Of a DNA stretch of 64,000 nt, positions 1-64,000 are shown in pieces. This DNA is from Hyphomicrobiaceae bacterium (GTDB lineage: Bacteria; Pseudomonadota; Alphaproteobacteria; Rhizobiales; Hyphomicrobiaceae), in contig JANXWC010000148.1 in assembly GCA_025351355.1 (NCBI GenBank), positions 1 to 64,000 on the forward strand. The letters run 5' to 3'. Position numbers and translations under genes: made by a program. Every line of letters begins with the position of its first letter. The stretch's first letter is position 1. A model generated the notes under the pieces. The model saw nothing but the letters and a program-made list of their open reading frames with translations. It did no database searches and was not told the DNA's origin.

Positions 1-444
1 TTCACGCCGACATTTGCGGGTTGCGGCCCGAACCTCCGCATTTCGAAGGCTGTCGACAGTGCCGTGGGTCCGAGGGCGTAACGTCTATTTACCCAGACTA
101 ACCACGGTTTATGCACCGGCATCCCATCGCAAATCCCGACGATTCTAGACCCGCCCCGATCGATGGGAATGTAAAGAAGCTGCGGGAATAATCGCAAAAA
201 CGCAACTATTGAGTGTAAATACGGTAAATTCTCGCGCACTTTGGGCAACTGATTTCCCGCTGCAGGATGCCTCACGGATCAGGTCGACGTTGTTGTTTAT
301 TGGACACATACAGCATCCGATAGTGGCTATAGGGCCAATGTCAACGTGACAGTCCGAACCACATGAGCAATCTTTCCCTTCACGCACTCCACCATCCCAT
401 TTGCACACATATGGATCCAACAGAGTGCTGCGGGGGAATTGCGC
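1..444. other. non-coding left end upstream of the autotransporter gene
   Basis: No convincing gene is visible. A minus-strand frame at 145-420 is open, but it is Cys- and Ser-rich, resembles no known protein and has no ribosome binding site worth trusting. The last part should hold the promoter and leader of the esterase autotransporter. No clear -35/-10 pair or operator could be picked out by eye. Confidence 0.5.
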
Positions 445-2328
445 ATGAGACTTCAGATCAGCCGCGCAGCGGTCATCGCTGTATTGCTTGGCGTCGCCGG
501 CATCGCACCTGCAACCGCACAGCAGCAGTTCACCCGCAACATCGGTTTCGGCGACAGCTATGTCGACACCGGCACGATCGTGAACTTATTTGGTCTGCAA
601 GGGTTCTACCCGACCGGCCGCTTCAGCGGCGGCACCAATTATTTCGATACCGAATCGGCGCTGCTTGGCATTTCACAGGTCAACTACGCACTCGGCGGCG
701 CTGCAACCGGCAACACGGGCATCTCCGGCGCTCCTGGCCTCGGCTTCGCCAACGAGGTCGCCGGCTTTATCGGTACCGGCCAGAAATTCACCAGCACCGA
801 CCTGCTGACCCTGTCGATCGGCGGCAACGACGCGCGCGCCTATTACATGGGCGGCGGTAGCCTGGCCGGCGCACCCGTTGCAGCACAAACAGCCATCGCC
901 AATGCCTCGGCCGGCATCAATGCTCTCGTCGGCGCCGGTGCCCGTACGATTATCTTCAACGTCGGCGACGTCGCGCTGTTGCCGGAAGCCCAGGGTTTCA
1001 CAGTCGCGCAACGCGCCGCCGGATCGGCCTACAGCCAAGCCTATAACACCGGCATGCAGACGTATTTCGCCGGTCTCGCCCGTTCAGGCGTGCGCGTCGA
1101 ATTCGTCGACAACACACTCATCCTCAACGCCATCCTCGCCAATCCCGGTGGCACTACCATCAACAAGACGCTGTGTCCGTTTTCGTGCATCGGCAATGCC
1201 GCGCTCGCCAGCCAATATCTCTTCTACTTCGACGGCATTCATTTGACGTCGGCAGGCTTCGCCATCGTCGGCCAATACAACGTCAACCGCCTCAACGCGC
1301 CACTGACCTTTGCGCCGCAAGGTGATGGCGCAGCCGCGGTCACACGCAGCTTCGGCGCCACTATGTTCAGCCGCATGGACGCGGTGGCCGGCGCCAACGG
1401 TGGTGGCAGCGCGCCAGTCACCAACGGCCAGAGCAACCTCGGCATGATGCAGGCCGGCGCCGGCAACGGCGCTCCGACACCGGCCTACGCCGCGGGCGGC
1501 GGCAGCAAGGGACTGGCCGCCTACATGCAGGTCAAGGCGGGCTTCGGCAGCGTCGGCGGCACCAGCCAGAACCCCGATTTCAACGTCGCCTCCGAAGGCG
1601 GCACCGTCGGCCTCGAGTACAGATACAACCGTGCCACGATGGTCGGCGTTGCATTCGACTACACCGATGCCTCGGCGCGGTTGGGCGGCGGCCTTGGCAA
1701 AACCAAGATCGACGCTTATCAACTCGGTCTTTACGCCTCCTATAATCCGTCGAACTTTTTCGCCCAGGGCGCCTTCAGCGTCGGCACCCAGAGCATCAAC
1801 AACACGCGCACTGGCGTGTTGCTTGGCGATCTGACGTCGAGCCCTACGGCGCGTACCGCGCTTGCCGCCGCCAAGATCGGTTACCTCTACGACATCGGCT
1901 CCATCAAGGCCGGCCCCATCGCTGGCCTCACCTATGGGACGAGCACCATCAACGGCTACACCGAAAATGGCGACGCCGCACTCGCCCTGTCCGTCGGCCG
2001 GCAGACCGTCGAGGCGCTGATCGGTAGCGTGGGCGTTCAGGTGCGCGTGCCCGTCAATATCGGCGGATACGCCATGGTGCCTTACGTCAACCTGACCTTG
2101 GAAGACGACCTCAAGGGCAACGGTCGCGCCATCACTTACAGCGCGACATCGGCCCCGTTGATCGTCAACACCTGGAACGTCGACAGCACCAACCGTCACG
2201 TTTATGGCCGCATCGCCGGCGGCGTCACAGCCAACATCTCGCCGAACTCGGCCATCAACCTCAACCTCGGCCAGACCATCGGCCGCGCCAACGGCGACGG
2301 TTTCTCCGCCATGGGCGGTTTGACGTAA
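445..2328 (+). CDS. GDSL-type esterase/lipase autotransporter, C-terminus cut short
   Basis: The protein has 627 residues. A signal peptide ends near ATAQQ. A GDSL hydrolase passenger follows, with block I FGDSYVDTG, block III GGNDAR and the block V Asp/His pair in DGIHLT, so an exported ester hydrolase is expected. The second half has the alternating Gly/aromatic pattern of a 12-strand autotransporter beta barrel. ATG 445 is preferred over TTG 439 because GGGGG at 432-436 is well spaced from it. The frame ends GGLT-TAA, and the next in-frame codons are Lys, Phe, stop. Autotransporter barrels normally end in an aromatic residue needed for BAM recognition, so one substitution appears to have removed the last three residues. 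Family assignment is firm; whether the protein still inserts in the outer membrane is open. Confidence 0.9.
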   Translation: MRLQISRAAVIAVLLGVAGIAPATAQQQFTRNIGFGDSYVDTGTIVNLFGLQGFYPTGRFSGGTNYFDTESALLGISQVNYALGGAATGNTGISGAPGLGFANEVAGFIGTGQKFTSTDLLTLSIGGNDARAYYMGGGSLAGAPVAAQTAIANASAGINALVGAGARTIIFNVGDVALLPEAQGFTVAQRAAGSAYSQAYNTGMQTYFAGLARSGVRVEFVDNTLILNAILANPGGTTINKTLCPFSCIGNAALASQYLFYFDGIHLTSAGFAIVGQYNVNRLNAPLTFAPQGDGAAAVTRSFGATMFSRMDAVAGANGGGSAPVTNGQSNLGMMQAGAGNGAPTPAYAAGGGSKGLAAYMQVKAGFGSVGGTSQNPDFNVASEGGTVGLEYRYNRATMVGVAFDYTDASARLGGGLGKTKIDAYQLGLYASYNPSNFFAQGAFSVGTQSINNTRTGVLLGDLTSSPTARTALAAAKIGYLYDIGSIKAGPIAGLTYGTSTINGYTENGDAALALSVGRQTVEALIGSVGVQVRVPVNIGGYAMVPYVNLTLEDDLKGNGRAITYSATSAPLIVNTWNVDSTNRHVYGRIAGGVTANISPNSAINLNLGQTIGRANGDGFSAMGGLT

Positions 2329-2359
2329 AAGTTTTGATTGGCACTTGTCCCACCCAACC

Positions 2360-2397
2360 TTCCCTTCTCCCTATGGCCTTCCATGCGGAGAAGGGAA
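2360..2397. repeat. 11-bp perfect inverted repeat after the autotransporter gene
   Basis: TTCCCTTCTCC (2360-2370) is mirrored by GGAGAAGGGAA (2387-2397) around a 16-base loop, giving a stable hairpin 32 bases after the stop codon. No T-run follows on either strand, so a classical intrinsic terminator is not supported. It could protect a 3' end or belong to a dispersed palindromic element. Confidence 0.6.
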
Positions 2398-2461
2398 AAC
2401 GGCGAGATAGCGCTTTCGCTTCTCATTTGCGCTGCGAACTCGAAAATCCGAGTGTCGTCTT

Positions 2462-2542
2462 CCCGGAAACCAAAGCGCCCCTTCGGTGCGCCGGTTATCC
2501 GGGATCTTTCCAGGTCAAAAGACGCGGCGCCGCGTTCCTGGA
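2462..2542. repeat. palindromic intergenic unit, two hairpins
   Basis: A first hairpin pairs CCCGG-AAACC (2462-2471) with GGTTAT-CCGGG (2493-2503). A second has TCCAGG (2509-2514) facing CCTGGA (2537-2542) around a self-complementary core, ACGCGGCGCCGCGT (2522-2535). This nested arrangement resembles the short palindromic repeats scattered between genes in many alphaproteobacteria. The rest of 2329-2690 shows nothing coding. Confidence 0.5.
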
Positions 2543-2690
2543 TACAAATTTGAGTTGATAGGTGTTGGTGAGATCGCTCAGGCTTAGGTGTTTCTTTCAC
2601 CTGTCTCGCTTTGCCGGAGCGCCGAACTCACAGCAACACGTTCGCTCAAATGTTTAAACGCAGCTCCCGGCCGGAGTGATTGACACCCCC

Positions 2691-4751
2691 TCACGCCGCC
2701 CGCGCCTGCCCCGCCGCCAGTTTCACGATCTCCGCCATGATGGCGTTGAGATCGAAATCTTTCGGCGTGAACACCGCCGCCACGCCAGCAGCCTTCAGCA
2801 ACGCCGCATCTTCAGGCGGAATGATGCCGCCGACGACAACTGGAATGTCGCCAATACCATCGCGGCGCATCAACTCCAGCACATCCCGCACCAGCGACAC
2901 ATGGCTGCCCGACAGGATCGACAATCCCACCACGTGCACCGCCTCATCCACGGCCGCCCGCGCGATCTGCGCCGGCGTCAGCCGGATGCCTTCATAGACC
3001 ACATCCATGCCGCAATCGCGCGCGCGCACCGCGATCTGTTCGGCGCCGTTCGAATGCCCATCCAGTCCCGGTTTGCCGACCAGGAATTTCACCCGCCGCC
3101 CCAGCGTCGCCGAGGCCGCTTCGACCGCGCGGCGCAGGCCCGCGATCTGATCATTGGCCTTGCCTGAGCCCGCAGCTGTCGACCCGCCACCGACGCCCGT
3201 CGGCGCGCGATATTCACCGAACACGGCCCGTAACGCCGCGCTCCATTCACCGGTTGTGACGCCCGCCGTCGCGCATGCAATCGACGCCGGCATGACATTG
3301 GCGCCGTCTTTTGCCGCAGCCGTCAGTTCAGCCATCGCCTTGGCGACCGCCTTCCCGTCACGCTCCGCACGCCACGCCTTCAGCCGCCCGATCTGCTCGG
3401 CCTCGACCGCGGGATCGACCACTTCGATCGCACTCGCGCCACCGGCCAATGGCGACACCGCCGTCTCGGTGAACCGGTTGACTCCGATCACCACCTGCTC
3501 GCCGCTCTCAATCCTTTTTAGTCGCGCCGAATTGCTTTCGACCAGCCGCCGCTTCATGTAGTCGATGGCCGCCACTGCCCCGCCCATGCGATCGATGTTG
3601 GCCAGTTCAGCCCGCGCCTCGTCCTTCAGGCTCTCGACCTTGCGTGCGATCTCCGGCGAGCCATCGAAAATATCGCCGTATTCGAGCAGATCCGTCTCGT
3701 ACGCCAGCACCTGCTGCATGCGCAGCGACCATTGCTGATCCCACGGCCGCGGCAAGCCCAGCGCCTCGTTCCACGCCGGCAACTGCACCGCTCGCGCCCG
3801 TGCCCGCTTCGACAGCGTCACCGCCAGCATCTCCAGTAGAATGCGCGAGACGTTGTTTTCGGGCTGGCTTTCCGTCAACCCCAGCGAATTGACCTGCACG
3901 CCGTAGCGAAACAGCAGGTGCTTCGGATCGGTGACGCCATAGCGCGTGCGGCCGATTTCTTCCCACAGTTCCGTGAACGCGCGCATCTTGCAGATTTCGG
4001 TGATGAACCGCAGTCCGGCGTTCACGAAAAACGAAATGCGCCCAAAAATAACGGCGAAGTCGGCGTCCTTGATCTCACCCGATTGCTTGACCGTGTCGAG
4101 CACGGCAATGGCCGTCGCCAATGCATAAGCCAATTCCTGCACCGGCGTCGCGCCGGCTTCCTGCAGATGATACGAGCACACGTTGGTCGGATTCCAGCGT
4201 GGCAACTCCTGCCCCGAGAACACGATGGTGTCCTTGATCAGCCGCAACGACGGCGCCGGCGGGAAAATGTAGGTGCCGCGCGACAAATATTCCTTGATGA
4301 TGTCGTTTTGAATGGTGCCCGTGAGATTGCCGCGATCCGCACCCGTCGCGTCAGCGGTCGCCACATACAGCGCCAGCAGCCATCCAGCCGTCGCGTTGAT
4401 CGTCATCGACGTGTTCATGCGGTCGAGTGGAATACCGGCCAGCAGCGTCCGCATATCGCCGAGATGCGAGACGGGCACGCCGACCTTGCCGACTTCGCCG
4501 CGCGCCAACTCGTGGTCGCTATCATAACCCGTCTGCGTCGGCAGATCGAACGCGATCGACAACCCCGTCTGCCCTTTGGCCAGGTTGCCGAGATACAGTG
4601 CGTTGGATTTGGTTGCCGTCGAATGCCCTGCATAGGTCCGGAACAGCCAGGGAGCATCCGGGCCCGCAGTGGTTTTTTGCGTGCCGGCACCCTTACCCGC
4701 CGAACCGCTTTGGCCCGCCGAACCGCCTTTGCCCGCTTTGCCGTGTCCCAT
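2691..4751 (-). CDS. ecm: ethylmalonyl-CoA mutase (MeaA-like, B12-dependent)
   Basis: The 686-residue single-chain acyl-CoA mutase should convert (2R)-ethylmalonyl-CoA to methylsuccinyl-CoA in the ethylmalonyl-CoA pathway. The catalytic barrel carries YAGHSTA, FDLPTQTGYDSDH, GTIQNDIIKEYLSRGTYIFPP and NPTNVCSYHLQEAGAT, the pattern remembered for MeaA. The cobalamin domain (about residue 550 onward) has the base-off motif DGHSNG followed by SILSGSH and GGIIPP. Residues 5-25 are an unusual Gly/Lys/Ser/Ala-rich extension. Crotonyl-CoA carboxylase/reductase lies 765 bases upstream on the opposite strand, which supports ethylmalonyl- rather than methylmalonyl-CoA mutase. The main alternative is a methylmalonyl-CoA mutase paralogue. 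Confidence 0.88.
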   Translation of the reverse strand: MGHGKAGKGGSAGQSGSAGKGAGTQKTTAGPDAPWLFRTYAGHSTATKSNALYLGNLAKGQTGLSIAFDLPTQTGYDSDHELARGEVGKVGVPVSHLGDMRTLLAGIPLDRMNTSMTINATAGWLLALYVATADATGADRGNLTGTIQNDIIKEYLSRGTYIFPPAPSLRLIKDTIVFSGQELPRWNPTNVCSYHLQEAGATPVQELAYALATAIAVLDTVKQSGEIKDADFAVIFGRISFFVNAGLRFITEICKMRAFTELWEEIGRTRYGVTDPKHLLFRYGVQVNSLGLTESQPENNVSRILLEMLAVTLSKRARARAVQLPAWNEALGLPRPWDQQWSLRMQQVLAYETDLLEYGDIFDGSPEIARKVESLKDEARAELANIDRMGGAVAAIDYMKRRLVESNSARLKRIESGEQVVIGVNRFTETAVSPLAGGASAIEVVDPAVEAEQIGRLKAWRAERDGKAVAKAMAELTAAAKDGANVMPASIACATAGVTTGEWSAALRAVFGEYRAPTGVGGGSTAAGSGKANDQIAGLRRAVEAASATLGRRVKFLVGKPGLDGHSNGAEQIAVRARDCGMDVVYEGIRLTPAQIARAAVDEAVHVVGLSILSGSHVSLVRDVLELMRRDGIGDIPVVVGGIIPPEDAALLKAAGVAAVFTPKDFDLNAIMAEIVKLAAGQARAA

Positions 4752-4896
4752 GCGCGGGCTCCACTTTCGATGAAACGTCTAAAAGCAGCATAGCGCATCG
4801 GTTGTGCGCCGCACAACAGGCGGTTGCCAGTCACCAAACCGTGGCAACGATGGTTGTCTCCCGATCAGACGCCAAGCATTGGGTGGCTGCCCGCAC

Positions 4897-5322
4897 TCAG
4901 GCGCGGTGAAAGCGCGAGGACTTGGCTTCGGATTTATCCATGTATCGCGCCATCAACGCCACGAAACAGAGGCCCAGCACGATGCCGATGGTTGCTGAAG
5001 TAATTGTGCAGATCAGCCATTGGTCGTATTTCTGGAGCGGGAAATACTCAAGTTTCGTCAGGCCGAGATTGACCACTGCCGACAACATGATGATGATCGG
5101 ACCCAGCACGAAGACCAGTGCCGGAATGACCAGATGCTCGCGAATGAAGTACATTGCAGCACTGCACATGACGCTGATCAGGATCAGCGTCGACATGGGA
5201 ATCTCAAGCACTTCGTGAAGCTGGCGGAGTAGATCGGATGTCACGGTGATCCCCTGGAGATTGCGTTGGGCGAGTGCGATCGGCCCTCGCGGCACACGGG
5301 CTGCTTTCGCATCGGCTGCCAT
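4897..5322 (-). CDS. small integral membrane protein, unknown function
   Basis: The 141 residues contain three hydrophobic stretches, near 43-60, 65-90 and 104-128, with short charged ends, so an inner-membrane protein is likely. A cytoplasmic amphipathic segment (LLRQLHEVLEIP) precedes the first helix. I do not recognise the family. It is read in the same direction as the mutase 145 bases further on and starts opposite the crotonyl-CoA carboxylase/reductase gene, but no role in that pathway can be claimed. Confidence 0.65.
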   Translation of the reverse strand: MAADAKAARVPRGPIALAQRNLQGITVTSDLLRQLHEVLEIPMSTLILISVMCSAAMYFIREHLVIPALVFVLGPIIIMLSAVVNLGLTKLEYFPLQKYDQWLICTITSATIGIVLGLCFVALMARYMDKSEAKSSRFHRA

Positions 5323-5515
5323 GATAACAATAATTCGTTAAGCGAATGTCAGCACGGGTGACCCCGCTCAGGATAGCTCCGCCAGCGATGCACAACCGAT
5401 GCTAAAATATTGCAGTGCACACCGGGGTATGCGATGCATGAAACTAGCATCAGCTATGCAGAGGCCATAGCCCCCTTAGGCCCATTCACTCATGCCGTCG
5501 CAACGGAGATTCCTC

Positions 5516-6817
5516 ATGGCGCAATCAGCATCGACCAAGGTCGCAAAATCCCCCGAAGCGACGGCGAAAGACCTCTACGAAATTGGCGAAATTCCACCGA
5601 TGGGTCATGTGCCCAAGAACATGTACGCCTGGACCATCCGCGCCGAGCGGCACGGCGATCCGGACAAGGCCATGCAGGTCGAGGTCATTCCCACCTGGGA
5701 ATTGGACAGCCACGATGTCCTCGTTCTCGTGATGGCCGCCGGCGTCAACTACAACGGCGTCTGGGCGGCGCTTGGCACGCCCATCTCCCCCATCACGGAT
5801 GTGCATAAAAACCCTTACCACGTTGCCGGATCGGACGCGGCGGGCATCGTCTGGAAGGTGGGTTCCAAGGTCAAGCGCTGGAAGGTCGGCGACGAGGTCG
5901 TCATCCACTGCAACCAGGACGACGGCGACGACGAGGAATGCAACGGCGGCGACCCCATGTTCTCGCCCAGCCAGCGCATCTGGGGTTATGAGACGCCGGA
6001 CGGTTCGTTTGCTCAGTTCGCCCGCGTGCAGGATCGCCAGTTGCTCGAACGCCCCAAGCATCTGACGTGGGAAGAAAGCGCCTGCTACACGCTGGTGCTG
6101 GCAACCGCGTACCGCATGCTGTTCGGCCATCGCCCGCATGTGCTCCGCCCCGGCCATAACGTGCTCGTCTGGGGCGCCTCGGGAGGCCTCGGCTCGATGG
6201 CCACTCAGCTCATCGCCACGTCGGGTGCCAACGCCATTGGCGTCGTCTCCGAAGACGACAAGCGCGACTTCGTGATGCAGTTGGGCGCCAAGGGTGTCAT
6301 CAACCGCAAGAAATTCAACTGCTGGGGCCAGATGCCCGTCGTCAACACGCCCGAGTATGCGGCATGGATGAAAGAGACGCGCAAATTCGGCGGCGCCATC
6401 TGGGAAATCACCGGCAAGGGCAACAACGTCGACTTCGTGTTTGAGCATCCCGGCGCCAGCACGTTTCCCGTGTCGGTGCTGATCGTCAAGCGCGGCGGCA
6501 TGGTCGTCATTTGCGCCGGCACCACCGGCTATAACCTGACCATGGATGCCCGTTATCTCTGGATGCATCAGAAGCGCGTGCAGGGCAGCCATTTCGCCAA
6601 CTACCTGCAGGCCTCGCAGGCCAACAAGCTCGTCGTCGAACGGCGCATCGAGCCGTGCATGAGCGAAGTCTACACCTGGGACGAGATCCCCAAGGCCCAC
6701 ATGCGCATGCTCAAGAACGAGCACAAGCCCGGCAACATGGCCGTGCTCGTATCCGCTCCCCGCACCGGCCTGCGCACCTACGAAGACGTGCTCGAAGCCA
6801 GCGCCGCGAAGCGGTGA
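5516..6817 (+). CDS. ccr: crotonyl-CoA carboxylase/reductase
   Basis: The 433-residue medium-chain reductase carries out NADPH-dependent reductive carboxylation of crotonyl-CoA to ethylmalonyl-CoA, the signature step of the ethylmalonyl-CoA pathway. Visible family features are VMAAGVNYNGVWAALG, HVAGSDAAGIVW, the acidic DDGDDEECNGGDPMF loop, WGYETPDGSFAQF, the nucleotide motif WGASGGLGSMA and the GSHFANY motif that carries the CO2-orienting histidine in characterised Ccr enzymes. ATG 5516 is chosen over 5492 because GGAG at 5505-5508 sits 7 bases ahead. It is divergent from the Ecm gene, and the 193 bases between 5322 and 5516 should hold its promoter. Confidence 0.95.
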   Translation: MAQSASTKVAKSPEATAKDLYEIGEIPPMGHVPKNMYAWTIRAERHGDPDKAMQVEVIPTWELDSHDVLVLVMAAGVNYNGVWAALGTPISPITDVHKNPYHVAGSDAAGIVWKVGSKVKRWKVGDEVVIHCNQDDGDDEECNGGDPMFSPSQRIWGYETPDGSFAQFARVQDRQLLERPKHLTWEESACYTLVLATAYRMLFGHRPHVLRPGHNVLVWGASGGLGSMATQLIATSGANAIGVVSEDDKRDFVMQLGAKGVINRKKFNCWGQMPVVNTPEYAAWMKETRKFGGAIWEITGKGNNVDFVFEHPGASTFPVSVLIVKRGGMVVICAGTTGYNLTMDARYLWMHQKRVQGSHFANYLQASQANKLVVERRIEPCMSEVYTWDEIPKAHMRMLKNEHKPGNMAVLVSAPRTGLRTYEDVLEASAAKR

Positions 6818-6910
6818 TCTAAAAGCGTAGAAGCACACCCATCGGGAACAGTATAAATCGGTAGGCCGGAGTCGTGACTTTTGCGCTGTGTTGAACTCAT
6901 TTTCGGCAAT

Positions 6911-7010
6911 AGGTTGGGTCAACCCCGGACACTTGATCCGGGGGCGACCCAACAACCGCGGGCTCAATTTCGGCTTCTGTTGGGTCGCGCCAAACGGCTT
7001 GACCCAACCT
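6911..7010. repeat. 100-bp nested palindromic element with GTTGGGTC arms
   Basis: The outer arms AGGTTGGGTC (6911-6920) and GACCCAACCT (7001-7010) enclose two further copies of the same words: GACCCAAC at 6946-6953 and GTTGGGTC at 6979-6986. The left half folds with an inner CCCCGGA/TCCGGGG stem (6923-6929 and 6937-6943). The right half is a shorter stem with a 14-base loop. The element lies between ccr and the phosphoesterase gene and overlaps the likely start of the latter. Confidence 0.75.
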
Positions 7011-7888
7011 ACAGGCTATCTCTCGTTGCTCTGGCCCTCAACATCACCTGGCTTGGTGTGTGCTCACCGACGTTGGCTGCTGACACGGTGGCGCTCGTCC
7101 CCGCCTATGACCACATCGTCGTCGTCGTGATGGAAAACCGCGACTACAACGACATCATCGGCAATAAGGCGGAGGCGCCCTACGTCAACGAACTCGCCGC
7201 CAAAGGCGCGCTGCTGACCAACTACATCGCCGTCGCCCACCCCAGTCTGCCGAACTACTATGCGCTTTACGCCGGTCGCACCTTCAGCGTTTTCGATGAC
7301 GAAGATTACATTCTGCATGCGCCGACCTTGGCAACCATCCTCAAGAAGGCCGGTAAGTCCTTTGCCGGATATGTCGAGCATCCCAATGCGACGGACAGCC
7401 ATCAGCCCTGGGTGTCATTTCAAGAAGGCGACGACGTCGAGCGCGACTTCAATACATTTCCGGTGGGAAAATTCGACAGCCTGCCGACCGTTTCTTTCGT
7501 CATCCCCAACGTCGACAACGACATGCACGACGGCACCATCGCGCAGGGCGACGCGTGGCTGAAAACCAATATCGATCCCTACGCCAAATGGGCCAAGGAC
7601 AATAACTCGCTGCTGATCCTGCTGTGGGACGAAACGGACGACGGCGACGTCAATCACGTACCGGTGATTTTCTACGGCGCCCACGTCAAACCCGGAAAAA
7701 ACGCCACGCTGACCAACAACTATAATGTGCTCAGCACAATTCTCGCCGCCTACAAGCAGGTGGCGCCCGGCCATGCCGCCACCGCGGCTATCATCGATGT
7801 CTTCGGCCGTCGCGGTGCCCCGTTTAAGCGGCCCAAACTTCCCCCCGTACGTGGCCCGCTGACACCACACGTCGTCAGCATTGATTGA
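6980..7888 (+). CDS. exported phosphoesterase (acid phosphatase/phospholipase C superfamily)
   Basis: The mature part resembles the PF04185 phosphoesterase family: VVVVMENRDYNDIIG with the metal/nucleophile region, HPSLPNYYALYAG, PNVDNDMHDGTI and LLWDETDDGDVNHVPVIFYG. Such enzymes are exported metal-dependent phosphatases or phospholipases. No in-frame ATG precedes the domain. The best signal peptide (MGRAKRLD, a hydrophobic stretch, then SPTLAA) begins at TTG 6980, inside the palindromic element at 6911-7010 and without a ribosome binding site. A longer TTG start at 6881 would also read through the element. The repeat may therefore have replaced the native 5' end, and expression is doubtful. 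Confidence 0.75.
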   Translation: MGRAKRLDPTYRLSLVALALNITWLGVCSPTLAADTVALVPAYDHIVVVVMENRDYNDIIGNKAEAPYVNELAAKGALLTNYIAVAHPSLPNYYALYAGRTFSVFDDEDYILHAPTLATILKKAGKSFAGYVEHPNATDSHQPWVSFQEGDDVERDFNTFPVGKFDSLPTVSFVIPNVDNDMHDGTIAQGDAWLKTNIDPYAKWAKDNNSLLILLWDETDDGDVNHVPVIFYGAHVKPGKNATLTNNYNVLSTILAAYKQVAPGHAATAAIIDVFGRRGAPFKRPKLPPVRGPLTPHVVSID

Positions 7889-7944
7889 TCGCGCACGCAT
7901 CGAGCAGCAGTTATTGTGTCGCAACCTTCGGTCTTTTTTACAAA

Positions 7945-7973
7945 TCGTCATGGCCACGCAGGTGGCCATCCAC
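7945..7973. repeat. short palindromic repeat, copy of the TCGTCATGGCC family
   Basis: TCGTCATGGCC-ACGCAGG-TGGCCATCC has GGCCA/TGGCC arms around CGCAGG. The same word, with GC instead of AT closing pairs, occurs twice around 53078-53225. It lies in the 192-base gap between two convergent exported-protein genes. Nothing else coding is seen in that gap. Confidence 0.55.
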
Positions 7974-8080
7974 GACAAGCCGCAACGCGCGCCAATAAAA
8001 CGAGCAATTATCGAAGCGGCTCAAAGTTCAAACCATAAGCGGTTTTCCCGAAATGAAACACGACAAGCAAAAGATAAGCA

Positions 8081-9163
8081 TCATTTCGCCAGATAGTTGC
8101 GATGCACCCACGCACCATCGGCCTTACGGGCTTCGACGTACAGCGACTTCTCGTTGTCGCGCAACTCCTGCCGCGCCAACGCGCCGATTGGTTTTTCCTC
8201 GCTTTTGCCGGCTTCCGCCTGTGCGAGGAACGCGGCGACATCGCCGGTCGAGGGCACCGCAGAAGCCGTGCTTTTACCGGCTTCACCTATGGCTTCCGTT
8301 GCACTTGCCGCCAGCAATTTCGACCACATTTTTTTGAACAGTCCGTTGGACGGATACTGGTCGGCACTGTTGATGCGCCCGTTGACGGCGAAGACGTAGC
8401 CGATGATGTCGCCGTCGACGGCCTTGTCCTCAAGTCCCGCAATATAGGCTGCACGCGTGGCTTTGACTTTGTCGTTTTCCAAGCTGAGTTGCAGGCTAGA
8501 CGTCGATTGCGCGGCAGCAACCGGCGCGCCCAACCTCTCGCTCAATTTATTCTGGACGCCGGCGACGGCTGCCCACATTTCAGCTTGTCGCGTACTCGTC
8601 TCGTCGCGGACGATTGGTGAGGTCCGCCGCATGGTAGATGTCGTCGCGCTGGCGTCGGGATAGGCGACCGCTGGCTTCGGCGGAGCCTTCATGGCGAGCT
8701 TCGCCTCGCGCGAGGGTAGGCCTTCCGCAGCGCTTGCAAACTGCCTGACGTCTTCGACACCGCGCCTCGACCAGCGCCCCTGCTCGACGCAGAAACTGCC
8801 GATCGACACCACCCCTGATTTACCGGGCAGGATCATGCTGACCATCAGCACACGGTCCTGTTGCCCGCCTTTGACGATATCACCGGCCTGGATGAAGACG
8901 TCAGCGTCACCGGTATTTTCGATTTCAAGATTATTGACGCTGCCGGTTTCGCGCAGTTTGACGGTGCCTTTGGCCAGCGCTTCGACAAGCGTCAAAGGTA
9001 CCGGGCCACCGGCGCTTTGACCGTGAATGAAGTAGACGGCCAAGTTGTCGTGCAGATAGGGGCCGGAGAGTTTGGGTTGCGCGAGGGAGCGCGCGGGTTG
9101 GGCCGAACCGAGCCCGAAAGCTGCGGCTGAAACGGCCATGGCGGCAAGCGTGAAAAAGCGCAT
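8081..9163 (-). CDS. exported DUF6569 (ARPP-1-like) family protein
   Basis: The 360 residues start with a clear signal peptide (MRFFTLAAMAVSAAAFGLGSAQPARS). The first half carries a conserved block I associate with DUF6569/ARPP-1 proteins: YFIHG, TLVEALAKGTVKLRETGSVN, DVFIQAGDIVKGGQQDRVL and IGSFCVEQGRWSRRG. No biochemical function is known to me. ATG 9163 is chosen over a TTG 27 bases upstream because it opens exactly at the signal peptide. The gene is divergent from the malonyl-CoA synthetase gene and has no obvious metabolic link to it. Confidence 0.75.
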   Translation of the reverse strand: MRFFTLAAMAVSAAAFGLGSAQPARSLAQPKLSGPYLHDNLAVYFIHGQSAGGPVPLTLVEALAKGTVKLRETGSVNNLEIENTGDADVFIQAGDIVKGGQQDRVLMVSMILPGKSGVVSIGSFCVEQGRWSRRGVEDVRQFASAAEGLPSREAKLAMKAPPKPAVAYPDASATTSTMRRTSPIVRDETSTRQAEMWAAVAGVQNKLSERLGAPVAAAQSTSSLQLSLENDKVKATRAAYIAGLEDKAVDGDIIGYVFAVNGRINSADQYPSNGLFKKMWSKLLAASATEAIGEAGKSTASAVPSTGDVAAFLAQAEAGKSEEKPIGALARQELRDNEKSLYVEARKADGAWVHRNYLAK

Positions 9164-9406
9164 TAGACAAACCTTTCCAAAAGCAAACAACAGTCATTCC
9201 TGGTTAAGCGCCTAATGCGGCAGGCTTTTGTGTCGAGGGTGACGCCATCGCGGCGGCGCCGTGACGCTCTCATGGCGAGGCTGAGACAAAAGCATGGCCG
9301 TTGCAGTTGCCGCCTGTCGGAGATAAGGAAACGCGGCAGTTACCGTGCTCCAATACCATCCGTCCCAAATCGGTGACGAGCTTGGTTCGCGCCGATCAAG
9401 AGTGAG

Positions 9407-10936
9407 ATGATGACCGACCACAATCTCTTTACAAGGCTTGAGGCTGCCATGTTGGCGGCCGGCAAAGGCGTGGCCTTCGAACAATCCGACGGCTTCACGC
9501 TGCGCTACGATCAAGTGCTCGGCATTGTGGGACGCTTCGCCAACACGCTTGTGGCACTTGGTGTCAAACCCGGCGACCGCGTCATGGTGCAGGCCGAAAA
9601 ATCAATCACGTCAGTGTGCATCTACTTGGCCACGTTGAAGGTCGGCGCCGTCTACAATCCACTCAACACGGCCTATACGACTGCCGAACTCGATTACTTC
9701 ATCACCGACGCCGAACCGGCCGTTCTGCTGGTCTCCAAGGCGGCTAAGCCTTCGCTCGCAGCACTGCCTGCCGCCAAGGGTATTCGCGCCATCGAAACGC
9801 TCGAAGCGGATGGCACCGGCTCGATTCTAGATCTGGCGTTCAAGCAAGGCGATGTCCATCCTACCGTGCCGCGCGCGCCCAACGATCTCGCCGCGCTTCT
9901 TTATACGTCCGGCACCACCGGTCGCTCCAAGGGCGCGATGATCACCCACGAAAACCTCGTTTCCAACGTGGAGACCTTGTGCAAGTCCTGGGGCTTCAGC
10001 AATACCGACGTGTTGTTGCACGCCTTGCCGATTTTCCATGTGCACGGACTGTTCGTCGCGCTCCACACGGCACTATTGGCAGGCGCCAAAATCCTCTGGC
10101 ACACGAAGTTCGATCTCGCCGCAGTGCTTGCTGACCTGCCGAAGGCCACGGTGATGATGGGCGTGCCGACGTTTTACACGCGCATGCTGGGAAGCCCCGC
10201 ATTGACCAAAGATGCGTGTCGCAAACTGCGCCTCGTCGTTGCCGGCTCGGCGCCACTGCTGGCGGAGACGCACGTCGAATTCAAAGCGCGAACCGGGCTG
10301 GAGATTGTCGAGCGTTACGGCATGACCGAGACGGGCATGATTACGTCGAATCCGTATAACGAAGGGGCCAGAATTGCCGGTTCCGTCGGATTTGCCTTGC
10401 CGGGGATTTCCGTGCGCATCGCCACCGCAGAAGGCAAGCCGCTCCCTGCCGGCGAAACCGGCGTTCTGGAAGTCAAAGGCCCGAACGTCTTTTCTGGTTA
10501 CTGGCGCAATGCCGAAAAAACCAAGGACGAATTCCGCTCCGACGGCTATTTCATATCCGGCGATCTGGCGACGATGGCAGCGGACGGCCGGGTCGCCATC
10601 GTCGGCCGTGCCAAGGACTTGATCATTTCCGGCGGTTTCAATGTCTATCCGAAAGAAATCGAGGACGAAATCAACGCCATTCCCGGCATTGGCGAGGCGG
10701 CCGTCATCGGTCTGCCGCATCCCGACTTCGGCGAGGGCGTCGCAGCGGTAGTCACTGGCGGCGCCGGCCAGCAAGCGCCGCTGGAGCAAGAGATCATGGC
10801 CCGGCTCGGTACCCGCCTCGCGAAGTTCAAGCTGCCTAAACGGGTCTTCGTAGTCGCCGAACTGCCACGCAATGCGATGGGCAAGGTGCAAAAAGCGGAG
10901 CTGCGTAAGACATACGACGCTACCTTCAAATCCTGA
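9407..10936 (+). CDS. matB: malonyl-CoA synthetase
   Basis: The 509-residue ANL-superfamily ligase should activate malonate (or methylmalonate) to its CoA thioester. The P-loop-like motif YTSGTTGRSKGA, the substrate region MMGVPTFYTRML, the A5 motif ERYGMTETGM, the hinge GRAKDLIISGGFNVYP and the A10 motif PRNAMGKVQKAEL are all present and match MatB as remembered. Two ATGs are adjacent (9407 and 9410). No malonate decarboxylase or transporter is beside it, so it may salvage malonate or make methylmalonyl-CoA. A different short-chain acyl-CoA synthetase specificity cannot be excluded. Confidence 0.87.
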   Translation: MMTDHNLFTRLEAAMLAAGKGVAFEQSDGFTLRYDQVLGIVGRFANTLVALGVKPGDRVMVQAEKSITSVCIYLATLKVGAVYNPLNTAYTTAELDYFITDAEPAVLLVSKAAKPSLAALPAAKGIRAIETLEADGTGSILDLAFKQGDVHPTVPRAPNDLAALLYTSGTTGRSKGAMITHENLVSNVETLCKSWGFSNTDVLLHALPIFHVHGLFVALHTALLAGAKILWHTKFDLAAVLADLPKATVMMGVPTFYTRMLGSPALTKDACRKLRLVVAGSAPLLAETHVEFKARTGLEIVERYGMTETGMITSNPYNEGARIAGSVGFALPGISVRIATAEGKPLPAGETGVLEVKGPNVFSGYWRNAEKTKDEFRSDGYFISGDLATMAADGRVAIVGRAKDLIISGGFNVYPKEIEDEINAIPGIGEAAVIGLPHPDFGEGVAAVVTGGAGQQAPLEQEIMARLGTRLAKFKLPKRVFVVAELPRNAMGKVQKAELRKTYDATFKS

Positions 10937-11134
10937 CGCGAGGCCATTTCCTCGGTTAGGTCGGCATCTCTGAGTTGTGACTTCAACTCGCTAATCGCAA
11001 TGAGATTTCGTAAATTGGCGGAAATAGGTTAGTGTCTAACGGTAGACGGGGCGCTAACAAGCATTTGTCGCGCATCGCCGCGAGCGGGGCTTTTTGCGGA
11101 TTTCCAACGTTGTATAGTCGTTTAGGTGCGTACC

Positions 11135-11476
11135 ATGGCTCTCGATCAGTTCGGCAATTCGACCTCCTATCTCAATGGACTGAATTTCGATCCACGACGC
11201 GATATTTCGCAAGGCGGCGACCGCGACAACGGCTATGACAATCACCGCGAACTGCCGGACGATTCAATGGAGCGCATTCGCGACTTGATTCTGGGCGATC
11301 TGCGCCGCGGCTGGGACGCCCGCCTGCAGACGCTCGAAACTCGGTTACAGATGCTCGAAGACAAGGTCGACGCTCTTCGTCATGAGACTGCCGACGCCCG
11401 CCGGGAGCATCTGTCAGCGCTCGCCGAAGGCATCAATGAATTGGGCCAGCACGTTCGTCGCCTGGGCCGTCCCTGA
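11135..11476 (+). CDS. small coiled-coil protein heading the GTPase module
   Basis: The 113 residues show no signal peptide or membrane helix. The first 40 are Asn/Asp/Gly-rich and look disordered. Residues about 45-110 have strong heptad character (DLILGDLRRGWDARLQTLE, then LQMLEDKVDALRHE), predicting a coiled coil. ATG 11135 is preferred to GTG 11126 because AGGTG at 11124-11128 is correctly spaced. The family is not recognised. It precedes the OmpA-domain, GTPase, kinase and receiver genes on the same strand with a gap of 82 bases, so it may be a scaffold or partner of that module. Confidence 0.7.
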   Translation: MALDQFGNSTSYLNGLNFDPRRDISQGGDRDNGYDNHRELPDDSMERIRDLILGDLRRGWDARLQTLETRLQMLEDKVDALRHETADARREHLSALAEGINELGQHVRRLGRP

Positions 11477-11558
11477 TCACATCTACATTAGACTTACCAG
11501 CCGCGAGGGCAACGGCTTTGATCGCTCCAGAAGTGCCTGCGCCTGAGGTACCACGTCG

Positions 11559-13754
11559 ATGACCAGTCCGCCGACGCCGCAGGGCGTCAATCTGCTCAAG
11601 GAATTGCTGTTCGACCGCGAAGCGCGCCGTTTGGACGAATTGAGCCGCAGGATCGACGCGGAATCAACCTCCGCCGCCGACCGCGCAAAAGCGCTGGCCG
11701 ACCGCATCGACATCGTGTTCGAACGGGCAGGCACCGAAGAGCGTCTGCTGCACAGCGTGTCATTGATCATCGATGGTGCGTTGCGTGAAGCGGAAGTGAC
11801 GCGGCATGAGCCGTTGAGCAAGGCCATTGCGCCGCTGATCGTGCAGACCATCAAGACCCAATTGCGCGACAGCCAGGATGAGATGGTCGACGCGCTGTAT
11901 CCCATCACCGGCCGGCTGGTGAAAAGTTACGTTCAGGCCGAAATCAACAAACGCATGATCGAGATCAACGCGCGGCTTGGCGGCGGGCGACCGGCGTTGG
12001 ATGCCAAAAGTGCTGCAACCGGTGTTCCCGTCGGTGACCTCGCGCTGGCCGAGGCAAACCGCTTGGAGGTCGAGGAGGTGTTCCTGGTCCGCCGCGGCTC
12101 CGGCGAAATGTTAGCCCACTGGGAAAAACCAGAGCCGGATATTTCGGTGCCGGCGGCGCAGCGTCCCGGCGGCTCCAACCGCGATGTTCTCATCTCCGGA
12201 TACATCAGCGGAATCATGTCGTTTTCCGAAGAGGCATTCGGCGCCAATCCCGGCAGTTTCCGCACTTTGGAACTGGAAAATGGTGAACGGATTTTCGTGC
12301 GGGGATCACCGGCCCATCTCCTCGCCGTGCGGTGCCGCGGCAATGCAGGGGCCTCAGCCGAACAGGTCATCGACGAAGTCTTCCTTGATACCTTGGAGCG
12401 CTACCAACAGATACTTTCGGCAGACAGTGCGATGCGCCGTGCAGACGGATCAGGCAGCACGGCAGTCGAAACCCAGAACCAGACGCGGCAAGAAATTGCC
12501 GCTATCCTGCCCGCTCTCAGCAAGTCCATTGAGAAGCAAACCGCTGAGCGCCAGACCTCCCTCGCCGTGCAGAGTGCCGCGCCGCCAGCGGCAGGTTTCG
12601 CGCGCCTGTATGCCTTGGCGGCCTTGGTGGTGACGCCCTTTCTGATATGGGGCGGGTGGTCGGCGTATATGAGCTTTCAAACGCTGCGCACCGAGAGCGC
12701 GGCCAATCGTGTTCTTGAAACAGTGGATGAAGTCCGCGGCATACCGCCCAAAATAGAGGTGGAGCGTGGCGGCCGCGCGCTGACGATCACTGGCTTTGTA
12801 CCGACCATCAGGCTGCGCGATCAAATTCTATCGCGCCTCGGCCAGGAGGTGCCGCAGGCAAACGTGCGCAATCATCTCGCGGTATTGCCGCCAGGTAGCG
12901 CGGAGTTGGAAGCTACATTGGCCGAATTGCGTCGCGACGCCGAGCGGCAACGTGTCGAAGCCTCGGCCGCCACGGTCACGCGTACGCTGGCGCGCATCCG
13001 CCAACGGCTGCAACCGGCTCAGGCGATGATCGTGCAGGTACAGAACCGCACACAGCGACCATCAGCTACCCTTGTCGACCTCGGTAAGTCGCTCGAAGTC
13101 GCGATTGAGAAAGCCGCAGCGGTCGGCGCCGATGCACAAAACCAACTCGAAGCGCTTTGGCTGGCGCTCACGCAGGCCGAGGCGCAATTAGCTGCTGTGA
13201 TGGGTGTGCAGTCGCCAGCAATCTCGCGCGCTGACGCTCGTCCGGTTGGGCGGCTTGAACTGGCCGAAGATTGCAGTCTGATGGCGGAACGTATCGGTGC
13301 GGTAGCGCTCGGCCTCGCACTTCCCACCGAGGTCACGACACTGGCGGCCAAAATCGATCGCTTCCGCCTGCCGACAGCACGCGACGAGTTGGAGAAGTTC
13401 GTTCGCACCACCGCTATCTTCTTCGACAACGGTGCCGACGTGCGCGACGCAAATTCAACTGCAGCGACGCTTGATCAGTTGGCGCGCCAGCTCCGCGACA
13501 ATCCCGACATCGTATTGCGCGTGGTTGGCTACACCGACGAGCGTGGAGGCCAAGCCATCAACACCAACCTTGCCCAGATGCGGGCCGACCGGGTAGCAGC
13601 ACTGCTCATCGACCGCGGGGTTGCGAGCGGTCGTCTCATTGCCGTCGGACGCCTCGCAGGCAAGGACCTGACGCGCACTTCCGGAACCGGCAGCGCCAAC
13701 CGCCGCGTGGAATTCGAACTGGGCTTTTCGGGCGAGACCAACGGAGCGCCATAA
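11559..13754 (+). CDS. membrane protein with cytoplasmic Roadblock/longin-like region, BON-like and C-terminal OmpA domains
   Basis: 731 residues. 1-340 lack a signal peptide and should be cytoplasmic. Within them, about 171-285 run VEEVFLVRRGSGEMLAHW, helix, RTLELENGERIFVRG, HLLAVRC, an order of elements like the Roadblock/longin sensors that pair with small GTPases (inference). One membrane helix is at 348-368. About 384-443 resembles a BON domain, 450-550 is coiled-coil rich, and 616-722 is an OmpA/MotB peptidoglycan-binding domain (FFDNGADV, GYTDERGG, LAQMRADRVAALL, NRRVEF). The Ras-like GTPase gene starts 2 bases after its stop, so the two are surely co-translated. It is best read as an envelope-anchored receptor or regulator for that GTPase. 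Confidence 0.82.
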   Translation: MTSPPTPQGVNLLKELLFDREARRLDELSRRIDAESTSAADRAKALADRIDIVFERAGTEERLLHSVSLIIDGALREAEVTRHEPLSKAIAPLIVQTIKTQLRDSQDEMVDALYPITGRLVKSYVQAEINKRMIEINARLGGGRPALDAKSAATGVPVGDLALAEANRLEVEEVFLVRRGSGEMLAHWEKPEPDISVPAAQRPGGSNRDVLISGYISGIMSFSEEAFGANPGSFRTLELENGERIFVRGSPAHLLAVRCRGNAGASAEQVIDEVFLDTLERYQQILSADSAMRRADGSGSTAVETQNQTRQEIAAILPALSKSIEKQTAERQTSLAVQSAAPPAAGFARLYALAALVVTPFLIWGGWSAYMSFQTLRTESAANRVLETVDEVRGIPPKIEVERGGRALTITGFVPTIRLRDQILSRLGQEVPQANVRNHLAVLPPGSAELEATLAELRRDAERQRVEASAATVTRTLARIRQRLQPAQAMIVQVQNRTQRPSATLVDLGKSLEVAIEKAAAVGADAQNQLEALWLALTQAEAQLAAVMGVQSPAISRADARPVGRLELAEDCSLMAERIGAVALGLALPTEVTTLAAKIDRFRLPTARDELEKFVRTTAIFFDNGADVRDANSTAATLDQLARQLRDNPDIVLRVVGYTDERGGQAINTNLAQMRADRVAALLIDRGVASGRLIAVGRLAGKDLTRTSGTGSANRRVEFELGFSGETNGAP

Positions 13755-13756
13755 CC

Positions 13757-14269
13757 ATGCGCAAAAAACTGGTGCTGCTCGGTGAAATGGCTGTCGGCAA
13801 GACGTCGATCGTCCGTCGCCTCGTGCACGATCGGTTCGAGGGCAATTACAAAGGCACGTTGGGCCACGATATCTACGCCTACACATTGCCCGGCCTGGGT
13901 CCGCAGCAAGATCAAAGCCTCGAGCTTGTGATCTGGGATACGGACGGCGGGCTCGGCATGAGCGCGTTCCATATCGACGCCGCCGTCAAAGGCGCCAGTG
14001 CTGTCATCATCGTCGCCGACGTTACTCGCCCTCGGACGCTCACGACCATGTCATCGCTGTCCCGAGAGTGCGACAGTCACTTGCCGGGACGACCTGCTTT
14101 TTTGGTCTTCAACAAAGTCGACGTGCTCGGTCCGACTGCGGAATTCACCGTTCCCACCGATCTGGCGGCCTCCGGCAACGACTTTTTAAAAACCAGCGCC
14201 AAATCGGGCGAGAACATCAAAGAAGCCTTCATTCATGTCGCCAATGCCATCCTCCGCCGTGGCCTGTGA
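13757..14269 (+). CDS. Ras/Rab-like small GTPase
   Basis: The 170 residues are a stand-alone G domain with all five boxes: G1 GEMAVGKTS (9-17), G2 Thr34 in GTLGHD, G3 WDTDGG (60-65), G4 NKVD (119-122) and G5 TSAK (146-149). It is closer to eukaryotic-type Ras/Rab proteins than to TrmE/Era GTPases and is probably of the prokaryotic Rup/MglA-like group. No lipidation motif or membrane helix is seen. Where Ras has Ala59 and Gln61, this protein has Asp63 and Gly65, so slow intrinsic hydrolysis and dependence on a partner are predicted. It is packed between the OmpA-domain gene and the histidine kinase gene, which overlaps its end. Confidence 0.9.
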   Translation: MRKKLVLLGEMAVGKTSIVRRLVHDRFEGNYKGTLGHDIYAYTLPGLGPQQDQSLELVIWDTDGGLGMSAFHIDAAVKGASAVIIVADVTRPRTLTTMSSLSRECDSHLPGRPAFLVFNKVDVLGPTAEFTVPTDLAASGNDFLKTSAKSGENIKEAFIHVANAILRRGL

Positions 14270-15434
14270 GGCCGGCGATATATCCGGCCCGGAGCTTCCG
14301 GATCCGCTGATCGACGCCGCGTTGACTTTGGCCGAACAGGACGCGGTGGGCGTCATATGGTTGGCGCCGGATTTGACAGTGCTGAGCACGGCCGGGAACC
14401 TTCCGGCCGGGTTGATCATCGGTTCGCCCGTGTCGAAAGGGCTCATTCCATTGATCGGCTTGGATGCCGAGCTCCTTGCGCTCAAGTCTCAAGTGGTGCC
14501 CGACCCGATCCGATTGGCGAATATCGCCGTCATGACGCACGATGAAACAAAGTCGCAGCGCTTCAATATTATCATTTTTTGGAACCGGCAGCGCGGGCGT
14601 TTCCTCGTTTTATTGAGTAAAATTTTCAAGCAGAGCACGCCTACTGCCGAACTCGATCAGGAGATCCGGCGCCGACGTCTGATCGAACAGGATCTTGCGG
14701 CAAAGTCCGTTGAGTATGCGCGTATCAATGAGCAACTGGAGGAATTTGCCTACGTCATCAGCCACGATCTCAATACGCCGCTACGCGCGCTCCGCTATCT
14801 GAGCGGCGACATTCAAAACGCGCTTTCTGACCGCGACCTCCCAGTAGATGCAGCGGCTCTATCTGAGGCAGCCGAAGCCATCGCGGTGCAGACCCGCCGC
14901 ATGTCCAAGATGCTGGCAGATCTGCTCGACTATTCGCGTATCGGTCGCGTGCACGAAGCCATCGAGTGCGTTTCCACGCGTGCCCTGATTACTGAGATTG
15001 TCACCAGTCTTCGGCCGACCACGAAGCTGGAGCTGCTGCTTGCCGGTGATTGGCCGGTTTTCAACACCGCGGTCGTGCCGTTGGATCTGGTGTTGCGCAA
15101 CCTCGTCGAAAACGCCGTCAAGCATCATGATCGCGAGAATGGCCGGATCGAAATCAGCGCCGAGACCCGTGGATCTGCTGTCGTTTTTTCCATTACTGAC
15201 GATGGGCGCGGCATTACGCGCGACTGGCAGCAGGCCATCTTCGAACCTTTCCGGAAGATCGACGACGCCCTTCACCCCGAGAGCAGCGGTATCGGCTTGG
15301 CCTTGGTCAAAAAAACGATTGCCGCTATTGGCGGGACGATCGAGGTCCAGTCCGCAGCGCCTGACCGCCGTGGCACCACTTTTATCGTCAAATGGCCTCT
15401 CAAATTAGCAGACAACGACCGATCAAGCCCTTGA
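14235..15434 (+). CDS. soluble sensor histidine kinase of the GTPase module
   Basis: The 399 residues have no membrane segment. The N-terminal part (about 25-135) looks like a PAS-type sensor (VIWLAPDLTVLSTAGN). A coiled coil leads to the H-box AYVISHDLNTPLRAL with His177, a pattern shared with phytochrome-type kinases. The ATPase domain has N-box NLVENAVKHH (about 289-298), G1 DDGRGI, F-box FEPF and G2 SGIGLALVKK. The start overlaps the GTPase gene by 35 bases (or 26 if ATG 14244 is used), showing tight coupling. The phosphoacceptor is probably the receiver-only protein encoded next. Confidence 0.9.
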   Translation: MSPMPSSAVACEAGDISGPELPDPLIDAALTLAEQDAVGVIWLAPDLTVLSTAGNLPAGLIIGSPVSKGLIPLIGLDAELLALKSQVVPDPIRLANIAVMTHDETKSQRFNIIIFWNRQRGRFLVLLSKIFKQSTPTAELDQEIRRRRLIEQDLAAKSVEYARINEQLEEFAYVISHDLNTPLRALRYLSGDIQNALSDRDLPVDAAALSEAAEAIAVQTRRMSKMLADLLDYSRIGRVHEAIECVSTRALITEIVTSLRPTTKLELLLAGDWPVFNTAVVPLDLVLRNLVENAVKHHDRENGRIEISAETRGSAVVFSITDDGRGITRDWQQAIFEPFRKIDDALHPESSGIGLALVKKTIAAIGGTIEVQSAAPDRRGTTFIVKWPLKLADNDRSSP

Positions 15435-15617
15435 TCTTCATCGCATCGTTGACAATGCTGCCTTAAAATAGCGCTGGCGCGCACAACAGAAACTACCCCA
15501 TGATGAAGGTTGCCATGGTTTGGTCGTTTTCCACGCCATGGTAAGCTCTGCACCGGCTCTCAGCAGGGTAAAAAGTTGTTTGAGAAGCTGCAGTGCTCGC
15601 GAGCCGCGGAGGAACTG

Positions 15618-16148
15618 ATGCCGTTAACACCCAAAGGCACAGGCGGTGCTTTTCTTGAGCGCAAAAGCGCCCTCGCCATCGCCCGTCAGGCACGACCCCG
15701 CTTTAACGACATGCTCATCGTAGAGGATACAAATCTCGATGCGGCGCGATTGAAGGCCACGTTGCATTCAATCTTTGGTTACGAGATCATCACGCGTCAC
15801 GCGGCAACGCTAGGAGCCGCCCTCGATCGGGTGATCGAACGACAACCAGACTTGATTTTCCTCGATGACCACCTGAAACCCAGCGACAACGCCGCGCACA
15901 CCATCCCGTTTTTGCGCCGCTGCAACTACAGCGGCCCGATCATCGTCGTCAGCGGCATGCTCGATCGCAAGCGCGCGGCGATCCTGATCAAGGCCGGCGC
16001 CGCCGTTGCCATTCACAAAGACGCCCTGGACAGCGGCAGCATCGCCGAAGCCCTTGCCAAAATCCACGAACAGCCCATCAACGTTCCGGCGGCTGATCCA
16101 GACATTGATGAAAAAACGGCGACTGACGAAACGACCGCAAAATCCTAA
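15618..16148 (+). CDS. receiver-only response regulator
   Basis: The 176 residues form a single CheY-like domain with short tails. The acidic pocket is in MLIVEDTN, the phosphoacceptor is Asp83 in FLDDHL (78-85), the Ser/Thr switch is in IIVVSGM and the conserved lysine is in AIHKDAL. There is no DNA-binding or enzymatic output domain, so it should act by protein contact or as a phosphorelay step. ATG 15618 is fixed by GGAGG at 15608-15612; an open frame extends upstream to 15510 but lacks such support. It follows the kinase gene by 183 bases and is the last gene before the convergent gmk gene. Confidence 0.88.
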   Translation: MPLTPKGTGGAFLERKSALAIARQARPRFNDMLIVEDTNLDAARLKATLHSIFGYEIITRHAATLGAALDRVIERQPDLIFLDDHLKPSDNAAHTIPFLRRCNYSGPIIVVSGMLDRKRAAILIKAGAAVAIHKDALDSGSIAEALAKIHEQPINVPAADPDIDEKTATDETTAKS

Positions 16149-16177
16149 AGAATCCTCGCCCTCGCTCTCCCTCCACC

Positions 16178-16873
16178 CTACAGCTGATCGGTGATGTTGC
16201 GCACGAAGTGCGTCAACCCCAATTGCCGCCGGCGTTTCAATCGTTCGGCGGTGAGGATCGCCTGCAAGTGGGCATGGCTCTCGTCCAGGTCCCGGTTGAC
16301 GATGACGTAATCGTATTCCGCCCAGTGACTGATCTCTCCGCTGGCTTTCCGCATCCGTTTCGCCACGACCTCGGGTGTATCCTGCGCCCGCGATTTCAGG
16401 CGGCGCTCCAGCGTTTTTGCGTCAGGCGGCAGAATGAAAACGCGCACGAGATCATGGGGTAGCTGCTCGTTCAGTTGTTGTGCGCCCTGCCAATCGATGT
16501 CGAACAGCACATCGCGACCTGCGGCCATGGCGTCCATGACCGGCGCTTTCGGCGTGCCGTAGTGGTGATCGAATACAGCCGCCCATTCCAGCAACTCGGC
16601 TCGGTCGCGACGTCGCGCAAACTCCGCTTCAGCAATGAAATAGTAATCTTTGGCTTCGACCTCGCCCGACCGCGCCGACCGCGTCGTCACCGAAACCGAC
16701 ATGGCGATATGCCGGTCGCTGTCGACGAGGCGATGCGCCAGCGTCGTTTTGCCGGCCCCCGACGGCGACGACAGCACCAGCAGCAGTCCGCGTCGCTCAA
16801 TCCCAGCGCTCACCGCGGCGGCGCTGGTGGAACTGGCCCTCGTACGGACCTCTTTCGTAGCCTTGGATGGCAT
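16178..16873 (-). CDS. gmk: guanylate kinase
   Basis: The 231 residues begin with about 25 extra Ser/Thr/Ala-rich residues, then the canonical SSPSGAGKTTL P-loop, SVSVTTRSARSGEV (GMP binding), DYYFI, YGTPK and LFDIDWQGAQQL. The enzyme phosphorylates GMP to GDP in the cytoplasm. It follows yicC with a 16-base gap, a pairing common in alphaproteobacteria, and is convergent with the response regulator gene. Confidence 0.96.
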   Translation of the reverse strand: MPSKATKEVRTRASSTSAAAVSAGIERRGLLLVLSSPSGAGKTTLAHRLVDSDRHIAMSVSVTTRSARSGEVEAKDYYFIAEAEFARRRDRAELLEWAAVFDHHYGTPKAPVMDAMAAGRDVLFDIDWQGAQQLNEQLPHDLVRVFILPPDAKTLERRLKSRAQDTPEVVAKRMRKASGEISHWAEYDYVIVNRDLDESHAHLQAILTAERLKRRRQLGLTHFVRNITDQL

Positions 16874-16889
16874 ATCCGCTGGTTCGCTC

Positions 16890-17780
16890 TTATTCGATAT
16901 TCTGCACTTGTTCGCGCATTTGATCGATTACCGCCTTCAGTTCAAGCCCCGCGCGCGTGATCTGTGGATCGTTGGCCTTCGAGCACAAAGTGTTGGCCTC
17001 GCGATTGAACTCCTGCGTCAGGAAGTCAAATTTGCGGCCGACCGGCTCCGCGGCCGCCAGCAGGTCCCGTGCCGCAGCGAGATGCGCCGTCAATCGCTTC
17101 AATTCTTCTTCTACGTCCATGCGCGTGACCAAAAGTGCCGCCTCTTGATGCAGGCGAGCGGGATCGAGCGCGTTACCCGAAGCCGCCAGCAGCTTATCGA
17201 CTTGCTCTTTGAGGCGCGCTGAAACGGCCGTGACACTGCGTGCAGGCGACGCCGCAACTTGGCCAACTCCATGTTCGACGAGCACCAATTGTTCCATGAT
17301 CACCTCGGCCAACCGTTGGCCTTCGGCCCGACGTGACGCCTCTACACCGTCAAGCGCCGTCTCCAAACTGGCCACCATAGCCGCCAATCGCCGTGCCGCT
17401 GCCGCCTCGTCCTCGATCTGCTCAACAGTGTCGATCAAGCCTCGGTACGCCAGCAGCGATTCCGCCGACGGCGCCGGCCCGCCGACGCGCGCACGCAGCA
17501 CTTCGACGGCCTGCAGCAGATCGTTGAGCACGCCTTCGTTCAGTTTCAGGCTGACACCGCTGCCATCCTGCCGCGTGGTCAGCGTGGCATTGATACTGCC
17601 GCGATTGAACCGCCGACCGATCGCTTCGCGAATTTTGGGCTCCAGCGCTTCTGTGCCGGGCGGCAAGCGCAGGCGCATATCCAGTCCGCGCCCGTTCACC
17701 GTGCGGATTTCCCAGACCCAGGCGTAAGTCCCCAAACTGCCGTCACTACGGCCAAATCCAGTCATACTGTTGAGCGGCAT
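16890..17780 (-). CDS. yicC: YicC-family endoribonuclease
   Basis: The 296 residues match YicC end to end: the N-terminal SMTGFGR and WEIRTVNGRGLDMRLRLP blocks and the C-terminal GRKFDFLTQEFNREANTLCSKAND block, followed by the ending LELKAVIDQMREQVQNIE. YicC proteins are reported as RNases that affect small-RNA stability. The gene lies upstream of gmk in the same direction and is divergent from the PRMT-like methyltransferase gene. Confidence 0.95.
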   Translation of the reverse strand: MPLNSMTGFGRSDGSLGTYAWVWEIRTVNGRGLDMRLRLPPGTEALEPKIREAIGRRFNRGSINATLTTRQDGSGVSLKLNEGVLNDLLQAVEVLRARVGGPAPSAESLLAYRGLIDTVEQIEDEAAAARRLAAMVASLETALDGVEASRRAEGQRLAEVIMEQLVLVEHGVGQVAASPARSVTAVSARLKEQVDKLLAASGNALDPARLHQEAALLVTRMDVEEELKRLTAHLAAARDLLAAAEPVGRKFDFLTQEFNREANTLCSKANDPQITRAGLELKAVIDQMREQVQNIE

Positions 17781-17952
17781 TGGACACCATTTCGTGGGCA
17801 GAGGATCGAATCAAACCCATATCTGCCGGATGCGCGTCCAACAAGTCCGGCTTTCTGCCGCCGGCAACCAACGGCACGATCAACCCTTGTCCGTGGTTCG
17901 GCCCCCCGCTAACGCTTCATCGAACAGTCCGCATCCAATCTCCGGAATCCTC

Positions 17953-18891
17953 ATGCGCATCGAATATCATCGTACCCTGTTGTCCGACCGGGTGCGCAAT
18001 CAGGCTTTTCATGATGCCTTGCAACGGGTGATCGTGCCGGGGAAGACCAAGGTCGTCGACATCGGCTGCGGTACCGGCTTTTTGGGTTTCTTGGCCGCCA
18101 AACTCGGCGCCAAGCGCGTCGTGCTCATCGAAACCGCTGAAATCTCTTCCCTGGCCAAGCGCCTGATGAAAGCCAATGGCTTCCGCAATATCGAAGTGGT
18201 GCCGGCGCATTCGACCGAACTGGAGCCACCCGAGCGTTTCGATGTGGCGGTATCCGAGACGCTCGGCAATTACGCCTTCGAGGAGAACCTCATCGAAACC
18301 CTCGGCGACGCGCGTGACCGCTACCTCGAACCGGGCGGTGTGCTAATCCCCGGCAAAGTGCGTCAGTATCTCTGCCCGGTCATCAACCCTGCTCTGCACA
18401 AGCATCTCGCCGCCTGGGACGACGTCGGTTACGGCCTCAACTTCGACGCCGCCAAGGAGATGGGCCTCAACAATATTTATGTACGCTGGCTCACGCCAAC
18501 TGATCTGTTGGATGAAGGCCGCGCCGTGCAGCAATGGGATGCCGTCGATCTCGCTAAGCCGACCAAAACCACGCGCACCGGGCAGGCCGCCTGGGAGCCC
18601 AAGGCCAAGACCCACATTTCCGGCCTCGCCATCTGGTGGGCCGCCGACCTCATCGAGGGCATCACGTTGGGCACCGGGCCCACCGATCCCCGCACGCATT
18701 GGGAGCAACTGTATCTGCCAGCGGCCGAGCCCTTCGATGTCGTCCGCGGTGAAACGCTGACCGCCCGCCTGCGCTCCACCACGTCATACGGCGAAGGCAC
18801 CAATGTCACCTGGACGCTGACGGTGTCCGACACCAAGGGTCGCGAACGCTTGAAGCAGACGATGGATTTGAAAAAGGGATTTTTGCCGTAG
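17953..18891 (+). CDS. PRMT-like class I SAM-dependent methyltransferase
   Basis: 312 residues from ATG 17953; the open frame extends to 17770 but the extra part is not protein-like. Motif I VVDIGCGTGFLGFLAAKLGAKRV and the acidic IETAE bind SAM. SETLGNYAFEENLIE looks like the two-glutamate loop of protein arginine methyltransferases, and THWEQLYLP matches the THW loop. A C-terminal beta-rich half completes the PRMT layout. The substrate is unknown: an arginine in a protein is the natural guess, but bacterial members are little studied. It stands alone between yicC and vapBC. Confidence 0.78.
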   Translation: MRIEYHRTLLSDRVRNQAFHDALQRVIVPGKTKVVDIGCGTGFLGFLAAKLGAKRVVLIETAEISSLAKRLMKANGFRNIEVVPAHSTELEPPERFDVAVSETLGNYAFEENLIETLGDARDRYLEPGGVLIPGKVRQYLCPVINPALHKHLAAWDDVGYGLNFDAAKEMGLNNIYVRWLTPTDLLDEGRAVQQWDAVDLAKPTKTTRTGQAAWEPKAKTHISGLAIWWAADLIEGITLGTGPTDPRTHWEQLYLPAAEPFDVVRGETLTARLRSTTSYGEGTNVTWTLTVSDTKGRERLKQTMDLKKGFLP

Positions 18892-18939
18892 ACGCGGGGG
18901 TGCCGGGCTTGACGGTGCTTAAAACAGGCGGCCGGATTT

Positions 18940-18957
18940 GGTATATACCATTGGTAT
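18940..18957. promoter_or_regulatory. probable VapBC operator: GGTATATACC palindrome plus half site
   Basis: A perfect 10-bp palindrome, GGTATATACC (18940-18949), is followed by TTGGTATC, repeating the GGTAT half site. It lies 30 bases upstream of the vapB start codon, where VapB antitoxins usually bind to repress their own operon. The AT-rich palindrome could also overlap a -10 element. Binding is inferred from position and symmetry only. Confidence 0.5.
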
Positions 18958-18979
18958 CTATCAAAATGGAGGCCATGCC

Positions 18980-19243
18980 ATGGCCAGTGGTATCGCCAAG
19001 ATCTTCAAGCACGGTCGCAGCCAAGCCGTCAGATTGCCGAAGGAGTTCCGACTTCCCGGCACGGAGGTCCGCGTCAACCGCGTCGGCAACGGCGTGCTGT
19101 TGGAGCCCGTCGAATTCGACGCCGACGAGTGGCTCAAAGAGTTGGATCGCCTTCGTGCGACGGCCGGTGGATCGTTTTTGCCTGACGGCCGGCCGAAGCA
19201 GCCGCCCATGCCGCCTGTCAACGACGTCGATTTCGACGAATGA
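18980..19243 (+). CDS. vapB: VapB-type antitoxin (AbrB/SpoVT fold)
   Basis: The 87 residues open with a swapped-hairpin AbrB-type DNA-binding domain (AKIFKHGRSQAVRLPKEFRLPGTEVRV), followed by a Pro/Asp-rich tail that would wrap the toxin. GGAGG at 18968-18972 fixes ATG 18980. The stop codon overlaps the start of the toxin gene in ATGA, so translation is coupled. Both promoter repression and toxin neutralisation are expected. Confidence 0.92.
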   Translation: MASGIAKIFKHGRSQAVRLPKEFRLPGTEVRVNRVGNGVLLEPVEFDADEWLKELDRLRATAGGSFLPDGRPKQPPMPPVNDVDFDE

Positions 19244-19650
19244 TCCTGCTGGATACGAACGCAGTGATTCCGATCATCAACGATCGCCCGCTCGCGGTCC
19301 GCATCGTATTCGAGCGGCACCTTGCCGACATCAGGCCGATCGCCGTCAGCTCCATCGTCATCTACGAACTCCGCTATGGCATCGCCAAGAGCAAGTTTCG
19401 GACCCAAAACGAATCGTTACTACGTGCCTTCATCGAAGGGCCGGTAACGTTGCTGCCGCTTGATGATGAGGACGCGTCAACCGCAGGAATGTTACGCGCG
19501 TCACTCGAAAACGCCGGCACAACCATCGGTCCCTATGACCTGCTCATCGCCGGCCAGGCGCTGCGCCACAATGCCACCCTCGTGTCAGCCAACACCCGCG
19601 AGCTCAAGCGCATGAAGGGCCTGCGTATCGAAGATTGGACTAAAGGCTGA
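19240..19650 (+). CDS. vapC: VapC-type PIN-domain ribonuclease toxin
   Basis: The 136 residues match the PIN nuclease fold: Asp5 in MILLDTNAVI, Glu43 in IYELRYG and Asp100 in GPYDLLIAGQA, with VSANTREL near the end. All expected acidic metal ligands are visible, so the toxin should be active as an endoribonuclease of unknown RNA target. The start overlaps vapB by 4 bases. Confidence 0.93.
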   Translation: MILLDTNAVIPIINDRPLAVRIVFERHLADIRPIAVSSIVIYELRYGIAKSKFRTQNESLLRAFIEGPVTLLPLDDEDASTAGMLRASLENAGTTIGPYDLLIAGQALRHNATLVSANTRELKRMKGLRIEDWTKG

Positions 19651-19699
19651 ACGACGGGTCTGTTGTGATGCTGGATTGGGATGTCATAGCCCACCCACT

Positions 19700-20518
19700 T
19701 CAATTATCAAACTGCCGCCGCTCGATGTTGCGCTCGACCACGCCGCAGTCGTAGCCCTCTACGTCGGGGCGGCTTTGCTGTTGCACGCGGATAAATCCGT
19801 GCGTCGGCGCTGCTGCGATCTCCATCAGCAATTTCTGCCGCGTCGCGGTTGCAAAACCTTCTGGCGCGGTGATCGGGATCATGAACGAACCGGGACCGCC
19901 GACCACGCACTTGCCGTAGTAAAGGTCGAGATCCGGCGCATCCCACGGCGACCAGGACAGCGTCGGCTTGACGAGGATCGGTAGTCCATTGATGACGATC
20001 CCCGCCGCCAGCACTTGCTCACGCGCTCGCGCCATCAGTGGTCCGGAATTATTAACCCCGTCCCCGGACACGTCGATGACGTTGCGATTGGCGCGAAACT
20101 CCGTCTCGTTGAGCAGGTTCTGCCCAAAAATCAATGCGCTTGAAATCGATGTGCGCATTCGCCGGGTATAAGGCTGGCTCGCCAACTTTTCCGCAAATGC
20201 CGTGGCCCTGGCTTCGCTATCGATGATCTGCCAGGGCATCAGCACGTTCTGTACCTGCGGACCTGCCCACTCGAAATAGGTGACCGCGATCCGCCCGCGT
20301 TGGCCTGCGCGAATGGCGTTGACGATATTGGGATCGCGGAATGCGCCGACGTATCCATCGCGCTGCAGCTTCTGCTCGTCCGGGTCCATCGACATGGAAA
20401 TGTCGACCGCAATTACCAACTTGAGATCGACATCGACTTGCGCGCTGCCGGGTGCAGCGCCAAAAAAAAGAACTGCAACTGCGAAGAAGTGGACACAAAT
20501 GCGAGGTGATATGCCCAT
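19700..20518 (-). CDS. exported DUF1194 protein, von Willebrand factor A-like
   Basis: 272 residues starting at ATG 20518 with a signal peptide (ICVHFFAVAVLFFGAAPGSAQ). The mature part begins with a MIDAS-like metal site, LKLVIAVDISMSMDPDEQ, and continues with VTYFEW, RTSISSALIFGQNLL and VIDVSGDGVNNSGPL, the DUF1194 pattern. It should bind a divalent metal and a protein partner in the periplasm. Its partner and role are unknown. It is convergent with vapC and divergent from the NnrU-like gene. Confidence 0.85.
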   Translation of the reverse strand: MGISPRICVHFFAVAVLFFGAAPGSAQVDVDLKLVIAVDISMSMDPDEQKLQRDGYVGAFRDPNIVNAIRAGQRGRIAVTYFEWAGPQVQNVLMPWQIIDSEARATAFAEKLASQPYTRRMRTSISSALIFGQNLLNETEFRANRNVIDVSGDGVNNSGPLMARAREQVLAAGIVINGLPILVKPTLSWSPWDAPDLDLYYGKCVVGGPGSFMIPITAPEGFATATRQKLLMEIAAAPTHGFIRVQQQSRPDVEGYDCGVVERNIERRQFDN

Positions 20519-20773
20519 GGTCTCGACGCCGCCTCCAAACTGGAGACAAGAGTGCACACGACAATTCTGCTGCACGCAAGCGGCAGGTCGATCACGAAAG
20601 CGCGCGTGGCGTCATCGCATCCACCGCAACTTCTGCCACCCTCAGGCTGATTTCGGGACGACGCCAGCAGCGGACTCTTACAAGCATTTCTTAAAAGCAT
20701 TCATTGCCGAAAGTCACGACGCGCCTCATCATGGCGGACTTGGCAACTCAACTGCGTCGCGGAGATTCGACAG

Positions 20774-21370
20774 ATGCCACTGCTGATAGCCGGAATTGTC
20801 CTCTTCATGGCGCTGCATCTTGTGCCAGCAGCCCCCAACGTGCGCGCCGACTTGCGCGGCAAGATGGGTACCAGTGCCTATCTGCTGGTATTTTCCATTG
20901 TCTCACTGGTGTCGCTGATCATGATCGTCTGGGGATATGGCGATGCACATGGACGCAATGTCGGCAATGTGCAGCTATGGTATCCCCCAGCGTTCATGAA
21001 GCACGTCACGATGGCGCTGATGTTGCCGGCCTTCATTCTGTTGGCCGCCGCTTACATCCCCTCCCGCATTCGCACAACCGCAAAACATCCCATGCTCGCT
21101 GCCATCAAGATCTGGGCCTTCGCCCATTTATTGGTCCGCGGCGATCTCGCCAGCCTGCTGCTATTTGGCAGCTTTCTCGCCTTCGGCGTGCTCGACCGCA
21201 TCTCCGTGAAAAAGCGAGGCGCAATGGGGCCCCTCGGCACTGCAAAAGGTGGCCTGCGTGGCGATATCTTGGCAGTGGTGGTCGGCTCTGCTGCTTATTT
21301 GTTGATGCTTTTGTGGGGGCACGCGGCGCTGATTGGCGTGCCATTGTTAAACTTTAAGTTCGCGCCATAG
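20774..21370 (+). CDS. NnrU-like integral membrane protein
   Basis: 198 residues with about five to six hydrophobic helices. LVPAAPNVRADLRGKMG near the start, HPMLAAIKIWAFAHLLVRGD in the middle and KGGLRGDILAVVVG resemble NnrU proteins, which in some denitrifiers sit by nitrite/nitric-oxide reductase genes. No nitrogen-oxide genes are nearby here, so a role in denitrification is not supported by context. A relation to zeta-carotene isomerase-like membrane proteins is another possibility. Confidence 0.82.
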   Translation: MPLLIAGIVLFMALHLVPAAPNVRADLRGKMGTSAYLLVFSIVSLVSLIMIVWGYGDAHGRNVGNVQLWYPPAFMKHVTMALMLPAFILLAAAYIPSRIRTTAKHPMLAAIKIWAFAHLLVRGDLASLLLFGSFLAFGVLDRISVKKRGAMGPLGTAKGGLRGDILAVVVGSAAYLLMLLWGHAALIGVPLLNFKFAP

Positions 21371-21378
21371 CTTCAGAC

Positions 21379-21388
21379 ACACATATGT
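21379..21388. promoter_or_regulatory. CACATATGTG palindrome upstream of the YfgM-bamB pair
   Basis: A perfect 10-bp palindrome lies just after the NnrU-like gene and about 170 bases before the TPR gene, with TTGACG shortly downstream. No convincing -10 box could be matched. It may be a regulator site, but its function is only suggested by symmetry and position. Confidence 0.25.
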
Positions 21389-21558
21389 GACAAAATTGAC
21401 GCAACAAGGCGGGCAGACTGAAGCGCCGCAGGTCACGTCTTCGGATCAATTGCTATCATGTTCCCGGTTGGAACGCCGACCGTTCTCAGGCTAAGAAGGC
21501 GCTCGACTTCACCGATCGTCTTGATGATGCGGGTTCAGCCTCGCGTCACCTCATTTGG

Positions 21559-22380
21559 ATGTCCGCTGCAATGAACCCGACCGACCCAAAGCTGCCTAAA
21601 GCCGGCGCCCCACCACCAATCAAGCGTGCAGGCGCGCCCGCAACCCCAGCCAATGAGGCATTCGACAAAGAAGTCGACGAGGAACTGCAACGCGAATGGA
21701 TCAACCAGATCTGGGAGCAATACAGCGGCTATATTCTGGCCGCAGCGGTGGCCATCGTGCTTGGCGTCGGCGCCTATAAGCTGATCGAAGGGCGTCGCAT
21801 TGCCGCCGCCGAGGCCCAGGGCGCGCAGTACGTAGCCGGGATCAAGCTGCTGACCGAGGGTAAGATCGCAGAAGGCTCGCAGGCGCTTGCGGCCATCGGC
21901 AAAAGTAGTAGCGGCTTCGGTCCCGTCGCCCGGCTGCGGCTCGCCGCCGCGGACGCCGCCAGCGGAAAAACGGCTGACGCCGTTGCCAAATATGATGCTT
22001 TTTCACGTGAACGCGGCGTCGACCCTGTTCTGGCCGATTTTGCGCGCCTGCAAACCGCCATGTTGACGCTCGATACAGCACCGCTGGACGACCTGCGGGG
22101 TAAGCTCACATCGCTAATTATCGACACCAACCCCTGGCGCCACAATGCGCGGGAGATCTTGGGACTGGCAGCTTTGAAGGCAGGAAAGACGGACGAAGCC
22201 AAGGCACAATTCGAAAAGTTGCTGGGTGATCAGACAGTACCTGCGGGGATGGCAGAGCGGGCCCGAATCGTGATGGGGTCTATTGTAACAAGTGAATTAG
22301 CCTCGAAAGGGCTTAATGCACCCGCTCCGACTTCACCTCCTGCACCTGTCGTGCCGGCACCAGCGGTAAAGAAGAAGTGA
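21559..22380 (+). CDS. YfgM-like tetratricopeptide membrane protein
   Basis: 273 residues. A Pro/Ala-rich cytoplasmic head and the acidic EAFDKEVDEELQREW precede one membrane helix (YILAAAVAIVLGVGAYKLI). The periplasmic part is built of helical repeats with TPR-like spacing (AARLRLAADAASGKTADAVAKYD, LAALKAGKTDEAKAQFEKLL). The C-terminus is Pro/Ala-rich. YfgM proteins assist folding at the SecYEG translocon. It sits directly upstream of bamB, the usual order in alphaproteobacteria, with a 69-base gap. Confidence 0.85.
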   Translation: MSAAMNPTDPKLPKAGAPPPIKRAGAPATPANEAFDKEVDEELQREWINQIWEQYSGYILAAAVAIVLGVGAYKLIEGRRIAAAEAQGAQYVAGIKLLTEGKIAEGSQALAAIGKSSSGFGPVARLRLAAADAASGKTADAVAKYDAFSRERGVDPVLADFARLQTAMLTLDTAPLDDLRGKLTSLIIDTNPWRHNAREILGLAALKAGKTDEAKAQFEKLLGDQTVPAGMAERARIVMGSIVTSELASKGLNAPAPTSPPAPVVPAPAVKKK

Positions 22381-22449
22381 GCGGGCCTAGTCAATTGGGG
22401 GTTTCTGACAGACATGCGGATCGATGACGAACGGCGTGGGGAAACTTCG

Positions 22450-23817
22450 ATGACATTTCCAGTTGTCAGTCTCGCCGCTATCGGCGTGCGCCGGTCGATC
22501 GGTTCTGTCGTCAGTCTCACAGTGCTTTTGTTTACACTCGGCGGTTGCTCAGAAAGCCTGCCGAGTCTGCCGAAATTGACCGATCTTAACCCGTTTGCCG
22601 AAAAGCAGCAGCCCATTCCAGGGAAGCGCATCCCGATTACGAGCGACGCGACCACTGCCGGTATTGACCTGGCGCCTGCCGATCGGCCGATGGCCATCGC
22701 CGCTTTCACAGGCAACGAATCGTGGATGCAGCCCGGCGGCACCGCCAACAATTCGCCGGGCCATCTGGCTCTTGGCGCCGCGGTCAAGATTATTTGGACG
22801 GCCGACGCGGGCAGCGGCTCCAGCAAATATGGCAAGTTGAGTGCGAGCCCGATTGCTTTTGGCGGCCGCGTCTATGCGCTCGACGCCGCCGGTCTCGTGA
22901 CGGCTTTCTCGGTTTCCGGCGGCAGCCAGGCTTGGCGCGTATCGGTCAAACCGGATGACGAAAAGATTGCCGAAAAGGGTTACGGCGGAGGCCTATCTTC
23001 CGACGGCCAAAAGATTTTCGTGGCCACCGGTTACGGCAACGTCGTCGCACTGGATCCAGGCACGGGCAAAAAGGTTTGGGAGCGTAACATCGGTGTCCCC
23101 ATGCGCACGTCGCCAACCGCCGCAGACGGCCGCGTGCTCGTTGTGACGATCGAAGGTGAACTCGTCTGCCTGTCCGCCGACGACGGCTCGGAAAACTGGC
23201 GCTACCGAGGGATAGGCGAGAAGGCGAGCATCGTTTCCAACGCCAGCCCCGCGATCGAAGGAACAATCGCCGTCGCACCGTTCACTTCGGGCGAGGTGGT
23301 GGCCGTCAATCTGCAAACCGGCGCCTCCGTTTGGTCGCAAAATCTCACCCAGTCGCGGAGCACGTCGTCATTGGCGTCAATGACGGACGCGGCACGCCCG
23401 GTCATCGATAACGGCACTGTGTTCGCTGTCGGTCACGCCGGACGCATGATCGCCGCCAGCCTGCGCGGCGATCGCTTGTGGTCGATCCAGGTGCCAGGCA
23501 TTCAGCAACCGATGGTCTCCGGCGACAGCGTCTTTGTCGTCGATACGGCGGGTCAACTGATGGCCATCACGCGCAAGGATGGCAAGATCCAGTGGAACAC
23601 GAAGTTGGCCGGCAGTAACGTCTGGTCGGGCCCGGTGCTGGCCGGCGGCAAATTGTGGCTGACGTCGTCGAAGGGGCAACTCGTCAGCGTCGAGGCAACC
23701 ACCGGCAAGATCGCAGCGACCGTCAATCTTGGGCAACCAACCTATATTGCGCCGATTGTCGCCGGCAGCCGCATGTTCGTGCTGACGGATAATGCCAAGC
23801 TCATCGCGCTCAACTGA
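22450..23817 (+). CDS. bamB: outer-membrane assembly lipoprotein BamB (PQQ-repeat propeller)
   Basis: 455 residues. The lipobox LGGC marks a lipoprotein. At least seven beta-propeller blades with the pattern GxVxAxxxxTGxxxW follow (GNVVALDPGTGKKVWER, GELVCLSADDGSENWRY, GQLMAITRKDGKIQWNT). BamB supports BamA in inserting outer-membrane proteins, including autotransporters. ATG 22450 follows GGGGA at 22439-22443; ATG 22414 is also open. The der GTPase gene, which often follows in this group, is absent here. Confidence 0.9.
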   Translation: MTFPVVSLAAIGVRRSIGSVVSLTVLLFTLGGCSESLPSLPKLTDLNPFAEKQQPIPGKRIPITSDATTAGIDLAPADRPMAIAAFTGNESWMQPGGTANNSPGHLALGAAVKIIWTADAGSGSSKYGKLSASPIAFGGRVYALDAAGLVTAFSVSGGSQAWRVSVKPDDEKIAEKGYGGGLSSDGQKIFVATGYGNVVALDPGTGKKVWERNIGVPMRTSPTAADGRVLVVTIEGELVCLSADDGSENWRYRGIGEKASIVSNASPAIEGTIAVAPFTSGEVVAVNLQTGASVWSQNLTQSRSTSSLASMTDAARPVIDNGTVFAVGHAGRMIAASLRGDRLWSIQVPGIQQPMVSGDSVFVVDTAGQLMAITRKDGKIQWNTKLAGSNVWSGPVLAGGKLWLTSSKGQLVSVEATTGKIAATVNLGQPTYIAPIVAGSRMFVLTDNAKLIALN

Positions 23818-23822
23818 TACCG

Positions 23823-24818
23823 TCAGGGATCGACGAACAACACTTGCACGTCATCTTCGGGTATCACATCAGCTTCACGCGTCTCGCGGCTACCAGCCGC
23901 CGACGACGAAACCAAGCCAACGCGACACGTATACGCCGCTTGTTTCGGCGCCGTTTCGATAGCCACACGGTAGTCTGCAACGCTTCCGCGCGCATTCGCT
24001 CCGGCACTGGCAAGATAGTGCGTCCATTTCAAACGAGCAGCGTCAGCGCCGCCGCGTCTGGACAAATCAGCGGCCACGTCTGCGGGAAGACAATAGCGTG
24101 GCTGCAGGTTCGCAACCAAATCCCGCGTCGCGACACTTCCGCCTGCGATGGGGCTATAGGAAATAGCGATCTTCCGCGTCTGTCCGGCCGCGAATTGCTG
24201 CTGCCAGAACAACGTCGTCTTAAGTGTCCAAAGCGGTTCGTATTGGCCATCCGTGATACGAATTGCACTGCGCGCCAGCAGATCAGCCTTGGCGACCTCC
24301 GGCAACGCAGCCAGTCGAGCCCCGATATCGGGATGCAAAGGATAGAGCGGCAACGCAAGTTCGCGAAGGACGCGGGAGATATCGACCAACCCCAGCGAAA
24401 GGGCCCGACTATCAACGTAGATTTCGGCCGGCTGCTCGTCGACGAGCGCTGCAAAACCTACAAAATTCATCGGGTTTTTTGCGTCATAGGCGGGATTGTC
24501 GATCGTAGCGCCATCGAGCGCCAACAAGTCAATGTCGGGCAGCGCAAATGCCATCAGTGCCGTACGTGTCTCGGGTTCGGCATTCTGCAATGTGTAAGTA
24601 ACGCGGATGCGGTGCGAAGCGATTGCGATGTCTTCCTGCCGAGTGATCAGGGTCTGTTGCCCAGCATAGGTCAGCCCCCCTGCGGCGATTTCCGTTGTGG
24701 GTTCGCCGGCGAGTGTCGCGCCAAAACCAAGCAAGCACAGCGCCAAAGTCAAAGCCAAAGTACCACATGCTCGATGATTGCCTGAACGCGCGGATTGCAT
24801 GCCGGTATCCTCATCCAT
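23823..24818 (-). CDS. exported DUF4424-family protein
   Basis: 331 residues with a signal peptide (CGTLALTLALCLLGFGATLAGEP). The mature region has AGGLTYAGQQTLITRQEDIAIASHRIRVTYTL and repeated beta-rich segments typical of DUF4424 proteins, with YCLPADVA and YTCRVG supplying two cysteines that may pair. The function is unknown. The gene follows the carboxyltransferase on the same strand with a 50-base gap and is convergent with bamB. ATG 24800 is an equally possible start. Confidence 0.8.
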   Translation of the reverse strand: MDEDTGMQSARSGNHRACGTLALTLALCLLGFGATLAGEPTTEIAAGGLTYAGQQTLITRQEDIAIASHRIRVTYTLQNAEPETRTALMAFALPDIDLLALDGATIDNPAYDAKNPMNFVGFAALVDEQPAEIYVDSRALSLGLVDISRVLRELALPLYPLHPDIGARLAALPEVAKADLLARSAIRITDGQYEPLWTLKTTLFWQQQFAAGQTRKIAISYSPIAGGSVATRDLVANLQPRYCLPADVAADLSRRGGADAARLKWTHYLASAGANARGSVADYRVAIETAPKQAAYTCRVGLVSSSAAGSRETREADVIPEDDVQVLFVDP

Positions 24819-24868
24819 CCAGCTCGCAAAGCACGTCGTCTGCGCGACCTGCCGCTCGCTGCCGCGCG

Positions 24869-26416
24869 TTACGGCCGATAACCGAAACTTGGTCGCCCCG
24901 TTTCGCGGAGCGGCGCGGCCATATTTGCAAATTGCGTCAGATAGCGTCGCGTCTCGCGTGGGTCGATAATGTCTTCGACGCCGAATGCTTCAGCGGTACG
25001 CACCGGCGCTTGGAACGCCTCAAGCCGTGCCTCGATTTCTGCGCGCTTGGCGTCCGGATCCGGTGCCGCTTCGATTACGGCGCGGTAGGCAGCCGCGACG
25101 CCGCCGGCGATCGGCAACGATCCCCATTGCGCCGATGGCCAAGCGTAGCGCACGAAGGCGGCCGCGCCGTTGCGCTGACTGAGGCCCGCCATGCCGAACG
25201 CCTTGCGGACCATCATCGCGCACCAGGGGACACGGCTCTGCCGTATCGCCGTCAAGGCTTGCGTACCATAGCGCATCACGCCCGAGCGCTCGGCCTCAGT
25301 GCCGATCAGGAAACCGGGAATGTCGACAAAGTGCACCACCGGCAGATGGAACGTCTCGGCGAGATCGACGAGACGGATGGCCTTCCGGCACGCATCCGAT
25401 GTCCAAGCGCCGCCGTAGTGATAAGGATCGCTCGCCAGGATCGCTACCGGCCAACCATCGAGCCGGCCGAGCCCTGTTATCACCGAGCGGCCCCAACTCT
25501 TACCGATTTCGAACCAGGTGTCTGCATCGAGCACTGAGGTCAGAATGGGCCGCATGCGATAGACTTGGCGCGCGTCGCGAGGCACAGCTGGCAACAATTT
25601 CGCGTCAGTTCTATCCGCGGGATCAGAAGTGGAGCCACGTGGCGGCAATGTGTGCACACTCGACGGCAGATAGGAAAGGAACTGGCGTGCGCGCGCGAAT
25701 GCCTCTGCTTCGGTCGCGACCTCGTCGTCGATGGTGCCGTTCTTGGCGTGAATGGACGAACCGCCAAGCTGTTCCTTGTCCACGACTTCGCCAATGCGCG
25801 CGACAACCGGCGGCCCGGCCGCGAACAATTGCGATGTGCCTTTCGCCATCATCGAATAATGGCTGGCACAGACGCGTGCCGCGCCCATTCCGGCGACCGA
25901 ACCAAGACCAAGGGCAACCACAGGCACTTCTGAAAGGGCGTCAAGAATCTCGGTCATATCCGGCACATCAGGCAGATAAGTGCGCCCCATCGTTTCCAAA
26001 TGCTTGACCGACCCGCCGCCCCCGGTGCCGTCAACGAGCCGAATGAGCGGCATACGCCAACGGCGCGCTTCAGTTTCGGCGAATTTGAATTTTTCGCGCA
26101 ATCCGCCATCGTTGGCCCCACCGCGCACCGTGAAGTCATCTCCGGTGACGAACACCGTGCGGCCATCGATCTGCCCCCGACCGCACACGACATTAGCCGG
26201 TGTAAAGCCGATGAGTAGCCCGTCAGCGTCATAGTCAGGAAAGCCCGAAAGGCCGCCGATCTCGGCAAACGTATCGCGATCGAGCAGACCATCAATGCGC
26301 TCGCGCACTGTCAGCTTGCCGTTGCTGCGATGGCGCGCCACTTTTTCGGCCCCGCCGAGATTTTCCGCCAGTTTCCGGCGCCTCGAGATATCGTCGAGTT
26401 CCGGTTTCCAGGTCAT
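24869..26416 (-). CDS. acyl-CoA carboxylase carboxyltransferase (beta) subunit
   Basis: 515 residues with both crotonase-like halves of a carboxyltransferase: GKLTVRERIDGLLD, FVTGDDFTVRGG, LVDGTGGGG, then HFVDIPGFLIGTEAE and MMVRKAFGMAG. It would move CO2 from carboxybiotin to an acyl-CoA; the substrate cannot be told from sequence by eye. ATG 26416 is supported by AAGGGTGAG ahead of it. A 72-residue biotinyl protein is encoded 4 bases upstream, but no biotin carboxylase gene is in the window. Confidence 0.88.
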   Translation of the reverse strand: MTWKPELDDISRRRKLAENLGGAEKVARHRSNGKLTVRERIDGLLDRDTFAEIGGLSGFPDYDADGLLIGFTPANVVCGRGQIDGRTVFVTGDDFTVRGGANDGGLREKFKFAETEARRWRMPLIRLVDGTGGGGSVKHLETMGRTYLPDVPDMTEILDALSEVPVVALGLGSVAGMGAARVCASHYSMMAKGTSQLFAAGPPVVARIGEVVDKEQLGGSSIHAKNGTIDDEVATEAEAFARARQFLSYLPSSVHTLPPRGSTSDPADRTDAKLLPAVPRDARQVYRMRPILTSVLDADTWFEIGKSWGRSVITGLGRLDGWPVAILASDPYHYGGAWTSDACRKAIRLVDLAETFHLPVVHFVDIPGFLIGTEAERSGVMRYGTQALTAIRQSRVPWCAMMVRKAFGMAGLSQRNGAAAFVRYAWPSAQWGSLPIAGGVAAAYRAVIEAAPDPDAKRAEIEARLEAFQAPVRTAEAFGVEDIIDPRETRRYLTQFANMAAPLRETGRPSFGYRP

Positions 26417-26420
26417 CGGC

Positions 26421-26639
26421 TCACCCTTCCAACGCCAACAGCGCTTGGCCTTCTTTGACTGCTGCGCCTTCCTCAACGAGCCATTTCGTCACCTTCCCAG
26501 CGTGTTCTGCCACGACCGGGATGTGCATTTTCATCGCCTCGATCATCGCGACCTCGGTGTCGGCGGTAATCGTCTCACCGACGGCGACGAGCCGTTTGAG
26601 CATCTGCCCAGCAACGCTTGAGTCCACTGTCCTGGCCAT
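26421..26639 (-). CDS. stand-alone biotinyl-domain carrier protein
   Basis: 72 residues making just one biotinyl domain: VDSSVAGQMLKRLVAVGE, the biotinylation motif EAMKM with Lys37, then VVAEHAGKVTKWLVEEGAAVKEGQALLALE. ATG 26639 follows GGAAAG. It is coupled to the carboxyltransferase gene and should carry carboxybiotin for it. A lipoyl domain is unlikely because the motif has Met on both sides of Lys. Confidence 0.92.
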   Translation of the reverse strand: MARTVDSSVAGQMLKRLVAVGETITADTEVAMIEAMKMHIPVVAEHAGKVTKWLVEEGAAVKEGQALLALEG

Positions 26640-26760
26640 GCTGGTCTTTCCAAAAAAAAGCTCACTAAATATTGCAGGCGCCCTGCGGGCGTCACAAAAT
26701 ACCAATCAGGTTTCGTCCATCATTGATCATTGCTCAGAAAATACCGAAAGTCAGACCACG

Positions 26761-28419
26761 TCACACTGCCGGCACCAAATCGATTTTACCCGCACCGATG
26801 CGATGGCCAAATCCCTGGCCTGGGGCCGCAGAAAACAGTGCGCGCGTGTAGTCGTGCTGCGGGTTCGCGAAAACGTTCGCGGTCGGCCCAGTCTCGACCA
26901 CGACGCCGCGCTGCATCACCGCGATGCGATCGCAAATTTGCGCGGCGACGCGCAGGTCGTGGGTGATAAAAAGCACGGCGAGATCGAATTTCTTGCGCAC
27001 CGAATCGAGCAATTGCAGCACTTGTGCCTGCACCGACACATCGAGCGCCGATACCGGTTCGTCGCCGATCAGCAGCACCGGCTCCATAGCAAGTGCGCGC
27101 GCGATGGCTATGCGTTGCCGCTGCCCGCCCGAAAACTGATGCGGAAAGCGATCGAGTGCATCCGGCGACAGACCCACCAACCCCATCAGATTGCGGGCGC
27201 GCTCGATCGCCTCGCCGTGCGGCAATCCGAAATTCATCGGTCCCTCGATGATCGACTGGCCGACCGAGCGGCGCGGATTGAGCGACCGATAGGGATCTTG
27301 GAAAACAATCTGCACGCGCCTTCTGTAGGGCCTCAGCTTGCGTTCGGACATTCGTGCGATGTCGACATCGTCCAGATCGATGCGCCCCGACGTTGGATCG
27401 ACGAGCCGCGCGATACAACGCGCCACAGTGGATTTTCCCGAGCCCGACTCACCGACGATCCCGAGTGTTTCCCCTCGCCTGATCTGGAAGGAAACATCTG
27501 TCGCCGCTTTTACCACACGACCCGATGGTTTGAAAAAGCTGCGCCCTCCGTAGGTCTTATTGAGCTTGATCGTTTCCAACGTGACCTGTGACGTAATCGG
27601 CACGCGCACCGGCGGCACGAGGCTTGGCACAGCCGCGATTAGCATCTGGGTGTACGCCTCGCGCGGCGCCGCCAGGATTTCTGCCTTGGTCCCCTGTTCT
27701 ACAATGCGGCCCCGTTGCATGACGACCACGCGATCGGCAATTTCCGACACCACGCCGAAGTCGTGCGTGATGAAAAGCACGCCGGTATTGCGGCGCACCT
27801 GCATTTCACGGATCAGCTTGAGGATCTGCGCCTGAGTGGTCACGTCGAGCGCCGTTGTCGGCTCGTCGGCAATCAACAACGCGGGATCGAGCACCAGCGC
27901 CATGGCGATCATCACTCGTTGCCGCTGACCACCGGAGAGTTGGTGTGGATAGGCCTCGGCCATCTGTTCGGGATCGGGCAGATGCACACTGCGCATCACA
28001 TCAAGCACGCGTGCGCGCCGCGCTTTAGCATCGAGATCGGTATGAATTTCGAGGACTTCAGCAATCTGGTCACCGCAGCGCTCTACGGGATTGAGCGCCG
28101 TCATCGGTTCCTGGAACACCATGGCCGCACGCTTGCCACGCACAGCCCGCATGGCCGGTTGCGACTTGGTGGTCAACTCGTCGCCTTCAAGCTTGATGGA
28201 GCCGCCGGAGATGCGCAATTGGCCCTTGGGCAATAACGCCATGACCGCCTGCGAGGTGACTGACTTGCCCGACCCGGATTCGCCGACCACACACACGATC
28301 TCGCCCGGCATAACCGTCAAGGACACATTCTCGATGGCGTTGGCCCGATCGCCGCCACCGGCAATCGCCACCGTCAGATTAGTGACTTCCAAAACCGGCG
28401 CCGCCATCAAAGTACTCAT
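26761..28419 (-). CDS. dipeptide/oligopeptide-type ABC transporter, fused double ATPase
   Basis: 552 residues containing two complete ABC ATPases, equivalent to DppD and DppF fused. Each has a Walker A (GESGSGKS), Q-loop, signature (LSGGQRQR and FSGGQRQR) and Walker B (LLIADEP and LLIGDEP). Each is followed by the oligopeptide C-terminal region (QMLIAAVPSL and ALFSAAPG). Its start overlaps the upstream permease gene by 4 bases. The substrate is unknown: peptides, glutathione or similar. Confidence 0.95.
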   Translation of the reverse strand: MSTLMAAPVLEVTNLTVAIAGGGDRANAIENVSLTVMPGEIVCVVGESGSGKSVTSQAVMALLPKGQLRISGGSIKLEGDELTTKSQPAMRAVRGKRAAMVFQEPMTALNPVERCGDQIAEVLEIHTDLDAKARRARVLDVMRSVHLPDPEQMAEAYPHQLSGGQRQRVMIAMALVLDPALLIADEPTTALDVTTQAQILKLIREMQVRRNTGVLFITHDFGVVSEIADRVVVMQRGRIVEQGTKAEILAAPREAYTQMLIAAVPSLVPPVRVPITSQVTLETIKLNKTYGGRSFFKPSGRVVKAATDVSFQIRRGETLGIVGESGSGKSTVARCIARLVDPTSGRIDLDDVDIARMSERKLRPYRRRVQIVFQDPYRSLNPRRSVGQSIIEGPMNFGLPHGEAIERARNLMGLVGLSPDALDRFPHQFSGGQRQRIAIARALAMEPVLLIGDEPVSALDVSVQAQVLQLLDSVRKKFDLAVLFITHDLRVAAQICDRIAVMQRGVVVETGPTANVFANPQHDYTRALFSAAPGQGFGHRIGAGKIDLVPAV

Positions 28420-29357
28420 ACCCGTTTTGCCAGTTTGGGATCGAGCGTGTCACGCAGTCCATCGCCGAGCATGTTGACCGCCAGCACTGTCAGCGCCAGC
28501 ATGACGCCTGGATAGAAAATATTGTGCGGGAAGAGATAGAACACGTCCTTGCCCGCGGCCATCACGTTACCCCAGGTCGGGGTCTCCGGTGGAATACCTA
28601 TCCCCAGGAACGACAAAATTGCCTCAACCAGGATCGCCGACGCGCAGATGAATGTTCCCTGCACGATCATCGGTGCGATCGTGTTGGGCAGTACGTGCCG
28701 CCACAATAGTTTCAGCATCGGCGTGCCGGTGGTAATGGCAGCTTCCACGTAGGGTTCCTCCCGCACCGAGAGCACCACGGACCGCACCAAGCGGACAACG
28801 CGCGGGATCTCGGGGATCGTAATCGCCAGGATCACCGCGCCGATGCCGGCCCGGAACAGCGACACCAGAGCGATCGCCAGCAGGATTGCCGGAATCGCCA
28901 TCAAACCATCCATTATTCGCATGACGATTGGATCGAGCCAGCGGATATAGCCGGAGAACAGGCCGATAATCATGCCGGCAATGACTGATATGATCGCGAC
29001 CGTTATGCCGACAAAAATCGATATCCGCGCTCCGTAAAGGACGCGGCTGTAGACGTCGCGACCGAGATTGTCGCTGCCGAGACGGTAGGCAATTTTCACC
29101 GGCTTGCCGTCATCGTCGCGCACCGTGACTTCCGAGCCGGGCAGTTTGTTGCGGCCGGATGTGTGAGGTTCGGTTGGATTGATGGTGCCGAGCCAGGGGG
29201 CCGCCGCGCCGAGCGCGACCATGATCACGATCACCAGCCCGCCGATCAGAACGCTCGGGTTGCGAAAGGCGCGTGCCATGCTGCTCTGTTGACGCCGTGC
29301 GGCGGGCACGGCTGTAAGCGGTGAGGAGGACGCGGCTATATTCGGTTCGACGCTCAA
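28416..29357 (-). CDS. ABC transporter permease (DppC type)
   Basis: 313 residues. An N-terminal cytoplasmic tail and first helix (VLIGGLVIVIMVALGAAAPWL) are followed by the periplasmic loop with GSDNLGRDVYSRVLYGARIS and five further helices. The EAA-type loop is EAAITTGTPMLKLLWRHVLPN. It pairs with the DppB-type permease encoded 12 bases upstream to form the channel. Confidence 0.95.
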   Translation of the reverse strand: MSVEPNIAASSSPLTAVPAARRQQSSMARAFRNPSVLIGGLVIVIMVALGAAAPWLGTINPTEPHTSGRNKLPGSEVTVRDDDGKPVKIAYRLGSDNLGRDVYSRVLYGARISIFVGITVAIISVIAGMIIGLFSGYIRWLDPIVMRIMDGLMAIPAILLAIALVSLFRAGIGAVILAITIPEIPRVVRLVRSVVLSVREEPYVEAAITTGTPMLKLLWRHVLPNTIAPMIVQGTFICASAILVEAILSFLGIGIPPETPTWGNVMAAGKDVFYLFPHNIFYPGVMLALTVLAVNMLGDGLRDTLDPKLAKRV

Positions 29358-29369
29358 ATTGGCTGGTCC

Positions 29370-30314
29370 TCAATAACGGATGCGCGGGTCAAGCAGGCTG
29401 TACACGAGGTCAACCAACAGGTTAATCAGCACATAAACGAACGAGAACATCAGGATGACGGCCTGGATGACGGGGAAATCCCGCGCCAGCACGGCTTCGA
29501 CAGTGAGGCGACCGAGACCGGGGATCGAATACACGCTTTCGGTGACGACGACGCCGCCGATCAGCAGCGCGATACCGAGGCCAATCACCGTCACAATGGG
29601 CACCGCCGCGTTGCGCAGCGCATGGCGGAATAGCACCTTGCGCTCGATCTGCCCCTTGGCCCGCGCGGTGCGGACATAGTCCTCCGACAGGACTTCGAGC
29701 ATGCTGGTACGCGTCATTCGCGCGATCAGCGCGATGTAAACCACAGACAGCGTCAATGTCGGCAGCACCAGATAGTAGGCCCACGGTCCCGCCCCGTCGT
29801 GAATGCGCCGATAGCCGGTGGTAGGAAACCAGCGCAACTCGCTGGCAAACACATAGATCAGGCTATAACCGATGACGAAAACCGGCACCGAAAAACCCAT
29901 CACCGAAAATCCCATGACCATCCGATCGACGATACTGCCATGTCGTTTGGCGGCCAGCACACCCAACGGCACGGCGACCATCACGGCCAGAAGGATAGTG
30001 AAAAGTGACAGCGACAGCGTTGGCTCGATGCGGTCGGAAATCAGCTCCGCCACTGTTTTCTTGAAGAAGAAACTTTCGCCGAGATCGCCGCGGAGGATCT
30101 TGCTGCCCCAGATGAAGAATTGAGTGACGATCGGTTCATTGAGCCCGAGCTTGTTGCGAATATCGGCCACCTGTTCGGCGGTCGCATTGTCTCCTGCGAT
30201 GATCGCGGCGGGATCGGAGGGTGTCAACCGCAACATCAGGAACACGAATATCGCGACGACCAGCATGACTGGAATTGTCGCGAGCAAACGTCGGATAATG
30301 AAAGCGATCATCAA
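29370..30314 (-). CDS. ABC transporter permease (DppB type)
   Basis: 314 residues. The N-terminus (IRRLLATIPVMLVVAIFVFLMLRLTPSDPA) is the hallmark of DppB/OppB permeases. Six helices are visible and the EAA-type loop is VRTARAKGQIERKVLFRHALRN. Adjacent ATGs at 30314 and 30311 are both possible. The gene starts immediately after the stop of the pyridoxamine-oxidase-like gene. Confidence 0.95.
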   Translation of the reverse strand: MMIAFIIRRLLATIPVMLVVAIFVFLMLRLTPSDPAAIIAGDNATAEQVADIRNKLGLNEPIVTQFFIWGSKILRGDLGESFFFKKTVAELISDRIEPTLSLSLFTILLAVMVAVPLGVLAAKRHGSIVDRMVMGFSVMGFSVPVFVIGYSLIYVFASELRWFPTTGYRRIHDGAGPWAYYLVLPTLTLSVVYIALIARMTRTSMLEVLSEDYVRTARAKGQIERKVLFRHALRNAAVPIVTVIGLGIALLIGGVVVTESVYSIPGLGRLTVEAVLARDFPVIQAVILMFSFVYVLINLLVDLVYSLLDPRIRY

Positions 30315-30866
30315 CTAACCCAAAATCCGATCCTGCACGCGCACCGGTAGTCCATCGATGCTTTTCGTCCGCCCGGCAATTTTTTGCAGTCGTTCCGCGG
30401 GGTCCTGCTGCGCGTGATACTTTGCCAATGTCGGCCGCTCTTTTTCGAAGGCCATGAACGGTACGCCCCAGCCGCAGCTCGTCTGCACGCTTTCCACGTC
30501 GATGACAAAAATCTGCCGGGTTCCCGGCAGCATCGTAAAGCTCGCCGCCAGCATCGCCCAGTCCTCGTCCTGGGGGAGCACCGGTCGCCCTCGCCCGTAG
30601 ATACGCAAAATTAAAGCAGGTTGGTCGAACGCACAGAACATCAATGTGATCCGGCCATCGGCCGTCAGGTGAGCATGTGTCTCGTTCCCCGAGCCGCCGA
30701 CATCCAGGTAAGCAACCTGCGTCGGCGAGAGCACACGAAAACAGTCCATGCCTTTTGGACTAAGATTGATACGAGCATCGGTAGCCGCCGTCGCCACGAA
30801 CAGGACCGGCTGCCGGCACACAAAAGAGCGATGCTCATCGGTTAGCGCCTTGAAAAACTCAGCCAT
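30315..30866 (-). CDS. pyridoxamine 5'-phosphate oxidase-like FMN-binding protein
   Basis: 183 residues with the split-barrel pattern: FVATAATDARINLSPKGMD, VAYLDVGGSGNETHAHL, ITLMFCAFDQPALILRIYGRGRPV and a C-terminal CGWGVPFMAFEKERPTL block. Such proteins bind FMN or F420 and reduce small molecules. ATG 30866 has GAGG upstream; a TTG at 30884 is less likely. It lies inside the ABC importer gene order, between the binding protein and permease genes, so the enzyme may act on the imported compound. Confidence 0.82.
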   Translation of the reverse strand: MAEFFKALTDEHRSFVCRQPVLFVATAATDARINLSPKGMDCFRVLSPTQVAYLDVGGSGNETHAHLTADGRITLMFCAFDQPALILRIYGRGRPVLPQDEDWAMLAASFTMLPGTRQIFVIDVESVQTSCGWGVPFMAFEKERPTLAKYHAQQDPAERLQKIAGRTKSIDGLPVRVQDRILG

Positions 30867-30938
30867 CGCCGTTTCGCCTCTCAAACATCGGAGTTTCCGG
30901 CCGGTCGCCGAAGCGGGCGGCCGGCCATTACCGAGGAC

Positions 30939-31050
30939 TTATACCAGCGGTCATTATTCTTGACCGATGGTATGCGCGCGCGGGGTTGGTGGGGCGGCCG
31001 CGCGCAAACAAAGAATCTGATACCGACGGTCATTCTTTTTGACCGTCGGT
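30939..31050. repeat. 112-bp double-hairpin repeat, copy A
   Basis: Two inverted repeats lie in tandem. An imperfect one is at 30939-30971 (ATACCAGCGGTCA facing TGACCGATGGTAT). A perfect one with 13-bp arms, ATACCGACGGTCA and its complement, is at 31018-31050 with a T-rich 7-base loop. A GC-rich spacer joins them. A nearly identical copy is at 54659-54764. Copy A touches the stop codon of the solute-binding protein gene (31052-31054) and separates it from the next gene of the importer. Confidence 0.85.
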
Positions 31051-31051
31051 A

Positions 31052-32641
31052 TTACTTGAGTTCGACATTCCAAAACACAGGCGCAGGGGCGGTAATGAAG
31101 TTGGTCACCGTGTTGCGGTGCACCTGCGGCTGATACCATTGGCCGAGATACACATGCGTCCCGACTTCGGAAACGCGGACTTGCACGGCTTCAGCAATCT
31201 CCTTTTGCTTTGCCGGCTCGGTTGCACGGGCGAACTCATCGCGCAGCTTTTCCAGCGCCTCATCGCATGGCCAACCCCACGCCGCTTTCTCGCAGGAAGC
31301 ATTTACGAACGCCGCCGAAATCGGGTTTGTCACGTCGGCCGCCACCCAACTGGTGAACGCCGCATTCCATCCACCGGCGCTCGGCGCGTCCTTTTTGACG
31401 CGACGCCCGACCAGCGTCTGCCAATCCATGGATTGCATATCGACCTTGAAGCCGGCTTTCTCGAGCAGGCTCTTACCGACCGGCGCAAGATTGGTGAGGA
31501 CGTCGAGGTCGGTCGATTGCATGAGCACGATGGGCGTGCCGTCGTAGCCGCCTTCCTTCAGCAACTCACGCGCCTTGGCAAAGTTAGACGTGAACTTGTC
31601 TTCCATTCCCTTCTCGGTCGCCAGGCTGGTGCCGCAAATGAACATCGCCTTGCATTCTTTGTAGAACTCCGGATTGCCGATAACGCCTTCCAGAAAATCC
31701 TTTTGATTGAACGCGTAGAAGATCGCCTGCCGCACCTTCGGGTTATCGAATGGCTTCTGCGTCCAGTTCATGCGGAACACGTACTGGTTGCCGAGCGGGT
31801 TGTAGTCCTTGACGACGATGTTCGGGTCTTTCTTGTAGAGCGGGATCAGGTCGTGCTTGGGCTGCTCGACGAAATCGATTTCACCTGACAACAAGGCATT
31901 GGCGATTTGCTGCTGATCGGAAATGGCACGCCATTCCACGCGATCAACCTTGACGACCTTGCCGCCGGCCAGACCGGATGCCGGCTCGGAGCGCGGTTTA
32001 TATTTATCGAACTTGATGTAGACCGTCTTGTCGCCCGGCTTCCACAGATCCTTATTGAAGACGAACGGACCGGAGCCAGTGAAGTCTGAAATCTGCGTGT
32101 TCGGGTCGGTTTCCGCGACCCGCTTCGGCATCATGAACGGTACGTTGGACGAGGGCTTCCCGAGCCCAATCAGCACCAGGCCGGTCGGCGACTTCAGCTT
32201 GATGACGATGGTTTTCGCATCGCTGGCGCTGATTGTCTCGACGAAACTCATCAGTTTTTGGCCGACCGAGTCGCGCGCAGCCCAGCGCTTGATGGATGCC
32301 GCGCAATCCTCGGCGGTGACCGGCGCGCCATCATGCCAGAGCAGACCATCACGAAGGGTTATGGTGTGCGTCAATTTATCGTCGGAGACCGTATAGGTGT
32401 CCGCCATCTGCGGCTTTATTTCGCCGTTGGCGTCCTGCGCAAACAACGTGTCATAAACCATATAGCCATGATTTCGCACGATGTAGGCCGTGGTCCAGAT
32501 TGGATCGACAATCTTAAGATCGGAATGCATCACGACGCGTAGCGTTTTTTGTGCCTGCGCCGACGTTACGCCAGCGGCCATCGCCGCCACGGTGCCCGCC
32601 GCCAGCGCACCTCCCCGAATAGAACCCCACATTGATGTCAT
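31052..32641 (-). CDS. ABC transporter substrate-binding protein, family 5
   Basis: 529 residues. The signal peptide ends at TSAQAQ. The family 5 pattern is clear: LRVVMHSDLKIVDPIWTTAY, GYMVYDTLFAQDANGEIKPQMADTYTVS, LRDGLLWHDGAPVTAEDCAASIKRW and VRQAIFYAFNQKDFLEGVIGN. It should deliver a peptide-like ligand to the permeases encoded downstream. ATG 32641 is chosen over 32680 because GGGAGAA lies at the right distance. A 14-bp palindrome 53 bases upstream may control it. Confidence 0.93.
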   Translation of the reverse strand: MTSMWGSIRGGALAAGTVAAMAAGVTSAQAQKTLRVVMHSDLKIVDPIWTTAYIVRNHGYMVYDTLFAQDANGEIKPQMADTYTVSDDKLTHTITLRDGLLWHDGAPVTAEDCAASIKRWAARDSVGQKLMSFVETISASDAKTIVIKLKSPTGLVLIGLGKPSSNVPFMMPKRVAETDPNTQISDFTGSGPFVFNKDLWKPGDKTVYIKFDKYKPRSEPASGLAGGKVVKVDRVEWRAISDQQQIANALLSGEIDFVEQPKHDLIPLYKKDPNIVVKDYNPLGNQYVFRMNWTQKPFDNPKVRQAIFYAFNQKDFLEGVIGNPEFYKECKAMFICGTSLATEKGMEDKFTSNFAKARELLKEGGYDGTPIVLMQSTDLDVLTNLAPVGKSLLEKAGFKVDMQSMDWQTLVGRRVKKDAPSAGGWNAAFTSWVAADVTNPISAAFVNASCEKAAWGWPCDEALEKLRDEFARATEPAKQKEIAEAVQVRVSEVGTHVYLGQWYQPQVHRNTVTNFITAPAPVFWNVELK

Positions 32642-32694
32642 TTTTTGTGTTCTCCCAACCAACGCCAACGTCTTGAACATAAGGGCAAACTTGA

Positions 32695-32708
32695 AATTGC
32701 GCGCAATT
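32695..32708. promoter_or_regulatory. perfect 14-bp palindrome AATTGCGCGCAATT upstream of the ABC importer
   Basis: This perfect palindrome lies in the 313-base space between the divergent solute-binding protein gene and the small Pro/Ala/Lys-rich protein gene. It is close to the importer start, where an operator is expected. The cognate regulator is not in the window. The rest of the divergent gap should hold both promoters, but no clear boxes were found by eye. Confidence 0.4.
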
Positions 32709-32954
32709 GAGTTGCCCTGTCTAGGACGCAGACCTGAGTTAACGCAAACGCAGGGCTGAAAGTAAAGGGCATACCTGCCTTAGATCAAAGCATCCCGCGT
32801 GTTTGCGTCCTCTTATTCGCGCACACTTATGAATGGCAGCTAACGGCGGCGTTTATGTGGGCGTCAGCGGGGCGCCCTAAGGCGAACAGACGAAGGAGCT
32901 ATATCTCCGTCATGCCCTGCAGCGGGGCGCACCGAAACACCAGAGGATGACCCC

Positions 32955-33440
32955 ATGAAAAAGATGCTCTCGATTGCCGCCCTGTCCATAGTGATGGCTG
33001 CGCCGGCTTTCGCCCAGGATGCCAAGCCGACGATCAGTACCACTCCGGTCGTGCCTCTCGCCGCCAAGCCCGATGCCGCCAAAGTGACCGCTCCGGTAGC
33101 CGCACCTGCCGCCAGCCAAGCTGCTGCCCCAACAGCTGCCAAGACGGATGCCAAGGTGCCTACTGCACCGACAACGGCCCAAGTGACTTCACCTGCTACC
33201 GCGCCGGTTGCCCCGGCCATGAAGACCGGCGAAGCGCCTAAGGTGGATGCTGGCAAAGCCGCCGAGGCGCCGAAAGTGGACACCAAGCCGATGGCTGTTG
33301 GCGCGCCAAAAATGGACGACAAGAAAATGGACGCGCCGAAAGCTGATGCGAGCAAGACTGCCGCACCGGTCGTTGCCCCGACTACCATGCCTGCCGCCAA
33401 ACCGGCTGACATGAAACCGGCCGACGTCAAGAAGCAGTAA
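32955..33440 (+). CDS. exported Pro/Ala/Lys-rich low-complexity protein
   Basis: 161 residues. A textbook signal peptide (MKKMLSIAALSIVMAAPAFAQ) precedes a mature chain almost wholly made of Ala, Pro, Lys, Val, Thr, Asp and Met with loosely repeated APKxDA and KPADMKP units. There are no cysteines or aromatics, so it is probably disordered in the periplasm. AGAGGA lies upstream. A strong terminator follows at 33508-33539, so it is a single-gene transcript. Function unknown; a spacer or cell-wall-associated role is a guess. Confidence 0.8.
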   Translation: MKKMLSIAALSIVMAAPAFAQDAKPTISTTPVVPLAAKPDAAKVTAPVAAPAASQAAAPTAAKTDAKVPTAPTTAQVTSPATAPVAPAMKTGEAPKVDAGKAAEAPKVDTKPMAVGAPKMDDKKMDAPKADASKTAAPVVAPTTMPAAKPADMKPADVKKQ

Positions 33441-33507
33441 GCGACCCAATCAGTGCAGGGACGCGCCGGTCTCCCCCCGGTTTCGGTGTGCCTTTGCCTG
33501 ATACGTG

Positions 33508-33539
33508 CCCCGATGGAGCGATCCATCGGGGCTTTTTTT
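33508..33539 (+). terminator. intrinsic terminator after the Pro/Ala/Lys-rich protein gene
   Basis: CCCCGATGG (33508-33516) pairs perfectly with CCATCGGGG (33523-33531) over a 6-base loop, followed by C and seven T. This is the strongest rho-independent terminator in the window. It also argues against reading the ferrochelatase from any start upstream of it. Confidence 0.92.
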
Positions 33540-33655
33540 CGCGCACAGCCTGCCTGCGACTTTGCGCACGGCGCCGCGTGGGTTGTCGCGACGACGGAGG
33601 CATGGCAGGACTGCCGGAGACGCTCATCCGTGAACCGACTTGCCCGCATAGGCAC

Positions 33656-34714
33656 ATGAACCAGCTTCGCTCCATCAATGCGCAAACTGCGACCCGCCAC
33701 CAGCCCGCTGGCCACCCGCCCGCCGCGCATGGAAAAGTGGGTGTCCTGCTGCTCAATCTGGGTACGCCCGACGGCACTGGCTACTGGCCCATGCGCCGGT
33801 ACCTCAAACAATTCCTGTCCGACAAGCGCGTGATCGAACTGCCGCGATTGCTGTGGTGGCCGATCCTCAATCTCGTGATCCTCACGGTGCGCCCGGGGCG
33901 CAAGGGCCGTGACTATGCGTCGATCTGGAATAATGAGCGCAACGAAGGTCCGCTGAAAACGATCACACGCGATCAGGCGGTCGGATTGGCTGCGATCTTT
34001 GCCGATCATCCCAACGTCGTGATCGACTGGGCCATGCGCTATGCCAATCCCTCGACCGAAAGCCGCATCCGGGCTCTGCACGAGCAGGGCTGCGAAAGGA
34101 TCCTATTGGTGCCGCTTTATCCGCAATATGCGGCGGCGACGACGGCCACCGCCAACGATGAAGCCTTTCGCGCGCTGATGGCGTTACGCTGGCAACCGGC
34201 TGTTCGAACCACCCCCGCCTACGCCGACGACCCCGGGTATATTGCAGCTCTCGCTCAATCGATCCGCGATCACCTAGCCACCTTGCCTTGGGAACCTGAG
34301 ATCGTAGTGGCGACCTATCACGGCATGCCGCAAAAATATCTTGAGCGCGGCGATCCCTATTATTGCCAGTGTATGAAGACCTCGCGGCTCCTGCTGGCCG
34401 AACTCGATTGGCCGAAAGAGCGCCTGCTGACGACGTTTCAGTCGCGGTTCGGGAATGATCCCTGGCTCCAGCCTTACACAGACAAAACGATAACGGCTCT
34501 CGCCAAGGCCGGCACCAAACGCATCGCTCTCGTCGCACCCGGATTTTCTGCCGATTGCTTGGAGACGCTTGAAGAACTCGACGTAGAAAATCGTGCCTTC
34601 TTTCTCGACAACGGCGGCAGCGATTTCAGCTACGTCCCCGCATTAAATGCTAGCCCCTTGGGCATCAAAGTGATCGAAGGCATCGTGCGACGTGAACTTG
34701 GTGGCTGGCTTTAG
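33656..34714 (+). CDS. hemH: ferrochelatase
   Basis: 352 residues. The enzyme inserts Fe2+ into protoporphyrin IX, the last step of haem synthesis, at the inner face of the membrane. Diagnostic segments are GVLLLNLGTPDGTGYWPMRRYL, MRYANPSTESRI, VPLYPQYAAATTAT, TYHGMPQKYLERGDPY with the metal-ligand His222, FQSRFGNDPWLQPYT and PGFSADCLETLEELD with the partner glutamate. ATG 33656 is chosen because the longer frame from 33488 runs through the terminator. Confidence 0.96.
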   Translation: MNQLRSINAQTATRHQPAGHPPAAHGKVGVLLLNLGTPDGTGYWPMRRYLKQFLSDKRVIELPRLLWWPILNLVILTVRPGRKGRDYASIWNNERNEGPLKTITRDQAVGLAAIFADHPNVVIDWAMRYANPSTESRIRALHEQGCERILLVPLYPQYAAATTATANDEAFRALMALRWQPAVRTTPAYADDPGYIAALAQSIRDHLATLPWEPEIVVATYHGMPQKYLERGDPYYCQCMKTSRLLLAELDWPKERLLTTFQSRFGNDPWLQPYTDKTITALAKAGTKRIALVAPGFSADCLETLEELDVENRAFFLDNGGSDFSYVPALNASPLGIKVIEGIVRRELGGWL

Positions 34715-34891
34715 AGCAGCGGTAAATGCGATAGGCTTTCACGGCCGAATTGGAGCGTTATTGCTCCACAATCTGGCTTTTGGCCCTTGTTTCTATATAT
34801 TTTAAGTATCGTTCTGGCAGCTGAGGACTAATGATTCGGCGCTCCCGACGCGCGCCGGCAATGAGCCGAGCGAAAGCCACGGGAGAATAAA

Positions 34892-35581
34892 GTGAATCAA
34901 AGAGCTTTAGCCGCAGAATTTATAGGAACGTTCGGATTGGTTAGCGCCGTATGCGGCACTGCGCTGTTTTCGGCGCCTGCCGGTGGCGGACTGGTAGCCG
35001 TAGCGTTTGCTGCCGGCCTTGCGGTCCTCGCCATGGCCTACGCCGTTGGACACGTTTCCGGCGGCCATTTTAATCCCGCCGTCACGGTCGGATTGATTGC
35101 CGGCGGTCGCTTCAGCACAGCCGACGCCATTCCTTATATTGTCGCGCAGGTTCTCGGCGGACTGGCAGCAGCGTTTGTATTTTCCGCGATCCTCAACGGC
35201 GCGCCAACAAGCGCCAGCGTACCCAAGTGGAATTCTTTCATGGCGATCTCCAATACGTTTGGTGGCCCCGCGCAATTCACCATGGCTTCCGCATTTATCG
35301 TCGAGGTCGTTATTACCGCGCTATTCCTGATTGTTATCATGGGATCGACGTCGAAACGGGTGCCGGCCGGTTTTGCACCGATCGCCATCGGATTGGCGAT
35401 GACAATGCTTTATCTCGTGTCGATGCCCGTTTCCAACGCGTCGCTTAATCCGGCGCGTTCGACTGCCACCGCACTGCTTGCCGGCGGACCCGCAATTGCG
35501 AACCTGTGGGTTTTTTGGGTTGCGCCAATAGTAGGCGCCGCGATTGGTGGAGCCATCGCGAAATGGTTGCAGAACGAGTAA
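34892..35581 (+). CDS. aquaporin/MIP-family channel with atypical filter
   Basis: 229 residues with six helices and both NPA boxes (HFNPAV 61-63, SLNPAR 186-188). Overall it resembles E. coli AqpZ (VGHVSGGHFNPAVT, PAGFAPIAIGLA). The GTG start at 34892 has GGGAG at 34881-34885. Compared with AqpZ from memory, the aromatic/arginine filter Phe43-His174-Thr183-Arg189 becomes Ala41-Tyr174-Ala183-Arg189. This may widen the pore, so small neutral solutes other than water are possible. It is monocistronic, with a terminator at 35612-35637. Confidence 0.92.
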   Translation: MNQRALAAEFIGTFGLVSAVCGTALFSAPAGGGLVAVAFAAGLAVLAMAYAVGHVSGGHFNPAVTVGLIAGGRFSTADAIPYIVAQVLGGLAAAFVFSAILNGAPTSASVPKWNSFMAISNTFGGPAQFTMASAFIVEVVITALFLIVIMGSTSKRVPAGFAPIAIGLAMTMLYLVSMPVSNASLNPARSTATALLAGGPAIANLWVFWVAPIVGAAIGGAIAKWLQNE

Positions 35582-35611
35582 TAATTTTTCGGTCGGCAAG
35601 TCGCAACTGCA

Positions 35612-35637
35612 GCGGGCCAGTGAATCGGCCCGCTTTT
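35612..35637 (+). terminator. intrinsic terminator after the aquaporin gene
   Basis: GCGGGCC (35612-35618) pairs with GGCCCGC (35627-35633) over an 8-base loop, followed by four T. It lies 31 bases after the aquaporin stop and just before the end of the convergent SDR gene. The opposite strand lacks a T-run, so it acts mainly on the plus strand. Confidence 0.8.
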
Positions 35638-35645
35638 CTAGTTCT

Positions 35646-36416
35646 CTACTTGCCGCGGTAGTGTCCGCCGCCGTCGACATCGAGAACGGTGCCGCTTACA
35701 TAACCGCAAGCCGGCGACGCCAGGAACGCCGCAGCATTGGCGATTTCCGCGCTGTCGATCAATCGGTCGAGCGGCAAACCGGATAGCATTTCCTCCCACC
35801 GGCTTTCGTCGCCAAATGCCGACTTGGCGCGGGTCTTGGATAACGAGATGATCCGATCCGTCCGTGTCGCCGCAGGATTAATGCCGAACACACGCACACC
35901 CCAATCGACCGACTTGCCGCCGACCGCGCCGGTAAAGGCCATGAGCGCCGCATTGCCGGTCGCGCCGCAGACATAATCGTAGCGCGGACTGCGTCCGGCG
36001 GCGCCAATGATATTGACGATGGTGCCGGCCTTCCGCTCTTTCATGCGACCGAGCAGAAGTTGCGTTAAATGAATATAGCCCATCACCTTGAGGTTCCAGG
36101 CCTCCTGCCATTTCTCCATCGTCAGATCGAGCAGGCCTCCGCCAGGGATGGCGCCGGCGTTGTTGACGAGAATAGTGGTGTTTGGATGTGCGGCCGCGAC
36201 TCGCTCGCGTTCGCTTCCCTGCGAAAGATCAGCCGCGAAAGCCGTGACCGGTCCGATTGCCGCCAATTCATCGCGCGTCGCTTCAAGCCGTTGGGAATCG
36301 CGAGAAACGATTGTCACGCTGCAGCCTTCTTGCAGGAATATTCTGGCGCATGCGGCACCGATTCCCTTGGAGCCACCGGTGACTAAAACGTGTTGACCCT
36401 TGAGCCGAAGATCCAT
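35646..36416 (-). CDS. SDR-family protein with a degenerate catalytic triad
   Basis: 256 residues. The Rossmann motif TGGSKGIG (13-20), NNAG (84-87) and the C-terminal GYVSGTVLDVDGGGH show the classical SDR fold. The active site is unusual: the strand normally ending in the catalytic Ser reads IVNIIGAAG, and Tyr145/Tyr147 are followed at the +4 position by Cys149/Ala151 instead of Lys. Similar YxxGxxGNAALMAF sequences form a subfamily I recall seeing annotated as SDR oxidoreductases. Reaction unknown; it may bind NAD(P) without standard catalysis. Confidence 0.85.
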   Translation of the reverse strand: MDLRLKGQHVLVTGGSKGIGAACARIFLQEGCSVTIVSRDSQRLEATRDELAAIGPVTAFAADLSQGSERERVAAAHPNTTILVNNAGAIPGGGLLDLTMEKWQEAWNLKVMGYIHLTQLLLGRMKERKAGTIVNIIGAAGRSPRYDYVCGATGNAALMAFTGAVGGKSVDWGVRVFGINPAATRTDRIISLSKTRAKSAFGDESRWEEMLSGLPLDRLIDSAEIANAAAFLASPACGYVSGTVLDVDGGGHYRGK

Positions 36417-36625
36417 GAGTTGTCATCCAGATTGAGCGATAGAGGTTGGGGAATGGCAGGATAGCCCACCGGACTATTGCGCCAATCATCGACGGAGGTA
36501 AGGGGCCAATTTCGCCGCTCATTCCCACAGGCACATAGGCGTCTCGTTGCACCCGCGCGGCCAGTGCTGTAATACCGAATGCAGGCGCCGTTTCCGCCGA
36601 CGTAGCACATAAGGAGACCAGACCT

Positions 36626-37705
36626 TTGGCAGACAAAAGCGGGAAACCCCCGCGCGGCGGCAGCCCGACTACGGGCGCCAGAAGTGACGGTGCGGCATCA
36701 TCGGCAGGCGTGCCTCCGGGTTCTGCAACAGCTAGCCGTGTCGTCGTGCCACTGGAGGACAATCGGCTCGTCCCTCTCGTCCTTGGTGAGCATGATGCAC
36801 ATTTGGCACTCATCGAGCAATTGATCGGTGTTAAAGCCGTGGCACACGGCAATCTCATATCTTTGACTGGGCCGCTGCAAGCCTGCACTACGGCCAAACA
36901 AGTGCTTGAAGCCCTGTACGCGCGGGCCGTTCGCGGTGAAGAATTTGTTGCCGGTGACGTCGAAGGAATGATTCGACATTCGCGCTCCGCTCCAGCCAAC
37001 GAGGGAATGGCGCAAATCCGCACGCGAAAGAAAGTCGTGACCGCCCGTACGGCAATGCAGAGTGCCTATATCCACGCCCTTGAGCACTCGGATCTTGTGT
37101 TCGGGCTTGGACCTGCGGGCACTGGAAAAACCTACCTTGCAGTGGCTTTTGCGGCCCAGATGCTGGAGCGCAATCTTGTCGAGCGCATCATCCTGTCGCG
37201 ACCTGCGGTCGAGGCCGGTGAACGACTGGGATTTTTGCCCGGTGACATGAAGGAAAAGGTCGATCCGTACCTCCGCCCGTTGTACGACGCGCTCTATGAC
37301 GTGCTGCCGCCGGAAAAGGTAGAGAAGGCACTTACCGACGGGGTCATCGAGATTGCGCCGCTCGCCTTCATGCGCGGACGCACTTTGGCGAATGCTGTAG
37401 TCATTTTGGACGAAGCGCAAAATACCACGCCTATGCAAATGAAGATGTTTCTGACGCGACTTGGTGAAGGGTCTAAGATGATCGTTACGGGCGATCCTAC
37501 CCAGATCGATTTGCCAGTCGGACAGAAATCCGGACTTAACGAAGCCGTCGGGTTGCTCAGCATGGTCAAGGGCATTGAGGCGATACGCTTCCAGGCGCAG
37601 GACGTCGTCCGTCGCGATCTGGTCGCACGCATCGTCAAAGCCTATGAGGCAGCTGCGGCTGCTGCGGTGAGCGATAAGCAGCGACAGTCTGTCGCGCGGA
37701 GTTGA
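36626..37705 (+). CDS. phoH: PhoH-family ATPase
   Basis: 359 residues. The N-terminal KH-like region is followed by the ATPase domain: Walker A GPAGTGKTYLA, SRPAVEAGERLGFLPGD, Walker B VVILDEAQN and TGDPTQIDLP. PhoH ATPases act in RNA metabolism together with the YbeY RNase. The start is TTG 36626 with AAGGAG at 36611-36616; it gives MADKSGKPPRGG. The next gene, ybeY, begins at the stop codon. The usual upstream miaB gene is missing here. Confidence 0.94.
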   Translation: MADKSGKPPRGGSPTTGARSDGAASSAGVPPGSATASRVVVPLEDNRLVPLVLGEHDAHLALIEQLIGVKAVAHGNLISLTGPLQACTTAKQVLEALYARAVRGEEFVAGDVEGMIRHSRSAPANEGMAQIRTRKKVVTARTAMQSAYIHALEHSDLVFGLGPAGTGKTYLAVAFAAQMLERNLVERIILSRPAVEAGERLGFLPGDMKEKVDPYLRPLYDALYDVLPPEKVEKALTDGVIEIAPLAFMRGRTLANAVVILDEAQNTTPMQMKMFLTRLGEGSKMIVTGDPTQIDLPVGQKSGLNEAVGLLSMVKGIEAIRFQAQDVVRRDLVARIVKAYEAAAAAAVSDKQRQSVARS

Positions 37706-37707
37706 AA

Positions 37708-38229
37708 GTGAACCAGCCCCAACCGGCCCAGACGACGAACTCGGCGCCAACTTTAGACGCCGAAGTCGTGATTGAAGACGACCGATGGCGCTTACTGTTG
37801 AACATAGAAAAAGCCGTTCTGGCAGCTGCGGCATGTGTGCTGAAAATTGAAGATCTCCGGTCTCTTGAGGGCGCGTCGGCCATCACGATCGTGCTGGTAA
37901 ACGACGAGCGGATTGCGGCGTTGAATGCGCAATTCCGCGATAAGGCTACGCCAACAAACGTGCTGTCGTTTCCAACAGATCGCCGGGCAACCGAACCCGG
38001 CGCCCCGACTTATCTCGGTGATGTGATAATCGCGCTTGAGACAGTACAGCGCGAGGCACGTGAACAGAATGTCCCAGTACTTCACCATGTCCAACATCTA
38101 ACGGTGCATGGAATTCTGCACCTACTCGGCTACGATCACCTAACCAACGTGGATGCGGAAGCCATGGAAACTCAGGAAATTCAACTCCTTGCGTCGCTCG
38201 GTATCGCTGATCCCTACGCATCACAGTAG
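37708..38229 (+). CDS. ybeY: endoribonuclease YbeY (rRNA maturation)
   Basis: 173 residues from GTG 37708, supported by GGAG at 37698-37701. The zinc motif HGILHLLGYDH near the C-terminus and TNVLSFPTD are diagnostic. YbeY is a single-strand RNase for 16S rRNA 3' maturation and ribosome quality control. A TTG at 37702 would overlap phoH by 4 bases and is the alternative start. Confidence 0.95.
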   Translation: MNQPQPAQTTNSAPTLDAEVVIEDDRWRLLLNIEKAVLAAAACVLKIEDLRSLEGASAITIVLVNDERIAALNAQFRDKATPTNVLSFPTDRRATEPGAPTYLGDVIIALETVQREAREQNVPVLHHVQHLTVHGILHLLGYDHLTNVDAEAMETQEIQLLASLGIADPYASQ

Positions 38230-38274
38230 TCGGTGTTTCTCCCCCCAACGACCCGGAATTGACTAGCTCAGACC

Positions 38275-39345
38275 ATGACACTTGCCCCCAAAGACAGCGA
38301 CGACAACAGCCGACGACCCAACGGACAACAGGCTGCGACGCCCCATGGCGGTGGCTGGCTTAATGCGGTTCGCGCGCGCCTGGGATTGGCGCCCGGCGCC
38401 ACGCTGCGCGACACGATCGAGGATGCGCTAAAGGAACAACCGGACGGACAGGCGTTTTCGCCGGCCGAACGCGAGATGCTACAGCGTACGTTGCGGTTCG
38501 GTACATTGCGCGTTGACGACATCATGGTGCCGCGCTCCGACATCATCGCCCTTGACGAAAGCGAAGAGATCCGCACGCTTTTGCAGAATTTCGATAACGC
38601 CGGTGTAAGCCGAATACCAGTTTTCCGCGAAACGCTGGATGACCCACGCGGCATGGTGCACATCAAGGATCTGCTGCGCTGGTTGATGGGTGATGCGACA
38701 GGAAGGCCAGCGACAGAAGGCAAAACGCCAACAGCAACGGGTCGCCCAAAACTTCCCGAAAAATCCGCCATCGCAGCGCCTGACGCCTTGTGCGAAATTA
38801 ATCTCGGCAAAGCCGATTTGTCCAAGTCGATCGCGGCCTCGAAACTACGTCGGCCGGTATTATTCGTTCCGGCCTCGATGCCTGTCACAAATCTGCTGAT
38901 ACGCATGCAAACGACGCGCATTCATATGGCGCTGGTGGTTGACGAATACGGTGGGACGGACGGGCTCGTGACAATCGAGGATCTGGTCGAACAGATCGTG
39001 GGTGAAATCGAAGACGAGCATGACGAAGTCGAAGCAGACAATATTGTAGTCGATTCCAACCAGGGCTTGACCGCGGCGGCACGCACGCCGGTAAAAGAGT
39101 TGGAGGAAAAACTCCAACTCAAACTGCTATCGCCGGAACAAGAAACGGAAATTGACACGCTTGGCGGACTTGTGTTCGCCCTGGTCGGTCATGTACCGGC
39201 GCGCGGTGAATTGGTGGCGCACCCGTCAGGCATTGAGTTTGAGGTGCTCGATGCCGACGCGCGGCGGATTAAGCGGTTGCGGATCCATCGTACCCGGCGG
39301 CCAATCCCGAATGCTTCCGTCGAACGCGCGACACCGTCGTTGTGA
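38275..39345 (+). CDS. CorC/HlyC-family protein (CBS pair plus transporter-associated domain)
   Basis: 356 residues, no membrane domain. The CBS pair is marked by VDDIMVPRSDIIALD and VSRIPVFRE, then IHMALVVDEYGGTDGLVTIEDLVEQIVGEI. An insertion of about 40 residues lies between the two CBS motifs (GRPATEGKTPTATGRPKLPE). The C-terminal CorC_HlyC domain has LDTLGGLVFALVGHVPARGE-type sequence. It is linked to magnesium/cobalt efflux or membrane maintenance. It sits between ybeY and lnt, as in most Rhizobiales. Confidence 0.92.
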   Translation: MTLAPKDSDDNSRRPNGQQAATPHGGGWLNAVRARLGLAPGATLRDTIEDALKEQPDGQAFSPAEREMLQRTLRFGTLRVDDIMVPRSDIIALDESEEIRTLLQNFDNAGVSRIPVFRETLDDPRGMVHIKDLLRWLMGDATGRPATEGKTPTATGRPKLPEKSAIAAPDALCEINLGKADLSKSIAASKLRRPVLFVPASMPVTNLLIRMQTTRIHMALVVDEYGGTDGLVTIEDLVEQIVGEIEDEHDEVEADNIVVDSNQGLTAAARTPVKELEEKLQLKLLSPEQETEIDTLGGLVFALVGHVPARGELVAHPSGIEFEVLDADARRIKRLRIHRTRRPIPNASVERATPSL

Positions 39346-41093
39346 TCGAAGCGCGCGAAATGGAAGCCTGCAAAAATGGCGCCGTCCGAAGCGATCGCAC
39401 CACAACTCCGGTTTATCTCATGCAGCGCTTGCGAGGGGTTGCAAAGCTTGAGCGATATGGTGCGGCGTTGGCTGCCGGGGCTGTTTCAATCCTGGCGATG
39501 CCGCCATTTCACTTTTGGCCCGTGCTGTGGCTGACGCTACCGCTGCTTGGCATGCTCGTCGACGTGGCCGCCGAAGCTCCAAACGTGTCCAGCCGTTGGG
39601 CGCCCTGGCGGCGCTGGCCAATGGGGCGGGGCGCCGAAATTGGTTGGCTGTTCGGCTTTGGCTATCATGTGGCCGGCCTGTACTGGATCGGCGAGGCGTT
39701 TCTCGTCGAGGCCGAAGTATTCGCATGGCTGCTGCCATTCGCCGTGACGTTCCTGCCGGCGGGTCTTGCCCTGTTTACCGCAGTTGCCGCCGCTTTCTCA
39801 CAGCTGCCGCTGAACCATACGGCCTTCCAGCGGGCTGCGATGATGGCCGTGGGCTTTGGTGTCACAGAATGGCTGCGCGGGCACATCCTGACCGGCTTTC
39901 CCTGGAACATCCTGGGCACCGCACTGACTTACCCTTTACCGCTGCTGCAAGGCGTTTCCGTCTTGGGAATTTATGGGTTGACGATTGTCACTGTGCTCGT
40001 TTTTGCTGGTCCGTTTGCGCTTGTGCGGGAGGCGGCGTGTACCGGATCGGCGCTGCGTCGGCGCCGCGCTAGCGCCTTAGGACTGGCCGTAATCCCGCTG
40101 GCAACCATCTGGGGAGCAGGCGCCTGGCGATTGGCGGCGTTTCCTAAGACATTGACCGAACAGCAGCGGCCAACGGTGCGCATCGTGCAGTTGAGCATTC
40201 CGCAACGGGAGCGCATGCAGGCACACAATCAGCGCCGCATTTTTGACGAGCATCTTGCGGCCTCACTGACCGCGCCGGACGGCCACATCGATAATGCCGT
40301 GGGCATAAACCTTATTATCTGGCCTGAAGCTGCGATGCCGTTCGTGCCGTTGGCGCAACCGGTCGCTCTGCAGGCCATTGGCACGATGCTTCCTCCAGGT
40401 ACGCAACTCGCGTCGGGCGCCTTGCGGGTCGAGACGGATGCACAAAACGGCGCACGAAAAGTCTACAACAGCTTGCTCGTATTCAAGGGCCAGCCGAATG
40501 CATTTGGCGACAACCACAGCCGGGGGGCGCTTGCCGCGAGCTATGACAAGATCCATCTCGTTCCGTTCGGCGAATACTTGCCCATGCAGACGTTGCTTGA
40601 ATTGCTCGGCCTGCAACAGATTACGCGTGAGCGCGGTGGCTTTACGGCCGGATCCCTCCCCCGGAAAAGCATGTCGCTGCCGAATTTCGGCCAAGTGTTG
40701 CCGCTGATCTGCTACGAAGCGATTTTCCCCATGACGCTATTCAAACCGGGTGGGCGTCCGGATCTGTTGCTGACTGTCACCAACGATGGCTGGTTCGGCA
40801 CTATGACAGGCCCTCGCCAGCATTATCATCAAGCCCGCATCCGGGCGGTGGAACTCGGCATTCCCATGGTTCGCGCCTCGAGCAACGGGATTTCGTCGCT
40901 GCTTGATGGGAACGGCCGTGAACTCGGTCGTTTGGAACTCAACGCGGTCGGAACCCTCGACGTATCGCCGCCGGCCGCGCTGCCAGCCACGATTTATGCT
41001 CGCTATGGCGATGGCTTGTTCTGGTTTTTGGTCGTTAGTGTCGCGGTCGGGTTAGTATTGTACCAGTTGAGTGACCGTTCACCACGTCTGTAA
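39342..41093 (+). CDS. lnt: apolipoprotein N-acyltransferase
   Basis: 583 residues from GTG 39342, overlapping corC by 4 bases; ATG 39360 or 39420 would give a length nearer the family norm. Several membrane helices precede the nitrilase-like periplasmic domain with Glu329 (WPEAAMP), Lys403 (YDKIHLVPFGEYLP) and Cys457 (LICYEAIFP). It N-acylates lipoproteins such as BamB, encoded at 22450-23817. In Sinorhizobium this gene (actA) is needed for acid tolerance, from memory. Confidence 0.95.
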   Translation: MIEAREMEACKNGAVRSDRTTTPVYLMQRLRGVAKLERYGAALAAGAVSILAMPPFHFWPVLWLTLPLLGMLVDVAAEAPNVSSRWAPWRRWPMGRGAEIGWLFGFGYHVAGLYWIGEAFLVEAEVFAWLLPFAVTFLPAGLALFTAVAAAFSQLPLNHTAFQRAAMMAVGFGVTEWLRGHILTGFPWNILGTALTYPLPLLQGVSVLGIYGLTIVTVLVFAGPFALVREAACTGSALRRRRASALGLAVIPLATIWGAGAWRLAAFPKTLTEQQRPTVRIVQLSIPQRERMQAHNQRRIFDEHLAASLTAPDGHIDNAVGINLIIWPEAAMPFVPLAQPVALQAIGTMLPPGTQLASGALRVETDAQNGARKVYNSLLVFKGQPNAFGDNHSRGALAASYDKIHLVPFGEYLPMQTLLELLGLQQITRERGGFTAGSLPRKSMSLPNFGQVLPLICYEAIFPMTLFKPGGRPDLLLTVTNDGWFGTMTGPRQHYHQARIRAVELGIPMVRASSNGISSLLDGNGRELGRLELNAVGTLDVSPPAALPATIYARYGDGLFWFLVVSVAVGLVLYQLSDRSPRL

Positions 41094-41156
41094 ACGCTCT
41101 GGTAACATCGATTGTTATTTTATTTGGTTAGATCAATGCAATCAGGCTTTGGTAGG

Positions 41157-41185
41157 TTGACGATAAAGACAACCGCCCGTAGGTA
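41157..41185 (+). promoter_or_regulatory. possible sigma-70-type promoter for the XRE regulator gene
   Basis: TTGACG (41157-41162) and TAGGTA (41180-41185) are separated by 17 bases, about 70 bases before the start codon at 41258. The -10 match is moderate. The 164-base gap after lnt supports a separate promoter for the regulator. Confidence 0.35.
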
Positions 41186-41257
41186 TTATCCGGGAACAAT
41201 CATCAGTTCTCACCAGCAATGTTCCGCCACACGTAAAATAAAAAGCACGGATGAGTT

Positions 41258-41734
41258 ATGGCACAACCTGATCCAGTCCTTGAAGAAGACAATGAAGAAA
41301 AAGGATCGCGCCGTCCCAATCCGGTCGACATCCACGTCGGTGGTCGCGTACGTTTTCGACGCATGCTGCTCGGTATGAGCCAGGAGAAGTTGGGGGAACG
41401 GCTAGGGCTGACGTTCCAGCAAGTGCAAAAGTATGAAAAGGGCGTTAACCGCATCGGTGCCAGCCGATTGTTCGACCTGTCTCAGGTTTTGCAGGTGCCG
41501 ATCCAATTCTTCTACGAGGACGCGCCGGGATCTTTGAAACAGGCCTCAGGTGAGCATGGCGCAGGTTTCGCTGACCGTGGCGGTGAAAGTTACATCGTCG
41601 AATTTCTGAACACGCGTGACGGCTTGGAATTGAACAAGGCATTTGTCCGCATCCAAGATATCAAAGTGCGGCGCGCCATCGTCGATCTCGTACGCTCGCT
41701 GGCCGGCGACGACAAAGAACTCAAGCTCGGTTAA
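41258..41734 (+). CDS. XRE-family transcriptional regulator (PraR/PhrR-like)
   Basis: 158 residues. An N-terminal helix-turn-helix (VRFRRMLLGMSQEKLGERLGLTFQQVQKYEKGVNRIGASRL) is followed by VPIQFFYEDAPG and a C-terminal helical tail (IVDLVRSLAGDD). This layout and the position after lnt and before metK match the PhrR/PraR regulators of rhizobia, known from memory for roles in low-pH response and quorum/biofilm control. Targets here are unknown; the conserved place next to lnt and metK suggests an ancient regulatory role. Confidence 0.9.
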   Translation: MAQPDPVLEEDNEEKGSRRPNPVDIHVGGRVRFRRMLLGMSQEKLGERLGLTFQQVQKYEKGVNRIGASRLFDLSQVLQVPIQFFYEDAPGSLKQASGEHGAGFADRGGESYIVEFLNTRDGLELNKAFVRIQDIKVRRAIVDLVRSLAGDDKELKLG

Positions 41735-41912
41735 CACGAGTGGTTGCTGACAAGACACACCTGTCGGCTTAACGCGAATGCGGCGAAGAATGACGATTGC
41801 TGTGAAAATCCCTCTGTTTGTTCGTCTCGACGCTGAACACGCTGGCTTGACCGCCTAAGCATTCCTTGCCAAGAACCGCGCGAATTCCGTCTCAACGATC
41901 GCGAGGATGCCT

Positions 41913-43205
41913 GTGGCGCGCAAGTCTAACCTTTTTACCAGTGAGTCCGTCTCCGAAGGCCATCCCGATAAGGTTGCCGATCAGATCTCGGACGCGATCC
42001 TCGACGCGTTTTTGGCCAACGACGCCAAACTCGGCATTTCCGACAACAGCGCAGTCAATACCCGCCTTGGCTGCGAGACGCTGGTCACCACGAACAAAGT
42101 CGTTATCGCCGGTGAAGGCCGTGGCCAAGCGCCGTTGTTCATGAAGTATGCGAGCCACCAATTTGTCGGCCAGAATGAGTGGGTCGTCAACCGCGAGCTG
42201 ATGACAGAAATCGCGCGCGGCGTGATCAAGGAAATCGGTTACGATCAGGTCGGCTTTTCCTTCAATGGCGCCGACGTCGAAGTTTTGCTGCATGGCCAAT
42301 CCGCCGACATTGCCGCTGGCGTCGACGCCAAGCAGGGCGAAGAGGGCGCCGGCGACCAGGGCATGATGTTTGGCTTCGCATGCACCGAAAGCGAAGTGTA
42401 CGAGAAGGGCTCGTTCATGCCCGCCCCGATCTATTTCTCGCACAAGATCTTGAAAGTACTTTCGGAAGCCCGCCGTTCGGGCAAGCTCGGCGACTTGCTG
42501 CCGGACGCCAAGAGCCAGGTCACCATCCGCTATGAAGATGGCCGCGCGGTCGGGTGCGACAAGGTCGTTGTGTCGACGCAGCACAAGGGATCCAACGGCA
42601 AAGGTCGCGATTACACGCCGGAAATGGTGCGCGACCTGATCGGCGATGCCGTGACTTCGTGCCTGCCGAAAGGGTGGATGCCAAAAAGCGGCAGCGACTT
42701 CCTTGTCAACCCGACCGGCAATTTCGTCGTCGGCGGTCCTGATGGCGATTGCGGCCTCACCGGTCGCAAGATCATCGTCGACACCTATGGCGGCTATGCT
42801 CCCCACGGTGGCGGCGCGTTCTCCGGCAAAGATCCGACCAAGGTCGACCGTTCGGCTGCCTATGCCGCCCGCTATCTGGCCAAGAACGTGGTCGCGGCCG
42901 GCCTTGCCGAGCGCTGCATGATCCAGGTCGCCTACGCCATCGGCCGTCCCGAGCCGATGTCGTTGCTGGTCGATACGCAAGGCACCAGCAAGGATGGCGC
43001 CGAACTCGACGCCGAGCTCGAAAAAGTGCTGGCTGAACTGTTCCCGCTGCGTCCGACCAACATCCGGCGAGTGCTGCAGCTCAACCGCCCCATCTACAAA
43101 CGCACAGCCGCCTACGGCCATTTTGGCCGCCAGCCGGATGCCGATGGTGGGTTCTCGTGGGAAAAAACCGATCTCGCCGACAGGATCAAGAAGGCGATCG
43201 GTTGA
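41913..43205 (+). CDS. metK: S-adenosylmethionine synthetase
   Basis: 430 residues. [68 protein letters not shown] and [20 protein letters not shown] are diagnostic. The enzyme makes SAM from ATP and methionine. GTG 41913 is preferred because GAGG at 41903-41906 abuts the ATG at 41907 but is well spaced from the GTG. It is longer than the E. coli enzyme (384). A terminator at 43233-43265 separates it from trmB. Confidence 0.97.
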
Positions 43206-43232
43206 ACGTCGGCCGACGACTGGCACTGCAGG

Positions 43233-43265
43233 CGGCCGCCCCATCGGGCGGCCGTTTGTCCTTTT
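43233..43265 (+). terminator. intrinsic terminator between metK and trmB
   Basis: CGGCCGCCC (43233-43241) pairs perfectly with GGGCGGCCG (43246-43254) over a 4-base loop, followed by TTTGTCCTTTT. The broken T-run suggests partial termination, so some trmB expression could come from read-through. Confidence 0.72.
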
Positions 43266-43292
43266 GGAACGTGAGAACGCTGCGACACAATC

Positions 43293-44003
43293 ATGAATGA
43301 CGACGGCGACGACGAACAATCAGATACCGAAGAGCTGAGATCGTTCGGCCGGCGCCATGGTCGGCCCATGAGTGCCCGCCAGGCCAAATTGTGGGCGACC
43401 GTGCTGCCGCGCGTCGCCATCGATTTGAAAAGTGCCACGCCCGCCGGGACAGCCGCGCTTTTCACTAGTTCCGTTTCCGAGATCTGGCTCGAGATCGGCT
43501 TCGGCGGCGGCGAGCATCTGATCTGGCAAGCCCTGCACAATCCCCACGTTGGCCATATCGGTTGCGAGCCATTCCGCGATGGTGTCATCAAAGTACTCGA
43601 CGCTATCGATACACGCGCCATCGCCAACATTCGTGTTCATGCCGATGATGCGCGCGACGTGCTGCGCTGGCTGCCGGAAGGCTCCATCACGCGTGCGTTT
43701 GTTTTGTTTCCCGACCCGTGGCCGAAACGAAAACATCTGAAGCGCCGCCTCGTGAACCCCACTTTGTTGGCGGCTCTGGCTCGCGTCCTGCGTCTCGGTG
43801 GTCAATTGCGCTTGGGCACCGATATCGGCGACTATGCCCGCACGATGCTGATGGCGGCTCAACATGAAACCCGACTCCACTGGCAGGCCGAAACCGCCAA
43901 TGACTGGCGCAAACGCCCCTTGGACTGGCCGCAGACCCGCTACGAAGCCAAAGCCGTACGAGAAGGGCGGAACAGTTGCTATCTGCAGTTCGAACGGATT
44001 TGA
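43293..44003 (+). CDS. trmB: tRNA (guanine-N7-)-methyltransferase
   Basis: 236 residues. WLEIGFGGGEHLIWQA (SAM motif I), GCEPFRDGVIKVL, FVLFPDPWPKRKHLKRRLV and a C-terminal RYEAKAVREGRNSCYLQFER are diagnostic of TrmB, which makes m7G46 in tRNAs. It closes the conserved metK-trmB pair. The N-terminal 15 residues are acidic and dispensable-looking. Confidence 0.96.
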   Translation: MNDDGDDEQSDTEELRSFGRRHGRPMSARQAKLWATVLPRVAIDLKSATPAGTAALFTSSVSEIWLEIGFGGGEHLIWQALHNPHVGHIGCEPFRDGVIKVLDAIDTRAIANIRVHADDARDVLRWLPEGSITRAFVLFPDPWPKRKHLKRRLVNPTLLAALARVLRLGGQLRLGTDIGDYARTMLMAAQHETRLHWQAETANDWRKRPLDWPQTRYEAKAVREGRNSCYLQFERI

Positions 44004-44039
44004 TAGTAAGCTGCCTACTCAATCTCCAATGGTCAGGCC

Positions 44040-44969
44040 ATGAAATTAGTCAGCCCAGCAAATATTGAACGTGCGGAAAGCCTGATACGCCCTTTCATCC
44101 GCCGTACCCCGGTCCTGAACTACGCCAATGCTATCAGTCTGAAGCTCGAATACCTCCAGCATGGCGGCTCGTTCAAGCCGCGTGGGGCGCACTACAATCT
44201 ACTCGCCAAGCCAGCGCCGAAGGCCGGAGTGGCAGCGGCGTCGGGTGGCAATCACGGTATTGCCGTCGCCTTGGCAGCCAAGGCGCATGGTACGCGCGCC
44301 ACGATCTTCGTACCTGAGATCGCATCGCCGGCTAAAATTGCGGCGATACGCGCGGCAGGGGCCGAACTTCGCATCGGTGGAGCGCGCTACGATGATGCCC
44401 TTGCCGCCTGCAATACATTCATTGCCGATAGCGGAGCCCTGTCTGTGCATGCCTTCGACAGTGCCGAAACAATCTCTGGGCAAGGTACGCTGGCGCTGGA
44501 ATGGGACGCGCAAAGCGATGCTGGTTTGGATACGGTATTGGTGGCCGTTGGCGGAGGCGGTTTGATCGCCGGCATGGCCGCCTGGTGGCGCGGCAGCGTC
44601 AAAGTCATCGGCGTAGAGCCAGAAGGCTCACGAGCACTCCATGCAGCATTGCGCGCCGGCAAACCCGTCCCCGTAGACGTCAACTCGGTCGCCGCTGATA
44701 GCCTAGGCGCCAAGCAGGTTGGGCAGCTCGTCTATGATATCGCCGACCGGGCCGTCGATAAGGTCGTGCTCGTCAGCGACGCCGCGATCTTGGCGGCCCA
44801 ACGAACGCTGTGGAGCGATCTGCGAATTGCGGCTGAACCGGGCGGCGCAGCGGCTTTTGCTGCCTTCCAATCAGGCGCCTACAAACCAATCGATGGTGAG
44901 CGATTGGGTATTCTTATCTGCGGCGCAAACGTTGAGTTGGAAAAATTGGCTGATTGCATCCGGACGTAA
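44040..44969 (+). CDS. PLP-dependent threonine/serine dehydratase-like enzyme
   Basis: 309 residues of the fold-type II PLP family. The PLP lysine is in GGSFKPRGA, the substrate loop is ASGGNHG, the phosphate-binding glycine loop is VGGGGLIAG, and EPGGAAAF and LICGANVE follow near the end. There is no C-terminal ACT domain, so it resembles catabolic or serine-racemase-like dehydratases rather than biosynthetic IlvA. It is separated from trmB by 36 bases. Confidence 0.9.
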   Translation: MKLVSPANIERAESLIRPFIRRTPVLNYANAISLKLEYLQHGGSFKPRGAHYNLLAKPAPKAGVAAASGGNHGIAVALAAKAHGTRATIFVPEIASPAKIAAIRAAGAELRIGGARYDDALAACNTFIADSGALSVHAFDSAETISGQGTLALEWDAQSDAGLDTVLVAVGGGGLIAGMAAWWRGSVKVIGVEPEGSRALHAALRAGKPVPVDVNSVAADSLGAKQVGQLVYDIADRAVDKVVLVSDAAILAAQRTLWSDLRIAAEPGGAAAFAAFQSGAYKPIDGERLGILICGANVELEKLADCIRT

Positions 44970-45107
44970 GCGCCACCGGCGGGTATGCATAGCTATTATG
45001 CACGACGGCGAATTTTGCAGTCCGATCACGAAAGAGTGTATTTTGGACTTGCAAAGCGCAAGTTTGGCATCTACATTGAAATTGCTCATGATCATCTCAA
45101 CTCTGGG

Positions 45108-45140
45108 AGTGGATCCTTCGGATCCGCTCTTTTTGTTTTG
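45108..45140 (+). terminator. intrinsic terminator upstream of rimP
   Basis: AGTGGATCC (45108-45116) pairs with GGATCCGCT (45120-45128, one G-T wobble) over loop TTC, followed by CTCTTTTTGTTTT. It lies 140 bases after the dehydratase gene and 93 bases before rimP. The sequence from 44970 to the terminator is not coding and holds a small CTTGC/GCAAG hairpin near 45050, so it may be a 3' UTR or a small RNA. Confidence 0.85.
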
Positions 45141-45232
45141 GGGCCGACTCAGTCGGAACCGAGCCGGGGCTGGCGCGATCAACGAGCGCCGCATGATTTG
45201 GCTCCTTCTTTTCGCGATGATCGACGACAGGC

Positions 45233-45907
45233 ATGATGCCGACCGTACCTAACCATCCCCTGCCCGCTGCACCGTCTCCCTACGAGGACGACCGTTTCCT
45301 TCGTGAATTCGGCGTGGCAGCTGAAGTTGCCGCAACCGTTGGTCCTGTGTTGGCAGATCTTGGCTACCGGCTGGTGCGGGTGACGGTTTCCGGTCGCGAG
45401 GGACAGACCTTGCAAATCATGGCTGAGCGCCCCGACGGCACCATGAGTGCTAACGATTGCGAGCGCGTCTCAAAACAGGTGTCGCCCATTTTGGACGTCA
45501 TGGACCCCATCTCAGATGCATATCGCCTGGAGATTTCGTCGCCCGGAATTGATCGACCGATGGTCCGCGCGAGTGACTTTGCGGACTGGGCGGGCTACGA
45601 AGCCAAAATTGAGTTGAACGAACCGGTATCCGGGCGAAAGCGTTTTCGCGGCCTGATCGACGGATTTGAGGACGGCGAGGTTCGAATAGACATCGAAATC
45701 GTGGACGATAGCCGCAAACCGGCTCGCGAAACCGTGGGTTTCCCGATTGGTTTGATCAAGGATGCCCGGTTGGTCATGACAGACGAACTGATCCGTGAAT
45801 CCTTGCGTCGGGCGAAAAAAGTGCGTGAGGCTCGCGGAGCGTCCGATGGCCCCATGGATGGATCGCTTGATACGGACGGATTGGACGATACGGAAATTGA
45901 ACATTAG
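45233..45907 (+). CDS. rimP: ribosome maturation factor RimP
   Basis: 224 residues. [47 protein letters not shown] and [13 protein letters not shown] are diagnostic; the SH3-like C-terminal half begins GRKRFRGLI. The tail after about residue 190 is a longer acidic extension common in Rhizobiales. It is needed for 30S maturation and leads the nusA-infB operon. ATGs at 45233 and 45236 are adjacent. Confidence 0.95.
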
Positions 45908-46044
45908 GCTAAGAACACCAGGCTAAGACATCCGCTCAATGCAAATTTGACCGGAATGAAATCTGGCCGTAACTCACCTACCGGTTGACACACTGGCCAT
46001 TCAGGACCAATCGGCGACCATTTATCGACTGGAGACTTCGACGC

Positions 46045-47706
46045 ATGGCCCAGGCCGCAATCGCCTACAATCGTCTCGAACTGCTGCAGATCGCCGAGGC
46101 AGTGGCGCGCGAGAAGTCGATCGACCGCAAGATCGTCATTCAGGCCATGGAAGACGCGATCCAGAAAGCTGCAAAATCACGGTATGGCGCGGAGAACGAT
46201 ATCCGCTGCACGATCGATACTAAGACCGGCGAAACAAAACTCAGCCGAGTTCTCACCGTTGTCGAGACAGTCGAGAACGATAGCACAGAGGTCAATCTCG
46301 CCGATGCGCAAAAACGCAAGAGCGAGGCCAAAATCGGCGACATGATCGTCGAAACGCTGCCACCGCTGGACTTTGGCCGGGTCGCGGCACAGAACGCGAA
46401 ACAAGTAATCGTTCAGAAGGTGCGCGAGGCCGAACGCGACCGCCAGTACGTCGAATACAAGGATCGCGTCGGCGAGATCGCCAACGGCACGGTGAAACGC
46501 GCCGAATACGGCAACGTCATCGTCGATTTAGGCCGCGGTGAAGGCATCATCCGCCGCGATGAAATGATCCCGCGCGAGAACGTGCGGCTGGGCGACCGCG
46601 TGCGGGCCTACATTTACGCCGTCGATCGCACTCAGCGAGGACCGCAAATTTTTCTTTCGCGCGCAAAGCCGGAGTTCATGGCCAAACTGTTCGCGCAGGA
46701 AGTTCCCGAAATCTACGACGGCATCGTGCAAATCAAATCGGTGGCGCGTGATCCGGGCAGTCGAGCGAAGATCGCGGTCATTTCAAAAGACTCTTCGATC
46801 GACCCCGTCGGCGCCTGCGTCGGCATGCGCGGCCAGCGCGTGCAGGCTGTGGTTGCCGAATTGCAGGGCGAAAAGGTCGACATCATCCAGTGGAAGCCGG
46901 ATGCTGCCGAGTTCATTGTCAATGCGCTGGCGCCGGCAGAAGTCAGCAAGGTCGTCCTCGACGAGGATACCAACCGCATCGAAGTGGTGGTGCCGGAATC
47001 GCAGCTGTCACTCGCCATTGGTCGTCGCGGCCAGAACGTGCGGCTGGCGTCACAGCTGACGGGTTGGGATATCGACATCCTGACCGAGCAGGAAGAGAGC
47101 GAACGCCGCCAGAAGGAATTCGCGGCACGCTCCGGCTTGTTCATGGAAGCCCTTGACGTCGACGAGTACATTGCCCAATTGCTTGCTACCGAGGGTTTCG
47201 AAACGATCGAGGAAGTTGCCTTCGTCGACGCTGGTGAGGTCGCCCGCATCGAAGGCTTCAACGACGAATTTGCAGCCGAACTGCAATCGCGTGCCAAAGA
47301 TTATCTGGAGCGCATCGAAACCGAGCGCGACGATAAGCGAAAAAGTCTCGGTGTATCCGACGATCTGGCCAAAGTGCCGGGTATCACGACCACTGTGATG
47401 GTGGCGTTGGGCGAAAACGGCGTCAAAACCGTCGAGGATTTCGCCGACTGCGCTACCGACGATCTGATCGGTTGGACTGAGCCGAAGAAGGATAAGGACA
47501 CACCGGCCGTCCGCCACAAGGGTTTTCTGGCCGGATTTGAAATAAGCCGGCAGGAGGCTGAGGAAATGATCATGCAGGCGCGCGTTATCGCCGGCTGGAT
47601 CACTGCCGAAGATCTCGAAAAAATGAAGGCAGATGCCGTTGCCGCAACGGAGGCCAAGGCGGCCGCCGAAGCGGCGGCTGCTGCTGCCGCCGCCAGCAAC
47701 GCTTGA
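46045..47706 (+). CDS. nusA: transcription termination/antitermination factor NusA
   Basis: 553 residues from ATG 46045 with GGAGA at 46031-46035. The N-terminal RNA-polymerase-binding domain (LELLQIAEAVAREKSIDRKIVIQAMEDAIQKAA), S1 domain (GEIANGTVKRAEYGNVIVDLG), two KH domains (VGACVGMRGQRVQAVVAELQGEKVDI and LAIGRRGQNVRLASQLTGWDI) and C-terminal helix-hairpin-helix repeats are visible. The end is an alanine run. Standard position between rimP and ylxR. Confidence 0.97.
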   Translation: MAQAAIAYNRLELLQIAEAVAREKSIDRKIVIQAMEDAIQKAAKSRYGAENDIRCTIDTKTGETKLSRVLTVVETVENDSTEVNLADAQKRKSEAKIGDMIVETLPPLDFGRVAAQNAKQVIVQKVREAERDRQYVEYKDRVGEIANGTVKRAEYGNVIVDLGRGEGIIRRDEMIPRENVRLGDRVRAYIYAVDRTQRGPQIFLSRAKPEFMAKLFAQEVPEIYDGIVQIKSVARDPGSRAKIAVISKDSSIDPVGACVGMRGQRVQAVVAELQGEKVDIIQWKPDAAEFIVNALAPAEVSKVVLDEDTNRIEVVVPESQLSLAIGRRGQNVRLASQLTGWDIDILTEQEESERRQKEFAARSGLFMEALDVDEYIAQLLATEGFETIEEVAFVDAGEVARIEGFNDEFAAELQSRAKDYLERIETERDDKRKSLGVSDDLAKVPGITTTVMVALGENGVKTVEDFADCATDDLIGWTEPKKDKDTPAVRHKGFLAGFEISRQEAEEMIMQARVIAGWITAEDLEKMKADAVAATEAKAAAEAAAAAAAASNA

Positions 47707-47732
47707 CGTGATGATCGGGACAAACCAGACAC

Positions 47733-48515
47733 GTGACGGATGCAACACGAGCAGGGCACGACGCCCCCGTTGCAGAGGCCGCCAATGCGGTTTCTGAGAC
47801 GGGAGAGGCGTGTCAACAAAGTGCAGCTCGCCCGCCACGTGTTATCAAACAGGATCCCGATCGCGTAAGGCTGTGCATCGTTACGCGTCAGGAATTGCCG
47901 CCGGCCAAATTGATCCGCTTTGTTGCCGACCCTGATGGTATCATTGTTCCGGATCTGGCGAGAAGGTTGCCAGGCCGGGGCGTGTGGGTGACGGCGACGC
48001 GTGAAGCGGTGGCGACAGCCGCAAAACGCGGACTTTTCGCCAAAAACTTGAAGAAACCTGTCAAAGCCGATAAAGAACTAGTCGACCAGGTTGAAAAATT
48101 ACTGGCCGCAGAAGCGCGACAAGTCTTGAGTTTGGCGAACAAGGCCGGCCTCGTGACAACGGGGTTTTCCAAGGTGGATAACGCTTTGGGGCAAGGTGAA
48201 GCGATCGCCTTGATTGCCGCAAATGATGCCAGCGTCGATGGCGCGGGAAAGTTGGCGCGCAAATTCAAGGCCGTTCAGGGCGCCAAGAACCGAGCGGCGC
48301 CGGTTATACAGGATTTTACAATTGCCGAATTGAGTTTGGCCATCGGCGGGTCAAATGTGGTACATGCTGCGCTTGCAGGTGGTGGCTTGAGCCGGCGGGT
48401 CGTTACCTGCTGCCAACGCCTCCGGATTTATCGCATGCATCCTGACAGCGACGAAGTCGACGGAAGCAATACCGGATCATTGGATGTCGTCGCGCAGCCA
48501 GATTCAGCAGATTAG
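47733..48515 (+). CDS. YlxR (DUF448) and L7Ae-like RNA-binding protein
   Basis: 260 residues from GTG 47733. Residues about 42-100 form the YlxR/DUF448 domain (RLCIVTRQELPPAKLIRFVADPDG and PGRGVWVTATREAVATA). About 115-205 form an L7Ae-like domain (LLAAEARQVLSLANKAGLVTTGFSKVDNAL). This fused form is usual in alphaproteobacteria. YlxR proteins are reported to bind RNA and influence RNase P or transcription. It sits between nusA and infB. Confidence 0.92.
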   Translation: MTDATRAGHDAPVAEAANAVSETGEACQQSAARPPRVIKQDPDRVRLCIVTRQELPPAKLIRFVADPDGIIVPDLARRLPGRGVWVTATREAVATAAKRGLFAKNLKKPVKADKELVDQVEKLLAAEARQVLSLANKAGLVTTGFSKVDNALGQGEAIALIAANDASVDGAGKLARKFKAVQGAKNRAAPVIQDFTIAELSLAIGGSNVVHAALAGGGLSRRVVTCCQRLRIYRMHPDSDEVDGSNTGSLDVVAQPDSAD

Positions 48516-48614
48516 GCCGGCCAAACCGGCTGGTGATGGACTGAATTACGAATTAGGCGTCGGAAACTCCGGCGCGGACAAGAAGAAATCGGATCAGGCA
48601 GGTACGGATCACGC

Positions 48615-51338
48615 ATGAGCGATACGAAGGAAACCGGCGAGAAGATGTTGCGCGCAGCGCCACCAGCGCCAGCGGGCGCGCCGCCAGCCGGTGCACGCAA
48701 GACGCTGACGTTGACGCGCACCGTCGAGCAAGGCGCGGTACGTCAAACGTTTGGCCAAGGCCGTTCCAAGTCCGTGCAGGTCGAGGTCAAGAAAACCCGC
48801 AAGCTGGCGAAGCCTGGCAGCCCCGATGAAGCGAGTGGGCAGGCGGCATCGACGCCGACGACCGCGAAACTCGGCGGATTGTCCAATAGCGAGATGGACA
48901 AGCGCCTGAAGGCTCTTGAGGCCGCCAAGGAGCGCGAAGAGGTAGAGGCGAAAGCCAGTGCCGAAGCCGAGGAACGCCGGCGCTTGGCCGACGCGGAAGT
49001 TGCGGCAATGAGGTCGGAACAGACCGGTCGCACGCCGGCACAGCAGGCAGCGGGAGACGATGCCGGCGCTACTACCAAGCCGACAAGCACCACAACCGAC
49101 GATGCGCTGACTGCCTCAGCAGCCGCAGCGGCAGCCACTCCAGCGGTTGCCAACGCGACGGCCAATGGCACATCTCCGGCCGCGCCCTCGGTCGTGAAAT
49201 CCACGACTCCAGCCGCCACACCAAACGCCGCGACGTCTTCAAAATTAGCTACTTTGACGGCGCCAGTTGCCGCAAAGACCGCTAAGCCTGGAGCGGCCGC
49301 AGAAGCGATCAAACGCACCGCCGACGCCGCCGCTGCACGGCGCCCTGGCGCACGCACGAACGAAGTCGAAGACGACGACGTTCGCATGGTCAAGAAGGGC
49401 GGCATCAAGATCATGGTCAAGGCGCCCGTCAAGGCGCCCGACGAGAAGAAAGAGCGTGTTCGCCTCACGATCAACAACGCCTTCAACGAGCAGGAACGCG
49501 AACGCTCGATGGCCTCGCTGCGCCGCAAGCGCGAGCGCGAAAAGCTCAAGGCCATGGGCGCGCCGCAGGCACGCGACAAAGTCATGCGCGAAGTGATCAT
49601 CCCGGAAGCGATAACCATCCAGGATTTGTCCAATCGCATGACCGAACGCGCGGTCGACATCATCAAACTGCTGATGAAGCAGGGCGTGATGCACAAGATC
49701 AACGACATCATCGACGCCGATACGGCCGAACTTATCGTAACCGAATTCGGCCACACACCGAAGCGCGTCTCAGAATCTGACGTCGAAGAAGGCTTCATCG
49801 CCGACAAGGACGGAGAAGATCATCTCGAGCCGCGTGCGCCCGTCGTCACTATCATGGGCCACGTCGATCACGGCAAGACTTCGCTGCTCGACGCCATCCG
49901 TTCGACCAACGTCGTATCTGGTGAGGCCGGCGGCATCACCCAACACATCGGCGCCTATCAGGTCCGAACGCCGAATGGTGATCTCGTCACTTTCATCGAT
50001 ACGCCAGGCCATGAAGCCTTTACCGCCATGCGCGCCCGCGGCGCCAAGGTCACCGATATCGTCATCCTCGTAGTGGCCGCCGACGACGGCGTCATGCCAC
50101 AGACGATTGAGGCCATCAATCACGCCAAAGCTGCAGGCGTGCCGATGATCGTCGCCATCAACAAGATGGACAAACCTCAATCAGATCCGAACCGTGTCCG
50201 CACCGAACTGCTGCAACACGGCGTCGTGGTTGAAAGTATGTCGGGCGAAGTGCTCGACGTGCCGGTTTCTGCCACGAAACGTACCGGCCTCGACACGTTG
50301 CTCGAGGCTATCTCGCTGCAAGCGGAATTGTTGCAGTTGAAGGCCAATCCCGACCGCTCGGCGGAAGGTTACGTCATCGAAGCCAAGCTGGAACGCGGCC
50401 GTGGTCCGGTCGGTACTGTGCTGGTGCAACGCGGCACGCTTGATGTTGGCGATATCGTCGTTGCTGGTGAAGCGTGGGGCCGCGTTCGCGCGCTGCTCGA
50501 CGATCAAGGCAAGCCCGTGCTCGACGCTGGCCCGTCCGTGCCGGTGGAAATTCTCGGTTTCGACAGTGCGCCCGAGGCCGGCGATCAGTTCGCCGTCGTC
50601 GAGAACGAACAGCGCGCCCGCGAAATCACCGACTATCGCATCCGCAAGCGTCGCGAGACGCTGGGCTCGGCCGGCACCGGCCGCACCCTCGAACAGATGA
50701 TGCTGCAGCTCAAGGACACCGGGAAGAAGGAATTCCCGCTCGTCATCAAGGGCGACGTGCAGGGCTCAGTCGAAGCCATCGGCGGCGCGCTCGGCAAGAT
50801 CGGCAACGAGGAAGTGTCTGCCCGCATCGTCCACTCCGGCGTCGGCCAGATCACCGAATCCGACGTCGCACTCGCCAGTGCTTCGAAGGCGATCATCATC
50901 GGCTTCAACGTGCGCGCCAACTCGCAGGCCAAGCAGGCGGCCGACCAGCAGGGCATCGAAATCCGCTACTACAATATCATCTACGATCTGTGCGATGACG
51001 TGAAAGGCGCAATGTCCGGCCTGCTCGCGCCGACCAAGAAGGAAAACTTCCTCGGCTATGCGTCGATCAAGCAGGTTTTCGATGTGTCCAAGGTCGGCAA
51101 GGTCGCCGGTTGCCTCGTCACGTCAGGCAAAGTCGAACGTGGCGCCAAGGTGCGCCTGCTGCGCGACAAGGTCGTCATCCACGAAGGCACGCTATCGGTG
51201 CTCAAGCGCTTCAAGGACGAAGTGCGCGACGTGCCGGCCGGTCAGGAGTGCGGTATGGCCTTCGAGAAGTATCAGGACATCCGCGTCGGCGACGAAATCG
51301 AGTGCTTCAACGTCGAGATCATCCAGCGGACGCTGTAA
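48615..51338 (+). CDS. infB: translation initiation factor IF-2
   Basis: 907 residues. A long Ala/Thr/Pro-rich, low-complexity N-terminal region (about 1-250) precedes the IF2_N-type helix ([21 protein letters not shown]). The G domain from about residue 410 has [20 protein letters not shown] and NKMDKP. Domains II-IV end [13 protein letters not shown]-like. It delivers fMet-tRNA to the 30S subunit. In most relatives rbfA follows directly; here two extra genes intervene. Confidence 0.97.
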
Positions 51339-51355
51339 AAGAAATAGTTTGACCT

Positions 51356-51871
51356 ATGGCCGAGGCAATTTTCAGAGCGAAGTACCAACTGGCACTTGCC
51401 GACTACGTTGAGCTTTCGCACCACGCATGGCGTCAGCAGCGAGCAATAAATCTCGCCGGAAGAGTGGGCCCGCTGGTCGTCGGGTCGTGGTTTTTGTACC
51501 AATCATTCGGGAGTGATGATTGGGGACTGGGCGTGATGGCAATTCTCTTGCTTTCAGCACCCCTGTGGGTGCGATGGCTTGGCCAATGGCGCATCCGAAA
51601 AGCATTCGCAATGCAAAAGATGGGCGAATTGGAAACTCAGCTGTCTGTCGACGCGACGGGCGTCGAAGTGACAGGAGCGGTCGGTCGCAGCGACATCCCT
51701 TGGGCTGCGGTGACGGCCGTGGAGACGGGTCGCGAGCACATTTTTCTCCGGTTGCGCAACACGACCGCGATCATTGTTCCGAAACGTGCTTTCGAGACAG
51801 TTTCCGCGGCCGAGAATTTCACCAAATTCGTTCATGTGCATGCCGAGGCGGCTGCTATGCGAACGACCTGA
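51356..51871 (+). CDS. YcxB-like membrane protein
   Basis: 171 residues. One or two helices at about 33-75 (AGRVGPLVVGSWFLYQSF and GLGVMAILLLSAPLWVRWLG) precede a soluble YcxB-like domain: SVDATGVEVTGAVGRSDIPWAAVTAVETGREHIFLRLRNTTAIIVPKRAF. Function unknown. It begins 17 bases after infB and is coupled to the Uma2-like gene, so it uses the infB transcript. It is an insertion relative to the standard infB-rbfA order. Confidence 0.82.
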   Translation: MAEAIFRAKYQLALADYVELSHHAWRQQRAINLAGRVGPLVVGSWFLYQSFGSDDWGLGVMAILLLSAPLWVRWLGQWRIRKAFAMQKMGELETQLSVDATGVEVTGAVGRSDIPWAAVTAVETGREHIFLRLRNTTAIIVPKRAFETVSAAENFTKFVHVHAEAAAMRTT

Positions 51872-51882
51872 AGGAGGCAACG

Positions 51883-52467
51883 TTGGGTGAAGCCAAAAGT
51901 GCACTGCGTGCGACCCTCGAACAGTTCCACGCCTTCCGGGAGGAGCGCCCGAAGGAGGAAAAGTGGGAACTGATCAATGGGATGATGACCATGATGCAGC
52001 CGCCTGCGCTGATGCATCAGCGCATCTGCAAGAACATCGATATCCTATTGACCTCACAACTCGCTCGCGTTCGGCCAGAGTGGCAATCCGATCGCGAGAT
52101 TGGAGTCCTACTGCCAAATGATGACCGCTATTGTCCGGAGCCTGACATCACCGTCATCGACACCGATTTCAAGCTCGGCCAAATCTATGCCGAGCGCTTT
52201 TATTTCGTGGCCGAAGTGCTCTCGCCGAACGACAAAACTTGGGTGCTGGAACTCAAGCGCAACTACTACCAGTCGCACGAGCACTGCCACGGCATCCTGT
52301 TCGTCCACCAAGATCGTATTTTCGCCGAGTTGATCGTACGCGCTGGCGCAGGCTGGAACACACGCACCCTCGATGCTCCGACAGACGCCGTCGTCATCCC
52401 CGATATTGGTGATATCGGCACCCTCGGCCAACTCTACCGCCACACGCCGCTGCAACCGGCGCGCTGA
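51883..52467 (+). CDS. Uma2-family (DUF820) PD-(D/E)XK nuclease-like protein
   Basis: 194 residues from TTG 51883, fixed by AAGGAGG at 51871-51877. EKWELINGMMTMMQPPALMHQRICKNID, CPEPDITVIDT, FVAEVLSP and LELKRNYYQSHEHCHGILFVHQDR give the restriction-endonuclease-like core with Asp, Glu and Lys. Uma2 proteins are abundant in bacteria and mostly uncharacterised. The open frame continues upstream to 51520 but overlaps the YcxB-like gene and is not real there. Confidence 0.85.
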   Translation: MGEAKSALRATLEQFHAFREERPKEEKWELINGMMTMMQPPALMHQRICKNIDILLTSQLARVRPEWQSDREIGVLLPNDDRYCPEPDITVIDTDFKLGQIYAERFYFVAEVLSPNDKTWVLELKRNYYQSHEHCHGILFVHQDRIFAELIVRAGAGWNTRTLDAPTDAVVIPDIGDIGTLGQLYRHTPLQPAR

Positions 52468-52514
52468 GCTGTCAGTGACGCTGGATCGCAATCAAGCTGG
52501 ACAGGCTGCGCCAA

Positions 52515-52578
52515 CCTGCCTATGGCTCGGCACCGCTCAACACAGAAGGCTGCGCGCCGGTTCGATCCCGGCGGCAGG
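52515..52578 (+). other. degenerate tRNA-like sequence at the rbfA edge
   Basis: CCTGCC (52515-52520) can pair with GGCAGG (52573-52578) as an acceptor stem. Directly inside is a perfect T-arm: GCCGG (52556-52560), loop TTCGATC, CCGGC (52568-52572). CAGAAGG before it resembles the anticodon/variable region of real tRNAs. The middle is only 35 bases, too short for full D and anticodon arms, and no CCA follows, so it is not an intact tRNA gene. It could be a decayed tRNA or an integration scar. Confidence 0.45.
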
Positions 52579-52584
52579 AACGAG

Positions 52585-53040
52585 ATGCCGCAAGACCGTC
52601 AAGACCGCGACCAAGATAAGCGCCATAAGCCAAAGCGCGGCGTCAAAGCTTCCGAGGTCGGCGAAGCCAAGCGCCCGTCGCAGCGGATGTTGCGCGTGGG
52701 TGAACTTGTGCGACACAAGCTCGCCGACATGCTGTCGCGCGGCGACATCCATGACGATGTGCTGCAAAGTCACGTCATCACCATTCCGGAAGTGCGGATG
52801 TCGCCGGATCTGAAGCTTGCTACGGCCTACGTGATGCCGCTGGGCGGCAACGAGATCAAGCCGGTGCTGGCGGCGCTGGAGCGCAACAAGCGTTTCATTC
52901 GCGGCGAGATTGCGCACACCGTCAATCTCAAATTCGCACCGGATATCCGCTTCCGCGAGGACGAGACCTTCGAGGAAGCAACCCGCATCGACCGCTTGCT
53001 CGACAGCCCGAAAGTCCGCCAGGACTTGGACAAGGGCTAA
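52585..53040 (+). CDS. rbfA: ribosome-binding factor A
   Basis: 151 residues from ATG 52585 (AGGA ahead). The first 35 residues are a charged Lys/Arg/Asp head. The KH-type core has [41 protein letters not shown] and [33 protein letters not shown]. It binds 30S subunits during late maturation and cold adaptation. ATG 52522 is open too, but would translate the tRNA-like sequence before it. Confidence 0.93.
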
Positions 53041-53077
53041 CCGGTTCGGCATCACTCAGCCAGATTTGCATTTTCTC

Positions 53078-53225
53078 TCGTCATGGCCGCGCAGGCGGCC
53101 ACCAAAGCAACCCAACTACATGCCAACACCGCCAGCTTCGTGTTTTGCAATTGTTTGAATGTGATGCACGAGGATATGTGCTCACGATAGACTTGCTTGG
53201 ATGGCCGCCTGCGCGGCCATGACGA
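53078..53225. repeat. 148-bp inverted repeat with 24-bp perfect arms between rbfA and truB
   Basis: The arm TCGTCATGGCCGCGCAGG.. at 53078-53101 is exactly mirrored at 53202-53225. Each arm is itself a hairpin (GGCCGC gcag GCGGCC). The 100 bases between arms are AT-richer and not coding. A related single copy is at 7945-7973. The right arm lies just upstream of truB and could affect its translation or mRNA stability. Confidence 0.8.
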
Positions 53226-53281
53226 ACAATGAAGCATCGGTGCGGCTTGATCATGTAGACACCGTGCAAGTCATACAAAAC

Positions 53282-54199
53282 ATGCGTCGTAAAAAAGGAA
53301 ATGCGGTCAACGGTTGGCTGATACTGGACAAGCCCATCGGCATGACCTCGACGCAGGCGGTGGGGGCCGTGCGCCGCGCTTACAACGCGCAGAAGGCGGG
53401 CCATGCCGGCACGCTCGACCCGCTGGCGACCGGCATTCTGCCCATCGCGCTCGGTGAAGCCACCAAGACGGTGCCGTTCGCCGTCGATGGCGAGAAGGTC
53501 TATCGCTTTGCCGTTCGCTGGGGCGTGGAAACCACCACCGACGATACCGAGGGTGCGATTGCTGCAAGCAGCGAAATGCGGCCGCAGCGCTCGGCGATCG
53601 AAGCCTTGCTGCCGTCGTTCACCGGCGAAATCATGCAGGTGCCGCCGCAGTTTTCAGCGATCAAGGTAGACGGTGCGCGCGCCTACGATCTGGCGCGCGA
53701 CGGCGAGACGGTCGATCTACAAGCGCGACCGGTGACAATTGATAAGCTTTGGATCGATGCCATGCCCGACGCGGACACCACAGTGTTCGTTGCCGAATGC
53801 GGACGCGGCACGTACGTACGTTCCATCGCTCGCGACATGGGCCGGGCGCTCGGTTGTTACGGTCACGTCGTCGAACTCCGGCGGACGCGGGTCGCGGGAT
53901 TTGACGAGGCGGTTGCTGTGTCACTCGATCGCTTGCGCGCCGATGCCGAACACGAAGATCCCACAGCCGTGATGAGCCACCTGCTGCCGATTGAATCAGC
54001 CCTCGACGCCATCATCGGCTTGCCGGTCAGCTCGGACGATGCCGCGCGCCTGCACCGCGGCCAATCCGTGCTGATCCGTGGTCGCGATGCACCAGTCATG
54101 GCCGGCGAGGCGTATGCCATCTGCAAGGGTCACCTGATCGCCCTCGGTGCCATCGAAAAGGGTGAGTTTCATCCCAACCGCGTCTTCAATCTGCAGTGA
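53282..54199 (+). CDS. truB: tRNA pseudouridine-55 synthase
   Basis: 305 residues. NGWLILDKPIGMTSTQAV, KAGHAGTLDPLATGILPIALGEATK with the catalytic Asp, YRFAVRWGVETTTDDTEG and ECGRGTYVRSIARDMG are diagnostic. ATG 53282 gives MRRKKGNAVNGW, matching usual TruB starts; upstream ATGs such as 53219 fall in the inverted repeat. The rpsO-pnp genes that often follow truB are not present here. Confidence 0.95.
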   Translation: MRRKKGNAVNGWLILDKPIGMTSTQAVGAVRRAYNAQKAGHAGTLDPLATGILPIALGEATKTVPFAVDGEKVYRFAVRWGVETTTDDTEGAIAASSEMRPQRSAIEALLPSFTGEIMQVPPQFSAIKVDGARAYDLARDGETVDLQARPVTIDKLWIDAMPDADTTVFVAECGRGTYVRSIARDMGRALGCYGHVVELRRTRVAGFDEAVAVSLDRLRADAEHEDPTAVMSHLLPIESALDAIIGLPVSSDDAARLHRGQSVLIRGRDAPVMAGEAYAICKGHLIALGAIEKGEFHPNRVFNLQ

Positions 54200-54295
54200 A
54201 GGCCAGCTCTGCGCAGGGCGTTTTGCAATTGACTAGGGCGCGTACGCTGCGATCATGCCGCATCCGATCATCCCTATTGGAGCTGAGACTGCATC

Positions 54296-54622
54296 ATGAT
54301 CTACGAACTCCGCCTCTACGATTGCTGCCCCAATCGGTTACCTGCGCTGCTGAAACGATTTGAAACGATCACACTGCCGCTCTGGCAGAAACACGGCATC
54401 AAGCAGGCTGGGTTCTGGACAACGTTGATTGGTCCCTCAAGCTATCGGCTGACGTACATGGTCGCTTGGGAAAGCCTGGCTGAGCGCGAGAAGAAGTGGA
54501 CGGCGTTCCAGACCGATCCCGATTGGATTGCCAAGCGTGCGGCGACAGAAGCCGAGGGCGCGATCGTCTCCAACATCGAAAGCCAGCTGCTGATGCCGAC
54601 GACATTTTCCTCAGTCAAGTAA
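54296..54622 (+). CDS. NIPSNAP-family protein
   Basis: 108 residues forming one ferredoxin-like alpha/beta domain: MIYELRLYDCCPNRLPALLKRFETITLPLWQKHG, then GPSSYRLTYMVAWESLAEREKKWTAFQTDPDW and IESQLLMPTTFSSVK. These match the NIPSNAP domain, which is widespread and of unsettled function. It stands alone after truB. Confidence 0.9.
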   Translation: MIYELRLYDCCPNRLPALLKRFETITLPLWQKHGIKQAGFWTTLIGPSSYRLTYMVAWESLAEREKKWTAFQTDPDWIAKRAATEAEGAIVSNIESQLLMPTTFSSVK

Positions 54623-54658
54623 CATCGACCATCGCTAATTGCACAGATTCCAGATGTA

Positions 54659-54764
54659 ATACCAGCGGTCATTATTCTTGACCGACGGTATGCGCGCGCG
54701 GGGTTGGTGGGGCGCGCAAACAAAGAACCTGATACCGACGGTCATTCTTTTTGACCGTCGGTAT
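54659..54764. repeat. 106-bp double-hairpin repeat, copy B
   Basis: Same orientation and structure as copy A at 30939-31050, with two single-base differences and a 6-base deletion (GGCCGC) in the GC-rich spacer. The perfect 13-bp hairpin is at 54732-54764. It lies between the NIPSNAP gene and the phosphodiesterase gene, close to the NIPSNAP 3' end. Confidence 0.85.
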
Positions 54765-54834
54765 AAAACCCGCGTCGAAGGTACGGCGCGGGTTCGCTGC
54801 ATGGACTGCACCCCGCAATTCCCTTGGATTTTTG

Positions 54835-55587
54835 ATGACTTTCGATCGTGCAACTTTCGTTCGCCCCATTGCCCATCGCGGCCTGCACGGCGGCAAAACG
54901 GCGAACGTGGAAAACACAGCCCCCGCATTTGCCGCTGGTCTCGCGAGGGGCTACGGCGTGGAATGCGATCTGCAGCCCGCGTCAGACGGGACGCCGATGG
55001 TGTTTCACGATTTCACGTTGGAGCGTCTGATCGAGGCGAAGGGGCGCATCGACCGCCGCACACCCGCCGAACTTGCAACTCTAGCTTATCGCGACCGCAC
55101 CGAACGCATCTTGTCGTTCGCCGATTTTCTCGATCTGGCCGATGGCCGCGGGCCGCTACTCGTCGAAATTAAAAGCGAGTGGAACCCACCGCGCGCCGAT
55201 TTCCTCGGCCAGATCGTCAAGCAGGCCAAGCGCTACAAAGGCCCGCTGGCGCTGATGTCGTTTGACCCGGATGTCATGGCTGTGATCGCCGAGCTAGCGC
55301 CGAAAATTCCGCGCGGCATCGTGTCGGGGGTGTACGAGGGGGCGGGTTGGGACATGGAGAAACTGGGTGCCAAGCGGGCCGAGCGGCTGACACATTTGCT
55401 CGAATCGCGAAAGGCGCAACCATCGTTCTACGCTTATCAAGTCAAGGCGCTGCCGACGCCGGTGACGCGCTACGTGCGCGAGGTGCAGGGCTTGCCGCTG
55501 TTCACATGGACGGTGCGCACAGCAACTGATCGGAAGATTGCGGCACTCCACGCGGATGCGCCAATTTTTGAAGGCTTCGACGCGTGA
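54835..55587 (+). CDS. glycerophosphodiester phosphodiesterase
   Basis: 250 residues from ATG 54835; the open frame before it runs into the repeat. The GDPD signature is complete: AHRGLHGG, VENTAPAFAAGL, ECDLQPASDGTPMVFHD, then LVEIKSEW and FTWTVRT. It hydrolyses glycerophosphodiesters to glycerol-3-phosphate and an alcohol. No signal peptide is seen, so a cytoplasmic form is likely. Confidence 0.93.
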   Translation: MTFDRATFVRPIAHRGLHGGKTANVENTAPAFAAGLARGYGVECDLQPASDGTPMVFHDFTLERLIEAKGRIDRRTPAELATLAYRDRTERILSFADFLDLADGRGPLLVEIKSEWNPPRADFLGQIVKQAKRYKGPLALMSFDPDVMAVIAELAPKIPRGIVSGVYEGAGWDMEKLGAKRAERLTHLLESRKAQPSFYAYQVKALPTPVTRYVREVQGLPLFTWTVRTATDRKIAALHADAPIFEGFDA

Positions 55588-55614
55588 TGGCGGCGGCCGA
55601 GATATAGTCGACCG

Positions 55615-56604
55615 TTATCCGCCGCGTTCTTCCTCGACGAGATAATTGACGTTGACCCAACCGGTGATGCCGCGATGGGTTACAGGACACCAATCTTGCT
55701 GGCAGCGGCCGGTCAGCAGCACGCCCTGACTGCGCGGCGCGAGCGCACCCACTGCAGGCGTCTCCGCCGAAGGCCCTTGGCGCATATGCAGCACGTCGTC
55801 AGGGTGCACGCCGGCGACCATGAAGGAGACATTGCGGCCCGGTGGCGGCTGCAACGGTGCCTGTGCGGCAATCGGCTGCTCCGACGGTTTGATTTCGGGC
55901 GCAGTCCGTTTCGGCTCCACTGCCGACTTGGTGCCGGGCACGACCGCCGCAAGTGCGATCCTGGCAGGTGGCGGCCCGGCAGGCTTTGCCGCTGCGAGCA
56001 CTTGTGCATTGAGCTTCGGATCAGGCTTGGCGACCGGGGCTTGTTTTGGCGTGACTGCTTGCGGCTTCGGCGTTGGCGGCGCGGTCACCTTGGGTGAGAC
56101 CACGACCGGTACATCCACCCCACTCGCATCAACACGAGCAATTTCCAAGGGCGGTTCCACGGGCAATGCAGCGACTTGCCGCGACGGTGGACTGCCCAGT
56201 GCGTAGGGCGCCGGTTCGATCGGAGCAGCAGCGATCAGCGTTGCAGTGCCAGTCTTGCCGTCGTCGCGGCTCCAGAACAATCGCTCGCCATCACGTCTGA
56301 GGCGAAGGCATTGTACCTCAGCATCAAACCACTTGAACCACTTGTGACACAGCTTGTCGTCCGCCACCCACCAGCGCCCGCGATCGGTCGCCGAGCCGAG
56401 AAAAAATGCCATTCCCCCAGCCTCGCCGGAGATCAAGCCATTCGCGCCGTACTTGACCGGCAGCTTGGTGCCGAGCGGCGTATCGAGAATGATTGACGCG
56501 CCGGTAAATGTTTCACTGATGCTTTTGCCAGTGATCGGCGCCGGCTCCGCGAACGCAGCACCGGTAGCGCAGAGAACACCAAGCAGGCCAACACGGTGAT
56601 ACAT
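55615..56604 (-). CDS. exported protein with C-terminal bacterial SH3 domain
   Basis: 329 residues. A signal peptide (MYHRVGLLGVLCATGAAFA) leads to a small N-terminal domain with WWVADDKLCHKWFKWFDAEVQCLRL, which resembles periplasmic proteins reporting substrate binding through Cys/Trp. A long Pro/Ala/Lys-rich linker (about 130-240) follows. The SH3_3 domain is VAGVHPDDVLHMRQGPSAETPAVGALAP and ends CPVTHRGITGWVNVNYL. It probably binds peptidoglycan. It is convergent with the phosphodiesterase gene. Confidence 0.82.
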   Translation of the reverse strand: MYHRVGLLGVLCATGAAFAEPAPITGKSISETFTGASIILDTPLGTKLPVKYGANGLISGEAGGMAFFLGSATDRGRWWVADDKLCHKWFKWFDAEVQCLRLRRDGERLFWSRDDGKTGTATLIAAAPIEPAPYALGSPPSRQVAALPVEPPLEIARVDASGVDVPVVVSPKVTAPPTPKPQAVTPKQAPVAKPDPKLNAQVLAAAKPAGPPPARIALAAVVPGTKSAVEPKRTAPEIKPSEQPIAAQAPLQPPPGRNVSFMVAGVHPDDVLHMRQGPSAETPAVGALAPRSQGVLLTGRCQQDWCPVTHRGITGWVNVNYLVEEERGG

Positions 56605-56803
56605 GCCGTAACCATCTGAAAACACTGCAGTGACGTCATCTGCACGGGGAAACGGGCACGAGCCCACCGACGCAAATTCGACCGAACAAGCAGACGGCAA
56701 GCCCCCGCCCCGTCCTCAAGCCTGCACTATCTCCGACAAGAGTATGGCGACAAAACGGAAGCACCGGAACGGTTTACTCAGTTTCCTCGGTGCCGTGCAA
56801 CGT

Positions 56804-57784
56804 TCAGAACTTGTAGAGATCCTCGGGATTTTCGACGAGGATCTTAGCGCGTGTCTCGGAATTCGGCGCCCACACCGCCAGCTGGTTCATCAGCAGACCG
56901 TCGTCCAGCTGAAACAGCGGCGTCACTTCGGAAACGGGGCGCTCTTTAGGCGGCGCGGAATTCGGATGCGGCCAGTCCGTGCCCCACACGATGCGTTCGT
57001 CGTTGGCCGCGATCAGGGCTTTCGCCAACGGCGCGATGTCGGCGTAAGTCGGCGCGTTCGACGACGAACGATAGGCACCGGATATTTTGACATAAGCCTT
57101 GCCGGAACGCACGAGTTGCAGCAGATCGGCAAAACCTGGTTGGTCAACGCCAAGCTCGGCGCGCGCGCCCCCGAAATGGTCTAACACGACCGGCACCGGC
57201 GACGCCAGCACGAGATCCTTGAGGTTCGAGATGGTTGCGAGATTGGTATAGATTTGGATGTGCCATCCGAGTGGTCGCACGCGCTTGACTGCCGCCTCGA
57301 AACGCGCGCGCCCAATCGCCGGATCATTGTTATTACCGCCGGTATTGAGATTGAGCCGGATGCCGACAATCCCCGCGTCCTGCATCCCTTCTAGTTCGCA
57401 CGGCGCCGTGCGGTTATCGATCACTGCAACGCCGCGTGCATTGCGGCCGCGTGCCTTCATGCCGGCCAGCGTGGCGGAATTGTCCGGGCCATAAACGCTC
57501 GGCGTCACGATCACGACACGCTTGAGACGGAGTCGCTCGTGCACGGCGGCCATTTCGCGTGGCGTCGCCAGCTCAGGCGTGTAGGTGCGCCCTTCAAACC
57601 AGGGAAACTTCGCCGGGTCCATATGGATGTGTGTGTGACAGTCGGTGGCGTTGGCCGGCACCTTGAAGGCCACCGGTGTTCCCGGTTGCGCAGCCATCGC
57701 GCTGGCAGGCTTCGCACGACCGGCAACCGTCAGAGCCAATCCACCGGCCAATCCTTGGACCAAAGCCGCACGACGCGTCAGCAT
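56804..57784 (-). CDS. Tat-exported amidohydrolase-family metal hydrolase
   Basis: 326 residues from ATG 57784 (GGGG ahead). The N-terminus TRRAALVQGLAGGLALTVAG has a twin-arginine motif. The TIM-barrel metal sites are DCHTHIHMDP, LDHFGG and WGTDWPHP, a layout close to 2-pyrone-4,6-dicarboxylate lactonase. The substrate is unknown; a lactone or amide from aromatic breakdown is a guess. It stands alone on the minus strand. Confidence 0.85.
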   Translation of the reverse strand: MLTRRAALVQGLAGGLALTVAGRAKPASAMAAQPGTPVAFKVPANATDCHTHIHMDPAKFPWFEGRTYTPELATPREMAAVHERLRLKRVVIVTPSVYGPDNSATLAGMKARGRNARGVAVIDNRTAPCELEGMQDAGIVGIRLNLNTGGNNNDPAIGRARFEAAVKRVRPLGWHIQIYTNLATISNLKDLVLASPVPVVLDHFGGARAELGVDQPGFADLLQLVRSGKAYVKISGAYRSSSNAPTYADIAPLAKALIAANDERIVWGTDWPHPNSAPPKERPVSEVTPLFQLDDGLLMNQLAVWAPNSETRAKILVENPEDLYKF

Positions 57785-57986
57785 GCACATCCCCTACGCA
57801 ACAACGACCCTACGCAACGAAACTTACAGGCCCGCCGAAGCGGACCCACGTCCACAATAGCAAAGGCCATGCCGGAGGATCGACACGGCTCAAGCGAGGT
57901 TGGAGGATAGTTAAGTGCAGCCACTTGCCGAGCGGCCAAATATCAATTCCAAGCGCCGCGTTGCCTTGCAGCAACAGATGCAGCGG

Positions 57987-59267
57987 TTACCGGATAAGTT
58001 CCGTCTGCGCCTTCGCCGTGTCGCCGCCGAACCGCTTGGCAATGTAGCCCTCAACAATATCCTTGAACTCGGCGGCGATGTTGGCGCCGCGCAGGGTCAT
58101 GGCCTTTTTGCCATCAATGAACACCGGCGCCGCCGGTTGCTCGCCGGTGCCTGGCAGTGAAATGCCGATGTCGGCGTGCTTGCTCTCGCCGGGACCGTTG
58201 ACGATGCAGCCCATGACGGCAAACGTCAGCGCCTCCACGCCGGGATAGCTTTGCTTCCACTCCGGCATGCGGTCCCGGATCATGAACTGCACGTCGCGCG
58301 CCAATTCCTGGAACACCGTCGACGTCGTCCGCCCGCATCCCGGACACGCCGCCACGATCGGCATGAACGCTCGCAGGCCCATGGTTTGCAGTATCTCCTG
58401 TGCCACCTTCACTTCCGTCGTGCGGTCGCCACCCGGCTCCGGCGTCAGCGATACGCGAATGGTGTCGCCGATGCCGGATTGCAGCAGGATGCCCATGCCC
58501 GCCGTCGACGCGACGATACCCTTCGAGCCCATGCCAGCTTCGGTGAGACCCAGATGTAGCGCGTAGGTACAGCGCGCGGCCAGCAATGTGTAGACAGCGA
58601 TCAAATCCTGCACCGCCGACACCTTGGCCGAAATGATGATGCGGTCGGCACCCAGCCCAAGGCTCTCGGCATGGACAGCCGACAGTAGCGCCGACTGCAC
58701 GATCGCTTCGTGCATCACCGCGCGGGCGGTTTTCGGCGCCGCCTGCGTGGCGTTCTCATCCATCAGGTGTGTCAGCAGCTCCTGGTCGAGCGAACCCCAG
58801 TTGACGCCGATGCGCACGGGCTTCTCGTATTTCAACGCCTGCTCGATGATAGCGCCAAACTGCCGGTCTTTCTTCGCCTTGAAGCCGACATTGCCGGGAT
58901 TGATGCGATACTTGGCGAGCGCCTTGGCGCAGGCCGGATTGTCAGCCAGCAAGGTGTGGCCGTTGTAGTGGAAGTCGCCGACGATCGGCACGCTGACACC
59001 GCGTTTCAGCAGCTTTTCGTGAATGTGCGGCACGGCCTTGGCGGCCTCATCGCGATCCACCGTGATACGCACCAGTTCCGATCCCGCCCGCGCCAGTTGC
59101 GCGATCTGCGTCACGGTCCCATCGATGTCGGCGGTGTCGGTATTGGTCATCGACTGCACGACGATGGGGGCGTTGCCGCCGACGACGATCGGCGCGGCTC
59201 CACCGACAGCGATGCCACCGACTTTGACCGGCACGGAATGGCGACGCTGCGGATGTGAGACTGTCAT
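57987..59267 (-). CDS. ispG: 4-hydroxy-3-methylbut-2-enyl diphosphate synthase (flavodoxin)
   Basis: 426 residues. It catalyses the penultimate step of the MEP isoprenoid pathway. [15 protein letters not shown], the HYNGHTLL and [12 protein letters not shown] blocks, and the 4Fe-4S cysteines in CPGCGRTT and [23 protein letters not shown] are clear. Its product feeds quinone and hopanoid synthesis, which suits the nearby ubiE gene. Confidence 0.97.
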
Positions 59268-59378
59268 TGAAATAATCTACCTGAGTTGAGACTGATTTCC
59301 GAGACCGATTGACGCTCGAAGAATGGTAAAGCGGTTGCCCCATAAATTGCACGACACAACATAAATCTCACCGCGGCA

Positions 59379-60053
59379 TCAGATGATTTCTTCAGGTTGC
59401 CGACCCGCTCGCGCGCGATAGGTCGGCAGCGACCACTGCAGCGCGATGGCCAGACCGCGCATCGTGAATGCGCTGCCCCCTCCCAAGATAGCAGCGGTAA
59501 GCCTGGGCAATCCGAATCCCGACGCAGCACTGTATACGACTGCACCCATCAACGCCGCGGTGACATAGATCTCGCGTTTCAGAATGACCGATGGTTCATG
59601 ACCGAGCAAATCGCGAATGATGCCACCGACGGTAGCCGTGATGACGCCCATGACCACGGCGACGACCGGGCCGACGCCGGCGTCGAGCCCCTTGGCAGTA
59701 CCGGCGACCGTGACGAGGGCCAAGCCGACCGCATCAAGCCACAGAATCAGCCGATAGCGTGACCCGATCAGATGCGCCGTGAAATACACAGCGATCGACG
59801 CCAACACACAGACTATGAGTGGCGTTGCTTCGACCACCCAGAATACCGGCACGCCCAGCAACAGATCGCGTACCGTGCCGCCGCCGACGCCCGTGACCAC
59901 ACCGAGCCACATGAATGCGACGATATCCATTTGCTTGCGCGACGCAACGAGTGCGCCAGTCACGGCGAAGACGGCGGCGGCAGCAAGGTCCAGCGCGATC
60001 AGCAGCGAACTCAGCAGATCGAATGAAACGCCGAGAAATTTTAGTGCAGACAT
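59379..60053 (-). CDS. TRIC-type (UPF0126) cation channel protein
   Basis: 224 residues, about seven helices with an internal duplication: GVVTGVGGGTVRDLLLGVPVFW and GVITATVGGIIRDLLGHEPS. These matching GGG-RDLL loops define the UPF0126/TRIC family, whose bacterial members are trimeric cation channels, probably for K+. The gene lies between ispG and ubiE on the same strand. Confidence 0.9.
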   Translation of the reverse strand: MSALKFLGVSFDLLSSLLIALDLAAAAVFAVTGALVASRKQMDIVAFMWLGVVTGVGGGTVRDLLLGVPVFWVVEATPLIVCVLASIAVYFTAHLIGSRYRLILWLDAVGLALVTVAGTAKGLDAGVGPVVAVVMGVITATVGGIIRDLLGHEPSVILKREIYVTAALMGAVVYSAASGFGLPRLTAAILGGGSAFTMRGLAIALQWSLPTYRARAGRQPEEII

Positions 60054-60117
60054 GCGGGGGTCGAGCTCATCAATTTATGCCGGAGCTTGAAGGCGCCCCA
60101 GCGCGAATGCGCTGCAC

Positions 60118-60903
60118 TCACAGCTTCCAGGCGGAATGCATCGCCGCGACACCACCGGTCAAATTGCGATAGGTGACGCGATCGAAGCCGGCAGCGCGGA
60201 TCAGGCCGGAGAAGGCTTCCTGTTTCGGAAACCGCCGGATGCTCTCGACGAGATACTGATAACTCGCCCGATCGCCCGCCGCCCACTGTCCCAGCACCGG
60301 GATAATGTTGAACGAATGAAAATCATAGAGTTTGTCGAGCACGGGCATGGTGACCTCGGAAAACTCCAGGCAAAGGAAGCGCCCGCCGACCTTCAACACC
60401 CGATGCGCTTCCGATAGTGCGCGGTCGAGATGCGTCACGTTGCGTATGCCGAAGGCGATGGTGTAGGCGTCGAAACTGCTATCGGGATAGGGCAACGTCT
60501 CCGCGTTGCCCTCGGTCAAAGTGATGCGATGCGACAATCCGGCAGCGTCCACCCGCCGTTGTCCCACCGCCAGCATTTCCGGACTGATGTCGCACAGATC
60601 GATCACGGTAGTCGCCGCAGCGCTCGCCGCAACCCGCAACGCGATGTCGCCGGTACCGCCCGCCACATCCAGCAGACGATAGGGACGATCGCTTTTGGGT
60701 GGCGCCAACCAGGACACAAAATCCTGCTTCCACAATCGGTGCAGGCCGCCCGACATGAGATCGTTCATCAGGTCGTAGCGCTCCGCCACCGACGCGAACA
60801 CGCCGTTGACTCGCGCCTGACGCTCTTCTGGACGGACGCTCTCGAAGCCGAACGTCTCTGACGTGTCGGTTGCGTTGTCTGCGGCTGCTGAAGCGTGTGT
60901 CAT
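60118..60903 (-). CDS. ubiE: demethylmenaquinone/2-methoxy-6-polyprenyl-benzoquinol C-methyltransferase
   Basis: 261 residues. [42 protein letters not shown] (SAM motif), [41 protein letters not shown] and [12 protein letters not shown] are diagnostic of UbiE, the quinone C-methyltransferase. ATG 60903 is chosen over a longer frame that lacks conserved sequence. Confidence 0.96.
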
Positions 60904-60990
60904 TCCGACCCTATAGCGTACCAGCCCTGTCGACAGAATAGGACGAAGTGCGCCGTCGCGAACACACCGCGAACAAAAGTGCAAAAATCC

Positions 60991-62553
60991 TCAACCCTCG
61001 AACACACCGACGTAGGTCTGCCGCAATTCGCGCTTCAGCAGTTTGCCACTCGGGTTTTTCGGTAGTGCATCGGTAAAAACTACGGCTTTCGGAGCCTTGA
61101 AGCCGGCCAGATGTTGCCCGCAGTGGGCCATCACAGTTTCCGCCGTCAGCATGTCGCCCGGCTTTGCCACGACGACCGCCACGATACCCTCCACCCAGCG
61201 CGGGTGCGGCACGCCGATCACCGCGACTTCCGACACCTGCGGCAGGCGATAGATCATCTCTTCAACTTCGCGGCTGGCGACATTTTCGCCGCCCGTTTTG
61301 ATCATATCTTTTTTGCGATCGACGACGGTTATGTAGCCTTCGTCGTCTATCGTGGCCAGATCGCCGGAGTGGAACCAGCCGCCCTCGAAGGCGGCCTTGC
61401 TGCGCTCGTCGTCGTGGAAATAGCCGAGCATCAGATGCGGCGAGCGATGCACGATTTCGCCGATCTCACCGGGCGCCACATCGGCCATGGCGTCATTGAC
61501 GACGCGCGTCTCCACGTTGAGCACGGCGCGACCGCACGAACCCGGTTTGCGCAATTGGTCCTCGGGCCCCAGCATCGTTGCGAGCGGCGCGATCTCTGTC
61601 TGCCCATACAGGTTCCACAATTTGACGTTCGGCAGCCGCCGCGCCATTTCGCGCAACACTTCCACCGGCATGATGGACGCGCCGTAGTAACCCTTGATCA
61701 GCCGGCTGAGATCCGTTGTGTCGAACTGTGACGAGCGCAACAGCGATATCCACACCGTCGGCGGCGCGAAAAACGACGTGATGTGATAGCGCGCGAGCAA
61801 CGTCAGCAGATTGTCGGGCGTGGGCTTGGCGGTAATAACATTGGTGCTGCCGACGTAGATCGCCGGGCCTAAAAACACATCGAGCTGCGCACAATGATAG
61901 AGCGGCAACGCATGCAGCGCGAGATCGTCGCCGGCGATCGCGGCATCCGCGACGCAACTGACGTACTGCCAGATCACGGCGTCGTGCGTCAGCATAGCGC
62001 CCTTCGGCATCGATTCGGTGCCGCTGGTGTAGACGATCTGCAGCAGGTCATGGCCGTGCAGATCAACCTCCGGCATGGGCGCACTGGAAGCCGTCAGCAC
62101 GTCAAACGGGATCATGCCTGCGGCCGGCGTGGTCGCGTCTTCCGACGGCAGCCAGATGTATTCCGTCACCTTGGTATCGAGCGCCGCGGATGCGCGCGCC
62201 AATTCGGCGAGGCCACTGTCGGTCGCCAGCATGGTCGCGCCCGCGTGCCGCAGGATATACGCCACCTCCTCGGGCTTCAGCATGAAGTTGATCGGCACCA
62301 TGACCGCGCCCATCCGCGCCAGCGCGAACCTGAGGGCGGCGAACCCGTGCGAGTTACGGGCGAGCACGGCGACACGACTGCCTTTGGCGATCCCCCGTTC
62401 CGCCAAACCAGCCGCGAGACGAGAACACACGCTGTCGAACTCAGCGTAGGACCAACTGTTATTGCCACAGATGATCGCAGTTTTAGCTGGATGCCGCTTG
62501 GCACTGCGATGCAGTAAATCGGCCAGTGTCTGACGGCGCAAGGCGGGATGCAT
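60991..62553 (-). CDS. medium/long-chain acyl-CoA synthetase-like AMP-binding ligase
   Basis: 520 residues. Motifs: YTSGTESMPKGAMLTH (A3), LYGQTEIAP (A5), GWFHSGDLATIDDEGYITVVDRKKDMI (A7/A8) and NPSGKLLKREL (A10). The A5 motif and the overall pattern resemble FadD13/FcsA-type fatty or aromatic acyl-CoA ligases rather than acetyl-CoA synthetase. The exact acid is unknown. It lies 87 bases upstream of ubiE on the same strand. Confidence 0.9.
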   Translation of the reverse strand: MHPALRRQTLADLLHRSAKRHPAKTAIICGNNSWSYAEFDSVCSRLAAGLAERGIAKGSRVAVLARNSHGFAALRFALARMGAVMVPINFMLKPEEVAYILRHAGATMLATDSGLAELARASAALDTKVTEYIWLPSEDATTPAAGMIPFDVLTASSAPMPEVDLHGHDLLQIVYTSGTESMPKGAMLTHDAVIWQYVSCVADAAIAGDDLALHALPLYHCAQLDVFLGPAIYVGSTNVITAKPTPDNLLTLLARYHITSFFAPPTVWISLLRSSQFDTTDLSRLIKGYYGASIMPVEVLREMARRLPNVKLWNLYGQTEIAPLATMLGPEDQLRKPGSCGRAVLNVETRVVNDAMADVAPGEIGEIVHRSPHLMLGYFHDDERSKAAFEGGWFHSGDLATIDDEGYITVVDRKKDMIKTGGENVASREVEEMIYRLPQVSEVAVIGVPHPRWVEGIVAVVVAKPGDMLTAETVMAHCGQHLAGFKAPKAVVFTDALPKNPSGKLLKRELRQTYVGVFEG

Positions 62554-62841
62554 GATCTTTCCTAATGCAATTATTTCAACGTCGCGTCGCTCAAGCCAGA
62601 TGTTAAGTCGTCGGATCGCTGGCGAAGTCAGGCGAGCGACACAACGCCCAAGTATTGGAACAAACGCCCCCGCTGTCTACCCACTGCTGAGCACATACCG
62701 CCCGTTCATAAACCTTAACATGTTGTGCTGTCGATCAATTCAGGCCGACGCGCAGGCACTGGCACGGAACATGCTCCACTTCGCTCTGAACTCGCGCCAT
62801 GGCCACTGCCGGCGCCACTTTTGGGATTAAGAGCAGTTCCG

Positions 62842-63465
62842 ATGCAGCAGCGCTCCAGCCATATTCTTTACAACTATTGGAACGAGGTTCGCGGCGACCG
62901 CTTCGCACCCCGCCGATTTGACATCGAGCCAGCGCAGCTTGGTCCCGTGCTTTCAGAAACCTTTATTCTCGAATGCGACAATAGCCAGAACGCCCAATTC
63001 CGGCTCGCCGGCACCCGGATTTGCGATAGTTTCGGACGCGAATTTCGTGGCAACAGTTTCCTCGATCTGTTCCAGCCGGGCGATCGCGACACGCTGATCG
63101 AACACCTCGGTACGCTGCGCGTGCAAGGTGCCGTCGTGGTGGCCGAAGCCGAAGCAATCGTCCCCGATCGGGGCAGCGTCCGCTTCGAGATCGTGGTGTT
63201 GCCGTTGGTCCATACCGGCACAAGCATCAATCGCATGCTCGGCGCGATCACGGCCATCGATCCACCGGTCTGGCTTGGCACCGAGCGCCTGCCCGCCCTC
63301 GATATTCTCCACTACGAGCTGATCTGGCCCGAGGGGCAGCCGCACGCCAACGTCGATTGCTTCCGCAATCCTCCGGCGCTGATCCCCGAGCTGGCCGATG
63401 CCCGTCTAGTGCGTGTAGACCGCCGTAGCTTCCGCGTTGTGCAAGGCGGACTGCACGACGAGTGA
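62842..63465 (+). CDS. PAS-domain protein (PF07310-like)
   Basis: 207 residues. LYNYWNEVRGDRFAPRRFDIEP, ECDNSQNAQFRLAGTRICDSFGREFRGNSFLDLF and VLPLVHTGTSINRMLGAIT match the small alphaproteobacterial PAS family PF07310, related to MmoS/PopZ-region regulators in Caulobacter (from memory). No output domain is present. ATG 62842 starts at the conserved core; the frame is open further upstream to 62725 without similarity. Confidence 0.85.
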   Translation: MQQRSSHILYNYWNEVRGDRFAPRRFDIEPAQLGPVLSETFILECDNSQNAQFRLAGTRICDSFGREFRGNSFLDLFQPGDRDTLIEHLGTLRVQGAVVVAEAEAIVPDRGSVRFEIVVLPLVHTGTSINRMLGAITAIDPPVWLGTERLPALDILHYELIWPEGQPHANVDCFRNPPALIPELADARLVRVDRRSFRVVQGGLHDE

Positions 63466-63470
63466 ACTGA

Positions 63471-64000
63471 TTAGTTGCCGCGCAACGGAAAACTGCGGGT
63501 GACCAGTTCGTCCTGCCGGCCGGTTTCGCGCAGACGCTTGATCGCGGCATTGAGCTGCGCCTTCAAATCGGGATCGCCGCGATTGATGACGATACCGGCG
63601 CCGTCGCCGAAATAGCGCGGCTCGAAAAACGGCCCGCCCTTGAATTCACAGCAGGCCCGCGATGCCGTGCCAAGCAACCAGAATGCCAGCCCAATCCCGT
63701 CGTCAAACAACAAATCGTCGACGCCGCTGATGACTGCGTCGCGCGCCAGTTCCGGGTTGTCGTAGGCATGGATGGCCGACAGCGTGAACAGCGCCCTCAG
63801 GTAGGCTTCGTGCGCCGTTCCCCTAGCAACAGCTATCTTCATGCCGTCGAGACCGCTCGGCGAAACATCCGCGACCGTCCGCCCGATCTTGCCGGCAAAG
63901 CGTGCAGGCATCTGGTAATAGCGTTCGCTGACGTCGAATTCCGACAACAGACGCGGGGTCAGCGCGTGTGAGGCGATCACGGCATCGACTTCGCCACGCT
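63471..64000 (-). CDS. periplasmic solute-binding protein, family 3 (5' end outside the window)
   Basis: The last 175 or so residues are visible; the gene begins beyond base 64000. GEVDAVIASHALTPRLLSEFDVSERYY, GKIGRTVADVSPSGLDGMKIAVARGTAHEAYL and a C-terminal GIVINRGDPDLKAQLNAAIKRLRETGRQDELVTRSF match family 3 binding proteins of polar amino-acid ABC importers. The ligand and partner genes lie outside the window. It ends convergently with the PAS gene. Confidence 0.85.
   Translation of the reverse strand, partial: RGEVDAVIASHALTPRLLSEFDVSERYYQMPARFAGKIGRTVADVSPSGLDGMKIAVARGTAHEAYLRALFTLSAIHAYDNPELARDAVISGVDDLLFDDGIGLAFWLLGTASRACCEFKGGPFFEPRYFGDGAGIVINRGDPDLKAQLNAAIKRLRETGRQDELVTRSFPLRGN

Follow-up and report, generated by a model that had tools for sequence, protein, structure and literature searches.

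A conserved gene module with an OmpA-domain membrane protein, a Rab-like GTPase and a histidine kinase-receiver pair in a Hyphomicrobiaceae bacterium

Genes and domains of the locus

We analysed 64,000 nucleotides of a Hyphomicrobiaceae genome (contig JANXWC010000148.1), hereafter the window. Open reading frames and Pfam searches confirmed the five same-strand genes of a preliminary description made from the sequence, and the reading-frame coordinates confirmed the close spacing that it had reported: the GTPase gene starts 2 bases past the stop of the OmpA gene, and the GTPase and kinase genes overlap by 35 bases. The features are as follows.

11126 (GTG) or 11135 (ATG) to 11476, + strand: small coiled-coil protein, first gene (reading-frame list; the 11135 start is likelier)
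11559 to 13754, + strand: OmpA-domain membrane receptor gene (reading-frame list; Pfam OmpA, 3.7e-12)
12060 to 12446, + strand: predicted longin/roadblock-like domain of the receptor, residues about 168 to 296, with helices to about 339 (AlphaFold, Foldseek, VIA)
13452 to 13703, + strand: OmpA-like peptidoglycan-binding domain of the receptor, residues 632 to 715 (Pfam, 3.7e-12)
13757 to 14269, + strand: Rab/Ras-like small GTPase, Rup type (Pfam Ras, 5.6e-23; motifs)
14235 to 15434, + strand: soluble histidine kinase with predicted PAS, HisKA and HATPase_c (Pfam, model, alignment A3)
15618 to 16148, + strand: stand-alone receiver with the conserved N-terminal motif TGGxFLxRKS (Pfam Response_reg, 3.1e-8; alignment A4)

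The receiver start at 15618 is backed by aligned orthologs. Since the locus held no sigma-70-like promoter (0 vs 1.3 in shuffled sequences) and 2 terminators (vs 6.0), no transcript boundary could be set. Coiled-coil profiles are unspecific, so the weight for the first gene is carried by its constant position: with a 12-member profile, a coiled-coil frame was located immediately 5' of the receptor at 59 of the 65 loci examined, 11 of which had themselves supplied profile members.

The receptor comprises, in order, a cytosolic N-terminal domain, a transmembrane segment, a BON-like region (about 380-445), a coiled region and the C-terminal OmpA domain. Its single transmembrane span (about residues 346-372), like the lack of one in the kinase, was assigned by reading the sequence, with no transmembrane predictor. 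Pfam BON matched 6 of 23 receptor orthologs, with E values up to 1 and a best of 5.5e-5, and did not match the window's own receptor. The OmpA fold binds peptidoglycan through one Asp and one Arg; D660 and R675 are invariant in alignment A2.

All five G boxes claimed earlier for the GTPase are present (G1 GEMAVGKT, G2 Thr34, G3 WDTDGG, G4 NKVD, G5 TSA), but the claim left out that G3 lacks the equivalent of Ras Gln61, with Gly65 in its place. None of the 64 module GTPases readable at this position has the Gln; it occurs only in a Heimdallarchaeal outgroup, one of just four loci returned by a contig search with the GTPase. The G3 Asp is kept in every readable row, and the window's WDTDG indicates Rup, not MglA. 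Rab proteins were the top PDB matches; MglA chains were absent from the best 60 PDB rows listed, which proves nothing. The window's own genome holds a second Ras-family match (C262, 27 bits, in a 652-residue frame).

Pfam recognised HATPase_c (6.1e-23) and HisKA (7.9e-10) in the kinase. In 22-row alignments, H177, N293, D322 and G324 of the kinase and D37, D83, D84, S112 and K134 of the receiver are invariant. A signalling helix precedes HisKA, and the domain before it (residues about 22-131) is predicted from its model (mean pLDDT 72.7) to be a PAS domain. The 12 matches that reached E ≤ 0.001 in Foldseek were all PAS or PAS-containing proteins, as judged partly by title, and the best VIA match had Z 11.3; Pfam PAS models matched 0 of 22 kinase family members. 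The earlier protein descriptions stood as given, without mention of this domain or of the fold of the receptor N-terminus.

The N-terminal domain of the receptor

About 300 N-terminal residues of the receptor are conserved among orthologs. An AlphaFold model built from four sequences (mean pLDDT 56.6) gave the order b1-b2-a-b3-b4-b5-a-a at moderate confidence, with pLDDT of about 63-81 in the strands and following helix and only 43-51 in a long loop and central helix (residues 191-230). In VIA the best match was Trs23 of TRAPP (Z 11.6), with a Lokiarchaeal longin at 11.0, Mon1-Ccz1 at 10.3 and Fuzzy-Inturned at 10.1; from their titles and from what is known of the complexes, we take the 50 rows listed to be longin-fold chains. 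Foldseek matches included CopZ1, Ragulator, BLOC-3 and MglB, none at E ≤ 0.001 (best 3.2e-3).

Sequence comparison with longin and roadblock families gave no significant match (first longin of MON1, E 0.067; roadblock, 0.17). Among 22 members of the domain family, a single one matched Pfam Fuz_longin_1 (0.0018), and Robl_LC7 (0.023) likewise matched only one. A 40-member profile did not improve the longin matches: MON1 was lost, and the only roadblock protein left scored 0.17. Some longin-domain proteins, such as SNAREs and adaptor subunits, do not regulate any GTPase, and these were likewise among the fold matches.

A predicted longin fold encoded beside a Rab-like GTPase resembles Mon1-Ccz1, Fuzzy-Inturned and the TRAPP core. 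Unlike the eukaryotic longin Rab exchange factors, the window's protein is bacterial, and it appears to carry one longin per chain, to span the membrane and to bind peptidoglycan.

Conservation, output enzymes and related systems

Across 60 related genomes, the GTPase and the receptor N-domain were both found in 26 and neither in 33; the one remaining genome had the GTPase only, on a contig that starts inside the OmpA protein. A search with the N-domain alone matched 40 of 54 further genomes, and the GTPase gene came next on the same strand in 39 of the 40 loci so picked. Overlapping genes recur across module loci. The same gene order recurs throughout the family and outside it, so the arrangement is not due to chance, and the relatives together with the loci picked by N-domain rule out that it is unique to the window's genome or to one strain. 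Gene order and co-occurrence thus uphold the earlier view that wall-binding membrane protein, Rab-like GTPase and two-component pair form one conserved module. One locus (L102) encodes two N-domain proteins with no GTPase within the stretch examined. On plasmids, 14 of 18 rows found with the whole receptor matched its OmpA end alone. A plasmid of Mesorhizobium sp. WSM1497 carries genes annotated as OmpA family protein, as Rab family GTPase and as cyclase, and one of Nostoc sp. UHCC 0926 has profile matches to the coiled coil, N-domain, GTPase and kinase.

At 57 of the 66 module loci, the gene immediately after that of the GTPase encodes an output enzyme; none was recognised there in L054, L106, L107 and L120. 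Behind the same front end, relatives encode class III nucleotide cyclases (24 loci), GGDEF-EAL proteins or hybrid kinases; at L115:2935-4332, a 404-residue frame matches the cyclase profile. Of the 23 family loci where this could be tested, 22, the window included, have a receiver gene after the kinase; L034 has a kinase and no receiver. On a tree of the module GTPases and one outgroup, output type changed 8 times vs 29.3 in shuffles, a pattern that would be expected for cognate pairs and for plain descent as well.

When the N-domains of cyclase outputs were pooled with those of the other kinase-type outputs, the N-domain of the kinase matched the pool (hhalign 94.5%, E 8e-8). Comparing kinase and cyclase domains directly gave no match (1.4%); the link runs via the other kinase outputs, and GGDEF-EAL output N-domains matched neither those of kinases nor those of cyclases (0.1-4%). 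A PAS N-domain common to kinase and cyclase outputs is predicted, and is new here.

Wuichet and Søgaard-Andersen (2014; PMC4316618) outlined "Group 1 Rup" neighbourhoods. As described in the main text of that paper, these comprise a GTPase lacking the G3 Gln and very similar to eukaryotic Rab/Ran/Ras/Rho, a coiled coil, a protein with an unknown domain, a transmembrane segment and OmpA, and a kinase or GGDEF/EAL output; the same text states that no Rup member had by then been experimentally characterised. We recognised no later experimental work on these GTPases in the open PubMed Central literature. The same four core genes having been published, the earlier statement that no described system has this composition does not hold. 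The window shares with Group 1 Rup the G3 motif with Asp and without Gln, the neighbours (coiled coil, N-domain-transmembrane-OmpA protein with the membrane span read from sequence, output enzyme) and the lack of an MglB partner. Judged by motifs and neighbours, the locus appears to be an alphaproteobacterial, kinase-type version of this module.

The window family differs from that account in a conserved fifth gene, the stand-alone receiver, and in an output N-domain with no invariant Gln. Class III cyclase outputs go unmentioned in the main-text sections consulted, and the unknown domain now has a predicted fold, which we assign with moderate confidence, on the model, as longin/roadblock. The dedicated receiver of the present family, the cyclase outputs and the fold prediction are additions of the present analysis; the 2014 table S2 may already contain receivers or cyclases.

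Two better-known systems resemble the locus in part. Like the window, actinobacterial conservons (AGPS, CvnA-D) combine genes for a small GTPase, a histidine kinase and a partner of the roadblock superfamily, which in the window is a predicted one. The 2014 main text places conservon GTPases in the MglA family, paired with a separate MglB-type protein, and reports no response regulator among them, whereas the window module has a receiver and its longin-like domain is predicted to sit within the wall-anchored receptor. The MglA-MglB-RomR polarity system of Myxococcus likewise joins a small GTPase, a roadblock-fold regulator (predicted here) and a receiver protein. According to the same text, the G3 Asp of other GTPases is missing from MglA; the window's GTPase keeps this Asp. 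Robl_LC7 had no match in the window's genome, which is 98% complete, while the same search was positive in 3 of 14 control genomes. The G3 motif and the absence of Robl_LC7 rule out both an MglA/MglB locus and a conservon; nor does a gene of its own for an MglB-type roadblock protein, as in conservons, adjoin the GTPase gene. The cell-polarity switch proposed earlier found no direct support, being an analogy with MglA, a member of the other prokaryotic small-GTPase family.

Proposed mechanism and alternatives

In our preferred reading, a wall-tied protein probably switches a eukaryote-like small GTPase, and this GTPase then governs a sensor kinase or, in relatives, a second-messenger enzyme. 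The OmpA domain would tether the receptor to peptidoglycan, and its single transmembrane helix would signal the condition of wall or periplasm to the longin domain in the cytosol. That domain, probably dimeric and perhaps with the coiled-coil partner, would bind the GTPase and alter its nucleotide state, as exchange factor or as hydrolysis activator. Once in its GTP form, the GTPase would bind the output enzyme at its PAS domain and switch that enzyme. In the window this would be the histidine kinase, with the dedicated receiver as the target of its phosphorylation; relatives would use this front end to drive a class III cyclase, GGDEF-EAL protein or hybrid kinase. For this whole scheme, from wall-anchored receptor to receiver, we put the chances somewhat above even. 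The envelope-sensing role suggested earlier fits the OmpA domain and is otherwise something we infer.

A bolder form of the scheme is put forward tentatively, as possible rather than probable: Group 1 Rup would be a bacterial receptor-G protein-effector cascade, in which the wall-anchored longin is a true exchange factor, the counterpart of eukaryotic longin Rab exchange factors, and the effectors that the GTPase drives (kinase, class III cyclase or cyclic-di-GMP enzyme) are exchangeable, kinase and cyclase at least through a shared PAS domain.

The order of events could also be reversed, with the PAS kinase as sensor, kinase and receiver regulating the GTPase, and GTPase and receptor as the output that localises or remodels wall-bound complexes, as in MglA-like polarity or morphogenesis. 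The kinase is soluble and its predicted PAS could sense a ligand; the 2014 main text gives the conservon GTPase as a proposed output, no response regulator being present there, and notes that MglA works with the receiver protein RomR (PMC4316618). Against this, kinase, class III cyclase and GGDEF-EAL protein are swapped while receptor and GTPase stay, the pattern of a variable output, and the dedicated receiver follows the kinase almost throughout the family. We regard this reversal, including its regulation of the GTPase by the kinase and receiver, as unlikely.

Equally doubtful to us is that the longin-like domain is a mere docking platform bringing the GTPase to wall-anchored sites, the PAS and following helix of the output acting as the GTPase-activating factor by the trans-glutamine idea of 2014. 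The lack of a Gln61 equivalent in all 64 readable GTPases is in its favour, as is the Gln that opens the post-PAS helix in 24/24 cyclase and 5/5 other kinase-type outputs (L098-L101, L112). Among the latter, L101 has no Pfam kinase match. In the 22 family kinases, however, this column, inferred as the best candidate for the Gln of the 2014 logo, holds Gln in just 13, Glu in 7 (the window among them), Leu in 1 and His in 1, next to Arg145 (22/22) and Arg147 (21/22). No Gln of the kinase N-domain is invariant among 21 (alignment A6) or 22 (A3) family kinases. On these alignments the trans-glutamine idea is weakened for the present kinase family and may still hold for cyclase outputs.

That a wall-structure protein and a GTPase merely neighbour an unrelated two-component pair for operon convenience would suit the four loci without a recognised output enzyme and the kinase without a receiver (L034), but it is very improbable given the output enzyme that follows the GTPase in most loci, the recurrent gene overlaps and the homology of kinase and cyclase PAS N-domains in the pooled comparison.

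Under the preferred reading, the predicted longin-type partner encoded in the same operon is a concrete candidate regulator for Group 1 Rup GTPases, and the module offers a testable path from the cell wall to a kinase, a cyclic nucleotide or cyclic-di-GMP. This predicted partner is also relevant to how the longin-Rab pairing arose; the roadblock and longin families are thought to be archaeal in origin (PMC10933270). With outputs swapped behind one front end, a single GTPase logic may be compared across several outputs.

The five genes and their published counterpart

By ORFs, Pfam and reading of the sequence, all five genes of the preliminary description were present, with 2 bases between the OmpA-protein and GTPase genes and a 35-base overlap between the GTPase and kinase genes.

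11126-16148, same strand: module of coiled coil, OmpA receptor, Rab-like GTPase, PAS histidine kinase and receiver
11559-13754: receptor (N-domain-TM-OmpA protein)
15618-15710, +: N-terminal motif TGGxFLxRKS before the receiver domain, conserved across 22 rows of the receiver-ortholog alignment (protein start at about 15618, judged from orthologs)
17911-18891, +: protein arginine methyltransferase-like gene (Pfam PRMT_C 7e-11, methyltransferase models)
18938-19650, +: candidate VapB/VapC toxin-antitoxin pair, two small overlapping genes (reading of ORFs)

The GTPase does have G boxes G1 to G5, but its G3 reads WDTDGG and lacks the glutamine of the Ras motif, DTAGQ. A contig search gave three close relatives of this GTPase (61-72% identical), all from Hyphomicrobiaceae MAGs. 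A Heimdallarchaeal GTPase (L032:8001-8516), 31% identical to that of the window, has the G3 glutamine (WDIAGQ). The methyltransferase-like gene adjoins guanylate kinase and YicC-like genes in locus L031 too, and likewise in L029, where it is cut. Neither a tRNA nor an above-threshold Rfam family was found in the 64-kb window. The host genome is 98% complete in 266 contigs.

According to the available text of Wuichet & Søgaard-Andersen (2014; PMC4316618), Group 1 Rup GTPases lack the G3 glutamine and have three conserved neighbours: a coiled coil, an unknown domain-TM-OmpA protein and an output enzyme, as a rule a histidine kinase or a fusion of GGDEF and EAL. The N-terminal region of this output carries an invariant glutamine, which the authors single out since it could stand in, in trans, for the one lacking from G3. 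The window locus fits this anatomy. The earlier view that no system of this composition had been described is therefore superseded by a 2014 publication, and the composition is ordinary. The same text states that no Rup member had been experimentally characterised as of 2014. A literature search on Rup terms returned PMC4316618, the other entries among the matches listed using the words in other senses, and the available portions of the citing papers PMC4915359 and PMC13343842 describe no experimental work on Group 1 Rup modules.

Conservation and spread of the module

Of 60 related genomes, 27 have the GTPase and 26 the receptor N-domain. The two lists differ in G019 alone, where the contig starts within the OmpA protein; its locus (L036) retains the OmpA C-terminus, the N-domain being cut off by the contig edge. 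The GTPase was found in 5/5 genomes of the genus (own included), 19/31 other family members and 3/24 other order members, so the module has a patchy distribution. Broader samples, each including the window's own genome, gave the N-domain in 10/385 genomes of the class and 49/398 of the phylum.

Loci were fetched from 40 of 54 further genomes with an N-domain match, and in 39 of the 40 a co-oriented GTPase gene lay no more than 200 bases 3' of the N-domain gene, frequently overlapping it by 4 bases; the gene order, proposed earlier as a check, is thus kept beyond one strain. The sole exception, L102, had no GTPase gene following and none within the 13.5 kb fetched. A coiled-coil ORF preceded the receptor gene in 59/65 loci, 11 of which had served to build the profile, and the profile search did not find it in L038, L042 (cut), L055, L098, L102 and L108. 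Pairs of adjoining N-domain/OmpA receptor paralogs were seen at L102:4627-9893 and L098:225-5108. At L045:6515-8835 (+) the receptor gene is split over two frames (N-domain 6515-7909, OmpA part 7360-8835), reflecting a frameshift or an assembly error.

Three named plasmids carry the module. The annotated order on that of Mesorhizobium sp. WSM1497 is hypothetical protein, OmpA family protein, "Rab family GTPase" and cyclase. Profile searches of records unannotated there gave coiled coil, N-domain and GTPase, followed by a cyclase in Rhizobium sp. CC1099 and by a kinase in Nostoc sp. UHCC 0926, whose N-domain matched the family PAS profile at 1e-4. Since it occurs on a Nostoc plasmid as well as in Pseudomonadota, the module crosses phyla; Group 1 Rup likewise spans phyla in the available text of PMC4316618.

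Predicted fold of the receptor N-domain

The N-domain, of about 300 residues, had no significant Pfam match. An AlphaFold model from four sequences showed strands at 170-178, 184-189, 234-238, 244-249 and 253-260, a helix at 207-222 between strands 2 and 3, and two more helices after the last strand, which is the longin/roadblock order (about residues 168-296). Confidence was moderate (mean pLDDT 56.6), at about 63-81 over the strands and following helix and 43-51 over residues 191-230 (loop and central helix). The best Foldseek rows were CopZ1, GATOR1/Rag, Ego3, BLOC-3, Ykt6 and MglB (best E 3.2e-3), with none at E <= 0.001. The top VIA row was TRAPP Trs23 (Z 11.6, 121 residues, 2.6 Å), followed by a Lokiarchaeal longin (11.0) and VAMP7 (11.0); Mon1-Ccz1 (10.3) and Fuzzy-Inturned (10.1) were level with many longins. 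Profile searches by sequence agree with this fold but fall short of significance: MON1 at E 0.067, one roadblock protein at E 0.17 with a wider profile, and, each in a single member among 22, Pfam Fuz_longin_1 (0.0018) and Robl_LC7 (0.023). The N-domain likely has a longin/roadblock fold and may act as a partner of the GTPase. In the available text of PMC10933270, on Asgard proteins, dimers of the roadblock/longin type are described as frequent partners of small GTPases, for which they serve chiefly as exchange factors; SNAREs are named as another setting in which longins work.

Output enzymes, receiver and glutamine

An output enzyme was encoded right after the GTPase in 57/66 module loci (window left out): 29 kinases, including two hybrids (L112 and L113), 24 class III cyclases and 4 GGDEF-EAL proteins. 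Pfam confirmed 6 cyclases, the GGDEF-EAL proteins of L110 and L121 and both hybrids; the remainder were identified by our own profiles. Of the other nine loci, L101 encodes a protein with the PAS N-domain and no Pfam match, L055 and L097 are cut by contig ends, and in L105 a histidine kinase (HisKA_3; L105:2679-4121, +) that shares this PAS domain adjoins the GTPase gene in the opposite orientation. No output enzyme was recognised after the GTPase in L054, L106, L107 and L120, and no GTPase was found in L102. The metal-binding and transition-state residues were invariant in 23/23 cyclases longer than 300 residues, the cut L124 cyclase being left out.

On a 65-row GTPase tree the output types cluster (8 changes vs 29.3 in shuffles), with all cyclase loci on one side of a single, weakly supported branch (81/58). 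This clustering would agree with cognate GTPase-output pairs and also with simple descent.

Residues ~22-131 of the window kinase were modelled as a PAS domain (mean pLDDT 72.7), and fold searches returned PAS, LOV and photoactive yellow protein rows; Pfam PAS models gave no match to this N-domain. By profile comparison, the N-domains of kinase outputs are homologous to a pool of cyclase and other kinase-output N-domains (hhalign 94.5%, E 8e-8). Direct kinase-cyclase comparison gave no match (1.4%), and other kinase outputs bridge the two (97.4% and 98.1%). GGDEF-EAL N-domains did not match the other output N-domains (0.1-4%).

A stand-alone receiver followed the kinase in 22/23 testable family loci (window included); L034 had none, and L045, cut by a contig end, was outside the count. 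Near cyclase outputs a receiver was found only in L116 and L132, almost 2.9 kb past the GTPase; loci with GGDEF-EAL outputs showed no receiver nearby.

A glutamine starts the helix after the PAS domain in 24/24 cyclase outputs and 5/5 other kinase-type outputs. The same column in 22 family kinases holds Gln (13), Glu (7), Leu (1) or His (1); the window kinase has Glu143 there, adjoining Gln142, and neighbouring Arg145 is invariant in all 22. If this is the glutamine of PMC4316618, it cannot be general in that form. Relative to the available text of that paper, whose supplement may hold some of these points, the new elements are the predicted longin-like fold, the common output PAS domain, cyclases as outputs, a receiver dedicated to the kinase and the exceptions to the glutamine rule.
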